Shown here: piece by piece, positions 1 through 51,895 of the stretch | How positions within the stretch are numbered: position 1 is the stretch's first letter | Layout: every line of letters starts with the position of its first letter | Assembly: GCF_019683755.1 (NCBI RefSeq) | Contig: NZ_JADGHT010000002.1 | Location: forward strand, 1-51,895 | Source of the DNA: Thermogemmatispora sp. | GTDB lineage: Bacteria > Chloroflexota > Ktedonobacteria > Ktedonobacterales > Ktedonobacteraceae | Length of the DNA stretch: 51,895 bases | Direction of reading: 5' to 3' | Position numbers and translations under genes: made by a program | Notes under the pieces: generated by a model | Databases searched by the model: none | What the model was told of the DNA's origin: nothing | What the model saw: only the letters and a program-made list of their open reading frames with translations

Positions 1-1
1 G

Positions 2-917
<916 letters not shown>

Positions 918-1263
918 GGCAGCAGGGACAGGTGAGGACGAGCCGAGCACGCACACCCCTGCTCGGCGCCGGGTCTGTGCTTCGGCCAGTGAGAAGCAGT
1001 TGCGACCAGGTCTCGTTGCACATCGCTGGCGCCCGGCGCCGTTCATGGTGCCTGGCGGGCAGCTCGTCCCGCCTGCCGGAGTACATCCAGTGAGCCTGAT
1101 GATGCGGGTACGTCCAATGCGTAGCGCGCGTATCAACAGCGTGACATCAGCTCTTTCCGAGAGCTATGATATTCGACAGGATCTTTCTGATCAGTCTCTC
1201 CGCTGGCTTACCCGCATTGAGGGCGCGAACCGAACGCCTTGAAGAAAGAAGGAGGGGGTCGGC

Positions 1264-1791
1264 GTGACTTTGATTCTCGCAGCGAGTCCGCTGGAGGGCC
1301 TGGGTATCAATACCTTTGCTTTCCTCTCGCAGCTCGTTAGCTTCATCATCGTGCTGATTCTTCTGCGCAAGTGGGCTTTGCCCATTGTTCAGCGCATGCT
1401 TGATAGACGCGCCGCCATTATCCGCGAGGGCATCGAGAACGCCGAGCGAGCGCGGGAGGAGTTGAAGAATGCCACCGCCCGCGCAGAGCAGCTGCTGGCC
1501 GAAGCGCGTCGCGAGGCCCAGGAGGTCATCGCTAACGCCCAGCGCGCCGCTGAGCGCGAGGCCCGCCGCATCGAGGAGGAGGCTCTGGCGCGCGCTCGCC
1601 AGATTGAGCAGCAGCAAATTGAGCATATCCGCCAGGAGGCCGCCCGCGCCCGCGCCGACCTGGGCCGCCTAGTGGTAAATCTCTCTATCGCTGCTGCCAG
1701 TAAGGTGATCAGTAAGTCCGTCGATAGCAGTGATAACCGCCGCCTGGTTGAAGAGTTCGTCAACGCCAGCCAGGCTACGAAGGGACAGTAA
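1264..1791 (+). CDS. atpF: ATP synthase subunit b (GTG start)
   Basis: N-terminal TM followed by a long Ala/Arg/Glu coiled coil; position in operon. Confidence 0.93.
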   Translation: MTLILAASPLEGLGINTFAFLSQLVSFIIVLILLRKWALPIVQRMLDRRAAIIREGIENAERAREELKNATARAEQLLAEARREAQEVIANAQRAAEREARRIEEEALARARQIEQQQIEHIRQEAARARADLGRLVVNLSIAAASKVISKSVDSSDNRRLVEEFVNASQATKGQ

Positions 1792-2435
1792 TGCTTAAGG
1801 GAGCGATCGCACGCCGCTACGCTGAAGCTATCTTCAATATCGCGCGTCAGCAGCAGACGGTTGATCGCACTCTCGATGAGGTGCGTTCAATCGCAGAGCT
1901 GTTTGCCCAGCGCAAGATGGCCTATCTGCTGAGCGAGCCAAAAATTCCACTCGCGCGCAAGGAGCAGGCGCTGCGTCAGGCGCTTGCGTCGCGGGTTCTG
2001 CCGACGTCGCTCAACCTCGCATTGCTGGTGGTTCAGCGTAATCTGGTCGAGCTGATGCCGAATATCGCGCGCGAACTTGAGCAGCTCGTACTGCAGTATA
2101 AGAACCAGGCCATCGCTGAGGTGATCACGGCGGCACCTCTCGACGAGGCCGCGCTTCAGCGCGTGAAGCAAGCGCTAGAGCGAAGAACAGGGAAAGAGAT
2201 TATCCTGCAGACAAAGGTTGACCCGGAGATTCTGGGAGGCATCATCGCCCGCGTTGGCGATGAGGTCATTGATGCCAGCGTTCAGCATCGGCTGGCAACG
2301 CTCCAGCAGCGCTTGCTGCAAGAGACTGCCGCCCATAGCGCTGAGCTGTTGGCTTCGCTGGAGCTTCCCGCTGAATTGGCGACGGTCAACGATCCGCCTG
2401 TCCAGGACCGCGCTGAGCCGACGCGCACTCAATAA
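1791..2435 (+). CDS. atpH: ATP synthase subunit delta
   Basis: MLKGAIARRYAEAIFNIA...; C-terminal PEILGGIIARVGDEVIDASVQHRL motif; overlaps atpF stop. Confidence 0.95.
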   Translation: MLKGAIARRYAEAIFNIARQQQTVDRTLDEVRSIAELFAQRKMAYLLSEPKIPLARKEQALRQALASRVLPTSLNLALLVVQRNLVELMPNIARELEQLVLQYKNQAIAEVITAAPLDEAALQRVKQALERRTGKEIILQTKVDPEILGGIIARVGDEVIDASVQHRLATLQQRLLQETAAHSAELLASLELPAELATVNDPPVQDRAEPTRTQ

Positions 2436-2850
2436 GGGCTGCGCCTGTTCTCGTCTGGCGCGCTGGAGATCTGCTGTGCGGCACGCCAGCGCTCGCTATA
2501 TATATCCTGGCGGCCAGATCTCTGATCTCCACTACCATCTTTTATCGGTTTGCTTATTCGTTTACTTCTCATTGGCTAGCTAGCTAACTTTTGTACGTAC
2601 TGTAGCGCTTTGCCCATCGCTCTCTCTCGCCCGTGACGGGCCGGCTGCCCTGTCTATTGGCTTTGTCTTGATTGTCTGTCTAGTTGTCGCCTGTCTTGTT
2701 GGCGGGGGTCGACACAGCAGGCTTACTGTCAGGCTAGTCTCTGCACACCTGTTCGCTGGACCCTGTATGGATGACGTGCGGTGTGCATCTAGCTGTTCTT
2801 GTTTCGGCTGGCCTCTATGGCGAGGGGAGATTACCTGAGGAGGAAAGACG

Positions 2851-4410
2851 ATGGCATCGTGGGCAGATGAAATTAGTGCCATCATCGAACGCAATATCGT
2901 TGGCTTCGATCAAAGCCAGCCTGCCACGGCCAGCGTTGGGACTGTGATCGCTGTCCAGGACGGCATCGCCCGCGTCTATGGCTTGCAGGATGTGAAATAT
3001 CTGGAGTTGGTGGATTTCCCCCGTACCGGGCTGAAGGGGATGGCCTTTAACCTGGAGGAGGAAACTGTCGGTATCATTATCCTCGGTGACTATACGCAGC
3101 TCCGCGAGGATGATGAGGTGCGCACGACCGGTCAGGTGATTTCGGTCCCTGTCGGTGATGCCTTGATCGGGCGCGTGGTCAATGCGCTCGGAGAGCCGAT
3201 CGATAATAAGGGGCCAATCATTACTAATAAGCGGCGTCCGATTGAGCGCGTCGCTCCGGGTGTGATTACGCGCCGCTCGGTGAATACGCCGGTCCAGACC
3301 GGTATTAAGGCCATCGACGCGATGATCCCCATCGGGCGCGGCCAGCGCGAGCTGATCATTGGCGACCGCCAGACCGGTAAGACGGCCATCGCCATCGATA
3401 CGATCATTAATCAGAAGGGGAAAGATCTGATTTGTATCTATGTGGCCATCGGCCAGAAGAATTCTTCGGTGGCGCGCACGATTGCGACATTGGAGAAGTA
3501 TGGGGCGATGGAGCATACGATTGTGGTGGTGGCCGGTGCCTCGGAGCCGGCTCCGATGAAGTATATCGCTCCTTACGCCGGCTGTGCGATGGGCGAGGAG
3601 TTCATGGAGTCTGGCCGCGATGCTCTTATCGTCTACGACGATTTGACGAAGCATGCTGAGGCTTACCGTAACATTTCGCTGATTATCCGCCGCCCGCCAG
3701 GCCGCGAAGCGTATCCCGGCGATGTCTTCTACCTGCATTCGCGCTTGCTGGAGCGCGCTGCTCGCCTGAATGATGACTACGGTGGCGGCTCGCTGACCGC
3801 TCTGCCGATCATTGAGACGAAGGCCAACGACATTTCGGCCTATATTCCGACCAACGTCATTTCGATCACTGACGGTCAGATCTTCCTGGAAACAGACCTC
3901 TTTAATGCCGGTATCCGCCCGGCCATTAACGTTGGTATCTCTGTCTCTCGCGTAGGCAGCAGTGCCCAGACGCGCGCAATGCGCCAGGTGGCTGGCTCGT
4001 TGCGCCTGGATCTGGCCCAGTTCCGCGAGTTGGCCGCTTTCGCGCAGTTTGCTTCCGACCTCGATAAGGCGACGCGCGCTCGCATCGAGCGTGGTCAACG
4101 TCTGACGGAGATCCTCAAGCAGAAGCAGTATCAGCCGCTTGAGGTGGAGAAGCAGGTGATGATTATCTATGCTGCTACACAGGGCTATCTGGATGATGTG
4201 CCTCTGGAGCTGATCCAGGAGTGGGAGGCAGCTTTCCACCGTTACATGGAGGCCAACCATCCTGAGATCGGTCAGGAGATCATTGAGAAGTCGGTGAAGC
4301 AGCGCAATAATATGTCCGAGGACCTGCTGGCACGCCTGCGGGCCGCTATTGAGGAGTTCAAGAAGACCGCCGCGCCGCAGCCGCAGAAGGCTCAGGCTGC
4401 TGCCAGCTAG
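2851..4410 (+). CDS. atpA: ATP synthase subunit alpha
   Basis: [16 protein letters not shown]-loop; full-length alpha sequence; AGGAGGAAAG SD. Confidence 0.98.
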
Positions 4411-4429
4411 CCAGGAGGCGGAGAGAGCT

Positions 4430-5326
4430 ATGCCATCAACTCGCGAGATTCGGCGACGCATCCGGACGGTGAAGAATATTGCGCAGATTACACGCACCTT
4501 CCAGATGATCGCCAGCAGCCGTATGCGGCGGGCCCAGGAGCGCGTGCGGCGGGCACGTCCTTATGCGGAGCAGATTCGAGAGCTGGTCTCGCGCCTGGCA
4601 ACGGTGGCCGGCGAGGATCTGGGCAATGAGGTTGCTTTGCTGCGCAGTCGCCCGGTGAAGCGCATTGGCATTATTGTGATCTCGCCCAATCGTGGCTTCT
4701 GCGGTGCGCTGCCAAGCAATATTAACCGTAAGGCGGCCTCGACGGCTCTGGAAGTCCAGGAGGAGATCCTGCGGGCCGAGGGCCAGCGCCCCGGGGTCTC
4801 CTTCGTGGCTATTGGTCGCAAGGGTCGCGATTTCATTGTGCGGACACAGCAGCACCTGCTGGCGGAGTTCACGCAGTTGAGTGATAACCCGTCGATGAAC
4901 GATGCGTCGGCGGTGGCTCAGGTGGCGATGGACGCTTTTCTGTCCGGCGAGGTAGATGTCGTCTACCTGGTCTATGCTCGCTTTGTCAGTACGACTTCGC
5001 AGCAGCCGGTCGCGATCCAGTTGCTGCCAGTGCAGCCGCCTCAGAGCGAGGGCAGTAGTGAGCGTCAGCGTATTGACTATATCTATGAGCCGGACCCGCG
5101 GGCGATCTTCGAGGCCCTGCTGCCGCGCTATGTAGATATTCAGGTCTATCTGGCGCTCCTCGAGGCGCGGGCTAGCGAGGAGTCGGCGCGCATGGTGGCC
5201 ATGAAGAATGCCACCGATAATGCGAATGAGCTAGTCGATGACCTGACGTTGGCCTACAATAAGGCGCGCCAGGCCAGCATTACGACGCAGATTCTGGAGG
5301 TGGTGGCCGGCGCGGGCGAGCTGTAG
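4430..5326 (+). CDS. atpG: ATP synthase subunit gamma
   Basis: MPSTREIRRRIRTVKNIAQITRTFQMIASSRMRRAQ; CAGGAGG SD; start chosen inside ORF 4349..5326. Confidence 0.97.
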   Translation: MPSTREIRRRIRTVKNIAQITRTFQMIASSRMRRAQERVRRARPYAEQIRELVSRLATVAGEDLGNEVALLRSRPVKRIGIIVISPNRGFCGALPSNINRKAASTALEVQEEILRAEGQRPGVSFVAIGRKGRDFIVRTQQHLLAEFTQLSDNPSMNDASAVAQVAMDAFLSGEVDVVYLVYARFVSTTSQQPVAIQLLPVQPPQSEGSSERQRIDYIYEPDPRAIFEALLPRYVDIQVYLALLEARASEESARMVAMKNATDNANELVDDLTLAYNKARQASITTQILEVVAGAGEL

Positions 5327-5476
5327 CCCCAGGGCTGCAGCATAGGAGAGCTGGCGCCTGGCCCTCCCTCGCAAATGTGGCGCAGTTCTCCGCAGGATAA
5401 GCCGCCAGCCATTGCCACAAGTGGCCACAGCCACACACGGCTCTCAAGAAAGAGAAAGAAAAGAAACAGACGCTGA

Positions 5477-7009
<1,533 letters not shown>

Positions 7010-7010
7010 T

Positions 7011-7463
7011 ATGGCAGGCAAATTACATGTCGAGGTGGTGACTGCTGAGCGGGCGCTCTACAGTGGCGAGGCGGACCAGGTCAATGCTCCCGGGACGGAG
7101 GGTCGCCTGGGTATTCTGCCACGCCACGCGCCGCTGCTGGCTGTGCTGGCCCCGGGTGAGCTGCTGATCCGGTTGGGGGAAGCAGAAGAGCCGATCTTCG
7201 TCTCAGGCGGTTTCCTGGAGGTCTTCGAAGATCAGGTTACGGTGCTGGCTGATGCCGCCGAGCACGCGGAGGAGATCGACGAGGCCCGCGCTCAGGAGGC
7301 CCGGCGGCGGGCGCTGGAGCGTCTGGCAGAGGCGCAGACGGATGCCGAGCGCGCCGAGTTGCAGGCTGCTCTAGAGCGTGCGGTGAGCCGTTTGCGCGTC
7401 GCCGAGCTGGCTCGTCGTCGCCATACGCGGCGCATTCGCCAGAGCTTTGGCGAGGAGGAGTAG
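7011..7463 (+). CDS. atpC: ATP synthase subunit epsilon
   Basis: MAGKLHVEVVTAERALYSGEADQVNAPGTEGRLGILPRHAPLLAVL; 1 nt after atpD. Confidence 0.97.
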   Translation: MAGKLHVEVVTAERALYSGEADQVNAPGTEGRLGILPRHAPLLAVLAPGELLIRLGEAEEPIFVSGGFLEVFEDQVTVLADAAEHAEEIDEARAQEARRRALERLAEAQTDAERAELQAALERAVSRLRVAELARRRHTRRIRQSFGEEE

Positions 7464-7531
7464 CCGCAAGCGGTACGCTGCATCTCTTTTGAAATACTGA
7501 GACAGGCAATTCCGAGCGCAGTCGAGACTGT

Positions 7532-7577
7532 ACGAGGGAGAGCGCCCTTAAACAAACCAGCGCTCTCCCTCGTTTTC
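7532..7577 (+). terminator. Putative terminator of the atp operon
   Basis: Perfect 14-bp inverted repeat ACGAGGGAGAGCGC (7532-7545) / GCGCTCTCCCTCGT (7560-7573), 14-nt loop, followed by TTTT. Confidence 0.85.
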
Positions 7578-7672
7578 TCCTCTTCCGCGCTCTGCTGTGC
7601 TTCAGAGCGGGGAATGTTAGGATCATCTAGGAATGTTAGCCAGCATCTGGGCAGGCTGGCAGCAGCTTAGCT

Positions 7673-8725
7673 TTAGAAGCTGCCTCCATCGCCCCCACCG
7701 AAGTCTCCACCGCCAAAGTCGCCACCACCACCGCCGCCAAAATCGCCGCCGGCACCACCGCCAAAGTCGCCGCCGCCAAAGTCAGGACCGCCACCTCCTC
7801 CAGGGTCACCGGCGAAGCCGGCTTCATGCTGGCGGGCTTCTTCTTCTCCGGCCATCTTGCCTAGCTCATAGCCGATCAGACCGCCGCCAAGAGCACCCAG
7901 GCCACCAGCCGCCCAGGGATTCATGCCACCCCCCTGATTGGGCGGGTAGTAGTTAGGTGGATAGCCTCCCTGATATGGGCCTTGATAGGGATAGCCCGGA
8001 TAGCTTCCCGCTGGGGGAACTTCATACGGCTCAGAGGGTGCAGGCCTATTCCAGCCCCAACCCCAGCCCTGGCCCGAACGCCGGCGTACAACCGCGAAAA
8101 CAATGCCGCCGATGATGAGCACGAGCAGGCCAATACAGCAGAGTGTACCCAAACCACCCGATAGGAAACCACCTGTTCCAGAGCTTGCCGGTGAGCCCCC
8201 TTCATTGCTGCGTGCAGCGGCCAACGAGCTTTCTAGTGAACGAATGGCCGCTAGCGTTGCGCCGGTGTAGTCGCCGTTGTTGTAATTATCTTTGAAGGCG
8301 TTGTAGGCATCCTCGGCGGCGCTATGAGAGAGCGGCACCTGCGAGCCGGACTTGATGTACATCCAGTGATGGACGGTGTCAATGGCGATGACGATGAGGC
8401 GCGAGTTGGTGACATGGCTCTGTGTACGCGCCTCAAAGTCTGCCTGGCTACCGCTGAAGGAGTTGGTTGTATAGATAGCGAGAGGGTAAGGTAGCTTTGC
8501 CCCTTCGCTCTGGACGCGAGCTTTATCCAGGACGCCAGCCCCATCGCTAATGGTTACGCTCTCGGCCAAGACAGTAGTACCTGTCAGCAGGAGCAGTAGA
8601 CCGGTAAGCAGGAGCGCCAGCAGCGGGCGCAGCCAGCTAAGCCCGAGAAGGCGAGCGCGCTGGACAGCCCCCTCTCTCGACAGCTCAGCCTCTGGTCCAC
8701 CTAATGGTACTTGTATGAGACTCAT
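7673..8725 (-). CDS. TPM-domain membrane protein with Gly/Phe/Asp-rich C-terminal repeats (start uncertain: 8767 or 8725)
   Basis: Signal/TM, TPM-like region (VTISDGAGVLD...AIYTTNSFSG), second TM, then FGGGDFGGG repeats. Confidence 0.75.
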   Translation of the reverse strand: MSLIQVPLGGPEAELSREGAVQRARLLGLSWLRPLLALLLTGLLLLLTGTTVLAESVTISDGAGVLDKARVQSEGAKLPYPLAIYTTNSFSGSQADFEARTQSHVTNSRLIVIAIDTVHHWMYIKSGSQVPLSHSAAEDAYNAFKDNYNNGDYTGATLAAIRSLESSLAAARSNEGGSPASSGTGGFLSGGLGTLCCIGLLVLIIGGIVFAVVRRRSGQGWGWGWNRPAPSEPYEVPPAGSYPGYPYQGPYQGGYPPNYYPPNQGGGMNPWAAGGLGALGGGLIGYELGKMAGEEEARQHEAGFAGDPGGGGGPDFGGGDFGGGAGGDFGGGGGGDFGGGDFGGGDGGSF

Positions 8726-9100
8726 GAATGCGTTCCCCTCCTCTTTTTGCCCTATCATGCCGCACATTGTTGCTCCTTGCCACGCTATTTATACGGATTA
8801 TGTAGCGTCAGGGTTGACAGAGTCGCCCGGTAGCAAGCAAAAAGGAGCGCTCCTATCTCTCAGGAGCTCCCACGCCAGACCTGCGCCACATCCAGTACGC
8901 CCCCTGCTTGCCTGCCAGGCTGTTGGTTAGCATCGTCTCATGGTTGACCAGCAACAAGAGAATAAGAAGATAAAATCTAGTCTTTATAGGTACAACAGCT
9001 TTACAAGAAGCAGCGATAATTTTTGGCCAGGAGGATAAACTTGGCACTCAGTGCACGATGCTGAAGATGATTCTTGCGCAGTTTTCTCCCTCGAGCACAC

Positions 9101-9155
9101 GGAAAGGAGAGCGTTTCTCGCTATGAGAATGAACGAGTGGAACGCTCTCCTTTCC
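9101..9155. terminator. Inverted repeat downstream of hypE, possible terminator or processing hairpin
   Basis: 15-bp perfect inverted repeat GGAAAGGAGAGCGTT (9101-9115) / AACGCTCTCCTTTCC (9141-9155), 25-nt loop; no clear T tract. Confidence 0.5.
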
Positions 9156-9207
9156 AAGGCGATCGGATGCTAACGGTGTGCTGGGAAGAATGTGCAAGTA
9201 TGGGAGG

Positions 9208-10401
9208 CTAGCAGATGCGTGGAAGTGGATCACCGACTAGCATATCGAGGACGCGCATGCCACCGATCTCAGTGCGCAGAAAGACAAGGCCCGGCGGCTC
9301 CGCCTGAACACTGCCGATCATGGCCGCCTCGCGTCCCAGTGGATGCGCGCGCATGACTGCCAGTGCTTCTTCCGCTGCCTCAGATGCCACCACAGCTAAC
9401 AGCTTGCCTTCGTTGGCAATGGTCAGCGGGTCAAGCCCCAGGATCTCGCAGGCGCCGCGCACTCCGGGATGCACCGGGATCGCCTGTTCATCCAGACCAA
9501 TGGCGACCTCTGAGGCCAGGGCCATTTCATTGAGGGCGGTGGCCACGCCCCCCCGGGTGGGATCTTTGAGACAGTGCAGACGCTCGCCGACGCTCTCTAA
9601 CAAGGCCGCTACCAGCGTATGCAGTGGCGCCGTATCGCTCTGAACATCGGTTTCGATGTCTAGCGCCTCGCGCGCCAACATGATGGCAATGCCGTGGTCG
9701 CCAGCACTGCCGCTGAGGAGGACAATATCGCCAGGCTGCAGACAGGTTTGCCCCAGCGGCCAGCGTGCGCGTCGCAGACCTACTCCAGCCGTGTTGATGA
9801 AGACTCCGTCGCCTTTGCCGCGCTGGACGACCTTGGTGTCGCCAGTGACAATGGCTACCCCCGCATCATTGGCCGCCTGCTGCATGGAGGCCACAATGCG
9901 ACGTAGATCAGCGATGGGGAAGCCTTCCTCTAGAATAAAGCTCGCCGACAGATAGAGCGGCTGGGCTCCGGCCATCGCCAGATCGTTGATGGTGCCGTGC
10001 ACGGCCAGCTTGCCAATGTCGCCGCCGGCGAAGAAGAGCGGACTGACGACATAGCTATCAGTGGTAAAGGCCAGTTGTAGGTTGCTCCCATCGAGCGAGA
10101 AGACCGCCGCATCGTCGAGCGCATCAAGCAAGGGATTCGAGAAGGTTGGGGCGAAGACGCCCTCAATCAGGTTATGGGTAGCCTTGCCACCGCTACCGTG
10201 ACTGAGTGTGATGCGCTCATCGCGTAAATAGAACTTATGCCGGCGCGCCTGTCGGACGCGCTCGATTTTCTGCAGGACAGCGTCCAGTCGCGCCGCCTCC
10301 TGCTCAGAACTGGGCTTGACCTCCATTTGAATCCACCTTCCTTCCTTGTTCCGCCTGACTTCTCTTTTGCCGGTTGCCCTCAGCGGCTCATTCAAGGACA
10401 A
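9208..10401 (-). CDS. hypE: Hydrogenase maturation protein HypE
   Basis: SHGSGGKATHNLIEGVF, GDTKVVQRGKGDGVFINTAGVG, C-terminal PLPRIC cysteine tail. Confidence 0.96.
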   Translation of the reverse strand: MSLNEPLRATGKREVRRNKEGRWIQMEVKPSSEQEAARLDAVLQKIERVRQARRHKFYLRDERITLSHGSGGKATHNLIEGVFAPTFSNPLLDALDDAAVFSLDGSNLQLAFTTDSYVVSPLFFAGGDIGKLAVHGTINDLAMAGAQPLYLSASFILEEGFPIADLRRIVASMQQAANDAGVAIVTGDTKVVQRGKGDGVFINTAGVGLRRARWPLGQTCLQPGDIVLLSGSAGDHGIAIMLAREALDIETDVQSDTAPLHTLVAALLESVGERLHCLKDPTRGGVATALNEMALASEVAIGLDEQAIPVHPGVRGACEILGLDPLTIANEGKLLAVVASEAAEEALAVMRAHPLGREAAMIGSVQAEPPGLVFLRTEIGGMRVLDMLVGDPLPRIC

Positions 10402-10458
10402 AGCTTTGACGACCGATCGACTGACGACGAGGGAATTGGGGATCTCACTCGTGGCTGC

Positions 10459-11598
10459 TTAGGGCGTCTGCGAGAGGCTACGCAGGTGGTCACGCTCGGC
10501 AGCCATCGAGAAGCGACCATAATTGTAGTAGGCTGCGCAGGCGCCTTCGGGCGAAACCATACAGGTCCCAATGGGTGTTTCGGGAGTACAGGCAGTACCA
10601 AAGACTTTGCACTCCCAGGGCTTGATGACGCCTTTAAGCACCTCGCCGCACTGGCAAGCTTTGGGATCAGCCACGCGTAGACCCGGTACCTCGTAGCGTA
10701 ACTCGGCATCCCAGTCGGCAAACTCGGACCGTAGCTTGAGGGCGCTATGGGTGATGAAGCCCAGGCCGCGCCATTCAAAGAAGGGTCGCAGTTCCATTGT
10801 GCGGGCCATTGCTTCGAGAGCGCGCACGTTGCCCTCGGGACGCACCACGCGCGTGTACTGGTTCTCGACCTCCGCTCTCCCCTCGCTGATCTGTTTGACC
10901 AGCATGTAAACGGCCTGGATGATGTCGAGCGGCTCGAAGCCTGCAATAACCACCGGCTTGTGATGATCACGGGCGATGAAGGTATAGGGACGCATGCCGA
11001 TGACCATGCTGACATGGCCAGGACCAATGAAGCCGTCCAGGCGCAGATCGGGCGAGTCGAGAATGGCTTTGATGGCAGGGATAATGGTCACATGATTGCA
11101 GAAGACGGAGAAATTCTTGATGCCTTCCGCTTTGGCCCGCAAGAGGGTCACCGCTGTCGAGGGAGCCGTGGTCTCAAAGCCGATGGCGAAAAAGACCACC
11201 TGGCGCTCGGGATGCTGGCGTGCCAGCTTGAGGGCGTCCAGCGGCGAGTAGACGAAACGTACATCGGCTCCATCGGCCTTGGCGTCGAGGAGACTGCCTT
11301 TCGAACCGGGCACGCGCATCATATCGCCAAAGGTGGTGAAGATGACACCATCAGTACGGGCAATGGCAATGGCGTCGTCGATGCGTCCCATCGGCAGTAC
11401 ACAGACAGGGCAGCCTGGCCCATGCACTAGATCGATGCTGCGCGGTAGTACATCCTCGATGCCATGTTTATAGATGGTATGAGTATGACCGCCACAGACC
11501 TCCATGAATTTCAGTGGGCGCCCATCGCTGAGGCGAGCGATCTCGGCGGCGATGCGTTTGGCCAATTCAGGATCACGATATTCATCGACGAATTTCAT
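10459..11598 (-). CDS. hypD: Hydrogenase maturation protein HypD
   Basis: FMEVCGGHTHTIYKHGI, LVHGPGCPVCVLP, GFETTAPSTA; conserved Cys. Confidence 0.97.
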   Translation of the reverse strand: MKFVDEYRDPELAKRIAAEIARLSDGRPLKFMEVCGGHTHTIYKHGIEDVLPRSIDLVHGPGCPVCVLPMGRIDDAIAIARTDGVIFTTFGDMMRVPGSKGSLLDAKADGADVRFVYSPLDALKLARQHPERQVVFFAIGFETTAPSTAVTLLRAKAEGIKNFSVFCNHVTIIPAIKAILDSPDLRLDGFIGPGHVSMVIGMRPYTFIARDHHKPVVIAGFEPLDIIQAVYMLVKQISEGRAEVENQYTRVVRPEGNVRALEAMARTMELRPFFEWRGLGFITHSALKLRSEFADWDAELRYEVPGLRVADPKACQCGEVLKGVIKPWECKVFGTACTPETPIGTCMVSPEGACAAYYNYGRFSMAAERDHLRSLSQTP

Positions 11599-12316
11599 CG
11601 CTGTTAGCTCTCACTTTCTCTGCGGCTAAATGGGCCTGCACCAGCTCGAGGAGAGCATGGTAGACGGTGGCCTGTGCCTCCTGAATGCGCGGGATATGAT
11701 CGCCCGGCGAAATGATGCAGAAGTCCACTGCCGGCGAGCGTCTGGCTTTGCCGCCATCGTAGCCAGCCAGAGCCACGGTGAGTAAGCCCTGTTTTTTGGC
11801 CTGCTCGAAGGCGCGCAAGACATTGAGTGAGTTGCCACTGGTGGAGATGCCCACGGCAATGTCTCCCGGGTGCCCGAAGGCGATGATCTGACGCGTAAAG
11901 ATATTCTCAAAGCCGACGTCATTGCCTATTGCGGTGACGACAGCGATGTCATTGGCGAGGGCAATAGCCGGCAAGGGGCGCCAGTGGGCAACGGGAGGAT
12001 GGAGCAGATCGGTGACGAGGTCTTGGGCGTCGGTCGTGCTGCCGCCGTTGCCGAAGGCTAGCAGGGTCGCCCCAGCAGCAAAGGCGCGCGCCATCGCCGC
12101 GGCTGCCGCCAGCAGCGTTTCACGCGCGGTGGCCAGGGTAGCCCGGCGCAGGGCGATCACATCACGGCACTTCTCCAGGGTAGAATGTTGGACCTGGTTG
12201 AGGACCTCGTCAAGGCTGACCCTTCCTCCTGCAAACAGATAGGGATAAAACAGGCGATCGTACTCCGACCCCTGGGTGTCAGTGTCATTGGCCTCGTTAT
12301 TGGCACGGTCAGTCAT
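11582..12316 (-). CDS. SIS-domain phosphosugar isomerase-like protein, canonical GmhA-type loops (SIS1)
   Basis: LLAFGNGGSTTDAQ and GISTSGNSLNVLRA; overlaps hypD start. Confidence 0.85.
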   Translation of the reverse strand: MTDRANNEANDTDTQGSEYDRLFYPYLFAGGRVSLDEVLNQVQHSTLEKCRDVIALRRATLATARETLLAAAAAMARAFAAGATLLAFGNGGSTTDAQDLVTDLLHPPVAHWRPLPAIALANDIAVVTAIGNDVGFENIFTRQIIAFGHPGDIAVGISTSGNSLNVLRAFEQAKKQGLLTVALAGYDGGKARRSPAVDFCIISPGDHIPRIQEAQATVYHALLELVQAHLAAEKVRANSDEIRR

Positions 12317-12439
12317 GGCTCGCTCGCTTCCTGTGTCATGCTAGCTGCTCTGCTGCCTATCGCGTACGCCTACGCGCTCTTCAGGAGCGCCACAGAACGC
12401 AACAGGAACGGGCCAGCGTTGGATAGGGCCAGGCTCTTC

Positions 12440-12742
12440 TCACTCAGGCAGACCCCGGTGGCTCCTGGCCAGCTTGTCAACGTCAAGGCGCTCCAGTGCG
12501 ACGCCGCCATGCATGAGTAGGCGATCACCGGGCCGGACCGTGCCTAGCAAGGTGATGTCAACCATGGCCTCGCCCAGTCCAAGGCTGACGCAGGCCATGC
12601 CAGCCTCTTCATCGACGCTAAGCACAGTGACCGCAATCGCTTCATCGGCACAGGTAGGACAGTGCCCCTCGGGATCAGGCTGACAGAGCGGTCGCTGCGC
12701 TGTCAGCGGTGTCCGCTGCTTCTGTTCAGATTCCGCCATCAT
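12440..12742 (-). CDS. HypC-like protein lacking the N-terminal MC-GIP motif
   Basis: GHCPTCADEAIAVTVLSVDEEAGMACVSLGLGEAMVDITLLGTVRPGDRLLMHGGVALERL aligns by eye with the HypC beta-barrel; ATGA overlap with upstream SIS2 stop sets start at 12742. Confidence 0.75.
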   Translation of the reverse strand: MMAESEQKQRTPLTAQRPLCQPDPEGHCPTCADEAIAVTVLSVDEEAGMACVSLGLGEAMVDITLLGTVRPGDRLLMHGGVALERLDVDKLARSHRGLPE

Positions 12743-13350
12743 TGCAGTAAGCCCTCGTGTTCGAAAAAGACGTGCACTAGCTCCCACAGCACATGATACA
12801 GGGTTTCATGAATCTCTTGCACAATGAAGGGGTCATCGCTGGCTACCACAAAGCGATAGTCTACAGTCTCAGTAGTGATTAGCCCTCCATCGCCGCCGAG
12901 CATGGCCAGGGTGAGCAGTCCCATACGGCGCGCCTGCTCCAGGGCGGCCTGAACATTGGCACAGCGTCCGTCTGGCGAGAACCCCAGGGCAATATCTGAT
13001 GGGCGCGCCAGCACACGTAGCTGCTCGCTAAAGGGCATCTCAGGCCGTCCGCCCGCCATCAGGCCGCTGAGGGTCGCGCTGTCGTTGGTGAGCGCCAGCG
13101 CTGGCAAGGCGCGCTTGCCCACAATGACCGGATGGACGAACTCCACCGAGACATGTTGCGCGTCGGTGGCCCAGGCCCCATTGCCAAAGGCCAACAGGCG
13201 CCCGCCCTGATGGAAGCGGCGGGCCATCGCCCAACAGGCTTCGGCTATGCGCGGCGCCTCGTGCTCAAAGAAGGTCGCTGGCAGGCTTGTACTGAGCGCA
13301 AAGCGCTGCTCCAGTATTGCCCGCAGCGGTGCCTGCTCATCGGCTGTCAT
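12739..13350 (-). CDS. SIS-domain protein with degenerate catalytic/phosphate loops (SIS2)
   Basis: LLAFGNGAWATDAQ and GFSPDGRCANVQAALEQARRMGLLTLAMLGGDGG; paralogous to SIS1. Confidence 0.8.
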   Translation of the reverse strand: MTADEQAPLRAILEQRFALSTSLPATFFEHEAPRIAEACWAMARRFHQGGRLLAFGNGAWATDAQHVSVEFVHPVIVGKRALPALALTNDSATLSGLMAGGRPEMPFSEQLRVLARPSDIALGFSPDGRCANVQAALEQARRMGLLTLAMLGGDGGLITTETVDYRFVVASDDPFIVQEIHETLYHVLWELVHVFFEHEGLLQ

Positions 13351-13377
13351 GCTGCGATTCCCTCTCTCTGCTCATGC

Positions 13378-13650
13378 TCACTCAATCTGACTGGAGTGTA
13401 ACAGTTTCAACTCATCGGTGTAGACGTCGCCCATCATCTGGAGCGCCTTGAGGGTTTCCCTCGCTTCGGCTTCATCAATTTTGCTCATGGCAAAGCCGAC
13501 GTGGATAAGCACCCAGTCACCGGGGGCAATGCCTTCGGAGCGCACCAGGGCGACACTGACGTTGCGCTTGACGCCCGAGACGTCAACGCGCGCAATCGAA
13601 TTGGCGTCGTCGACAATTTCAAGCACTTGACCAGGAATTCCCAGACACAT
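13378..13650 (-). CDS. hypC: Hydrogenase assembly chaperone HypC
   Basis: MCLGIPGQVLEIVDD...PGDWVLIHVGFAMSKIDEAEA. Confidence 0.97.
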   Translation of the reverse strand: MCLGIPGQVLEIVDDANSIARVDVSGVKRNVSVALVRSEGIAPGDWVLIHVGFAMSKIDEAEARETLKALQMMGDVYTDELKLLHSSQIE

Positions 13651-13773
13651 CGGACTGGCTCCTCTTCTTGTGGTATTGTGGCAATCAGTACAGCACGCTA
13701 CTCAGCCGCCTAAGCCGATTCGCCCGGCTGAGGACCTCAGTCAAAGGTAGTCGGCGCCATCTAGGCTTACCGC

Positions 13774-16185
13774 TCAGGCGCGGCGCCCTTCTCCGGCTGC
13801 CAGGCGGGCAGCGGCGACGGCCAGTTGTCCCAGACTCAGGCCGCCATCGTTGGGAGGCACACGGCGATTGAGATAGACTGCGAAGCCGCTGGCCTGCAGC
13901 TCGCTGACAAGGTCTTCGAGCAGGAGACGGTTCTGAAAGGCGCCGCCGCTGAGAGCCACCTGAGCAAGACCAGTGCGCTCCCTGATTTGTTGACAGAGGT
14001 CGGAGAATATGGCTACTAGCGAGCGATGGAAGCGCCGGGCAATGCGCGCTAGCTCATAGCCACGCTGAAGATCCTCGACCAGAGCGGCAAGCAAGGGGGC
14101 TACATCAATCTGAAGCGGTCCCTGCGGCGGGCGCAGGATGACATAGGGATAAGACGGCTGTTCGTCAGGTGGAACGCTGCTGGCGAGCATTTCCAGTTCG
14201 ATGGCAGCCTGGCCCTCGTAAAGCACCTCGTCTCGCAGGCCCAGGATTGCCGCCACGGCGTCGAAGAGGCGTCCGAGGCTGGAGGTGGGCAGCGAGTTGA
14301 GGCCTCGGGCAATCATCTGCGCCAGGATGCGCCAGGTGCTGCGGTCGAGACGCCGCGCGAAGGGAATGTCCAGAGTCAGGAAGCGCTCGCCATAGGTACG
14401 CGCCAGATAGACAGCGGCCATGCGCCACGGCTGGCGGACGGCCTGCTCTCCTCCTGGCAGCGGCACATAGGCCAGATGAGCCAGACGCTCAAAGCCATAG
14501 AGATCAGCAAGCAGAACCTCGCAGCCCCAGATGGCTCCGTCGGGACCATAGCCTGTGCCGTCGGCGGCAATGCCGATCACCGGCCCATTCAGACCGTGCT
14601 CGGCCAGCACGCTGGCAATGTGGGCATGATGATGCTGAACGCCGATGCGTGGCTCCAGGCCACTGTCCAGCGCATAGCGGGTCGCCAGATAGTCGGGATG
14701 GAGATCGTAGGCCACGGCCTCGGGCACGATGTCAAAGAGGCGCTGGAAATGCTGGATGCCTTCGCGGAAGGAGGCCAGGGTCTCCAGGTTCTCCAGGTCG
14801 CCGATGTGGTGCCCTAGGAAGGCTTGCCGCCCCTTACCCAGACAGAAGGTGTTTTTGAGATGGCCGCCGCAGGCGAGCACGGGACGGGGCAGCTCAAAGG
14901 CGAGGGGGATCGGCTCAGGGACGTAGCCCCGCGAGCGCCGGAAGAGTTGCTCACCGCCAGCAACCAGACGCGTGACCGAGTCGTCGCAGCGCATGTGGAT
15001 GAGGCGATTGTGGGTGAGCATGCCGTCCGCAATGGCTGCCAGACGCCGGCGAGCCTCGTCATCACGGTAGGCAATCGGTTCGTCGCTGATGTTACCGCTG
15101 GTCATGACCAGTACCGGCAGGCGCCCAGGGGCTATGGCTTGGGCGAAGGCCTGCAGCAGCAGGTGATGAAGCGGGGTGTAGGGAAGCATCAGCCCAAGTG
15201 TGCGATAGCCCGGGGCCACAGCAGGCGCTACGGGAGAGTTGGGCCGCTGCTCGAGCAGGACAATGGGACGACGCGGCGACTGCAGGAGGGCCGCCTCAGC
15301 TTCGCTGATATAGCAGAGGCGCTGCGCCGTCTCCAGGTCGGGAACCATGAGGGCAAACGGTTTGGCTTCGCGATGCTTGCGCCTCCGCAGCCGCTGGACA
15401 GCCTCGGCATTCAGGGCATCACAGGCCAGATGGTAGCCTCCCAGCCCTTTGATGGCGAGAATTGCGCCGCGCGCGAGCAAGCGGGCTACCTGCTCGATCA
15501 GCGTGGCTTCCTCGCCTATCTCACCGTTGCTCCTGGCTGCTAGCTCCAGAGCGTGCAGCTCCTCATCCCAGAGTTCCAGCGCGATCTGTGGCCCACATTG
15601 CGGGCAGGCATTGGGCTGGGCATGAAAACGTCGATTGGCTGGGTCTTCGTACTCGGCACGACAGGCCGGGCACATGCTGAAGACGCGCATCGTCGTCTGT
15701 TCACGATCGTAAGGAATATCCTGAATAATAGTGAAGCGCGGCCCGCAATTCGTACAGTTGATGAAGGGATAGCGATAGCGTCGATCTGCCGGATCAAATA
15801 GCTCACGCAGGCAAGCGGTGCAGGTGGCCATGTCAGGTGAGATCAAGGCAGCGCGCTCGTTCTCCTCCCGGCTCTCTGTGATCACAAAGGCCGTCTCCTG
15901 GCGCAGCGGAAGTGTTTCGACTGTCACACGCTCGATGCGCGCCAGCGGCGGTGCTTCCATCTGCAGGCGCGCGCGGAATTGGGTCAGCGCCTCCTCCGGC
16001 CCTTCGATCTCGATAGTCACCCCGCGGCTATCATTGAATACAAAGCCAGCCAGATGGAGACGTTGGGCCAGGCCGTAGACAAAAGGACGAAAGCCAACGC
16101 CCTGCACAAGGCCTTTCACGGTGAGACGCTGCCGCTGCCGTGCCGTCATAGTGGCTGGCGCTCCTCCTGGCACACCCTCGCTCAT
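13774..16185 (-). CDS. hypF: Carbamoyltransferase HypF
   Basis: N-terminal acylphosphatase domain, CTAC/CTNC/CPAC/CPQC zinc motifs, YrdC and Kae1-like domains. Confidence 0.97.
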   Translation of the reverse strand: MSEGVPGGAPATMTARQRQRLTVKGLVQGVGFRPFVYGLAQRLHLAGFVFNDSRGVTIEIEGPEEALTQFRARLQMEAPPLARIERVTVETLPLRQETAFVITESREENERAALISPDMATCTACLRELFDPADRRYRYPFINCTNCGPRFTIIQDIPYDREQTTMRVFSMCPACRAEYEDPANRRFHAQPNACPQCGPQIALELWDEELHALELAARSNGEIGEEATLIEQVARLLARGAILAIKGLGGYHLACDALNAEAVQRLRRRKHREAKPFALMVPDLETAQRLCYISEAEAALLQSPRRPIVLLEQRPNSPVAPAVAPGYRTLGLMLPYTPLHHLLLQAFAQAIAPGRLPVLVMTSGNISDEPIAYRDDEARRRLAAIADGMLTHNRLIHMRCDDSVTRLVAGGEQLFRRSRGYVPEPIPLAFELPRPVLACGGHLKNTFCLGKGRQAFLGHHIGDLENLETLASFREGIQHFQRLFDIVPEAVAYDLHPDYLATRYALDSGLEPRIGVQHHHAHIASVLAEHGLNGPVIGIAADGTGYGPDGAIWGCEVLLADLYGFERLAHLAYVPLPGGEQAVRQPWRMAAVYLARTYGERFLTLDIPFARRLDRSTWRILAQMIARGLNSLPTSSLGRLFDAVAAILGLRDEVLYEGQAAIELEMLASSVPPDEQPSYPYVILRPPQGPLQIDVAPLLAALVEDLQRGYELARIARRFHRSLVAIFSDLCQQIRERTGLAQVALSGGAFQNRLLLEDLVSELQASGFAVYLNRRVPPNDGGLSLGQLAVAAARLAAGEGRRA

Positions 16186-16886
16186 GATCCTGCGCCTCCC
16201 ATTATGTATGGGGTCTCACGGGCGGTGGTCACGGAGCGCTTGCTGGTAAAGGCCAGCAGCCAATCACACCAGGCGTCCAATCCCTCGCCACTGCGGCAGC
16301 TCAGCGCGAAGATCTGCAGCCCTGGGTTGACGGCCAGCGCCTGAGTGCACACCCGCTCGGGATCGTAATCCACATAAGGCAAGAGATCCATCTTGTTGAG
16401 TACCAGCACCTGGGCAGCGGCGAAGATCTGCGGATACTTAGCCGGCTTCTCATCACCCTCGGTCGTGGAGACCACGACCGCCCGCAGGTCCTCGCCCAGG
16501 TCCCAGGCCGCTGGGCAGACCAGATTGCCGATGTTCTCGATGAAGAGCAGGTCTAGCCGCTGCAGATTAAGGGTCTCCAGGGCATCACGCACCATATGGG
16601 CCTCCAGGTGGCAGGCCCCACGCGTATTGATCTGCACCACCTGCGCTCCGGCGGCCTCGATGCGTTCGGCGTCCAGGCTGGTTTCAATGTCGCCTTCAAT
16701 TACCCCTACAGCCAGTTGTCCGCGCAGGCGGGCAACGCTCCGTTCGAGCAGGGTGGTCTTACCCGCCCCTGGACCGCTCATCAGGTTGATGCAGCGCACT
16801 CCAGCCGCTGCCAGCCGTCGCCGCACATCTGCTGCAATCTCCTCATTGGCCGCCAGTATGTTTCTGGCAATGGTCACTCTGGGCAT
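16182..16886 (-). CDS. hypB: Hydrogenase nickel incorporation GTPase HypB (no His-rich N-terminus)
   Basis: LMSGPGAGKTTLLERSV P-loop, VGVIEGDIETSLDAERIEAAGAQVVQINT, ENIGNLVCPA; ATGA overlap with hypF. Confidence 0.97.
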   Translation of the reverse strand: MPRVTIARNILAANEEIAADVRRRLAAAGVRCINLMSGPGAGKTTLLERSVARLRGQLAVGVIEGDIETSLDAERIEAAGAQVVQINTRGACHLEAHMVRDALETLNLQRLDLLFIENIGNLVCPAAWDLGEDLRAVVVSTTEGDEKPAKYPQIFAAAQVLVLNKMDLLPYVDYDPERVCTQALAVNPGLQIFALSCRSGEGLDAWCDWLLAFTSKRSVTTARETPYIMGGAGS

Positions 16887-16913
16887 AAGTGCCGCTCCTC
16901 ACACGGTGCTCTC

Positions 16914-17285
16914 CTACTCCTGGCTTCCCTGCTCGCCGTCAGCCCCGACCTCCATATCGAGGATCTGCAGCTCGGTGCCCGAGAGAATGCGCGTGGACCA
17001 GGTGCCGCAGGTGGGACAGCGCGCGACGAAGTCCATGACGGTAAAGGTACGGGCACACGGCTCACACCAGGCCCGATGCGGGGTGATTTCGATGGTCAAC
17101 CGCGCTCCGGTAAGGGTAGGCGAGAGCGAAGCCAGCATCTCAAAGGCGAACTGAAGCGCGTCCACCAAAACCCCACTGGCTTCGCCCACACGCAGATGGA
17201 CCGCGCGCACCCGCTCTACACCGCACTCTTCCGCCCGGGCTTCCACCGCTTCAATAATGCTCTGGGCAAGCGACAGCTCATGCAT
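16914..17285 (-). CDS. hypA: Hydrogenase nickel incorporation protein HypA
   Basis: MHELSLAQSIIEAVE; CEPC...CPTC zinc motif. Confidence 0.95.
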   Translation of the reverse strand: MHELSLAQSIIEAVEARAEECGVERVRAVHLRVGEASGVLVDALQFAFEMLASLSPTLTGARLTIEITPHRAWCEPCARTFTVMDFVARCPTCGTWSTRILSGTELQILDMEVGADGEQGSQE

Positions 17286-17393
17286 GACCGCATCTACTCC
17301 TTCATCTCAGCGCTCGCTTCGCCCAGAATGCTCCCTTTCGCCATCGTCCGAGCACCTGCTGACCTGCAGCTCCACACACGGTGGTGTACCCCT

Positions 17394-17498
17394 CTACATC
17401 GAGCGAATGCGCAAATATCGCTGAATATCAGGAAGCTGCTGCCTGAGTATGAGGACAAGCAGAGCCAGCACAACCACGCTCATAATCCATTTGACCAT
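17394..17498 (-). CDS. 34-aa single-TM small protein, not in the supplied ORF track
   Basis: Translates as MVKWIMSVVVLALLVLILRQQLPDIQRYLRIRSM*; strong SD (AAAGGAGG) 8 nt upstream; between protease gene and hypA on the same strand; resembles what I recall as DUF6893-type small proteins (not verified). Confidence 0.75.
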   Translation of the reverse strand: MVKWIMSVVVLALLVLILRQQLPDIQRYLRIRSM

Positions 17499-17554
17499 GA
17501 TCAATACCTCCTTTCAGCTAGCTAGCTTTTCACCAGCATGGGCAGGCTTTGGTG

Positions 17555-18154
17555 TCAATTAGTAGGGGCTGTACCAGCATAGAGCTGGGCCACAATCGCA
17601 TCGAGTAGCAGTAGGGCACGCTCGACCGCCGCCTGCACCGGCGGAGTCAGCCCAATCTGTAGCTCTTCTTCAACCGATTCTTCGTCAGGCGGCGTCGGTT
17701 CACAGCCCATCAGCAGGGTCGGAATGGCCGGCGCCCCAAGGGCTCGGGCATAAGCCAGCACGCGCACGGGATCAAGACTATGGGCCTCCAGTCCCAGCCT
17801 GCCAGCAGCCAGATCGGCCGCCTGGTCCTCCGGCGGCAATAGTGGCTTGAGCAGATAGAGTGTGCCCGGCCTGCCACCACGCGGCACCGCATCAATCATG
17901 ATCAGCGCCTGGTAGTCATCAAGGAGGGCATAGGCTAGCTCCAGACCACGAATGCCGAAGTCAACCACCTTCACCCCCGGCGGATAGCGTCCGCGCGCTC
18001 TCTGAGCCACCACACAGCCGAAGCCGTCATCGCCGAGAAAGAGATTGCCGATGCCGGCCACCAGCAGCCGATGCAGCCCGCCGCGGGCCGCTTGTGCAAA
18101 AGCCTCCTCCAGCGCCTGTCGTAACTGCTGCTGCTCATTCCTATCCATACCCAT
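17555..18154 (-). CDS. Hydrogenase maturation endopeptidase (HyaD/HybD-like)
   Basis: VAGIGNLFLGDDGFGCVVAQR, VVDFGIRGLELAYALLDDYQALIMIDAVPRGGRPGTLY; SD GAGGTGG before ATG at 18154. Confidence 0.92.
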   Translation of the reverse strand: MGMDRNEQQQLRQALEEAFAQAARGGLHRLLVAGIGNLFLGDDGFGCVVAQRARGRYPPGVKVVDFGIRGLELAYALLDDYQALIMIDAVPRGGRPGTLYLLKPLLPPEDQAADLAAGRLGLEAHSLDPVRVLAYARALGAPAIPTLLMGCEPTPPDEESVEEELQIGLTPPVQAAVERALLLLDAIVAQLYAGTAPTN

Positions 18155-18162
18155 TGCCCACC

Positions 18163-18501
18163 TCACTCCTCTGCAGCGAGCGGCTCCACTTCTTCTGGGA
18201 AAAAGAAGAAGCGGTGACCTGGCAGGATGCGCTCGTCCCATTGTTCTCTACCGGGGTCATCATCGAGGGTCACCACCAGGTAGAGGCGGTTCTCAAAATC
18301 CTGCTGGATGACTTCGACGCGCCCGGTGCGCCCGTCCAGCAGCAGATCAAAGGCATCGGCCAGGTGTTCCCGAGGCGCTCGCCCAGGGCAGAGGCGTACA
18401 CGTGTACCTGCCCTTACCTGATGACCAGCGATCGTAATGGTCTCCGGCGGGCGGGAATCCTCCCCAGGAAAGACCCAGCCATCGTTAGCAGTCAGGCTCA
18501 T
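18163..18501 (-). CDS. Hydrogenase-cluster conserved hypothetical protein (112 aa)
   Basis: Intact ORF overlapping neighbour starts/stops; operon position. Confidence 0.8.
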   Translation of the reverse strand: MSLTANDGWVFPGEDSRPPETITIAGHQVRAGTRVRLCPGRAPREHLADAFDLLLDGRTGRVEVIQQDFENRLYLVVTLDDDPGREQWDERILPGHRFFFFPEEVEPLAAEE

Positions 18502-19567
18502 GACCTGCCTCCTCCAGAGAGCGCAGTCCGCGAATGGCGCCGTGGAGCTGTCGCCACTGCTCCGGAGTCATATGCTCGATCTGCTCCAGCACAGCCTGTC
18601 CGCGAGCATCGCCACGGCGAATCTGCTCTTTCTCCTCGTCCGTCAGGGTCAAGATACGCAGGGCCAGCAACTCATCGATCTCAGTGCCGTCGAAGAGTGG
18701 AGCTGGACTTTCTGGGGCAATCTGTGGATAGTCGTAGAGGATGATTGGCGAGGAGAGCAGGCTATCACGCTGCCCCGGCTCGCCGACCAGAACCGGCCAG
18801 GTGCCGCGGTTCTGACAGGAGGCTGCGATCTGGCTCAACGCCTCGGGCGGCTCCATGAGGGAGACAAAGGCGCCTCCTTCTACCTGGAGGATAGTATGCG
18901 TCGAGACGCAGGCCGAGAGCAGCGCCTCCTGCGCGCGCAGAGTTTCCGGGGCTTCTACTGCGGTCGTGTTGACCACACTCACACGTAGCTTCCAGAGACC
19001 CTGATGTTGCGGTACCGCTTCGGCGGCCAGGCGGACCTCGCCGCTCAGTGTTCGCCCCTCGCGCACGATGCTTCCTGATCGGTCGCTCGCTCTTCCGACT
19101 GGCGTCTCCTCTATCAGGCGCCGTGCCGGAAAGGCGAAGGACAGGCGCTGTTCAGCCTGAAGCAGATCAGGCAGCGGCAACCCCATCACGCTCACGCTGC
19201 GTTCGATTCCTTCCTCCCACGTATGTTCTAAGGAACTTTGCACCCACAGCGGTGCTCTCTCTTGCGACTGGCCTGGCTCCTCTGCCCCCACGCTCTTCTC
19301 AACCTCTGCACGCCAACAGCGCATCAGATGAAGAAAGCGTACAGAGACGGCGAGGCGCGGATCAGCATCTGTCTCGGCCTCGAGCAGACATTCTGTCTGC
19401 ATGCACCAGGGTTCCACCTCGCCACCCGCCTCACTGTAGGCCCGTGGATAGATGACCCCATAGGTCCAGCGCTGACGGTTCTTGAGCGCCGAGTGACGGT
19501 ATGGATAGAGCAGATAGCCCTCATAGAGCACCGCTTCGGCAATAGCCTGGATCGCTTCCAGCTTCAT
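18485..19567 (-). CDS. Hydrogenase-cluster hypothetical protein (360 aa; EAVLYEGYLLYPYRHSALKNRQRW motif)
   Basis: Intact ORF, ATGA overlap with the upstream DUF6084 gene; operon position. Confidence 0.85.
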   Translation of the reverse strand: MKLEAIQAIAEAVLYEGYLLYPYRHSALKNRQRWTYGVIYPRAYSEAGGEVEPWCMQTECLLEAETDADPRLAVSVRFLHLMRCWRAEVEKSVGAEEPGQSQERAPLWVQSSLEHTWEEGIERSVSVMGLPLPDLLQAEQRLSFAFPARRLIEETPVGRASDRSGSIVREGRTLSGEVRLAAEAVPQHQGLWKLRVSVVNTTAVEAPETLRAQEALLSACVSTHTILQVEGGAFVSLMEPPEALSQIAASCQNRGTWPVLVGEPGQRDSLLSSPIILYDYPQIAPESPAPLFDGTEIDELLALRILTLTDEEKEQIRRGDARGQAVLEQIEHMTPEQWRQLHGAIRGLRSLEEAGHEPDC

Positions 19568-20223
19568 CCTTCCCTCTCTTCCCGCTCTGCCACTTCTAGC
19601 AGGCGCAGCATGGTTTCATCCCAGGTCGGGAGTCCGTGGGCCAGTTTATAGGCAGCAAGTCGGTCGAGGATCTGGCGCTGCAGGCGAATCCAGGCGCTTC
19701 CGGGATAGAAGTGCGCGATCAGCTCTTGCCAGCAGCGCAGTGGCAGCGCAAAGGCCGCCTCCTTTGACCAGGGGACCGGAGCGACCTGGAGACGCCCGTT
19801 CTCGCTCTCGTAAAAGATCGTGCCGCTGAAGAGGAAGCGCAGCGGGATCACTCCCTCCTCGCCTTCCAGGGCAGCAAAATACTTGGTGCTGACCACCTCG
19901 AAATCGTAGGTGCAAGCGACCGGCAGATCAACCTCTATACGCCCGCTGAAAGCCGGCACGACTGTTCCGGCATGCGCCCAGAGCAGCGAGCGCAAGGTTT
20001 CGCCCCAGCGCTCTGGTTCGCCAAAGACCTCCAGCAGGCGCGCCTGAGCCGCAGGGCTGTAGCGCCGGCGCGCGGCCTCAATCTGGATCTGTGCCCGCAA
20101 GACAACGCTCTGGATCGCTTCCTCGGCCAGGCGATTGATGAGCTGCAGGCGAAAGAGTAGCATGGGAGCGGCGGCATAGGCTGGCACCTCCGCGCCTACT
20201 ACGGCAAAATCAAGATCTGGCAT
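19564..20223 (-). CDS. DUF6084-like protein
   Basis: MPDLDFAVVGAEVPAYAAAPMLLFRLQL...; start at 20223 inside ORF 19564..20331; family name recalled. Confidence 0.75.
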   Translation of the reverse strand: MPDLDFAVVGAEVPAYAAAPMLLFRLQLINRLAEEAIQSVVLRAQIQIEAARRRYSPAAQARLLEVFGEPERWGETLRSLLWAHAGTVVPAFSGRIEVDLPVACTYDFEVVSTKYFAALEGEEGVIPLRFLFSGTIFYESENGRLQVAPVPWSKEAAFALPLRCWQELIAHFYPGSAWIRLQRQILDRLAAYKLAHGLPTWDETMLRLLEVAEREEREG

Positions 20224-20989
20224 AATGTTCCCCCTCCCCAAGGTCCGGCGCCCTTCTAGCCGCCACAATCTCAGCCCTCGCCTGCAGTTCACTGAAAAAG
20301 GTCCGCAGCGCCTGCTCCAGCTCCACGCCACCGCTCAGGCCGCGCCAGTTGGCCCGAATCAGGCCCGTCAAGCGATAGCAAATATCGATCGGCACCAGAA
20401 AAGTATCGCGCGCCCCGCCTATCCGGTTGATTAGCAGCGCCTCTACATCGGGCAGCAGCTCCTCCAGCAAGGGATAGCGCGCGACCAATCCCTGCCAGCC
20501 CTCGAGGCGCAGCAGCGACTCCGTTGCGCCCGCTGGCCCTGGATAGAAGGCCTGCATACGCCCCGCTGGAGTGCTGTAAAAGAGATAGACCAGGTTCACT
20601 GGCAAGCCCAGCGCCTCCCACTCGGGATCAGTCAGCACCAGATCAGGCAGCCAGCGAACACGCTCGGGGATCAGGCGATACTGTCCCTGACCTGGCTGGG
20701 CCGTGGCACGGAAGAGCAGCGCACAGGGATCACACACACAGAGCACCTGACGCCGTTCGGGGACAAAGAGATGACGATGGTCGGGGAGCAGCGGCGCCCG
20801 GCAAAGCTCACAGCGCTCCTGAGGGCGGCGCTGCGGCTGAACTTCGCGCTGTACGAAGCGCCGCAGCGCGCCCAAAGGGAGCGCCAGAGGGACCTGGCGA
20901 GTCTGCTGCTCACTCGCGCCGCCCGCCTCCTCACGCCAGGACAGCAGGCCAGGTCCCGACACCAACCCTTTGCCGCCCACACACCTCAT
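20210..20989 (-). CDS. DUF5947-like protein
   Basis: CELCRAPLLPDHRHLFVPERRQVLCVCDPCALLF, YYSTPAGRMQAFYPGPAGATESLL-type region; family name recalled. Confidence 0.75.
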   Translation of the reverse strand: MRCVGGKGLVSGPGLLSWREEAGGASEQQTRQVPLALPLGALRRFVQREVQPQRRPQERCELCRAPLLPDHRHLFVPERRQVLCVCDPCALLFRATAQPGQGQYRLIPERVRWLPDLVLTDPEWEALGLPVNLVYLFYSTPAGRMQAFYPGPAGATESLLRLEGWQGLVARYPLLEELLPDVEALLINRIGGARDTFLVPIDICYRLTGLIRANWRGLSGGVELEQALRTFFSELQARAEIVAARRAPDLGEGEHYARS

Positions 20990-20995
20990 CGCTGC

Positions 20996-21652
20996 TCACA
21001 CCCCTCTCGCGCTGGTCCCCGGCTTCTGCGTCCCTACCACAGCCGGAGATCCCCCACCACGCCGGCGCGGGATAAAGACCACCGGGACTGGCGTCCCAGC
21101 CCGCGCCGGCATCTTAGCCTCCTCATCACCCTCCTCGATCTCCAATCCGCTCAGGTCGGGAGCCACACGATACACCGCCTCTTCGATCCTCTGCCGCAGG
21201 TACTGCATTGAGGCGGGACAGCCGCGACAGCTCCCACGCAAGCGCAGCGAGACCACGCCATCGGCTACACGCAGGAGCATCAGCTCAGCGCCATGTCCCC
21301 GCACCACAGGCCGCACTTCCTCGAGCGCCCGCTCGACCCTCTCCTCAAGAGGGACAGGATGTAGATCATGTAAGAGCAGCAAACCGGCCACCAACTCATC
21401 ACTGATCAACAGATCGAGCAGGCGCGACTCGACACCAGGAGACGAAGCACGTGCACTCTCCACAGCCGTCAGCAGCTCCACGATGCGACGTAATCCCGCG
21501 CCATAGAGCGCCACCAGCGCCCGGACCAGCTCCTCTGCGCAAGCACGCGCATGGGGATCAGGGAGATGTTCGATCTCGGCTAACAGGCGCTCAATCTCTT
21601 GAGCAGGATGAGGCTCCTGGGGCCTCTGGTGCTCCTGCGCACCACCGCTCAT
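20996..21652 (-). CDS. NifU C-terminal-domain protein
   Basis: DGVVSLRLRGSCRGCPASMQYLRQRIEEAVYRVAPDLSGLEIEE (CxxC NifU motif). Confidence 0.88.
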   Translation of the reverse strand: MSGGAQEHQRPQEPHPAQEIERLLAEIEHLPDPHARACAEELVRALVALYGAGLRRIVELLTAVESARASSPGVESRLLDLLISDELVAGLLLLHDLHPVPLEERVERALEEVRPVVRGHGAELMLLRVADGVVSLRLRGSCRGCPASMQYLRQRIEEAVYRVAPDLSGLEIEEGDEEAKMPARAGTPVPVVFIPRRRGGGSPAVVGTQKPGTSARGV

Positions 21653-21758
21653 GGCCTTCTCCTCCTGATTCGGCAGCCCATCAGGCGGCAATGCAGGCCG
21701 ATGGGCTGCCCCAGCTCACAGACCGCAACCCCTCCTTGCTGCGACGCCACCATCTTCC

Positions 21759-23555
21759 TTACGACACACGCCCGAAGGTCGGAGAATGCACGACTTGCAG
21801 CTCTTTGCCGCTGCCTAGATACATATGGACCCCACAGGGGAGGCACGGATCGAAGCTGCGCACTGCGCGCATAATATCGATGCCCTTAAACTTGTCGGGG
21901 CCATTCTCCTCGAAGATCGGCGTATTCTGAACCGCATCCTCATAGGGGCCTGGCGTCCCATAGATATCGCGCACGCTGGCATTCCAGGGCGTGGGCGGAT
22001 AGGGGTGATAGTTGGCAATCTTACCGTTCTCGATCACCAGATGATGCGAGAGCACCCCGCGCACGGCCTCATGGAAGCCGCAGCCGATCGCCTCCTTGGG
22101 CACCGTAAAATCGCTCCAGGTCCTCGTGCGACCCGCCCGGATCTCCGCCAGCGCCTTCTCCACGCAATAGAGGGCCACCGCCGCCGCATAGGCCTGGAAG
22201 TACGAACGGGCCCGATCGCGCTCCAGGGCATTGCTCCACTTCGGAATCTTCCACTCAAACTCGACCTCGGGTTTCAGCGCCGTCTTCGGCAAGCGGATCT
22301 TAACACTGTGCCCGGTGGCCTTAATGTAGCCCCCCAGATCGACCAGGCCAGCCAGCGCCGTCACCCACAGGCGCGCCAGCGGCCCCCCGCCGGTATCCAG
22401 CGCCAGATACTGCCCCGTGCGCTTATCGTACCAGCGCGGCGACATCACCCAGCTATACTTTCCCTTGAAATCGCGCTTCTGCGGCTTGGGAATCGTCGTT
22501 TGGTTCCAGGGATGGCGCCGATCAACCGGATTGCCTAGCGGATCACGATCGACAAAGATGCGCTCGTTCTCCCAATCCTCGTAGTAGGAGCTGCCCAGCA
22601 AAATGCGGATTCCCAGATTGATATCGACCAGGCTGGTTGTCACTAGCTCGCCATCGACCACCACACCCGGTGTCACGAACATCGCCCGCCCCCACTTATC
22701 CATCGTGCGATAATCGTAATCGCAGACGTCAGGGTCCTGGAACGAGCCCCAGCAGCCCAGCAGAACCCGCCGCTGGCCTACCTTTTCATAGCCAGGCAGG
22801 GCCTGATAGAAGAAATCGAAGAGGTCATCGTGTAAGGGGACGACCTTCTTCATGAACTCCACATACTTCATCAGGCGCACTAGATAATCGGTGAAGAGCT
22901 GGACCGTCGCCACCGTGCCCACGCCGCCGGGATAGAGCGTCGACGGATGCACATGGCGCCCCTCCATCAAGCAGAACTTCTCGCGCGTCAGGCGACTCAT
23001 CTGCAGCGCCTCGCGATAGAACTCGCCCGTGAAGGGATTGAGCGCCCGCATAATATCGGCGATCGTGCGATAGCCGTGGTCTTTAGCATGTGGAGCCTCG
23101 GTCTTCTGCGCCAGCTCCCAGACCCCGGGATTGGTCTCACGCACCATCTGCTCGCAGAAATCAACCCCGACCAGATTCTCCTGAAAGATGTTGTGGTCAA
23201 ACATGTACTCCGCCGCCTCGCCGAGGTTGAGAATCCACTCGCCGAGAGCCGGCGGCTTCACGCCATAGGCCATATTCTGCGCATAGACCGAGCAGGTAGC
23301 GTGGTTATCCCCGCAGATCCCACAAATGCGGCTGGTGATGAAATGCGCATCGCGCGGGTCCTTGCCCCTCAGAAAGATGCTATAGCCGCGGAAGATCGAC
23401 GATGTACTGTAGCACTCTACTACCTGTCGCTTCTTAAAATCAATCTTGGTATAGATTCCCAAGCTGCCGACAATGCGCGTAATCGGGTCCCAGGCCATTT
23501 CAATTAACTGGCCAGGCTCAGCCGGGGCAGCCTGACGTCGTACCTCAGTGGTCAT
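21759..23555 (-). CDS. hhyL: [NiFe] hydrogenase large subunit, group 1h (actinobacterial/high-affinity) type
   Basis: L1 motif RICGICGDNHATC, L2 motif SFDPCLPCGVHMYLG followed by a C-terminal extension; SD before ATG at 23555. Confidence 0.95.
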   Translation of the reverse strand: MTTEVRRQAAPAEPGQLIEMAWDPITRIVGSLGIYTKIDFKKRQVVECYSTSSIFRGYSIFLRGKDPRDAHFITSRICGICGDNHATCSVYAQNMAYGVKPPALGEWILNLGEAAEYMFDHNIFQENLVGVDFCEQMVRETNPGVWELAQKTEAPHAKDHGYRTIADIMRALNPFTGEFYREALQMSRLTREKFCLMEGRHVHPSTLYPGGVGTVATVQLFTDYLVRLMKYVEFMKKVVPLHDDLFDFFYQALPGYEKVGQRRVLLGCWGSFQDPDVCDYDYRTMDKWGRAMFVTPGVVVDGELVTTSLVDINLGIRILLGSSYYEDWENERIFVDRDPLGNPVDRRHPWNQTTIPKPQKRDFKGKYSWVMSPRWYDKRTGQYLALDTGGGPLARLWVTALAGLVDLGGYIKATGHSVKIRLPKTALKPEVEFEWKIPKWSNALERDRARSYFQAYAAAVALYCVEKALAEIRAGRTRTWSDFTVPKEAIGCGFHEAVRGVLSHHLVIENGKIANYHPYPPTPWNASVRDIYGTPGPYEDAVQNTPIFEENGPDKFKGIDIMRAVRSFDPCLPCGVHMYLGSGKELQVVHSPTFGRVS

Positions 23556-23742
23556 TGTGCTCTCTCCTTTGCTGAACAGGCACAAGCGAGCCAGAGAGAG
23601 GCTGGCCAAACTCTTCTCGCTTCCACTCAATTAGCAAGCGCCCAGACAAGCAAGCAACGCAAGAAGAGACTGCAGAGCACAGAGTGAGGCTCAGCAGGAG
23701 CAAGGCGCTGCTGCCTGTCAGAGGATTTCCGCTTGTTCTTCC

Positions 23743-24771
23743 CTACCAGCGCGGCTGATAACCGGTTACCAACTCCTGGCCCTTACGGCGCCACGAAGGT
23801 TCCTTATTGAGCGTCGACCTAGTAATATTGCGCAGAGCACGAATCGCACCGCCGTAGGCGCCAGCGATACCAGTTGACAACTTGGCGCCGGGTGGCTCAT
23901 CCATGAAGGGCATAAACTTATCGGGGAAGCCAGGCATCGTACAACCAATGCAGATCCCGCCCACGTTAGGACAGCCGCCGATGCCGGCCATCCAACCGCG
24001 CTTTGGTACATTGCACTGTACGACTGGACCCCAGCAGCCGAGTTTCACCAGGCACTGAGGGGCCCCATACTCGGTGGCAAAGTCGCCCTGCTCATAGTAA
24101 CTGCCGCGGTCGCAACCCTCATGAACGGTTTTGCCAAAGAGCCAAGTGGGGCGTCCGAGGTCATCGAGGGGGATCATTGGCGCCAGACCCACCGCCTGGT
24201 AGAGCAGGTAGAGGAGCGTCTCCATAAAGTTATCCGGTTGCACAGGGCAGCCAGGAACATTGACAATAGGGATACCGGCCCACGACTTCCAGGAATGGCC
24301 CAGGTAGTCAGCCAGGCCCATTGCTCCAGTAGGGTTACCCTGCATCGCATGGATACCGCCGTAGGTAGCACAGGTTCCGATGGCCACCACCGCCCAGGCT
24401 TTCGGCGCCAGACGATCGATCCACTCGCAGGTTGTGATCGGCTGACCGGTTGCCGGATCGGTTCCCAGCGCGGCCCAATAGCCTTCTCGCTTGATACGCT
24501 CGTTGGGGATCGAGCCTTCAACAACCAGCACAAAAGGATCAAGCTCGCCGCGTTCAGCCTGGTACCACCAGGTCATAAAGCTGTCACCGCCCAACTCATA
24601 GGCGAGGACAGGATTGTGCAAATAGACACGGGGAAGTCCCGGAATGGCTCCCAGGATCACATCTTCCAGGCTTGGCTGACTGGCCGCAGTAATGGAAACC
24701 GAGTCGCCATCACAGCCCAGGCCCGCAGTGATCCAGACGATATGGACCGCCTCCACGCGCGTCCTGGTCAT
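23743..24771 (-). CDS. hhyS: [NiFe] hydrogenase small subunit, group 1h type
   Basis: VWITAGLGCDGDSVSITAASQPSLEDVI, later Cys ligands (GTCATYGG, VPGCPVQPDNFMETL, GGCPNVGGICIGCTMPGFPDKF); AAGGAGG SD; no Tat signal. Confidence 0.95.
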   Translation of the reverse strand: MTRTRVEAVHIVWITAGLGCDGDSVSITAASQPSLEDVILGAIPGLPRVYLHNPVLAYELGGDSFMTWWYQAERGELDPFVLVVEGSIPNERIKREGYWAALGTDPATGQPITTCEWIDRLAPKAWAVVAIGTCATYGGIHAMQGNPTGAMGLADYLGHSWKSWAGIPIVNVPGCPVQPDNFMETLLYLLYQAVGLAPMIPLDDLGRPTWLFGKTVHEGCDRGSYYEQGDFATEYGAPQCLVKLGCWGPVVQCNVPKRGWMAGIGGCPNVGGICIGCTMPGFPDKFMPFMDEPPGAKLSTGIAGAYGGAIRALRNITRSTLNKEPSWRRKGQELVTGYQPRW

Positions 24772-25651
24772 AGCGGTGCCTCCTTCAACAAGAGCGCACT
24801 CACGCGCGCTCGCAGCTAGCTAGGCCAGCTCACTGACTGGCTCTCGGATGAACAACACCAGACACACGCACACACTACAGCCTCTACTGTCTGAGGATGC
24901 AGCCCCTTCCGGACTTCCTTGCTCACTGTAGCAGACCGCATCCATCCCATCGACGAAAGCGATCGATCCCTCGTCCCTATATTGAGGATAGCGAGCAGCA
25001 CCAAATCACGAGCCTCCTCGCCAGCCAGACACTCAAGCACATAGTGATCACCCACCCCGAGAGAGGCGGAGGCACAAAGCACTCTCCTGCGCTGCGAGTT
25101 CACAAGACCCGGCTGACTGACTGACCTTGAGCAGACCTCTGGGTGAAAATCCTCTCTTGCAGCCGCGCCTCCCTACAACCCACCATCAGACAGAAGGGAC
25201 AAGCAGCCCTTTCCTCGAGAGCGCCAGGCGCAGCCTCTCCCTGCCCTCTGAGGCAGCCAGGCAAGCGCAGCCAAAGGCAGCACCGGTCACCAGGGCAAAA
25301 GCCAGGCTGGGCGCGGAGAACACTCAGCTCGGATTGGCTTCAGACCAGCTTACAGATAGCGAGAATGAAGGGCGGACACTACAACGACGAAGACAGCAAA
25401 GCAAAGGAGCAGGCAAGAGGTTCCGATGTAAGCAGCACAGCCGGAAGGCCCTCAGCCGGTCCGTCGTCTCTCCTCCTGGGCGCAGCACAGGCTAACAACA
25501 CGACATTCAAGGACCAGCTCTTCCCTGAAGCAATGGGCGTTTCCTTGTTCTGACGAGACTTGTGATAGAGACTTCCGCTCAGGGATGGACTTTCGCTTCT
25601 TCAGAAGAATTGTTGAGGTTCATGCCCGGCAAGCATCCCGAGACACAATCA

Positions 25652-25681
25652 ACTATAGCATAGACAAATCATGAGAGTCAA
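25652..25681 (-). promoter_or_regulatory. Sigma70-like promoter firing toward hhyS
   Basis: Minus strand TTGACT - N18 - TATAGT with extended TGC; no other minus-strand gene start before hhyS. Confidence 0.6.
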
Positions 25682-25791
25682 GCTGGAATCCTTGCAAGGC
25701 GGACATTGGCGTTGCAGCACAGTTGCATCTGTCTCACATTGTTATACGCTGTTTCACCCAAATGGCATCTAAGATTTTCATACCGGGGGAC

Positions 25792-25824
25792 TTGACAAAC
25801 GAGCCGTGATCACCTTAGTATATA
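25792..25824 (+). promoter_or_regulatory. Sigma70-like promoter for the 25876 gene
   Basis: TTGACA (25792-25797) with TAGTAT/TATATA about 18-21 nt downstream. Confidence 0.6.
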
Positions 25825-25875
25825 GAACATGCATTCTAGGCCCACATGGGCCGGCAAAAAAGGGGAAAGTACTCC

Positions 25876-26631
25876 ATGACGATACAGCTTCGTCAGCCGC
25901 CCGGGGTGACCAGAAAGAGGCAGGCCATCACCGGGGAGGAGGAGGATGATGCCATCTACCTTGCGCCGCGGCTGCCGAGCAGCACACGCCGCTATCAGCC
26001 CCTGCCACCCGCACGCGCGGATGTGGCCGGCCCGTTGAGCGGTATCACTGGCGCACAGTCGGCGGTTTTCATCCAACGGCGGCGCGCCAGTAGTCAGATG
26101 AGGCCGGAATATGGCACGACCTCCAAAGCGGTGGTACCCGAGGGTCTGCGTGCGCTCGCTCCGACACGCATCAAGGCCCGGCGTACGGCTCGTTTCTGGG
26201 CCTTGCGCCTCTTCCTTCTCGGCCTCCTGCTTACTGCCCTGCTCGGTCTGGGCCTGGCTTACCTCGGCTCCTGGTGGCAGCTCCATCAGGAGGATGTCCA
26301 GTTTGGGCGCCCACGCACTTGGCAGATGGACGCCGTGGTCGGGCACAACGATAGCCCGAGCCACCCCACCCATTTTGTTTTTATCAATCTCAATCGACAT
26401 GTTGAGATCATTGAATTCCCTGGTGGGGACGGCAATAACGCGCGCGTCTACAATGGTCCAGTGCTCTTTGGCTCCAATCAGGACCTGGTCCCAGTTACCG
26501 CCGAGGTGCATGATGTGAACGGCGACGGTCGGCCAGACCTGATCGTCCATATTGGCGAGCAGCGTCTTGTATTGCTGAACGATGGCAATACGTTCCGTTC
26601 CGCTACCGCCGCAGATCACATCAGTTTCTGA
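25876..26631 (+). CDS. Single-TM protein with FG-GAP/VCBS-like extracytoplasmic region (start 25876 or 25846)
   Basis: TM FLLGLLLTALLGLGLAYLGSWW; C-terminal VHDVNGDGRPDLIVHIGEQRLVLLNDG repeat motif. Confidence 0.75.
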   Translation: MTIQLRQPPGVTRKRQAITGEEEDDAIYLAPRLPSSTRRYQPLPPARADVAGPLSGITGAQSAVFIQRRRASSQMRPEYGTTSKAVVPEGLRALAPTRIKARRTARFWALRLFLLGLLLTALLGLGLAYLGSWWQLHQEDVQFGRPRTWQMDAVVGHNDSPSHPTHFVFINLNRHVEIIEFPGGDGNNARVYNGPVLFGSNQDLVPVTAEVHDVNGDGRPDLIVHIGEQRLVLLNDGNTFRSATAADHISF

Positions 26632-26829
26632 GCCGGGCGCCAGCCACAAGCCGTGGCCTCTGTAGCCCTTTGGGATCTTCCCTTCATTTCATTCAGAGTC
26701 AGAGGACAGAAGCAGGCTTTCACTGGCACGTGCTCTGCTACGAGCCAGCTCATCTTGCCTCTGTCCTCTGCTCTTGGCTTTGCCGCTCTCTTCAGGCCTC
26801 CGCAGCCTGAGCGGTGCCCGTTCTTTCCT

Positions 26830-27744
26830 TCAGCCTTCAGCCAGCTCCTGCCTCAGTTGCGGTGAGGAGAGGCTGCCGCCAGGAGTGCACAGGCTTTTGA
26901 CATACTGCAGATGCCTCCGATCGTGTTCCCAATCTTCACGGTCTTGCTCGTCGCGCTTAATGGGTGTCTCCAGCACAACTGTCAGCGTGGCCAGGCGAGC
27001 ATCGTTGAGCAGTGCCCGCAGCCCGGCTAGCGGGATCAGCCCCTCGCCTATGCGTGCATGCACATCGCGATGACTGCCGAGCGGCTGCCGACTATCGTTG
27101 AGATGAAGCACCTTGAGCCGAGAGAGACCTACCAGCTCCGCAAAGCGCTGCAGTACGGCCTCCACGCCTGCCGGTGAGCCGATATCATAGCCAGCCCCCC
27201 AGAGATGGGCCGTATCCAGACAGATGCCCAAGCGCTCTTCTTCCTCTGGCAAGCGGGTCAGCACGTAGGCTAGCTCCTCAAAGCGCTGCCCCAGGGTATA
27301 GCCGGCCCCGACATCATTTTCGAGCAAGAGGCGTACGCCGGCTGGCATCTTCGAGAGTACCAGCCGCAAGGCTTCGATCAGGCGCTCGATGCCTTGCTCA
27401 AGGCCCGCCCCGCGGTGACTGCCGATGTGCACTACCACATCGGAGGCTTCCAGCAGGGCCGCCCGCTCCAGCGTCCAGGAGAGCAGCCTGATCGAGGCTT
27501 GCCAGATCTCCTCACGCGGCGAGGCGAGGTTGATCAGGTAGGGAGCATGCACAATTACTGGAGCCAGGCCCCGCTCCCGCGCAGCCTGCGCAAACTCGCG
27601 CGCCGTTTCTTCTCCAGCAGTTGGCGGCTTCCAGCCTGTAGGATTGCTGGCAAAGAGCTGGACTGTCTCACAGCCCAGGAAGCAGGCTATCTCTAGTGCC
27701 CGCAGTGGCCTGCCGTTGAGAGGCATATGTCGTCCTATCCGCAT
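26830..27744 (-). CDS. nfo: Endonuclease IV (apurinic/apyrimidinic)
   Basis: IGRHMPLNG...VQLFASNPTGWKPP; VHAPYLINLASP; GICLDTAHLWGAGYD; LHLNDSRQPLGSHRDVHARIGEG. Confidence 0.95.
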   Translation of the reverse strand: MRIGRHMPLNGRPLRALEIACFLGCETVQLFASNPTGWKPPTAGEETAREFAQAARERGLAPVIVHAPYLINLASPREEIWQASIRLLSWTLERAALLEASDVVVHIGSHRGAGLEQGIERLIEALRLVLSKMPAGVRLLLENDVGAGYTLGQRFEELAYVLTRLPEEEERLGICLDTAHLWGAGYDIGSPAGVEAVLQRFAELVGLSRLKVLHLNDSRQPLGSHRDVHARIGEGLIPLAGLRALLNDARLATLTVVLETPIKRDEQDREDWEHDRRHLQYVKSLCTPGGSLSSPQLRQELAEG

Positions 27745-27888
27745 CTTGCCCTTTCCTCTGCTGCTTCCAGGTCTCTGCTGCGCCGACTCAGTCTGGAGCT
27801 CGTCCTGATCCGGTGCTCTGGCTCCGGCAGGTACGGACCCTATGCTCCTAGCCTAGCCGCCGCAGTCAGGGTGCCGCTCCTCCACTAG

Positions 27889-28599
27889 CTAGCTAGAAGG
27901 AGTACGCTTCTCGGTCTCCGACCTCGGCTCGTGTTGTTCACCCCGCGCCGCAGAGCCTTCGCCCAAGGGCAGCCGCTCTTGCAGAGCCTGAACAGCGCGC
28001 TGCACATCCGGCAGGCCATCAATGTGAGGTAGCTCATCCAGGCTGGTTAGCCCAAACTGTTGCAGAAACTCGGGGGTGGTTGCAAAGAGTGCCGGGTGAC
28101 CCACCGTCGGAGCTCGGCCCACTTCAGCGACTAGTCCATGTTGGATCAGGCTCGCCAGGGCTCGATCGCTGTTGACTCCACGAATGGCCTCGATCTGCGC
28201 GCGCGTAATCGGCTGCCGATAGCAAATGACCGCCAGCGTTTCCAGAGCGGCTGGCGTCAGCTTGGCAGTCAATGGCAGACCGAGCAATGCCGCCACATAG
28301 CGCGCATTCTCCGGCGCCGTGACTAGCTGCACCTGGCTGCCCAGACGTTGCAAGCGTAGCCCACGTCGCTGCTCTTCCAGAGCACGTGCCAACGCGTGCA
28401 GGCCCGCCTGCAGCTCCTCCTCGCTGATACCCAGAACCTTGCGCAGCTCATTCTGCTCCAGCGGGCGCCCTGCGACGAAGAGCAGGCTTTCAATCGCCGC
28501 TGCGATGCGCGCCTCATCTCCCTGTAACGCCTGCGGCAGAGTCGCTATTTCTGTCGCACTATTCGGCGCCTCCGCGCTCACCTTGTCCTGCCTCTGCAT
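27889..28599 (-). CDS. scpB: Segregation and condensation protein B
   Basis: AAIESLLFVAGRPLEQNEL; TPAALETLAVICYRQPITRAQIEAIRGVNSD; TTPEFLQQFGLTSLDELP. Confidence 0.95.
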   Translation of the reverse strand: MQRQDKVSAEAPNSATEIATLPQALQGDEARIAAAIESLLFVAGRPLEQNELRKVLGISEEELQAGLHALARALEEQRRGLRLQRLGSQVQLVTAPENARYVAALLGLPLTAKLTPAALETLAVICYRQPITRAQIEAIRGVNSDRALASLIQHGLVAEVGRAPTVGHPALFATTPEFLQQFGLTSLDELPHIDGLPDVQRAVQALQERLPLGEGSAARGEQHEPRSETEKRTPSS

Positions 28600-28701
28600 A
28601 GTGAGTGGATGGTGATGGGTGAGTGAGTGAGTGAGTCAACTGCTTGACTTGAGCAATTCGATCGGCTCCCCCCTCTCTGAGGGGATGGAGACGGTGCGGC
28701 C

Positions 28702-28709
28702 ATTATACC
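28702..28709 (-). promoter_or_regulatory. Extended -10 promoter for scpB
   Basis: Minus strand TGGTATAAT, about 100 nt upstream of scpB; no good -35. Confidence 0.45.
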
Positions 28710-28785
28710 ATAGCCTCCCTATCCAGGATAGCCGCCATTTTTGACGCTCGCCCCAAAACTTTGATAAGATTACACTCAAATCTTC

Positions 28786-28814
28786 TTGCAATGAGCCACT
28801 CAATGTGGTATAGT
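28786..28814 (+). promoter_or_regulatory. clpB promoter
   Basis: TTGCAA - N17 - TATAGT with TG extension; a second candidate TTGACG - N18 - TAAGAT lies at 28741-28770. Confidence 0.55.
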
Positions 28815-28860
28815 AACAGACAAGGTAAGATGTTTGCAGACAGGGGGAGACCACAGAGCT

Positions 28861-31461
28861 ATGAAGTTAGAGCGCTTAACCGAGAAGGCCCGCGAGGCCA
28901 TCACGGATGCGTCAGAGTTAGCGCGTAGCTACAACCATAGCCAGATTGAACCGGAGCATTTGCTCTATGCCCTGCTGGAGCAGCAGGGGGGCATCACGAG
29001 CGAGATTATTCAGAAGGCCGGAGGCGATCTTGCGGCGGCGCGGCGCGTGGTGCGCAATGAGTTGGAGCGCATGCCGCGCGTCTATGGTGGCAGCGAGCCA
29101 GGTCTTTCGCCGCAACTGCGGCGGGTGCTGGAAGAGGCCTGGCGCCAGATGGGTAGCTTCAAGGATGAATATCTCAGTGTAGAGCATTTACTGCTGGCGC
29201 TTTTTGAGGTCGGCGGCGAGACGATTCAGCGGGCTTTCCGCGCCGCCGGCGTGACGCGCGATACGACTTTGCGTGCGCTGAGTGCAATTCGCGGCTCGCA
29301 ACGTGTGACGGATGAGAATCCCGAAGGAAAGTATCAGGCCCTGGAGAAGTATGGGCGCAATTTGACCGCTCTGGCAGCTCAGGGGAAGCTTGATCCGGTG
29401 ATCGGACGCGACGAGGAGATCCGCCGCGTGATCCAGGTCCTTAGCCGGCGTACGAAGAATAACCCTGTGTTAATCGGCGATCCTGGTGTGGGTAAGACGG
29501 CGATTGTCGAGGGCCTGGCCCAGCGCATTGTACGCGGTGATGTGCCGAAGACACTGAAGGATAAGCAGATCATCGCTCTCGATCTGGGTGCTCTGATCGC
29601 GGGCGCGAAGTACCGCGGCGAGTTCGAGGAGCGTCTGAAGGCGGTGCTGCGCGAGATCCAGAATTCGGAGGGGCGCATCATCCTCTTCATCGATGAGCTG
29701 CATACGCTGGTTGGGGCCGGCGCCGCTGAGGGAGCGATGGATGCTTCCAATATGCTGAAACCCTTGCTGGCTCGCGGCGAGCTGCACTGCATCGGCGCAA
29801 CGACTCTCGATGAGTATCGTAAATATATCGAGAAAGATGCTGCTCTGGAGCGCCGCTTTCAGCCAATTATGGTTGAGGAGCCGTCGGTCGAGGATACGAT
29901 CAGTATCCTGCGCGGCCTGAAGCAGCGCTATGAGGTTCACCACGGCGTCCGCATTCAGGATAGCGCTCTCGTGGCAGCGGCGATGTTGTCAAAGCGCTAT
30001 ATCAGTGATCGCTTCTTGCCAGACAAGGCTATCGATTTGATCGATGAAGCGGCCAGCCGGCGCCGCGTGGAGCTGGATAGTACACCAAGTGAGATCGATG
30101 CCCTGGAGCGCCGCATCCGTCAGCTCCAGGTCGAGCACGAGGCTCTCAAGAAGGAGACGGACCCGGCGAGCCGCGAGCGGCGCGAGCGAGTGGAGCAGGA
30201 GATCGCGAATTTGAATGAGCAGTTGCATAGTCTGCGCCTCTCGCTGGAGCGCGAGCGCGAGCCGGTGGAGACGCTGCGCCGCCTGAAAACAGAGCTGGAG
30301 GAGGCTCAGGTGGCTCTGGAGCGGGCCGAGCGCGAGTATAATCTGGAGGAGCAGGCACGCTTGCGCTATGGAGTCATTCCAGAATTGGAGCGCCGCATCC
30401 GCGAGATGGAGGGCAAGCTGAGCGAGATCCAGGGCGCGCGTATGTTGAAGGAGGAAGTTGACGCCGAGGATATCGCAGAGATTGTCTCAAAGTGGACACA
30501 TATCCCGGTCGCGAAGTTGATGGAGGGCGAGGTCCAGAAGCTGTTGAAGATGGAGGAGCGCCTGCGCGAGCGTGTGGTTGGTCAGGACCATGCCCTGCGC
30601 GCGGTCTCGGATGCTATTCGTCGCGCCCGCGCTGGCTTGCAGGACCCCAATCGCCCGTTGGCGAGCTTCCTCTTCCTGGGCCCGACTGGCGTCGGTAAGA
30701 CAGAGCTGGCCCGCGCTCTGGCCGAGTTCCTCTTCGATAATGAACAGGCGCTGGTGCGCATCGATATGTCAGAGTACATGGAGAAGCACAGTGTCTCGCG
30801 CCTGATCGGTGCTCCACCGGGCTATGTGGGCTATGAAGAGGGTGGCCAGTTGACGGAGGCCGTGCGTCGTCATCCTTACAGCGTGGTGCTCTTCGATGAG
30901 ATCGAGAAGGCGGCGCCCGATGTCTTTAATGTGCTGCTGCAGTTGCTCGACGACGGTCGCTTGACAGATGGCCAGGGCCGCACCGTGGACTTTAAGAATA
31001 CGGTCATTATTATGACGAGCAACGTGGGCACGAGCTGGCTGCCCGAGCTGGAGGGCCTCGACGAGGAGGAGGTACAGCGCCAGGTTCGGCAGCGCCTGCG
31101 TGAGGAGGGCTTCCGCCCAGAGTTTATTAACCGCATCGATGAGATTGTGATCTTCCATCCGCTGACACCCGAGCGGATCAAGGAGATCGTGGATATTCAG
31201 ATCAATCGCCTGCGCCCGCGCCTAGCTGAGCGCCATATCACTTTGCAGGTGAGCGAGGCGGCCCGCGAGTTGCTGGCGAGTGAGGGTTACGATCCGCATT
31301 TTGGAGCGCGCCCGCTCAAGCGGGTGATCCAGCGTGAGGTCGAAAACCGGCTGGCGCGCGCTTTGCTGGACGGGACAATCCGCGAGGGCGATACGGTGCA
31401 GATCGATGCCCGCAATGGCCAGATTGTAATTGAGCCAGTGCGAGCGACAGCCCAGGTCTGA
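28861..31461 (+). CDS. clpB: AAA+ disaggregase ClpB
   Basis: Two Walker A motifs ([16 protein letters not shown]), Clp N domain, coiled-coil middle domain; no CIRCE element seen upstream. Confidence 0.97.
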
Positions 31462-31573
31462 GCCAGCAGGCCTCACCGCTGGCTACTGGCTTTGGTTGGG
31501 CGGCGCCAGCCGGACCGGACCGTTAGCAGCAGGCTACGGACGGCTGGCCTGCTCTATTTTGGGGGTGCTTGCT

Positions 31574-32962
31574 ATGCTATCACTACCGGCGGAGAGCGCT
31601 TACGTCCCTCAGCCTGAATACAGCGCAGACCTCCTTGATACTCTAAGCGCGGTCGCTGTGCAGCTCCGCACCTTGCGCACGCTCTTGAGCAAGCCTCTGA
31701 CTTCCGAGCAGTTATCTACTGTGAGCCACGGCCTGGCGCTAGTAGAGGAAGAGGTGACCGCTTTGCTAGCTGAGCTGCGTCTGACGGGCGAGGCCTCCGC
31801 TAGCGAGGCGCCGGAGCACCAGACGGAAAGACTGACGGAGGCTCTGGGACGGCTAGTGGAGGAGCGTGCTGAGGCCCTTGGCGTGTCGAGTCGGGTTCAG
31901 GTGACAGGTGAGACACGACGGCTCGACCCACTGATCGCTGTGCTGCTCTACCGTCTGACGCGCGCTGCTCTCGCTATCGTCGCCCGTCATCGCTCTGTCC
32001 AGCATGTGCGCCTGGCCTTGCACTATGGCCGCGAGGGCCTGCAATTGACTCTCACTGATGATGGAGTAAGCGCTGAAGAGGAAACGGACCTGGCGGCGCC
32101 GCCTTTTGCTCCTCCTCTTGCTGCTCAAGAAACGCTCGAGGCGCTAGACCAGCAGCTACGGGCCGCCGGGGGCAGGCTGTCTATCAGCGCTGCGCCAGGT
32201 CAGGGTCATCAGATCAGCGCCAGTCTGCCCTACGAGCGCCTTCCTGGTGCCCACTTGCCCGCTTTGCGCCCCACCCAGGCTACGTCAGTACCCCAGCAGC
32301 GCCTGCGCCTGCTGGTGGTAGCTGGTCAGCCAGTGATGCGCGCTGGTCTGCGCCGTCTTTTAGAGAGCTATGCCGACCTGCAGGTCATCGGTGAGGCAAC
32401 CAATGGTATCCAGGCCACCGGTGAGGCGCTCGAACTTGGACCGCAAGTCGTGATCTTTGATCTTCCGCGGCCCGATGAGCAAGCAATGGACACGCTGCGC
32501 CAGATGAAGCAGCTCAGCCCCGATACCCGCATTCTTGTACTTGCCGCCTCCGATCAACCCGAGCAGCTTGCAGCGGCTCTCCGGGCAGGGGCCGACGGTT
32601 ATCTGCTCAGAGAAGTGGCTCCCGATGAGCTGGTCCAGGCAATCCGCCTGGTCGCGCAGGGCGAAACTATCGTCCAACGCCAACTAGCGGCCCGCTTGCT
32701 TACGCGCCTCAGTCGACCGACCGAGGACACCCTAGCGACAATCTCACTGACAGCGCGTGAACGTCAAGTCTTGTGGCTGTTGGCACGCGGTCTGCGCAAT
32801 AAAGAAATCGCCCGTCGTCTGCAGGTCAGCGAGAGAACGGTAAACTTCCACCTGGCCAATATTTATCAGAAGCTCCACGTTTCTGGGCGTACCGAGGCAC
32901 TGAGCCGAGCCTTAGAGGCGGGCCTGCTCTCGCCTGATGCTCTGACCTCGACTGAGGCATAG
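31574..32962 (+). CDS. Degenerate histidine-kinase-like region fused to a receiver-like domain and NarL/LuxR-type HTH (start uncertain)
   Basis: HATPase-like LTDDG and GGRLSISAAPGQGHQISASLPYE; REC-like RLRLLVVAGQPVMRAGLRRLL; HTH LTARERQVLWLLARGLRNKEIARRLQVSERTVNFHLANIYQKL. Confidence 0.85.
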   Translation: MLSLPAESAYVPQPEYSADLLDTLSAVAVQLRTLRTLLSKPLTSEQLSTVSHGLALVEEEVTALLAELRLTGEASASEAPEHQTERLTEALGRLVEERAEALGVSSRVQVTGETRRLDPLIAVLLYRLTRAALAIVARHRSVQHVRLALHYGREGLQLTLTDDGVSAEEETDLAAPPFAPPLAAQETLEALDQQLRAAGGRLSISAAPGQGHQISASLPYERLPGAHLPALRPTQATSVPQQRLRLLVVAGQPVMRAGLRRLLESYADLQVIGEATNGIQATGEALELGPQVVIFDLPRPDEQAMDTLRQMKQLSPDTRILVLAASDQPEQLAAALRAGADGYLLREVAPDELVQAIRLVAQGETIVQRQLAARLLTRLSRPTEDTLATISLTARERQVLWLLARGLRNKEIARRLQVSERTVNFHLANIYQKLHVSGRTEALSRALEAGLLSPDALTSTEA

Positions 32963-33072
32963 GACAAGCTGGCGGCTAAGCAGCGGCACGTATCCGTTGT
33001 AATCTTTGCTTACCATCGAGCGATGGACCCGGCTTGTCCAGAGTGACAACCGAAACCATCTTCCCATTCACC

Positions 33073-33102
33073 TTGTACTCTTGCATGAGAATATGCTATC
33101 CT
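33073..33102 (+). promoter_or_regulatory. Promoter upstream of the GAF-MCP gene
   Basis: TTGTAC - N18 - TATCCT with extended TGC. Confidence 0.5.
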
Positions 33103-33372
33103 CACCCTGAGACTGGAGGCGACTTTTTAGCGCGGCATGGGAGTCCTTTTCGCCCACCGGGAGCACAGGAGGCAAAACCGGCTGCCTCGCTTTTTGCCGC
33201 CAGGCCAGACCGCGCGGGCCGCACTGGAAAGGATTACGATGCTGGCATGGCAGAGAGAAAACACCAGAACTGGTTTATTCCCCTGCGTGTACGCCTGCGC
33301 AGCGGCAATGAGCCGACACGCCAGGAACGGAGCGTTCATCACGAGACTAACCATGCACGGAGTAGGGCAGCT

Positions 33373-35079
33373 ATGACAACGTTCCCCCCGCTTAATACCT
33401 CATCGGAGCGCGAGCGCTCCACCTCACGGCCTCAGTCCGCAGTACCTACGGTGCCCGCCATAAGCTCCACGAGTGCGTCCAGTGCAACTGGCCCTGCGAC
33501 TCAGGAACAGGCGCTGTATACACGCCAGGTCAAGGAGCTGATCCGCCTGGGGAACATGCTGCGCGCTGAGCTGGGTCTTGAGGAGGTGCTCCAGCAAATT
33601 GCGGCCTCAATTACCGCTTGTACCGGCTTCCGTAGCGCGGTGATCAAGCTACTGCAGGAGGACAGTGAGTATCTGAAAGCTGTGGCCTTTGCAGGTATCT
33701 CTGCTGAGGATCAGCGCCGCCTCATTGAGCATCCGATGCGGGTGGAGCAGATGCTGCGCCAGATGCGACCAGAGTTCCGCATCAGCCAGAGCTATTTTAT
33801 TTCGCATGAGCACATTCATGAGTTTGCCGATGTGACTCTGGTCGGCAATATGCCGCTCAGCGACTATCGACCCGGTGGCTGGCATCCGCTCGATATGCTC
33901 ATCGTGCCGCTCTATAGTCCGCGCAAGAAACAGCTCGTCGGCTTCATCTCCCTCGATGAGCCAGAGGATGGCCAGATCCCTACACTCGAGCGCATCGAGA
34001 TGCTCGAACTCTTTGCAAACCAGGCAGCCATTGCGATCGATAACGCCCAGGTCTTCGCCCAACAGGAGGCTGAGCATCGCGCTCTGCAGGAGGCCATCGC
34101 CGCTCTGCGCTCCGATCTGGAGCCGCTGAGCCGCGGCGATCTGCGGGTTCGTCTGCAGGCACGGCACGCCTCGCTACAGCCGGTGGCAGAGCTGCTAAAT
34201 GCCTCAATCGACCAGCTTCATGCCATTGTCTCTGAGGTTCAGAAAAGCGCGCGCACTCTGGATGATCAGGCCCATAATCTGCAGCGCAGCACTGAGCTGC
34301 TGGTACGCGATGCCGATCAACAGGAGCGCCAGGTCTACCATCTCTCCCATGAAGTTGACCAGCTGACCAGTCTTATTCGCCAGCTAGGCGAACATGCCGG
34401 TAAGCTTACGCAGATGACCTCTGAGGCCCTGGATGTGACGGCTAAAGGTCAGGAGACTGTTGACCGTGCCGTGGAGGGCATTCGTCAAGTGCGTGAGGCG
34501 ACCATGCAGTCGGCGCGCCTTATGAAGCGCTTGAGCGAAAGCGGCCAGGAGATTAATGAGACGGTAACAGCCATCACTGACTTGACGGCCAGTATGAATC
34601 TGTTGGCGCTCAATGCGGCGATTGAAGCCGTGCGCGCCAGTGAGTACGGTCAGGGCTTTGCCGTGATCGCTCAGGAGATTCGCACGCTGGCTGTTCGCAG
34701 CGCTGAAGCAGCGCGCAAGGTCGCTACTCATATCCGTACAGTGCAGCATGAGACGACGGCTATCTCTCAAAGTGTGGAACGTAATACGCAGCAGGTGATC
34801 ACTCAGACCGATCTAGTGACGCAGACGGGCATCGAGCTGGATGCCATCCTGACGGTGGCTGAGCAGATCGCCGATCTGGCCGATGTGATCCATGTCGATA
34901 CAGAGCGTCAGAGCAAAAGCTCTCAGTTGGCCATCGCCTCTGTCGAGGAGATGTCTCGCATGAGCGCGGAGCTTAATGAGCATTTGCAGCGCTGTAAACA
35001 GACAGTCGATGCGATGGTAGGCTTGACCGAGAGCCTGCGCCGACGTGTGGCTCCCCTCAAGGTGAAAGAAGAGTTGTGA
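33373..35079 (+). CDS. Soluble GAF + methyl-accepting-chemotaxis-like signalling protein (start uncertain; ORF open from 33034)
   Basis: GAF-like region; ASMNLLALNAAIEAVRASEYGQGFAVIAQEIRTLAVRSAEAARKV signalling hairpin; no TM segment seen. Confidence 0.85.
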   Translation: MTTFPPLNTSSERERSTSRPQSAVPTVPAISSTSASSATGPATQEQALYTRQVKELIRLGNMLRAELGLEEVLQQIAASITACTGFRSAVIKLLQEDSEYLKAVAFAGISAEDQRRLIEHPMRVEQMLRQMRPEFRISQSYFISHEHIHEFADVTLVGNMPLSDYRPGGWHPLDMLIVPLYSPRKKQLVGFISLDEPEDGQIPTLERIEMLELFANQAAIAIDNAQVFAQQEAEHRALQEAIAALRSDLEPLSRGDLRVRLQARHASLQPVAELLNASIDQLHAIVSEVQKSARTLDDQAHNLQRSTELLVRDADQQERQVYHLSHEVDQLTSLIRQLGEHAGKLTQMTSEALDVTAKGQETVDRAVEGIRQVREATMQSARLMKRLSESGQEINETVTAITDLTASMNLLALNAAIEAVRASEYGQGFAVIAQEIRTLAVRSAEAARKVATHIRTVQHETTAISQSVERNTQQVITQTDLVTQTGIELDAILTVAEQIADLADVIHVDTERQSKSSQLAIASVEEMSRMSAELNEHLQRCKQTVDAMVGLTESLRRRVAPLKVKEEL

Positions 35080-35301
35080 GACAGGCTTGCTGCCAGTCTG
35101 GAGGCTGCTATGAACCGCAATAGAGAAGCGGGCCAGCCCGTTGTAGCCGCATTGAGGGCCAGTTAGCGCCCATCTGGAGATGGTGTCAGCGGGTCAGGAG
35201 GGCAGGCCTGGCTCTGGTCCTGACCCCGCCTGAATCGCTGGCTAGCGCAGACAGCGCTGAGGAACGAGGGCCACCCTGCTCAGGCGCCATCTCCTTCCCG
35301 G

Positions 35302-36123
35302 TCAGACCTGGCGATACCAGAACTGGTCCCAGGCTTGCCAAAAGGTGGCCGCCGTTGAGACCACCATGCGTGGCCCAACAATTTCCACTCCCTGTCGGCC
35401 CTTAAAGTCGCTCGCGCGATCAGGGGTAGCTAGCTCAACCTTAAAGGTTACTGGCGTTGTGGTCGGCTTGTAGGGCTTGGGCCAGTTGCGTGTACTGAGT
35501 GCCCGCGCAACGCCTATCTCGATTAGCGAGCGGGCGTCACGTGGCGCCATATGAACAGCAGAGAAGCGGCCCAGGCCGCGCTTGACTTCGGCAGTGACTA
35601 CTTGCGGGCCGAGTAGTGCTGTCACTTCGCGACAGGTGGCTACGTCCCCCGAGACAAAAACGGCGGGCACATCCCAGCAGCCAGCGATCGCGGCAAGGAT
35701 GCCGCTCTCGCCAACGCGTGTCTCATTGATCCAGGCATTGTACCATGACTCAGAAGAGACGGTATGGCAGAGCACTCCGTCAGGTGTGCCGGCCATAGCA
35801 TGGGCGCCCACAAACAGAATGGCGTCACAGCCACGCTCGAAGGCTTCAATGTAACGTGCCCAGGGGTGGCCCAGGACATATTGCGCCCCCGATTCCAAAC
35901 GTTCGGGAAGTAAGCTCCTGAAGTTATAGGCCCCACCAGCTCCGTGGCAGTCTACTACAGTGATTTCTGCGGCGCCTGCAGCGCGCGCCCCGCGCACCGC
36001 CGCATTGATCTCCTCGGTATAAAGCTGGCGTGCCTCTTCGTAGAGCGGATGACCTGCCGTGACCTGCTCCCAGCTCTCAATGCAGGCCACTCCTTCCATA
36101 TCACAAAAAATCACGACACGCAT
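35302..36123 (-). CDS. M55 family D-aminopeptidase (DppA-like)
   Basis: MRVVIFCDMEGVACIESWEQV; VVDCHGAGGAYNF; ILFVGAHAMAG; VPAVFVSGD. Confidence 0.92.
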   Translation of the reverse strand: MRVVIFCDMEGVACIESWEQVTAGHPLYEEARQLYTEEINAAVRGARAAGAAEITVVDCHGAGGAYNFRSLLPERLESGAQYVLGHPWARYIEAFERGCDAILFVGAHAMAGTPDGVLCHTVSSESWYNAWINETRVGESGILAAIAGCWDVPAVFVSGDVATCREVTALLGPQVVTAEVKRGLGRFSAVHMAPRDARSLIEIGVARALSTRNWPKPYKPTTTPVTFKVELATPDRASDFKGRQGVEIVGPRMVVSTAATFWQAWDQFWYRQV

Positions 36124-36347
36124 GAGGAAAAACTCTCTCTCAGACGATGTTGGAGCCGTTTATATACTCTCCGATAGGTTTGCTGTTTGCGCATAGGCTT
36201 CCTCCATCTTAATATGACGTAGCAAGGTATCAAAGGGCAAAAAAATAAGACCATCCCATCTTTCCCCGGCATTCCCCGCCCTCCGACCCGGGTCAGATAA
36301 GACATTCTAGCATTCATTCGCCAGCCACCTACTCCTCAGACAGCGCC

Positions 36348-36842
36348 TCAGAAGCGTCGCCGCTGCCGCTGGGCATATTTGCGCTCTAGCTCTTCTAGAC
36401 GGCGCCGCTGGCGCGGACTCAACTCATATTCACGGTAGAGACGCCGCCCAATCTTCCAGCCGAAGTAGCCACAGATGCTAGCCGCCACCAGAGCAGCCAG
36501 AATCATTACTATTCGTAATAAAGCGCCACTGAGGAAATCAGTGACTGGCGAGCCAATCAGACGCGTGGCTACAGGGAGGGAGAGACTGAGCAGGAGACCG
36601 ATAGTCACCCCGAGGCAGCAGCCTAACGGCCCCCCGTTGGTTTCCCACTCGGCAGTAGTAGCAGCCGCCGGCGTGGGTTGTCCACCCTCCTCAGTCCGCG
36701 CCTCGTGACCACTGGTCTGGGAAGCTGCTCTAGAGACTGTGACCTCCTCTAGAGTTGTCTCCTGACCATCGCTCTTCTGAGCCGCTCCAGAAGCTGGCTG
36801 ATCAGGTTCATACTTTACATCCGACATCGCGCCCCCCGCCAT
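36348..36842 (-). CDS. Membrane protein of unknown function (two TM segments)
   Basis: Intact ORF with hydrophobic segments GCCLGVTIGLLLSLSLPVA and IVMILAALVAASICGYFGWKIG. Confidence 0.7.
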   Translation of the reverse strand: MAGGAMSDVKYEPDQPASGAAQKSDGQETTLEEVTVSRAASQTSGHEARTEEGGQPTPAAATTAEWETNGGPLGCCLGVTIGLLLSLSLPVATRLIGSPVTDFLSGALLRIVMILAALVAASICGYFGWKIGRRLYREYELSPRQRRRLEELERKYAQRQRRRF

Positions 36843-36851
36843 CCTCCTTCC

Positions 36852-37565
36852 TTAGAAAGTGCCAAACTGCCGATCGCCGGCGTCACCAAGGCCAGGCAGG
36901 ATAAAGCCGTAATCGTTCAAGCTCTCATCAAGAGCGGCAATATAAATGTCGATATCTGGATGAGCCTGAGAGAGCCGCAGCAGTCCGTAGGGGGCGGCGA
37001 TAATGCCCACATAGCAGATACGCGGAATATGACGCTGCTTCAGAATTGCAATGGCATCGATTGCCGAGCCGCCGGTAGCCAGCATGGGGTCGACAGCATA
37101 GCAGACCTGCAGATTGACAGTACTCGGCAGCCGATTGTAGTACTCTTGGGCTCTGAGCGTCCGCTCATCGCGCCGCAAGCCCAGATGCCAGACCTGAGCG
37201 TCAGGGATGACTTCACGGAACCCCTCCGCCAGCCCCAGGCCGGCACGGAGAATCGGCGTAATACCAATACCGCCGGCCAGCCGCTGACCGATGGTTTTCT
37301 GCAGCGGTGTCTCAACTTCCACCGGCTCCAGTGAGAGCGTTGCCGTGGCCTCATAGGCGAGCAAGGCGCCGATCTCCTTGAGCAGGCGATAGAACTCGGT
37401 TGGTGGCGTGCGTTTATCGCGCAGCGCCGTCATTTTATGCGCCACCACTGGGTGATTCGATATATGCACACGCGGTAGATGAAGCACCTCTTCTCGGCGA
37501 GGCTGCGGCACTCCCTGCATTGGGAGTACGGGCTGTTCTTCGCGCCGGGTACCAACTTCTGTCAT
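36852..37565 (-). CDS. upp: Uracil phosphoribosyltransferase
   Basis: ILRAGLGLAEGF, DPMLATGGSAIDAI, GLGDAGDRQFGT. Confidence 0.97.
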   Translation of the reverse strand: MTEVGTRREEQPVLPMQGVPQPRREEVLHLPRVHISNHPVVAHKMTALRDKRTPPTEFYRLLKEIGALLAYEATATLSLEPVEVETPLQKTIGQRLAGGIGITPILRAGLGLAEGFREVIPDAQVWHLGLRRDERTLRAQEYYNRLPSTVNLQVCYAVDPMLATGGSAIDAIAILKQRHIPRICYVGIIAAPYGLLRLSQAHPDIDIYIAALDESLNDYGFILPGLGDAGDRQFGTF

Positions 37566-37626
37566 GTCGCCTTCTCCTTACATGCTCCTGGCCAAAGAAA
37601 AGTGGCCTGTATGGTTGCCTTCATGC

Positions 37627-37655
37627 ATTCTATCAGACATAATTGAGGGCGTCGA
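37627..37655 (-). promoter_or_regulatory. Candidate upp promoter
   Basis: Minus strand TCGACG - N17 - TAGAAT with TGA extension. Confidence 0.4.
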
Positions 37656-38009
37656 GAGTATCCCGTTCCACCCTGCCAATGGCCAGCAAACTGCTCAGTG
37701 TTCAGCAGATGATGAGCTGACATCTGGCAAACGGCCAGGCATAGCCAGCGGCTCTGCCTACCCCAAGCTGCTTCGGCCTTGCGTCGTGCACGACAGCGAG
37801 GATGAGCATGCGTACAAGCTGCGCCGCACGGGCCTTCCTTAATCCGGCAGCAGCATCTGCGTGAGCCAAAGAGGGGCAGTGAGCGACTGAGGAGACAGCA
37901 CATCAAGGCGCTATCAGGACGCTTCCCATAGGGGGAATGAGCCAGGCTGGATCGGGAACTTGAGACCGGGATAGTGAACTTGAGCAGATCGCGTTAGCTG
38001 ACCGACTGT

Positions 38010-38017
38010 GCTATACT
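38010..38017 (+). promoter_or_regulatory. Extended -10 promoter 7 nt before the DUF503 start codon
   Basis: TGCTATACT; no -35 hexamer at the expected distance. Confidence 0.6.
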
Positions 38018-38023
38018 AGCCTC

Positions 38024-38314
38024 ATGGTCGTGGGAGTCTGTCAAATCACATTGCATCTGCCGTCGTGCCACTCGCTCAAGGCCAAACGGCAGGTTCTCAA
38101 ATCGATCATGGCGCGCGTGCGCAATCAGTTCGAGGTAGCGATCGCCGAGGTGGATGGACATGATCGCTGGCAGATCGCGCACCTGGGGCTGTGCTATGTG
38201 AGCACCAGCAGTCAACACGCCGAAGAGGTGCTTGATCATGTCTGGCGCTTCATCGAGGAGACACGCCCCGATGTGATTGTGACCGACGCCAGGACCGAAA
38301 TTATGAGCTGGTGA
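38024..38314 (+). CDS. DUF503 (YlxP-like) protein
   Basis: MVVGVCQITLHLPSCHSLKAKRQVLKSIMARVRNQFEVAIAEVD...WQIAHLGL. Confidence 0.9.
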   Translation: MVVGVCQITLHLPSCHSLKAKRQVLKSIMARVRNQFEVAIAEVDGHDRWQIAHLGLCYVSTSSQHAEEVLDHVWRFIEETRPDVIVTDARTEIMSW

Positions 38315-38377
38315 TGGTGATGCCCGCCCCCGCCAGGCTCGCCTCATCGAGCTGAGCATCAGAGAAGCAAGACAGGC

Positions 38378-39193
38378 ATGATGTCATCACTAGAGCACGT
38401 GGCGAGCACGCCTAGCCAGAGCCGGAGGGGAATACGCTCCGTCTCTGTGCTCGGCGTGCGTATCGATCGCGTTACGCAGGAGGAGGCTCTCGCCTTTATT
38501 GAGGAGCAGATCCGCCGCCGGCGCGCCAGCGGCAACTGTTTGCCCTGTTGTCAGATCGTGACTGTCAACCCAGAGTTCGTGATGGAGGCGCAGCGTAATC
38601 CCGCCTTTCGCAGGGCTATCAATGAGGCCGCTTTGAACGTGCCTGATGGCATTGGCGTGGTCTGGGCCACACGCTACCTGGGCCAGCCCGCCCCGGAGCG
38701 CATTACAGGCACTGATCTAATTCCGGCTCTGGCGGAGCGCTGCGCCGCCCACGGTTATCGCCTCTATTTGCTAGGCGCCGCTCCCGGCGTAGCCGAGGCT
38801 ACTGCCGCTCGCCTCTGCGCGCGCTTTCCCGGCTTACAGATCGCCGGTACTTACGCCGGTTCGCCTGACCCTGCCGAAGAGGAGGCGATTCTGCAGCGTC
38901 TGGCCGCCGCTCAGGCTGACCTGCTCTGCGTGGCCTACGGCGCTCCCGCTCAGGAGCTGTGGATCTGGCGCAATCTGTCGCGCTTGCCGGTGGCTGTGGC
39001 AATGGGAGTTGGCGGCGCCTTCGATTTCCTTTCGGGCCGTAAGAAGCGGGCACCCCGCGCCTGGCAGCGCCTGGGCCTGGAATGGCTCTATCGCCTCTAT
39101 CGCGAGCCGTGGCGCTGGCGCCGCATGCTGGCTCTGCCCCGCTTTGCACTGGTGGTCATCTTCACGGGACGAGGAAGGCAGTCACAGGCATGA
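38378..39193 (+). CDS. WecG/TagA/CpsF family glycosyltransferase
   Basis: VTVNPEFVMEAQRNPAFRRAINEAALNVPDGIGVVWA; GVGGAFDFLSGRKKRAPRAWQRLGLEWLYRLYREPWRW. Confidence 0.95.
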   Translation: MMSSLEHVASTPSQSRRGIRSVSVLGVRIDRVTQEEALAFIEEQIRRRRASGNCLPCCQIVTVNPEFVMEAQRNPAFRRAINEAALNVPDGIGVVWATRYLGQPAPERITGTDLIPALAERCAAHGYRLYLLGAAPGVAEATAARLCARFPGLQIAGTYAGSPDPAEEEAILQRLAAAQADLLCVAYGAPAQELWIWRNLSRLPVAVAMGVGGAFDFLSGRKKRAPRAWQRLGLEWLYRLYREPWRWRRMLALPRFALVVIFTGRGRQSQA

Positions 39194-40218
39194 TGCAGCC
39201 AGAGCTTGACTCCAGCAGGCTTGAACACCTGCGCTCTCTTATTTCCTCTTTCGCCGGCAAGCGCGTGCTGGTCATCGGCGATATGGTCGCTGATGAGTAT
39301 TTGATTGGGCGCCCGACCCGCATCGCGCGTGAGGCTCCGGTCTTGATCCTCGAGCTGAGCGAGGAGCGCACAATCCCAGGCGGCGCTACCAATGTAGCCG
39401 TCAATGCGCGCGCCCTGGGAGCCGAGGTCTTTTTAGCTGGTGTGGTTGGCGATGATGCCCCCGGCGCCCGCCTTCGCCAGGCAATCCGCGATTGGGGCAT
39501 CCACCAGGAAGGCCTCTTTACCGATCCCAGTCGCCCAACATCTACAAAGACACGTATTCTGGCCGGCAGTCCGCAAGTAGTGCGTCAGCACATCGTGCGC
39601 CTGGACCGCGTCGATACGTCGGAGGTCACAGAACCCTGCAAGAGCCAGATCATCGCTTATATTCAGCGCATGCTCCCCTCGATGGACGCAGTCATGGTCG
39701 CCGACTACGAGAATGGCGTCATTAGTCCCGATATCATCGCTGCTTGCTTGCCTTTGGCGCGCGAACTGGGCAAGATTATCGTGGTCGATTCGCATGGCTC
39801 GCTTTTCCGCTTCCAGGGTGTCACAGCCTTGACTCCTAACCAGCCGGAGGCCGAGGCCACGCTAGGCATGACGATCCATAATGAGGAGGAGCTGAACGAG
39901 GCAGGGCGGCGCCTACTGGAGGGCAGCCAGGCCCGCGGTGTGCTCATCACGCGCGGAAGCGAGGGTATGAGCCTGTTCGAGATCGGCAAGGAGCCGCTGC
40001 ATTTGCCGGTTTATCGTCTGAATCGCCACAGCAGCGAGGTGGTTGATACCAATGGTGCTGGCGATACAGTGGCCGCAACTTTCACGCTGGCCCTGACCGC
40101 TGGCGCCACGATGGCTGAGGCCGCCTTTCTTTCGAACGTCGCCGCCGCACTGGTGGTGCGTCGCCTCGGCTGCGCCAGCAATACACCTGAAGAATTAATG
40201 GATGCTTTGCATGAGTAA
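39190..40218 (+). CDS. D-glycero-beta-D-manno-heptose-7-phosphate kinase-like (RfaE1/HldE N-domain)
   Basis: VLVIGDMVADEYLIGRPTRIAREAPVLIL, PGGATNVAVNARALGAEV, VDTNGAGDTVAATF; ATGA overlap with upstream gene. Confidence 0.93.
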   Translation: MMQPELDSSRLEHLRSLISSFAGKRVLVIGDMVADEYLIGRPTRIAREAPVLILELSEERTIPGGATNVAVNARALGAEVFLAGVVGDDAPGARLRQAIRDWGIHQEGLFTDPSRPTSTKTRILAGSPQVVRQHIVRLDRVDTSEVTEPCKSQIIAYIQRMLPSMDAVMVADYENGVISPDIIAACLPLARELGKIIVVDSHGSLFRFQGVTALTPNQPEAEATLGMTIHNEEELNEAGRRLLEGSQARGVLITRGSEGMSLFEIGKEPLHLPVYRLNRHSSEVVDTNGAGDTVAATFTLALTAGATMAEAAFLSNVAAALVVRRLGCASNTPEELMDALHE

Positions 40219-40328
40219 CTGCGGAGAATCCGATCTAACAATCGGCAGTGTCGGCATCCACAGCGCCGCAGGAGCTTCTCACTCTTCTTACGGTACTGGG
40301 GCACTGGCGGCAACACAGGCTAAGATTA

Positions 40329-40825
40329 TGGAACGCGAGCAGTTAGCAGCGCTGGTGCATCGGCGTCAGCAAGCTGGAGAGCGCGCCGTTTTCACCAACG
40401 GCTGCTTTGATCTGCTCCACCTCGGTCATGTGCGCTATCTTCAGGAGGCTCGCGCTCTGGGTGACTTCCTGATTGTTGCTCTTAACAGCGATGAGAGTGT
40501 GCGAACGCTGAAGGGTCCTGGGCGGCCGCTGGTTCCCCAGGAAGAGCGAGCGGAGATCCTGGCTGCCCTGGCTTGTGTCGACTATGTGACTATCTTTGAG
40601 GAGCCAACGGCCTGTGACCTGGTGACCCTGCTGCGCCCAGCGATCTATGTGAAAGGAGGCGACTATGCCGCCTCCTCGACAGAGGCTAATCCCGGCCAGC
40701 CTGATTTTAGCCGCCTACCAGAAGCCAGAATAGTCCAGACCTATGGTGGCAGCGTGCGCCTGATCCCATATCTGGCACACCACTCGACAACAGAGCTGAT
40801 CATGGCTATTAAGCGCCTGCCATGA
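40329..40825 (+). CDS. Heptose-1-phosphate adenylyltransferase-like (RfaE2/HldE C-domain); start could be 40202 or 40211
   Basis: VFTNGCFDLLHLGHVRYLQEARALGDFLIVALNSDESVR. Confidence 0.93.
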
Positions 40826-41047
40826 CCGCTGATTTTGATCAGTCGATATTGTGCTTGTTGAATTTGCTCGCACTAACCTGGTTAGCTGGCCCACGTTGAC
40901 CTGAACCACCTGGTTCGGGGTACGCTCCTTAGTCAGCGTAGTCAGTAGCAGACCGCTAGCCCTGACCTACCAGTCGATTGTGCTGTGGCCTGCCAGTTAG
41001 CCAAGGCCCAAGTTTTAAATCGCATGGAGATAGGATCGGTCCAACCT

Positions 41048-42853
41048 ATGGCAGATTATGAAGCACAGCAATCTACTCATGCAGAAAACGAAGTTGAGCG
41101 ATTGCAGGCGCAGAAAGACTCTTTGCCGCTCATCACAGTAGGTATCGGCACATCTGGAACACCAGGCACGCCAGCAGCAGAAGGAGAGCTACCGCTACCA
41201 GTGGCGCTAGAGCAGGTAGAACAGCAGAGCGAGGCGAAGGCCGCGCCCGCATCCACCGTGGCAGTCTCCTCTAGCCCTCACGGCCAGGTGGCGCGCGGGG
41301 CGTCGTTGGTCATGCTCGGCAACTTGGGGAGCAGCATCATGGGAATGGTGCGCCAGATCGTGATTGCGGCCCTGGGCAAAAGTATCGCCGGGCCATTTTT
41401 GGCCGCTAGCGTCTCCATGCAGACCTTTTATGACTTTGTGATTAACGGCGCAGTCGATAAGGCTCTTATCCCTACGTTCAGTGACTACGTTGCCCCCGAG
41501 AAACGCCAGGAGTTTCGCCAGCTTGTCTTTACGCTGGTGAATGTTGTCACGCTTCTCATGCTGCTGATCGCCACGGGCTATGCCTTGCTCGCACCATTCT
41601 TCGTCAATTTCATTGCTCAGGGCTACACGGGGGCGGAGAGAACACTGACCCTGCACTACTCGCAGATCATTTTCTTCTCCCTGGTTGGCCTGGGACCATT
41701 TTCCGTGCTTTTAGCCGCTCTGTATACCTTGCGAGAGTTCGGCTGGCCAGCCTTCGCGACCGCCGCCTTCCACATCGGGATCATTATTGGCGTCATTGTC
41801 GGTGCTCTGGTGGGCGAGCAGCACTTTGGCCAGTATGGCATCGCCTGCGGCGTGCTGCTGGGAGCCGCGGGCGAGATCCTCTTGCTTTTACCAGGCATCC
41901 GGCGTCAGAAGCTCGGCTATCTCTTCACTTTTCATGTGCGCCACCCAGGCATTCCACGCATTCTAAAGCTCTATGCTCCAGTGGCTGTCAGTTATTTTGT
42001 CCTCAATGTGTTGCTGGCTAACTTCGATCTGCATCTGGCCTCGCTGACTCCCGGCGACGGGGCAGCCAATGTCACCGCTTTGCAAAACGCTACGCGCTTG
42101 CTGCAGTTTCCGGTCGGGCTGGTGGCCTCGGCCCTGGCCTTTTCGATTCTGCCGCTGCTCTCAGTGCAGGCCAATGCAGGCGAGGAGGAGCAATTCAAAG
42201 AGACGCTGATGGCCGGTATCCGCCTGGGCTTGCTGGTCATGATTCCGGCGGCCCTGGGGCTGATCATTCTGCGCCAACCGATCTGCGATCTCATTTATCG
42301 CCACGGTCGCTATACTCAGCATGATACCATTCTGGCAGCGACAGCCTTGCAGAATTACGCCTACCAGTTACCCTTTGTGGCTATTGATCAGCTACTGATG
42401 GCCGCTTTCTTTGCACGCAAAAATACCGTCGTGCCGGTTGCCGTGGGCTTCATTACGATTTTTGGGTACCTCGCTGTCGCTCTGCCGGGATACAGCACAA
42501 TTGGCATGCCCGCCCTGGCTTTCGCCAATACGGTGCAAAATTCTTCGCACGCGCTGATCCTGCTCCTGATCTGGCGCATACAGCATGGCTCGCTTCGCCT
42601 GCGTAAGACTCTGCCAGCCTTGGGGAAAATCTTGCTGGCAGCCGCCATTATGAGCGTTACCGCCTGGCTGCTACAGATGGGCCTGGGACATCTGCCGCTC
42701 TTCTCGTCGGCGACGACTTTAGGCGCCTTCCTGACGGTGGTTGTCACCGGTGGGCTGGCTGTCGCAGTCTACTTTTCCTGTATTCTCGTGCTGCGAGTTG
42801 AGGAGATTCACCTACTCACCCGCGCTGTGATGGCCAAGCTGGGAAAGAAATAG
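41048..42853 (+). CDS. murJ: MurJ-type lipid II flippase (start 41048 or 40985)
   Basis: GNLGSSIMGMVRQIVIAALGKSIAGPFLAA; multi-TM MviN/MurJ pattern; FARKNTVVPV motif. Confidence 0.9.
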   Translation: MADYEAQQSTHAENEVERLQAQKDSLPLITVGIGTSGTPGTPAAEGELPLPVALEQVEQQSEAKAAPASTVAVSSSPHGQVARGASLVMLGNLGSSIMGMVRQIVIAALGKSIAGPFLAASVSMQTFYDFVINGAVDKALIPTFSDYVAPEKRQEFRQLVFTLVNVVTLLMLLIATGYALLAPFFVNFIAQGYTGAERTLTLHYSQIIFFSLVGLGPFSVLLAALYTLREFGWPAFATAAFHIGIIIGVIVGALVGEQHFGQYGIACGVLLGAAGEILLLLPGIRRQKLGYLFTFHVRHPGIPRILKLYAPVAVSYFVLNVLLANFDLHLASLTPGDGAANVTALQNATRLLQFPVGLVASALAFSILPLLSVQANAGEEEQFKETLMAGIRLGLLVMIPAALGLIILRQPICDLIYRHGRYTQHDTILAATALQNYAYQLPFVAIDQLLMAAFFARKNTVVPVAVGFITIFGYLAVALPGYSTIGMPALAFANTVQNSSHALILLLIWRIQHGSLRLRKTLPALGKILLAAAIMSVTAWLLQMGLGHLPLFSSATTLGAFLTVVVTGGLAVAVYFSCILVLRVEEIHLLTRAVMAKLGKK

Positions 42854-43074
42854 GGTTCTTACCAACCTTTCTCTGGCCAGCCTCGCTCAGTCGTGCGCCC
42901 CTGCCCGGCCAGCGCGGCCAGAGCCAGCTACAGTGGTCAGGACCAGGGAAACGGGCTGAGCAGGCTCGCCAGCTCTCTCAGCTTGTAGATAACAGCCGCC
43001 AGGGATGTAGTGCCAGCAGCTCAGGTGACTCAGTCAATCAGTAAAGGCAGCCGCGCAGTGAGGTTGGCAGAGCT

Positions 43075-43986
43075 TCAGATCACGTAAATGTTCCCTGCAC
43101 GCCAGGTATCGACGGCGTGCTCAACTGCCCGAATATAGGCTTTCTCGTCGTTGTGATCGGCAGCCGGTGCATACTTGGGTATGATCTGCTCAATGGTTAC
43201 AAGCCCCCACTGGGCTACGTAAAGATTGCGAATCAGCTTGTACCACTGGAGGAACCCATCCTCCCAGCTATACATGATGGCAAAACCGTGACCGTCGGGG
43301 CTGGTACAGGGGCGAGTAGGAATACAGCGGATGTTGCCGAGCGATTTAGTTTCACGCGCCACTCCCTGGGTGCCAAAGGTACTTTCATGCATAAAGAAGG
43401 CCAGCGCGTAGACTGGGTCGATGCCATATTGCACCCCATAATCGTAGAGGGCCTTCCCTTTGCCCGCCGCAGGCGAATGATAGGCCGCCAGCACCTTATT
43501 AATAAAGTCGACGGTGATGGTTGGTTTCCCCAGAACCGAGTAGGGACCCGGATGAGAGGGAATGCTTTGTTTGGGAGGCAGCGGGCCGGTACTGGCCTCC
43601 CAGGTGTTGAAGGCATCGAAAGAACCCCCAATCTGGACAGGATAGACCTGGCCAGGTACGGTGACAAGATCGAGATGAGCGCTCCTTTCATAAAGGACGG
43701 CGCTTAGCATGACCAGCAGACCAAGCACTACAGCGCTCAGGCAGAGTAAAAAAGGCCCAAGCCAGTGCCCGTGCGCTCGTAGCAGCCCCGGAGCCGGGAC
43801 AGGGCGGCTTTCTGGCAATTGAATGGTGGTCACCGGCATCGGTGATCGCCCCCGTTTATACGGGGGCTCCGTGACTACTCCATCGTCCGAGGGCAGGATG
43901 CGCGTCGCCCTGCGCCGCGGCGGCTCAAATAAGAGCGGTTGTTCTTCTGATCGGCTATTGCGTCCGTAGCTGCTCCCGTTAGCCAT
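43075..43986 (-). CDS. Membrane-anchored glucosaminidase-domain protein
   Basis: N-terminal TM; ALYDYGVQYGIDPVYALAFFMHESTFGTQGVARETKSLGNIRC (glucosaminidase/lysozyme-like fold). Confidence 0.85.
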   Translation of the reverse strand: MANGSSYGRNSRSEEQPLLFEPPRRRATRILPSDDGVVTEPPYKRGRSPMPVTTIQLPESRPVPAPGLLRAHGHWLGPFLLCLSAVVLGLLVMLSAVLYERSAHLDLVTVPGQVYPVQIGGSFDAFNTWEASTGPLPPKQSIPSHPGPYSVLGKPTITVDFINKVLAAYHSPAAGKGKALYDYGVQYGIDPVYALAFFMHESTFGTQGVARETKSLGNIRCIPTRPCTSPDGHGFAIMYSWEDGFLQWYKLIRNLYVAQWGLVTIEQIIPKYAPAADHNDEKAYIRAVEHAVDTWRAGNIYVI

Positions 43987-44038
43987 GCACAGGCCTCTTA
44001 GAACTTTTGTTCTTGTCTTGCAATGCAAAGGCGTGGCT

Positions 44039-44068
44039 ATTGTAGCACAGTGCCTCGCACGGATGCAA
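44039..44068 (-). promoter_or_regulatory. Promoter of the glucosaminidase-domain gene
   Basis: Minus strand TTGCAT - N18 - TACAAT with extended TGC, about 50 nt upstream of the ATG at 43986. Confidence 0.6.
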
Positions 44069-44464
44069 GGAGTAACTGCATGCTGTGCAGCGATGGGTTG
44101 ACATCTATTTGTACTTGTCCTGGCACTAGAGAGCATACCATAGACCTGCTAAAAATGCCAGTTGAGGCCCTTGATTACAAGGGAAGAGAGTCACTACTTT
44201 CAGGTAACTTCTGCCCTGGCTGTGCTGTCAGTAGGATTGCTGACAACTAGAGGCGCCTGTCCACCGTACTTCCCACTAGGAACTTTGCATTGCGGCAAAG
44301 CTTGTAGCCTGAGCTTGGACCAGTCTGCTTGGAGTAGACAGGGTATCAGACCTGGGCGTCTTCTGATAGAGGCCAGCTCAGGTTATGGCGCATCCAGGCG
44401 CCGACAAAAGGAAAAAAAGAGGCAAGGGAGTACATTAGCCAGGAGACGAGGAAAGAGGAAAACG

Positions 44465-45304
44465 GTGCTGGAATTCCTTGGTGCTATTGGCGGTATTGTT
44501 CTGATTGACCTGGTACTTAGTGGCGATAACGCTCTGGTCATCGGCGCGGCGGCGGCTCGTTTACCACGGCGAGAACGCTGGCTGGCTATTCTGCTGGGAG
44601 GTGGTGGCGCAGTGGTTTTGCGTATCCTTTTTGCAGTGGCTGCGACTCTGCTGTTGACCATACCGCTTCTACAGGCGGTGGGGGGCGCGGTGCTTCTTTA
44701 CATCGCGCTTCATTTGCTGATGGAACGGATTAATCATCCGGACAAAGATGCAACGCCAGCCAGTCCTCACGGCGCCGCTCAGCCTCAGTCTGGGACCGGA
44801 GCGCCAGCGAGGGAAGGTATGCCTTCCCTGTGGCAGGCTCTGCTCACTATCATCATCGCAGATGTCACAATGAGCCTGGATAATGTGATTGCCGTCGGAG
44901 CCTTGGCTCATGGCAATCTGCTCTTGCTAGCGGCGGGTATCTTCTTGAGCCTGCTCATTCTGCTCTTTGGAAGCGCTCTGGTTGCAGAGCTGATCGGACG
45001 TCTTCCCTGGCTGCTTGATCTGGCGGCGCTGGTGCTGGGCTGGACAGCGGGACATATGATCCTGGGTGATCTGCGCCTGGGGCCATTCCTCAAGCAGGCC
45101 TGGTGGAGCGAGTATGTCATCTACGCCCTCTGTCTTGGTCTGGTGCTGGCCGTCGATGTCGCGCTGCGGCTGCGCGCCCGTCGCTCGTCTTCTCCGGTTG
45201 CCGTTTCTTCTCCATCTGCGACACCGGCAGGATCGCAGCCCGCAGCAACAGGTACCTCTCGAGATCAGGCGCTCCCCCAGCGAGGGACCAATGAACGATC
45301 TTAG
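44465..45304 (+). CDS. TerC family membrane protein (GTG start)
   Basis: IVLIDLVLSGDNALVIGAAAARLP and ADVTMSLDNVIAVGALAHG duplicated DN motifs; AAAGAGGA SD. Confidence 0.9.
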   Translation: MLEFLGAIGGIVLIDLVLSGDNALVIGAAAARLPRRERWLAILLGGGGAVVLRILFAVAATLLLTIPLLQAVGGAVLLYIALHLLMERINHPDKDATPASPHGAAQPQSGTGAPAREGMPSLWQALLTIIIADVTMSLDNVIAVGALAHGNLLLLAAGIFLSLLILLFGSALVAELIGRLPWLLDLAALVLGWTAGHMILGDLRLGPFLKQAWWSEYVIYALCLGLVLAVDVALRLRARRSSSPVAVSSPSATPAGSQPAATGTSRDQALPQRGTNERS

Positions 45305-45992
45305 CGATAAGGCACTGACCAAGTTAGTGGAGTTCTATGAGCAGTATGGTTATGCCGCCGCGCTGCTGGGAGCCTTGAGTGAGAATACGGCTCTGCTGGG
45401 GTTGTTATTGCCGGGCGGTTCCCTGGCTCTGCTGGCCGCTTTCCTGGCTCGCACGGGTCAGCTCGAGATTGTTGGTGTGTTCTTCTGTGTCTGGCTAGGT
45501 ACTGTGCTCGGCTACCACTGCGACTATCTTGTGGGACGCCTGCTGTTGGTTAAGGCCTTGCATCGCCGTCTCCCCCGCTCTGTTGACCGGCGCTGGCGCC
45601 TGGCCGCTCGCTTGCGGTTGGCGCGGCGTTGGCTTCAGCGTCATGGAGGTAAGGCGATCCTGCTCTCCCATCTGGTCGGCCATATGCGCTCATTGACTGC
45701 TATGAGTGCTGGTATGCTGGCCATGCGCTACCGGCGCTTCCTGCTGTGGGAACTGCTGGCCGCCGGCTTGTGGAGCCTACTCTACTGCGGCCTCGGCTAC
45801 CTGCTGGCCAGTGAGTACGCTCTGCTGAGCCGGTTGCTTCAAGGCAGCAGTTGGGCGCTTCTCTTGCTGCTGCTCGGCTTTGGCATGGCCTGGCTCACTG
45901 CCCGATCTCTGAGTCAGGGAAGCCGACGAGGTCGCAGGAACAGACAGGTAGGCTCACGCCCTCTCGCCAAGACGGAGCAGCGCTTGCCTTGA
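45291..45992 (+). CDS. DedA family membrane protein
   Basis: GYAAALLGALSENTALLGLLLPGGSLALLAAFLA; RHGGKAILLSHLVGHMRSLTAMSAGMLAMRYRRFLLWELLAAGLWS; overlaps TerC stop. Confidence 0.9.
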   Translation: MNDLSDKALTKLVEFYEQYGYAAALLGALSENTALLGLLLPGGSLALLAAFLARTGQLEIVGVFFCVWLGTVLGYHCDYLVGRLLLVKALHRRLPRSVDRRWRLAARLRLARRWLQRHGGKAILLSHLVGHMRSLTAMSAGMLAMRYRRFLLWELLAAGLWSLLYCGLGYLLASEYALLSRLLQGSSWALLLLLLGFGMAWLTARSLSQGSRRGRRNRQVGSRPLAKTEQRLP

Positions 45993-46191
45993 TCAGTTAA
46001 CCAGGCCTGGCCCGCCTCCCGTCACTGGATCAAGGGTAGCTTGCCGGTCTGCGGCTCAAGTGGCTCTTACCTGGGCTACCTTTTTGTTCTCCCCGCTTAC
46101 TATCTCCTGCTCCTCTATCGCGCTCGTCTATCGCTGGCCTCTCTGTGCCAGGTTTCGCTCCAGAACGGCTGCCCTCAACCGGAGCGATGGC

Positions 46192-46221
46192 TTGCCCCAT
46201 TTCTCTGGAGTAGACTATAAT
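46192..46221 (+). promoter_or_regulatory. Promoter of the padR-like gene
   Basis: TTGCCC - N18 - TATAAT. Confidence 0.5.
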
Positions 46222-46280
46222 GAGAGCATAGACCGCGCCAGCCAGCCAGAGGCCAGGTCGTTGCACGAGAGGAGCGGCGT

Positions 46281-46844
46281 ATGCACGTCAGCGAGCCTGC
46301 CGAATATGCCATTCTGGGGCTGCTGGAGGCGCGCCCCATGCATGGCTATGAGATGTTCCAGCATTTCCAGGGCGGCACGCTGGGCCAGATTGTCCACCTG
46401 GAAATGAGCCAGATGTACGCTTTTCTTAAGAAGCTGGAGCGGCTCAACTATATTGCTGCGAAGCTGGAGCCACAAGGCTCGCGCCCCCCACGGAAGGTTT
46501 TTCACCTTACCTCCGCTGGCAGGGATTATTTCCGCCACTGGTTGACAGAGCCGGTCGAGCGCCCGCGCGATATTCGTATCCTCTTCTTACTGAAGCTGTA
46601 TTTTATCCGGCATGTTTTGCCTGAAGAGATGCCCGCGCTGATCGAGCGCCAGATCGCCGCTTGTCAGGCCTTCCTGCGCCATCTCGAAGAGTTACCAAAG
46701 GGCCAGGAGCAGCGCGCACCCGCTCAGGACCTGACCTTCTTCGATCGCGTCGTGCTCCGCAGCCGCATTCATCAGACACGTGCTCTGATCGCCTGGCTGC
46801 AAGAGCTGCTGCACGATTATAGTCCCGTGGGGACCTCTTCATAG
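46281..46844 (+). CDS. PadR family transcriptional regulator
   Basis: EYAILGLLEARPMHGYEMFQHFQGGTLGQIVHLEMSQMYAFLKKLERLNYIAAKLEPQGSRPPRKVFHLTSAG. Confidence 0.92.
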   Translation: MHVSEPAEYAILGLLEARPMHGYEMFQHFQGGTLGQIVHLEMSQMYAFLKKLERLNYIAAKLEPQGSRPPRKVFHLTSAGRDYFRHWLTEPVERPRDIRILFLLKLYFIRHVLPEEMPALIERQIAACQAFLRHLEELPKGQEQRAPAQDLTFFDRVVLRSRIHQTRALIAWLQELLHDYSPVGTSS

Positions 46845-47141
46845 GTGAAGGGGAGAGAGATCGCCGTAGTTAGACAAGCTGATCGCTGCTTTGCTCCTGG
46901 GTGCCTTAGGGCGAGCGGCTTGCGTTCTGACGCCATTCCCGCACCACTATGGTGTGCTCCTCCGTGCCACTTTCGTTCATTTGACGCCCCTCCTCAGCTA
47001 TGCTACTATCTCTAATAATCAGATCCCAGCCTTACGTTGACCTCTCTTCTTTCCGCGCCTTTGATGCGCGAAAGATGTGGAAAGTGAGACGCATTGAATC
47101 AGCCAGACAGTCCTGATATGACATGATCAATGAGGTTAGCG

Positions 47142-48224
47142 ATGCAGCTTTTCATGGTGACGGCCAGTAGCGAGACGGCGGCCTTGCAGGGGCTGGCGAC
47201 GTTGTCTAAGTATCTTTTCACTACTGGCCTTTGTATGATCGGCGTCATGACGGTGGCCTATCTCTGGTATACGATCGGCACCGCTCGCTTGGCTAAGCAG
47301 GTAACCCGCCAGGTGCAGCGTCAACGGAGCAAAGACCAAAGGGTGGCTCAGAGCGCCAAGCAGACTGCTGCCGTCGCTGCAGTGGATGGTGAAGGCAGCG
47401 TCGCCACTCTGGTACGCCAGGAGGTTATTCTTAATGAGCAGCCCGACGGCGAAAAGCCGATCCCCCTGAGCCGCAGCTTGATCGCCGTTGGGCGCATTGG
47501 CACGACGGTCGGTTGGTTCGCGGCGCTGACCCTGGTTCTTTCACAAGGGCTGCGCACCATTGTAACGGGCCATGCTCCCTGGAGCAATCTTTTTGAGTTC
47601 AGCGTCAGCTTTACGGCGGCCCTGCTGCTCTGCTATCTCCTTTTCGAGGCCCGCTTCCATGAACGTGTGCGCGCCTGGGGTCTTTATGTCTGCCTGCTCT
47701 CGGTGGTGACCCTGGTTATCGCGATCTATGTCGGCACCACCTATAATCTGATTACTGGTTCGTCGCAGTTGATTCCTGCTCTTCAGGATCAGCCTATTCT
47801 GACCCTGCATGTCTCGATGGCCATCTTCGCTTATGCCCTGTTCAGTGTGGCCTTCGGGACTGGCCTGATTATCTTGCTTCAGGGCGGCAGCGGCCAGCGC
47901 ATCGCCTGGTTGCCCTCCGCAGAGGCCGCTGATGAGCTTGGCTATAAGGCGGTGATCATTGGTTTTCCCTTGCTGGCCCTCAATTTGATCCTGGGCGCCT
48001 ACTGGGCTAACTATGCCTGGGGCCATTTCTGGAGCTGGGACCCCAAGGAAACGTCAGCCCTTATCACGTGGCTGATCTATGCCGTCTACCTGCATGCGCG
48101 CGGCATCCGCGGCTGGCGCGGCAAGCGCATTGGTTGGCTGTTGGTCATTGGCTTCGCCGCTACGCTCTTCACCTACTACGGTGTGAGTTTCCTGGTACCC
48201 AGTCTGCATAGTTATGCTAAGTAG
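47142..48224 (+). CDS. CcsA/ResC-like cytochrome c biogenesis protein (start 47142 or 47130)
   Basis: Multi-TM; ANYAWGHFWSWDPKETSALITWLIYAVYLHAR (WGxxWxWDPKE haem-handling motif). Confidence 0.93.
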   Translation: MQLFMVTASSETAALQGLATLSKYLFTTGLCMIGVMTVAYLWYTIGTARLAKQVTRQVQRQRSKDQRVAQSAKQTAAVAAVDGEGSVATLVRQEVILNEQPDGEKPIPLSRSLIAVGRIGTTVGWFAALTLVLSQGLRTIVTGHAPWSNLFEFSVSFTAALLLCYLLFEARFHERVRAWGLYVCLLSVVTLVIAIYVGTTYNLITGSSQLIPALQDQPILTLHVSMAIFAYALFSVAFGTGLIILLQGGSGQRIAWLPSAEAADELGYKAVIIGFPLLALNLILGAYWANYAWGHFWSWDPKETSALITWLIYAVYLHARGIRGWRGKRIGWLLVIGFAATLFTYYGVSFLVPSLHSYAK

Positions 48225-48294
48225 CAGCAGGTCATGGCCTAGCCAGTGCGATGGCCTGGCCGTAGCACAGGTTCTCTTCTATCTCCTCTGCCGC

Positions 48295-48330
48295 TGCTCT
48301 GGTCTCGACTGATACGAGACCAGAGCAATT
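48295..48330. terminator. Convergent-gene terminator hairpin
   Basis: Perfect 13-bp inverted repeat TGCTCTGGTCTCG / CGAGACCAGAGCA, 7-nt loop, then ATTT. Confidence 0.75.
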
Positions 48331-48361
48331 TCGTTGCTGCTCCTCGTTTCTGGCATCCTCT

Positions 48362-49135
48362 TCAGAGCAACTCGCGCGCAAGTAGCAGCCGATAACGCGG
48401 GTTATAGGCTTTGTCGCAGAGACTGCACGAGACAGGACGACTGTAGCGGCGGGCACGCGGGTATTCTTTGCCGCAGTTGGGGCAGACATAAATATAGCGC
48501 AGAGGCGCTCGCGCCCGTCGAAGCTGCTCACGACGGGCGCTTTCTTCATGAAGTAGCCGCCTTAGCTCTTCCAGGTCATAGCCAGTGATCGCAGCCTCAT
48601 CGGCGGCAATGGAATCATAGCCATGATGGCGATGGCGCCGTGGGGTTCCGCGCACGCGATCGGCGAGATGAATCAGCTCGTGAGCGACCGTGACCTCAAT
48701 GGAACGCGGCTGCATATCCGGTTCAATGAAAATACAGTGCCGATGGCGTGCTAGCTCACTCGCTCCCTCCATGACTGCTGGACGAGAGAGCGACCCTTCG
48801 CTAAAGCCCGGCAGTGGGACCATCGCACTCGCACGCCTGCCCTCCGTTTGACCAGGCTTGCAACTGGCACGATCAGCCATGGAAGAGCTGACCTTCCCCG
48901 CGAATTGTACATAGCAATAGCAGCCGAGTACCATGAAGTTCAGTCGCTTGCCTGTCCAGCGCTGGTACTCACGACGATCCTGGGTCAGCGCTAACAGCGC
49001 TAGCTCGCTCTCTGGCAGCCCTAAGCGCTGCCAGTAGTGCCAAAACCAGCGCTCCACCAGCGGTGTGGCATGCAGAATGGGACCGGCTTGCACAGGCGGA
49101 AGGGCCGGCAAGCCGGGCTTGCGTTTCGCAGCCAT
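48362..49135 (-). CDS. SprT-like zinc metalloprotease
   Basis: VTVAHELIHLADRV active-site motif; C-terminal CPNCGKEY...SCSLCDKAY zinc ribbon. Confidence 0.85.
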   Translation of the reverse strand: MAAKRKPGLPALPPVQAGPILHATPLVERWFWHYWQRLGLPESELALLALTQDRREYQRWTGKRLNFMVLGCYCYVQFAGKVSSSMADRASCKPGQTEGRRASAMVPLPGFSEGSLSRPAVMEGASELARHRHCIFIEPDMQPRSIEVTVAHELIHLADRVRGTPRRHRHHGYDSIAADEAAITGYDLEELRRLLHEESARREQLRRARAPLRYIYVCPNCGKEYPRARRYSRPVSCSLCDKAYNPRYRLLLARELL

Positions 49136-49587
49136 ATGATTCCGTTGCCCTTAAGTGTTTGCGTCTTGGTCAAGGCAGGCGCGCCTGCTCATAACTCGCA
49201 GCGTTGCTCTACTCTCTCAGCTAAACAAGCCGAACAGCTCGCTGTGAGCGTTGAACGCAAGCCATGCCCACCTAGTAGCCACATCAAAGCAGGTCTAGTC
49301 AGGCTCCACACAGCGTCAGGACCCTTCACCTACAACACGAGAGATAGCCCTACCGCGTTTAACTTGCCCTGCCTGCTTCTCCTTTGCTCCTCTGCGCTGC
49401 GGCTAGCTGGCAGAGTCTGACCATCAGCCTTTGCCCAGTATAGCAAGGGGAGCCAAGGGCTGCAAGTTTCCCTGTCTCAAAAGAAAAACACAGGCAGGGC
49501 CGGTCAGCCCAGCCCTACCCGCGCCTCAGAACGAGAAGGAGCGAGAAATAAGGGAGGCTTGCTTCTCCTCGCTCGTCTTCACCCTTC

Positions 49588-50087
49588 TCAGGCCATCGCC
49601 TTTGCATCGACCAGGCTGCGAGCAGCCTCATAGATGCGTTGGCCGCTGGGAATGACGGCGCTCTCCAACGGCTCCGAAAAGGGGGGATTGGTACATCGGG
49701 TACTCTGAGCTTTCTCATTGGAAGACCCTCACAAAAGCCTCTTTCGGCTCTGACAACGGGCTGCTCTCTGCAAATTGAATGGCCGCTTCCGCCTTCCGCT
49801 GTACCTCATCTCGCGATCTCCTCTTTGGCTACACGGAGGACCTCGATAACGTCCCTCCCATCGACAACGTATGCGGGGACATTGAAGCTTTGAGCGCGTT
49901 GAAAATGATGGGCTGTAGCGAGGGCCGCCCACTTCGGGGTCGAGTCTGCATAGAGATGGTCTTCAATCACAATCGGGAGGGGCAAGTGGAAGAGGCGAGC
50001 AACGTTCGAAGTTTCGGGAAACGTCGCATGCAGCTCTGCACGCAACGACGTGACCTGTAGTGCGCGCTCTTGACTGCAGAGGTACAA
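49588..50087 (-). pseudogene. Decayed thiamine-diphosphate-dependent dehydrogenase E1 alpha / E1 beta remnant
   Basis: E1 alpha-like NVARLFHLPLPIVIEDHLYADSTP...FNVPAYVVDGRDVIEVLRVAKEEIAR (49806-50087), then E1 beta C-terminus LRVPDVPIP / FSEPLESAVIPSGQRIYEAARSLV split over two frames (49588-49718). Confidence 0.75.
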
Positions 50088-50416
50088 GGCCCGAGGATAG
50101 CGTGTCTGGCAGGATCACTTTGGCGCAGGGAAAACAGCCAAGCCTCACACACTCGTTCGCTTGCTTCACCGTTCCCAGTCCTCCCCAAGTGAGTTGGCTA
50201 CGACGAGGCCATCTGGCTCAGCTTTATCTGTCTGCTTGTCTGTTTCAGCTCTACTCGATCCCTTATGACACTGTCAAGGCAAAGAAAGAGCTGACATGAT
50301 AAACATTGACAGGCCTCCTCATGAGCAGTAAGATGAGGCACACGACACAATCAATCAGGTTGTCACCCAGATGGCGCGACTATCCTCGGATCTCCGCCCC
50401 TGTAAGGAGTACCTGT

Positions 50417-50902
50417 ATGTCTTTCCAGGTCTTCATCAAAACAGAGAAACCCTTGCATCAACTCGCCAGCGAGATAGGTACGCTGCTCTCCCTGCCTCCC
50501 TTCACGCGACAGCGAAGCCGAGACGCGCTCTACTATCAGTTTGAAATGCTGGGTATGCTCATTCTCATTCATTACCTTGATGAAGAAGAGCGAGCGCCAG
50601 AGGTGCTCAGCTATCCCTATGTTTTCACTCTGCAGTTCGCTTTTACGGAGCATGACCTCGATACCGATGATCTGGAGTATCGTTTGCAGCCCTACTACGC
50701 GCGTCTGCTCAGCTTTCACCTGGGAGTAGAGACGGCCTATCACGAGAAGCAGCGCCTGAACCAGCGCTGGCGCGTTCGTTACCACTTCTGTCGCAAGAAC
50801 CCAGACTGGAAAGGGGATATCCTTTACGGGGAACCTGGTTGGCAGCCAGCAGTGATCGAGGAACCGCCGAGCGAGTGGCGCAATCAGCTTCTCCCCGACT
50901 AA
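50417..50902 (+). CDS. Hypothetical protein (161 aa)
   Basis: ORF with TAAGGAGT SD upstream of ATG 50417; no family recognised. Confidence 0.65.
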   Translation: MSFQVFIKTEKPLHQLASEIGTLLSLPPFTRQRSRDALYYQFEMLGMLILIHYLDEEERAPEVLSYPYVFTLQFAFTEHDLDTDDLEYRLQPYYARLLSFHLGVETAYHEKQRLNQRWRVRYHFCRKNPDWKGDILYGEPGWQPAVIEEPPSEWRNQLLPD

Positions 50903-51347
50903 GCCTTATCTCCCCCCCAGATAGCTCTTTGCCTTTTTCCTCCTCGGTCTCGATTATTGCTCGTATGTTTCATGGCAAGATAGCAGCAGAATCGGAGTCT
51001 TCAGGTGAAGCTTGTCGAATGCTTTAGGACCCGCTTACCTGACAGCTTAGCGAGCCGCCCTATGCCGCCAGGACAAGAGCAAAGGGGGGACAGCCATGCC
51101 ATTCCCCTGGCCCTTGCTTAAGCGGCTTGATCATGTTACAGTCTTTAGCGAGAGCAGTTGCTGCCGCCACCGCCCTGCTTGGCAGTCAAACTGCAAGTAA
51201 GGGCGAGCGCATGTGCTTGCTTGCGTAAGCGTGTCAGTCGGTGAGTAAGTGAGTGTGTGCTCCTCAGCCAATACCAGGGCGATCGGAGAGGATCAACCTG
51301 GTGGGACGGCGTGAGTCCACTCTCCCCAGAGTAACGAAAGGCAGGCT

Positions 51348-51782
51348 ATGAGTAGCAGCATTGTTGAAGCAGCCATCGGTACAGAACTTCCCCCACTGGT
51401 GAAGCCGCCAATTACCCGCGAACAACTCCGTCGCTATGCCGAAGCTTCTGGCGATTACAACCCCATTCATCTGGACGACGAGGCGGCGCGCCGCGTTGGA
51501 CTAGATGGGGTCATTGCTCATGGTATGCTCAGCATGGCGTTCCTCGGTCAATTTATCGAGCAGCAGATTGCTGCTTACCCCGATGCTTTGCTCACTCGCT
51601 TCAAGGTTCGCTTCGCCAACATGGTGCGTCCGGGCGATGTTTTGACTTGCCGTGGTCTGGTCACGGGGCGCAGCCGCGAGCCTGACGGGCGCGAGCAGGT
51701 CACCATCGAGTGCTGGGCCGAAAACCAGCGCGGCGAGCGAGTGACAAGCGGCGAGGCCGTTGTCTCTTTGCCATCCGCCTAA
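51348..51782 (+). CDS. MaoC-like dehydratase domain protein
   Basis: ITREQLRRYAEASGDYNPIHLDDEAARRVGLDGVIAHGMLSMAFLGQF (hydratase 2 motif). Confidence 0.93.
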   Translation: MSSSIVEAAIGTELPPLVKPPITREQLRRYAEASGDYNPIHLDDEAARRVGLDGVIAHGMLSMAFLGQFIEQQIAAYPDALLTRFKVRFANMVRPGDVLTCRGLVTGRSREPDGREQVTIECWAENQRGERVTSGEAVVSLPSA

Positions 51783-51822
51783 GTGAGTGACTGCACCGGT
51801 CGACTAACAAGGAGGTTTGCGC

Positions 51823-51895
51823 ATGGTCGAAGCCAGGAACATCAGGGACATCGCCGACCTGCGGCTTCAGTACGACCTGGCGATCTACAACTGCC
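51823..51895 (+). CDS. 5' end of an unidentified gene, truncated by window edge
   Basis: AAGGAGG SD then ATG; MVEARNIRDIADLRLQYDLAIYNC... Confidence 0.6.
   Translation, partial: MVEARNIRDIADLRLQYDLAIYNC

Follow-up and report, generated by a model that had tools for sequence, protein, structure and literature searches.

Two GmhA-like SIS proteins, SIS1 and SIS2, and a HypC-like protein, all encoded in the hyp operon of Thermogemmatispora sp., probably form a three-part unit acting in Fe(CN)2CO assembly of high-affinity, aerobically matured hydrogenases. The sequences display complementary loss of active-site residues in the two SIS proteins, natural fusions among the three, and association of the genes both in operons and across genomes; from these we infer a physical complex, its catalysis and the assembly step that it serves. 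SIS1 and SIS2 would be the unequal subunits of a single enzyme derived from GmhA. The HypC-like protein, as a third, stably bound subunit, would offer its own Cys/His iron-binding pair and bring the SIS enzyme to the HypC-HypD(-HypE/F) complex.

Results

The window that we analysed comprises 51,895 nucleotides of a Thermogemmatispora sp. contig (NZ_JADGHT010000002.1). Its open reading frames and profile matches give the minus-strand order hypF-hypC-SIS2-HypC-like-SIS1-hypD-hypE, adjoining the genes of a group 1h [NiFe]-hydrogenase; every feature located here lies on the minus strand. The known maturation genes encode HypA (16914-17285; TIGR00100), HypB (16182-16886; TIGR00073), HypF (13774-16185; an open reading frame with homology to HypF genes that reference records annotate as carbamoyltransferases), canonical HypC with the sequence MCLGIPG (13378-13650; PF01455, 99.4 bits), the Fe(CN)2CO assembly scaffold HypD (10459-11598; TIGR00075, 522 bits) and HypE (9208-10401; TIGR02124, 447 bits). 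The hydrogenase large subunit (21759-23630), recognised by sequence motifs, contains both the L1 motif TSRICGICGDNH and the L2 motif SFDPCLPCGVH, which places it in group 1h by the motifs given in PMC10080006, and the small subunit, assigned from its sequence, is encoded at 23743-24771. Between hypC and hypD lie SIS2 (12739-13350; Pfam SIS_2, PF13580, 2.3e-12), the HypC-like protein (12440-12742; PF01455, 1.8e-08) and SIS1 (11582-12316; PF13580, 1.5e-19), the two SIS assignments being backed by PDB matches (to GmhA for SIS2) and residue tables. An earlier note on this DNA had described two HypC-fold and two SIS genes in a hyp operon, with SIS2 and the HypC-like gene overlapping by ATGA and SIS1 and hypD by 17 nt. 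All four genes are present, the first overlap is exactly ATGA and the second spans 11582-11598.

The association of these genes is far beyond chance, because the six-gene order is the same in 17 of 17 family genomes that have a SIS2 orthologue, with gaps only at contig ends, and because the SIS1, SIS2 and HypC-like genes occur together in Actinomycetota, SAR324, Thermus and Sulfobacillus. The earlier note had made its proposal depend on conservation of the SIS pair with group 1h hydrogenases; of the 42 genomes with a group 1h large subunit that we sampled, 31 have the module, one of them on incomplete evidence, and the outcome favours the proposal. The module also extends past group 1h: it occurs in Thermus and in clusters whose NHL-repeat genes are typical of group 2a (Huc). 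A hydrogenase-linked SIS gene in single copy is found in Cupriavidus, Afipia, Bradyrhizobium, Sphingopyxis, Mesorhizobium, Methylocystis and two Chloroflexota. These single proteins keep the full set of active-site residues, save for one Ser-to-Ala change in Methylocystis, and a search of their clusters found no HypC-like gene. In the papers searched we found no role for a hydrogenase-linked SIS gene, which appears there only as an annotation (PMC5900883) or as a neighbourhood cluster (PMC12727194); the former bears out the earlier note's mention of SIS/GmhA annotations, with no role attached, near such hyp genes.

Could these simply be genes of ordinary sugar (heptose) metabolism that hitchhike in the operon? 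NCBIfam gmhA models do match both proteins, but the TIGR00441 (GmhA) scores of 136.5 bits for SIS1 and 97.4 bits for SIS2 fall below the cut-off of 209.45. In the tree, SIS1 and SIS2 each form a monophyletic group, and the hydrogenase-linked SIS proteins as a whole make up one clade separate from GmhA. Moreover, the genes follow hydrogenase genes across phyla and are fused to a HypC paralogue, and we consider a heptose role very improbable.

Comparison with GmhA reveals how the active site is divided. SIS1 has both phosphate loops (GNGGSTTDA and STSGNS), Q175 and all four phosphate-binding serines, whereas H64 is gone and E68 usually gone; its N-terminus carries a YPYL motif. SIS2 presents the reverse pattern: the zinc trio H64/E68/H183 is present (DAQHVSVEF, LYH), whereas the phosphate-binding serines are gone (GNGAWATDA, SPDGRC), and neither a GNGGS nor an STSxxS loop remains. 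With H64/E68/H183 in SIS2 only and the neighbour-type Q175 in SIS1, the whole set of zinc ligands is guaranteed only in the pair. The residue tables place complementary loss in 106 of 106 pairs, with SIS2 retention counts from the contig scan biased by a search pattern that contained H64 and E68. Rows fetched without that pattern were tallied apart, and here H64/E68/H183 is kept in 29/29 SIS2 proteins, while in SIS1 H64 is absent from 30/30 and the four serines are kept in 30/30. The earlier description of SIS1 as keeping the GmhA loops and of SIS2 as diverged in both is thus accurate, but its contrast of a canonical with a degenerate protein does not hold, since SIS2 retains all the zinc-binding residues.

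In GmhA, H61/E65/H183 from one monomer bind zinc together with Q175 from the adjacent one (PMC5387315), and in a docking model Glu66 belongs to the monomer opposite the one that bears the phosphate loops and Gln173 (PMC7705670). Since the two groups of residues sit on different subunits, SIS1 and SIS2 should form one composite active site, with a geometry borrowed from those two GmhA papers, the latter a docking model. Where an interface is productive, SIS1 would give the phosphosugar-binding loops (S55, S119-S124) and Q175, and SIS2 the metal-binding catalytic trio H64, E68 and H183; the opposite SIS1-SIS2 interface would be dead. A covariation between the two proteins fits a contact within that dead site, though it is only suggestive: where SIS2-175 is Lys, SIS1-68 is never acidic, and where SIS2-175 is Gln, SIS1-68 is Asp or Glu in nearly all cases, a pattern that follows clades. 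We also considered mirror-tree distance correlation as evidence for a complex and rejected it, as the SIS1-SIS2 value (r 0.91) is not pair-specific (HypD-SIS1, 0.92).

A non-catalytic role is conceivable, in which the SIS pair would be a regulator or scaffold that senses a sugar phosphate, as a measure of carbon or energy status, and gates HypC-HypD much as DiaA acts on DnaA. SIS domains are often sensors, DiaA has the same fold and was matched structurally by both SIS1 and SIS2, and a group 1h hydrogenase of Thermomicrobium roseum is induced upon nutrient limitation (PMC6776052). However, a sensor needs the loops and not an invariant metal site in its partner, and both the SIS2 trio and the SIS1 loops are invariant. 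The complete site kept in the single-SIS versions also argues against this reading, and we think it unlikely.

The HypC-like protein scores 34.8 bits against PF01455, above the Pfam cut-off of 28.5, and 25.5 bits against TIGR00074, below that model's 48. Its predicted fold matches HypC as found in HypCD and HypCDE complexes, with chains 3vyt_A (from the HypCDE complex, TMt 0.91) and 3vyr_A among the matches. The N-terminus of the window protein lacks the Met-Cys of MC-GIP and has a C-x7-C-x-T-C extension instead. An internal C-x-[TS]-C is found in 70 of 73 HypC-like proteins, 68 of those 70 with a third Cys upstream, and C28, C31, D33 and H78 are invariant among 24 homologues. The counterpart of the HypC histidine (H51 in E. 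coli) is present in 70/70, and the spacing from C31 to H78 is 47, compared with 48 from Cys2 to His50 in canonical HypC. Loss of MC-GIP, as claimed before, is therefore real; outright loss of the essential cysteine function is not borne out, since a Cys/His pair spaced like Cys2/His is kept.

Natural fusions join the three proteins in several combinations. SIS2-SIS1 fusions occur in many genomes and SIS2-HypC-like fusions in two, and one genome has a triple SIS2-HypC-like-SIS1 fusion in operon order, in a 538-aa frame. At L063, HypC-like and SIS1 share a stop-free open reading frame whose SIS1 part could have its own start; Sulfobacillus, where the frame is disrupted late in SIS1, and L058, with a suspicious frame, were not counted as clean fusions. 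The predicted structure of a natural fusion (pTM 0.84) matches tandem-SIS chains across both domains (4s1w, TMt 0.69). The earlier suggestion that SIS1 and SIS2 may form a hetero-oligomer, partnered by the HypC-like protein, gains support from these fusions, from the 106/106 complementary loss and from the strict gene association, all of which are sequence evidence for what would be a physical complex.

The HypC-like protein might instead be a client-specific or oxygen-protective chaperone, a second Fe(CN)2CO carrier for the large subunit, with the SIS pair only an oligomeric holder. Its conserved Cys/His pair, the SIS2-HypC-like fusions and the service of the HypC paralogues HoxL/HupF to O2-tolerant hydrogenases (PMC12134894) would fit. 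Such a chaperone leaves unexplained why the residues retained by SIS1 and by SIS2 are precisely the halves of a single site, and why single SIS proteins occur without a HypC-like partner; we judge it quite unlikely.

HypX makes CO from formyl-THF; GmhA chemistry is an aldose-ketose isomerisation, in which CO itself is not released. The earlier note, which saw no HypX here, had named the source of the CO ligand as one step that the module might serve, and no HypX match at E<=1e-20 was found in the window's genome (G000, 89.6% complete). Among genomes with group 1h hydrogenases, 1 of 31 with the module has HypX, compared with 4 of 10 that have no SIS gene (Fisher p 0.009, on small counts from genomes that are not phylogenetically independent). 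In three of the four SIS-less genomes with HypX, it lies inside the hydrogenase/hyp cluster (L139, as HypX-hhyS-hhyL, L142 and L144), in place of the module. Thermogemmatispora T81 (L038), which respires H2 aerobically (PMC6776052), has the module and no HypX that we found, and the source of CO in HypX-free organisms is an acknowledged open question (PMC12134894).

These observations are what one would expect if the module were a second, HypX-independent aerobic route from a sugar phosphate to the CO ligand or a C1 precursor. The split, metal-dependent SIS1-SIS2 site would turn the sugar phosphate into an enediol(ate), a C1 unit would leave, either as CO itself or as a precursor of it, and that unit, or an Fe-CO group, would be handed on to HypD by the HypC-like protein. 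Against this, three Actinomycetota genomes with a 1h hydrogenase (G425, G281 and G251) appear to have neither the module nor a detected HypX, and C. necator has HypX plus a single SIS, in strain H16 with the SIS gene (H16_RS31885) in the AH cluster and HypX in the MBH cluster; one genome (G230) has both module and HypX. In addition, the known SIS enzymes are isomerases or hydrolases, not decarbonylases, and the HypX-free CO route of anaerobes could serve here too. The apparent alternation with HypX gives the proposal partial support and the three genomes with neither speak against it; we offer this route tentatively, as possible but doubtful.

Discussion

The three-part SIS1/SIS2/HypC-like unit is likely to act at the Fe(CN)2CO step. 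Under this explanation SIS1 and SIS2 should assemble together, each pair of interfaces should contain a single live site, and CO or HypX should rescue loss of the module. Many atmospheric H2 oxidisers carry the module, including a species shown to consume H2 aerobically. SIS1 and SIS2 are also a clear natural case of an interface active site divided between duplicated genes, and many proteins annotated as phosphoheptose isomerase or HypC are probably misnamed.

With GmhA (2XBL, 5I01) the module shares its fold and, as predicted here, interface active sites, the phosphate loops being common to SIS1 and the zinc ligands to SIS2, but it consists of two unequal, hydrogenase-linked genes, each with half a site and a score below the GmhA cut-off. 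The single SIS proteins of Cupriavidus, Afipia and Bradyrhizobium belong to the same clade and occupy the same slot ahead of hypD, yet each holds an essentially complete site in one protein and lacks a HypC-like partner. The HypC-like protein resembles HypC/HybG/HupF in fold, in near-equal Cys/His spacing and in its place near hypD; unlike them, it has a C-x(n)-C-x-T-C extension in place of MC-GIP, is fused to SIS in some genomes, and occurs alongside canonical HypC, not as a substitute. HoxL/HupF with HoxV/HupK likewise pair a HypC paralogue with a helper in the service of O2-tolerant hydrogenases, although HoxV/HupK resemble the large subunit, unlike the SIS proteins. Finally, HypX is, like the module, an extra maturation factor in aerobes and, on the small counts above, appears to alternate with it in such gene clusters, but its fold is unrelated to those of the module proteins.

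A conserved SIS module within the hyp operon

The hydrogenase operon lies on the window's minus strand and comprises hhyS-hhyL-NifU-like-DUF5947-DUF6084-two ORFs without a Pfam match (18485-19567 and 18163-18501)-protease-hypA-hypB-hypF-hypC-SIS2-HypC-like-SIS1-hypD-hypE. The coordinates, motifs and gene overlaps described for this hyp operon in an earlier note proved correct on re-reading the window sequence. The large subunit carries both group 1h motifs, TSRICGICGDNH and SFDPCLPCGVH, as given in PMC10080006, and a search of the genome found exactly two HypC-family genes. SIS2 (12739-13350) is 86-91% identical to its orthologues in named Thermogemmatispora, which marks the source as a Thermogemmatispora-like ktedonobacterium. 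Close SIS2 orthologues were found in 17 of 41 sampled genomes of the window's order, and all 17 keep the order hypF-hypC-SIS2-HypC-like-SIS1-hypD, with gaps only at contig ends.

A scan of public genomes returned at least 553 relatives, of which we read 80 loci (L-numbers). With wider profiles, SIS1 adjoins SIS2 in 79/80 and a HypC-like gene is present in 70/80, the remainder being mostly SIS2-SIS1 fusions, contig ends, or Pseudonocardiales with the pair away from hyp genes. In four of the latter (L077, L082, L086, L117) no hyp gene was detected near the pair; hypD lies elsewhere in three of these four genomes, and in L086 the pair follows a divergent HTH regulator gene. The module ranges across Chloroflexota, Actinomycetota, SAR324, Thermus and Sulfobacillus, and extends beyond group 1h: in Mycobacterium intracellulare and Sulfobacillus its clusters contain NHL-repeat and NifU genes of the Huc kind, a gene content that would place them in group 2a.

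The earlier note made its reading depend on conservation of the SIS pair with 1h hydrogenases, and this check came out in its favour. In genome-level counts tallied by hand from search tables, from samples without tree correction that include incomplete MAGs, a 1h large subunit (at least 75% identity) occurs in 17 of 201 Chloroflexota genomes, 12 with the pair, one with a single SIS and four with none. At a threshold of at least 67%, 25 of 247 Actinomycetota genomes have one, 19 with the module and six without (G286 was entered as a module genome on HypC-like and SIS1 alone). Strong SIS2-profile matches (at least 130 bits) occur in 19 of the Chloroflexota genomes, and HypD is found in 18/19 of these versus 64/182 others (p = 4e-7, ignoring kinship).

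SIS1 and SIS2 retain opposite halves of the GmhA site

In GmhA, serine loops hold the substrate phosphate. Zinc takes three ligands, H61, E65 and H183, from one monomer and a fourth, Q175, from the neighbouring one (PMC5387315); in the B. pseudomallei enzyme the numbering is H64/E68/Q175/H183 (PMC5705639). In a docking model, one monomer contributes the loops and Gln173 and the second contributes Glu66 (PMC7705670), and in crystal structures three chains build each site (PMC11056994). Below, zinc residues carry their B. pseudomallei numbers, and S55 and S119-S124 are numbered approximately as in E. coli GmhA.

SIS1 (11582-12316 in the window) keeps S55, S119, S121 and S124 in 107/107 sequences and Q175 in all 106 with letters at that position; it never has the complete zinc trio, H64 being lost (mostly to Asp) and E68 usually replaced too. 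SIS2 keeps H64, E68 and H183 in 106/106 but never more than two of the four serines (for the most part S121 has become Asp, and S124 either Cys or Asp), with position 175 often Lys. This complementary loss is seen in 106/106 pairs, 105 of them distinct in sequence; some of the loci come from one organism fetched twice. The contig search pattern included H64/E68, so a separate tally was made of rows obtained without it; in these, SIS2 has the trio in 29/29 and SIS1 has H64 in 0/30. Judged from sequence, each pair would be left with one live kind of site, so that a hetero-oligomer would be obligatory if the enzyme works.

Single SIS proteins of other hydrogenase clusters have the zinc residues and Gln in all cases, and all the serines save one position in one protein (Methylocystis, STSGNA). 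SIS1, SIS2 and single SIS form one clade apart from GmhA, in which SIS1 and SIS2 are each monophyletic (SH-aLRT 97 and 99). The simplest history would be duplication of a complete single SIS followed by loss of opposite halves. In the Methylocystis parvus plasmid (L163) the order is hypF-SIS-hypD, a hypC being neither annotated nor detected between these genes.

A further mark of SIS1 (79/80) is the motif (L/F)YP(F/Y/W)L close to its N-terminus. It also occurs in most hydrogenase-linked single SIS proteins, is C-terminal in L133/L135, and is not found in unfused SIS2; examples are the window's SIS1 and loci L034, L036, L159, L162 and L163. It is possibly a docking peptide.

Natural fusions and the HypC-like protein

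Thermus thermophilus SG0.5JP17-16 encodes SIS2=SIS1 as a single 392-aa protein, as do several Actinomycetota MAGs and several Chloroflexota (L123, L126, L128-L130) in fused form. An AlphaFold2 model of one such fusion (L116; 8 sequences; pLDDT 83, pTM 0.84) best matches GmhA per single domain and tandem-SIS chains across both (4s1w, TMt 0.69). SIS2=HypC-like fusions occur in M. intracellulare (236 aa, annotated HypC) and L111, and in L063 one stop-free frame spans HypC-like and SIS1. In genome G073 (L125) a 538-residue frame joins SIS2=HypC-like=SIS1 in the same order as the operon; it is flanked by hypF and hypD and adjoins a 1h hydrogenase. In SIS2=SIS1 loci the HypC-like gene, when seen, adjoins hypC and hypD instead. 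It is likely from these fusions that all three proteins function jointly.

The HypC-like protein (12440-12742) has invariant C28, C31, D33 and H78 among its homologues. In HypC, Cys2 and His51 are regarded as coordinating iron together with HypD (PMC12134894), and C31 and H78 lie as far apart, to within one residue, as Cys2 and His50 of the window's HypC. From this spacing and invariance, the protein has probably retained the iron-binding Cys/His pair, preceded by an N-terminal extension that contains further Cys residues. The predicted model (pLDDT 82, pTM 0.62) matches HypC of HypCDE/HypCD complexes (3vyt_A, TMt 0.91, rmsd 1.0; also 3vyr_A).

A probable role in Fe(CN)2CO assembly

In hydrogenase maturation, CN comes from HypE/F and iron is carried on HypC-HypD; for CO, an enzyme is missing where HypX is absent. 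The unit is most likely a metal-dependent enzyme of sugar phosphates, built from unlike subunits and attached to a HypC paralogue. It would work beside HypC-HypD, which would place it at Fe(CN)2CO assembly.

Could it supply CO, as the earlier note suggested? With C. necator HypX as query, HypX was found in 1/31 module genomes versus 4/10 without any SIS (p = 0.009, ignoring kinship and with incomplete MAGs), small counts that would fit the idea. The four are G266, G371 and G414, where HypX lies within a hydrogenase or hyp cluster with no SIS or HypC-like gene there, and a fragment in G169. The one module genome, G230 (also the one among 26 named module genomes), has HypX unlinked. This is a Nitriliruptorales genome with a SIS2=SIS1 fusion; no hyp neighbour of HypX was detected in the stretch read (L152, G230:C124). 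Thermogemmatispora T81 consumes H2 aerobically (PMC6776052) and carries the module (L038), and a search of its genome found no HypX; its CO must therefore come by another way. On this ground, supply of CO or a C1 precursor is our leading specific guess, albeit a doubtful one. Against it, G425, G281 and G251 (L145, L147, L149) have a 1h hydrogenase with neither module nor HypX detected, C. necator combines HypX with a single SIS, and SIS chemistry stops at the enediol. We know of no CO-releasing SIS enzyme. The unit may instead be a sensor or scaffold, or a client chaperone.

Comparison with known annotations

The SIS/GmhA annotation that the earlier note mentioned near hyp genes exists: in 1h loci the SIS gene is drawn as 'putative phosphoheptose isomerase (gmhA)', without a role (PMC5900883), and a SIS cluster appears in a hydrogenase neighbourhood survey (PMC12727194). 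No role, split site or HypC variant was found in the openly accessible papers searched. Public records label HypC-like genes as ordinary HypC/HybG/HupF (e.g. Thermus L033 7591-7818, Mycobacterium L035 11183-11893), labels under which the variant and its fusion to SIS escape notice. The HypC-like protein belongs to the HypC family by its fold and His but lacks the N-terminal Met-Cys. SIS1 and SIS2 both score below the cut-off for GmhA, and neither has the full GmhA site by itself; GmhA is thus the wrong label for them.
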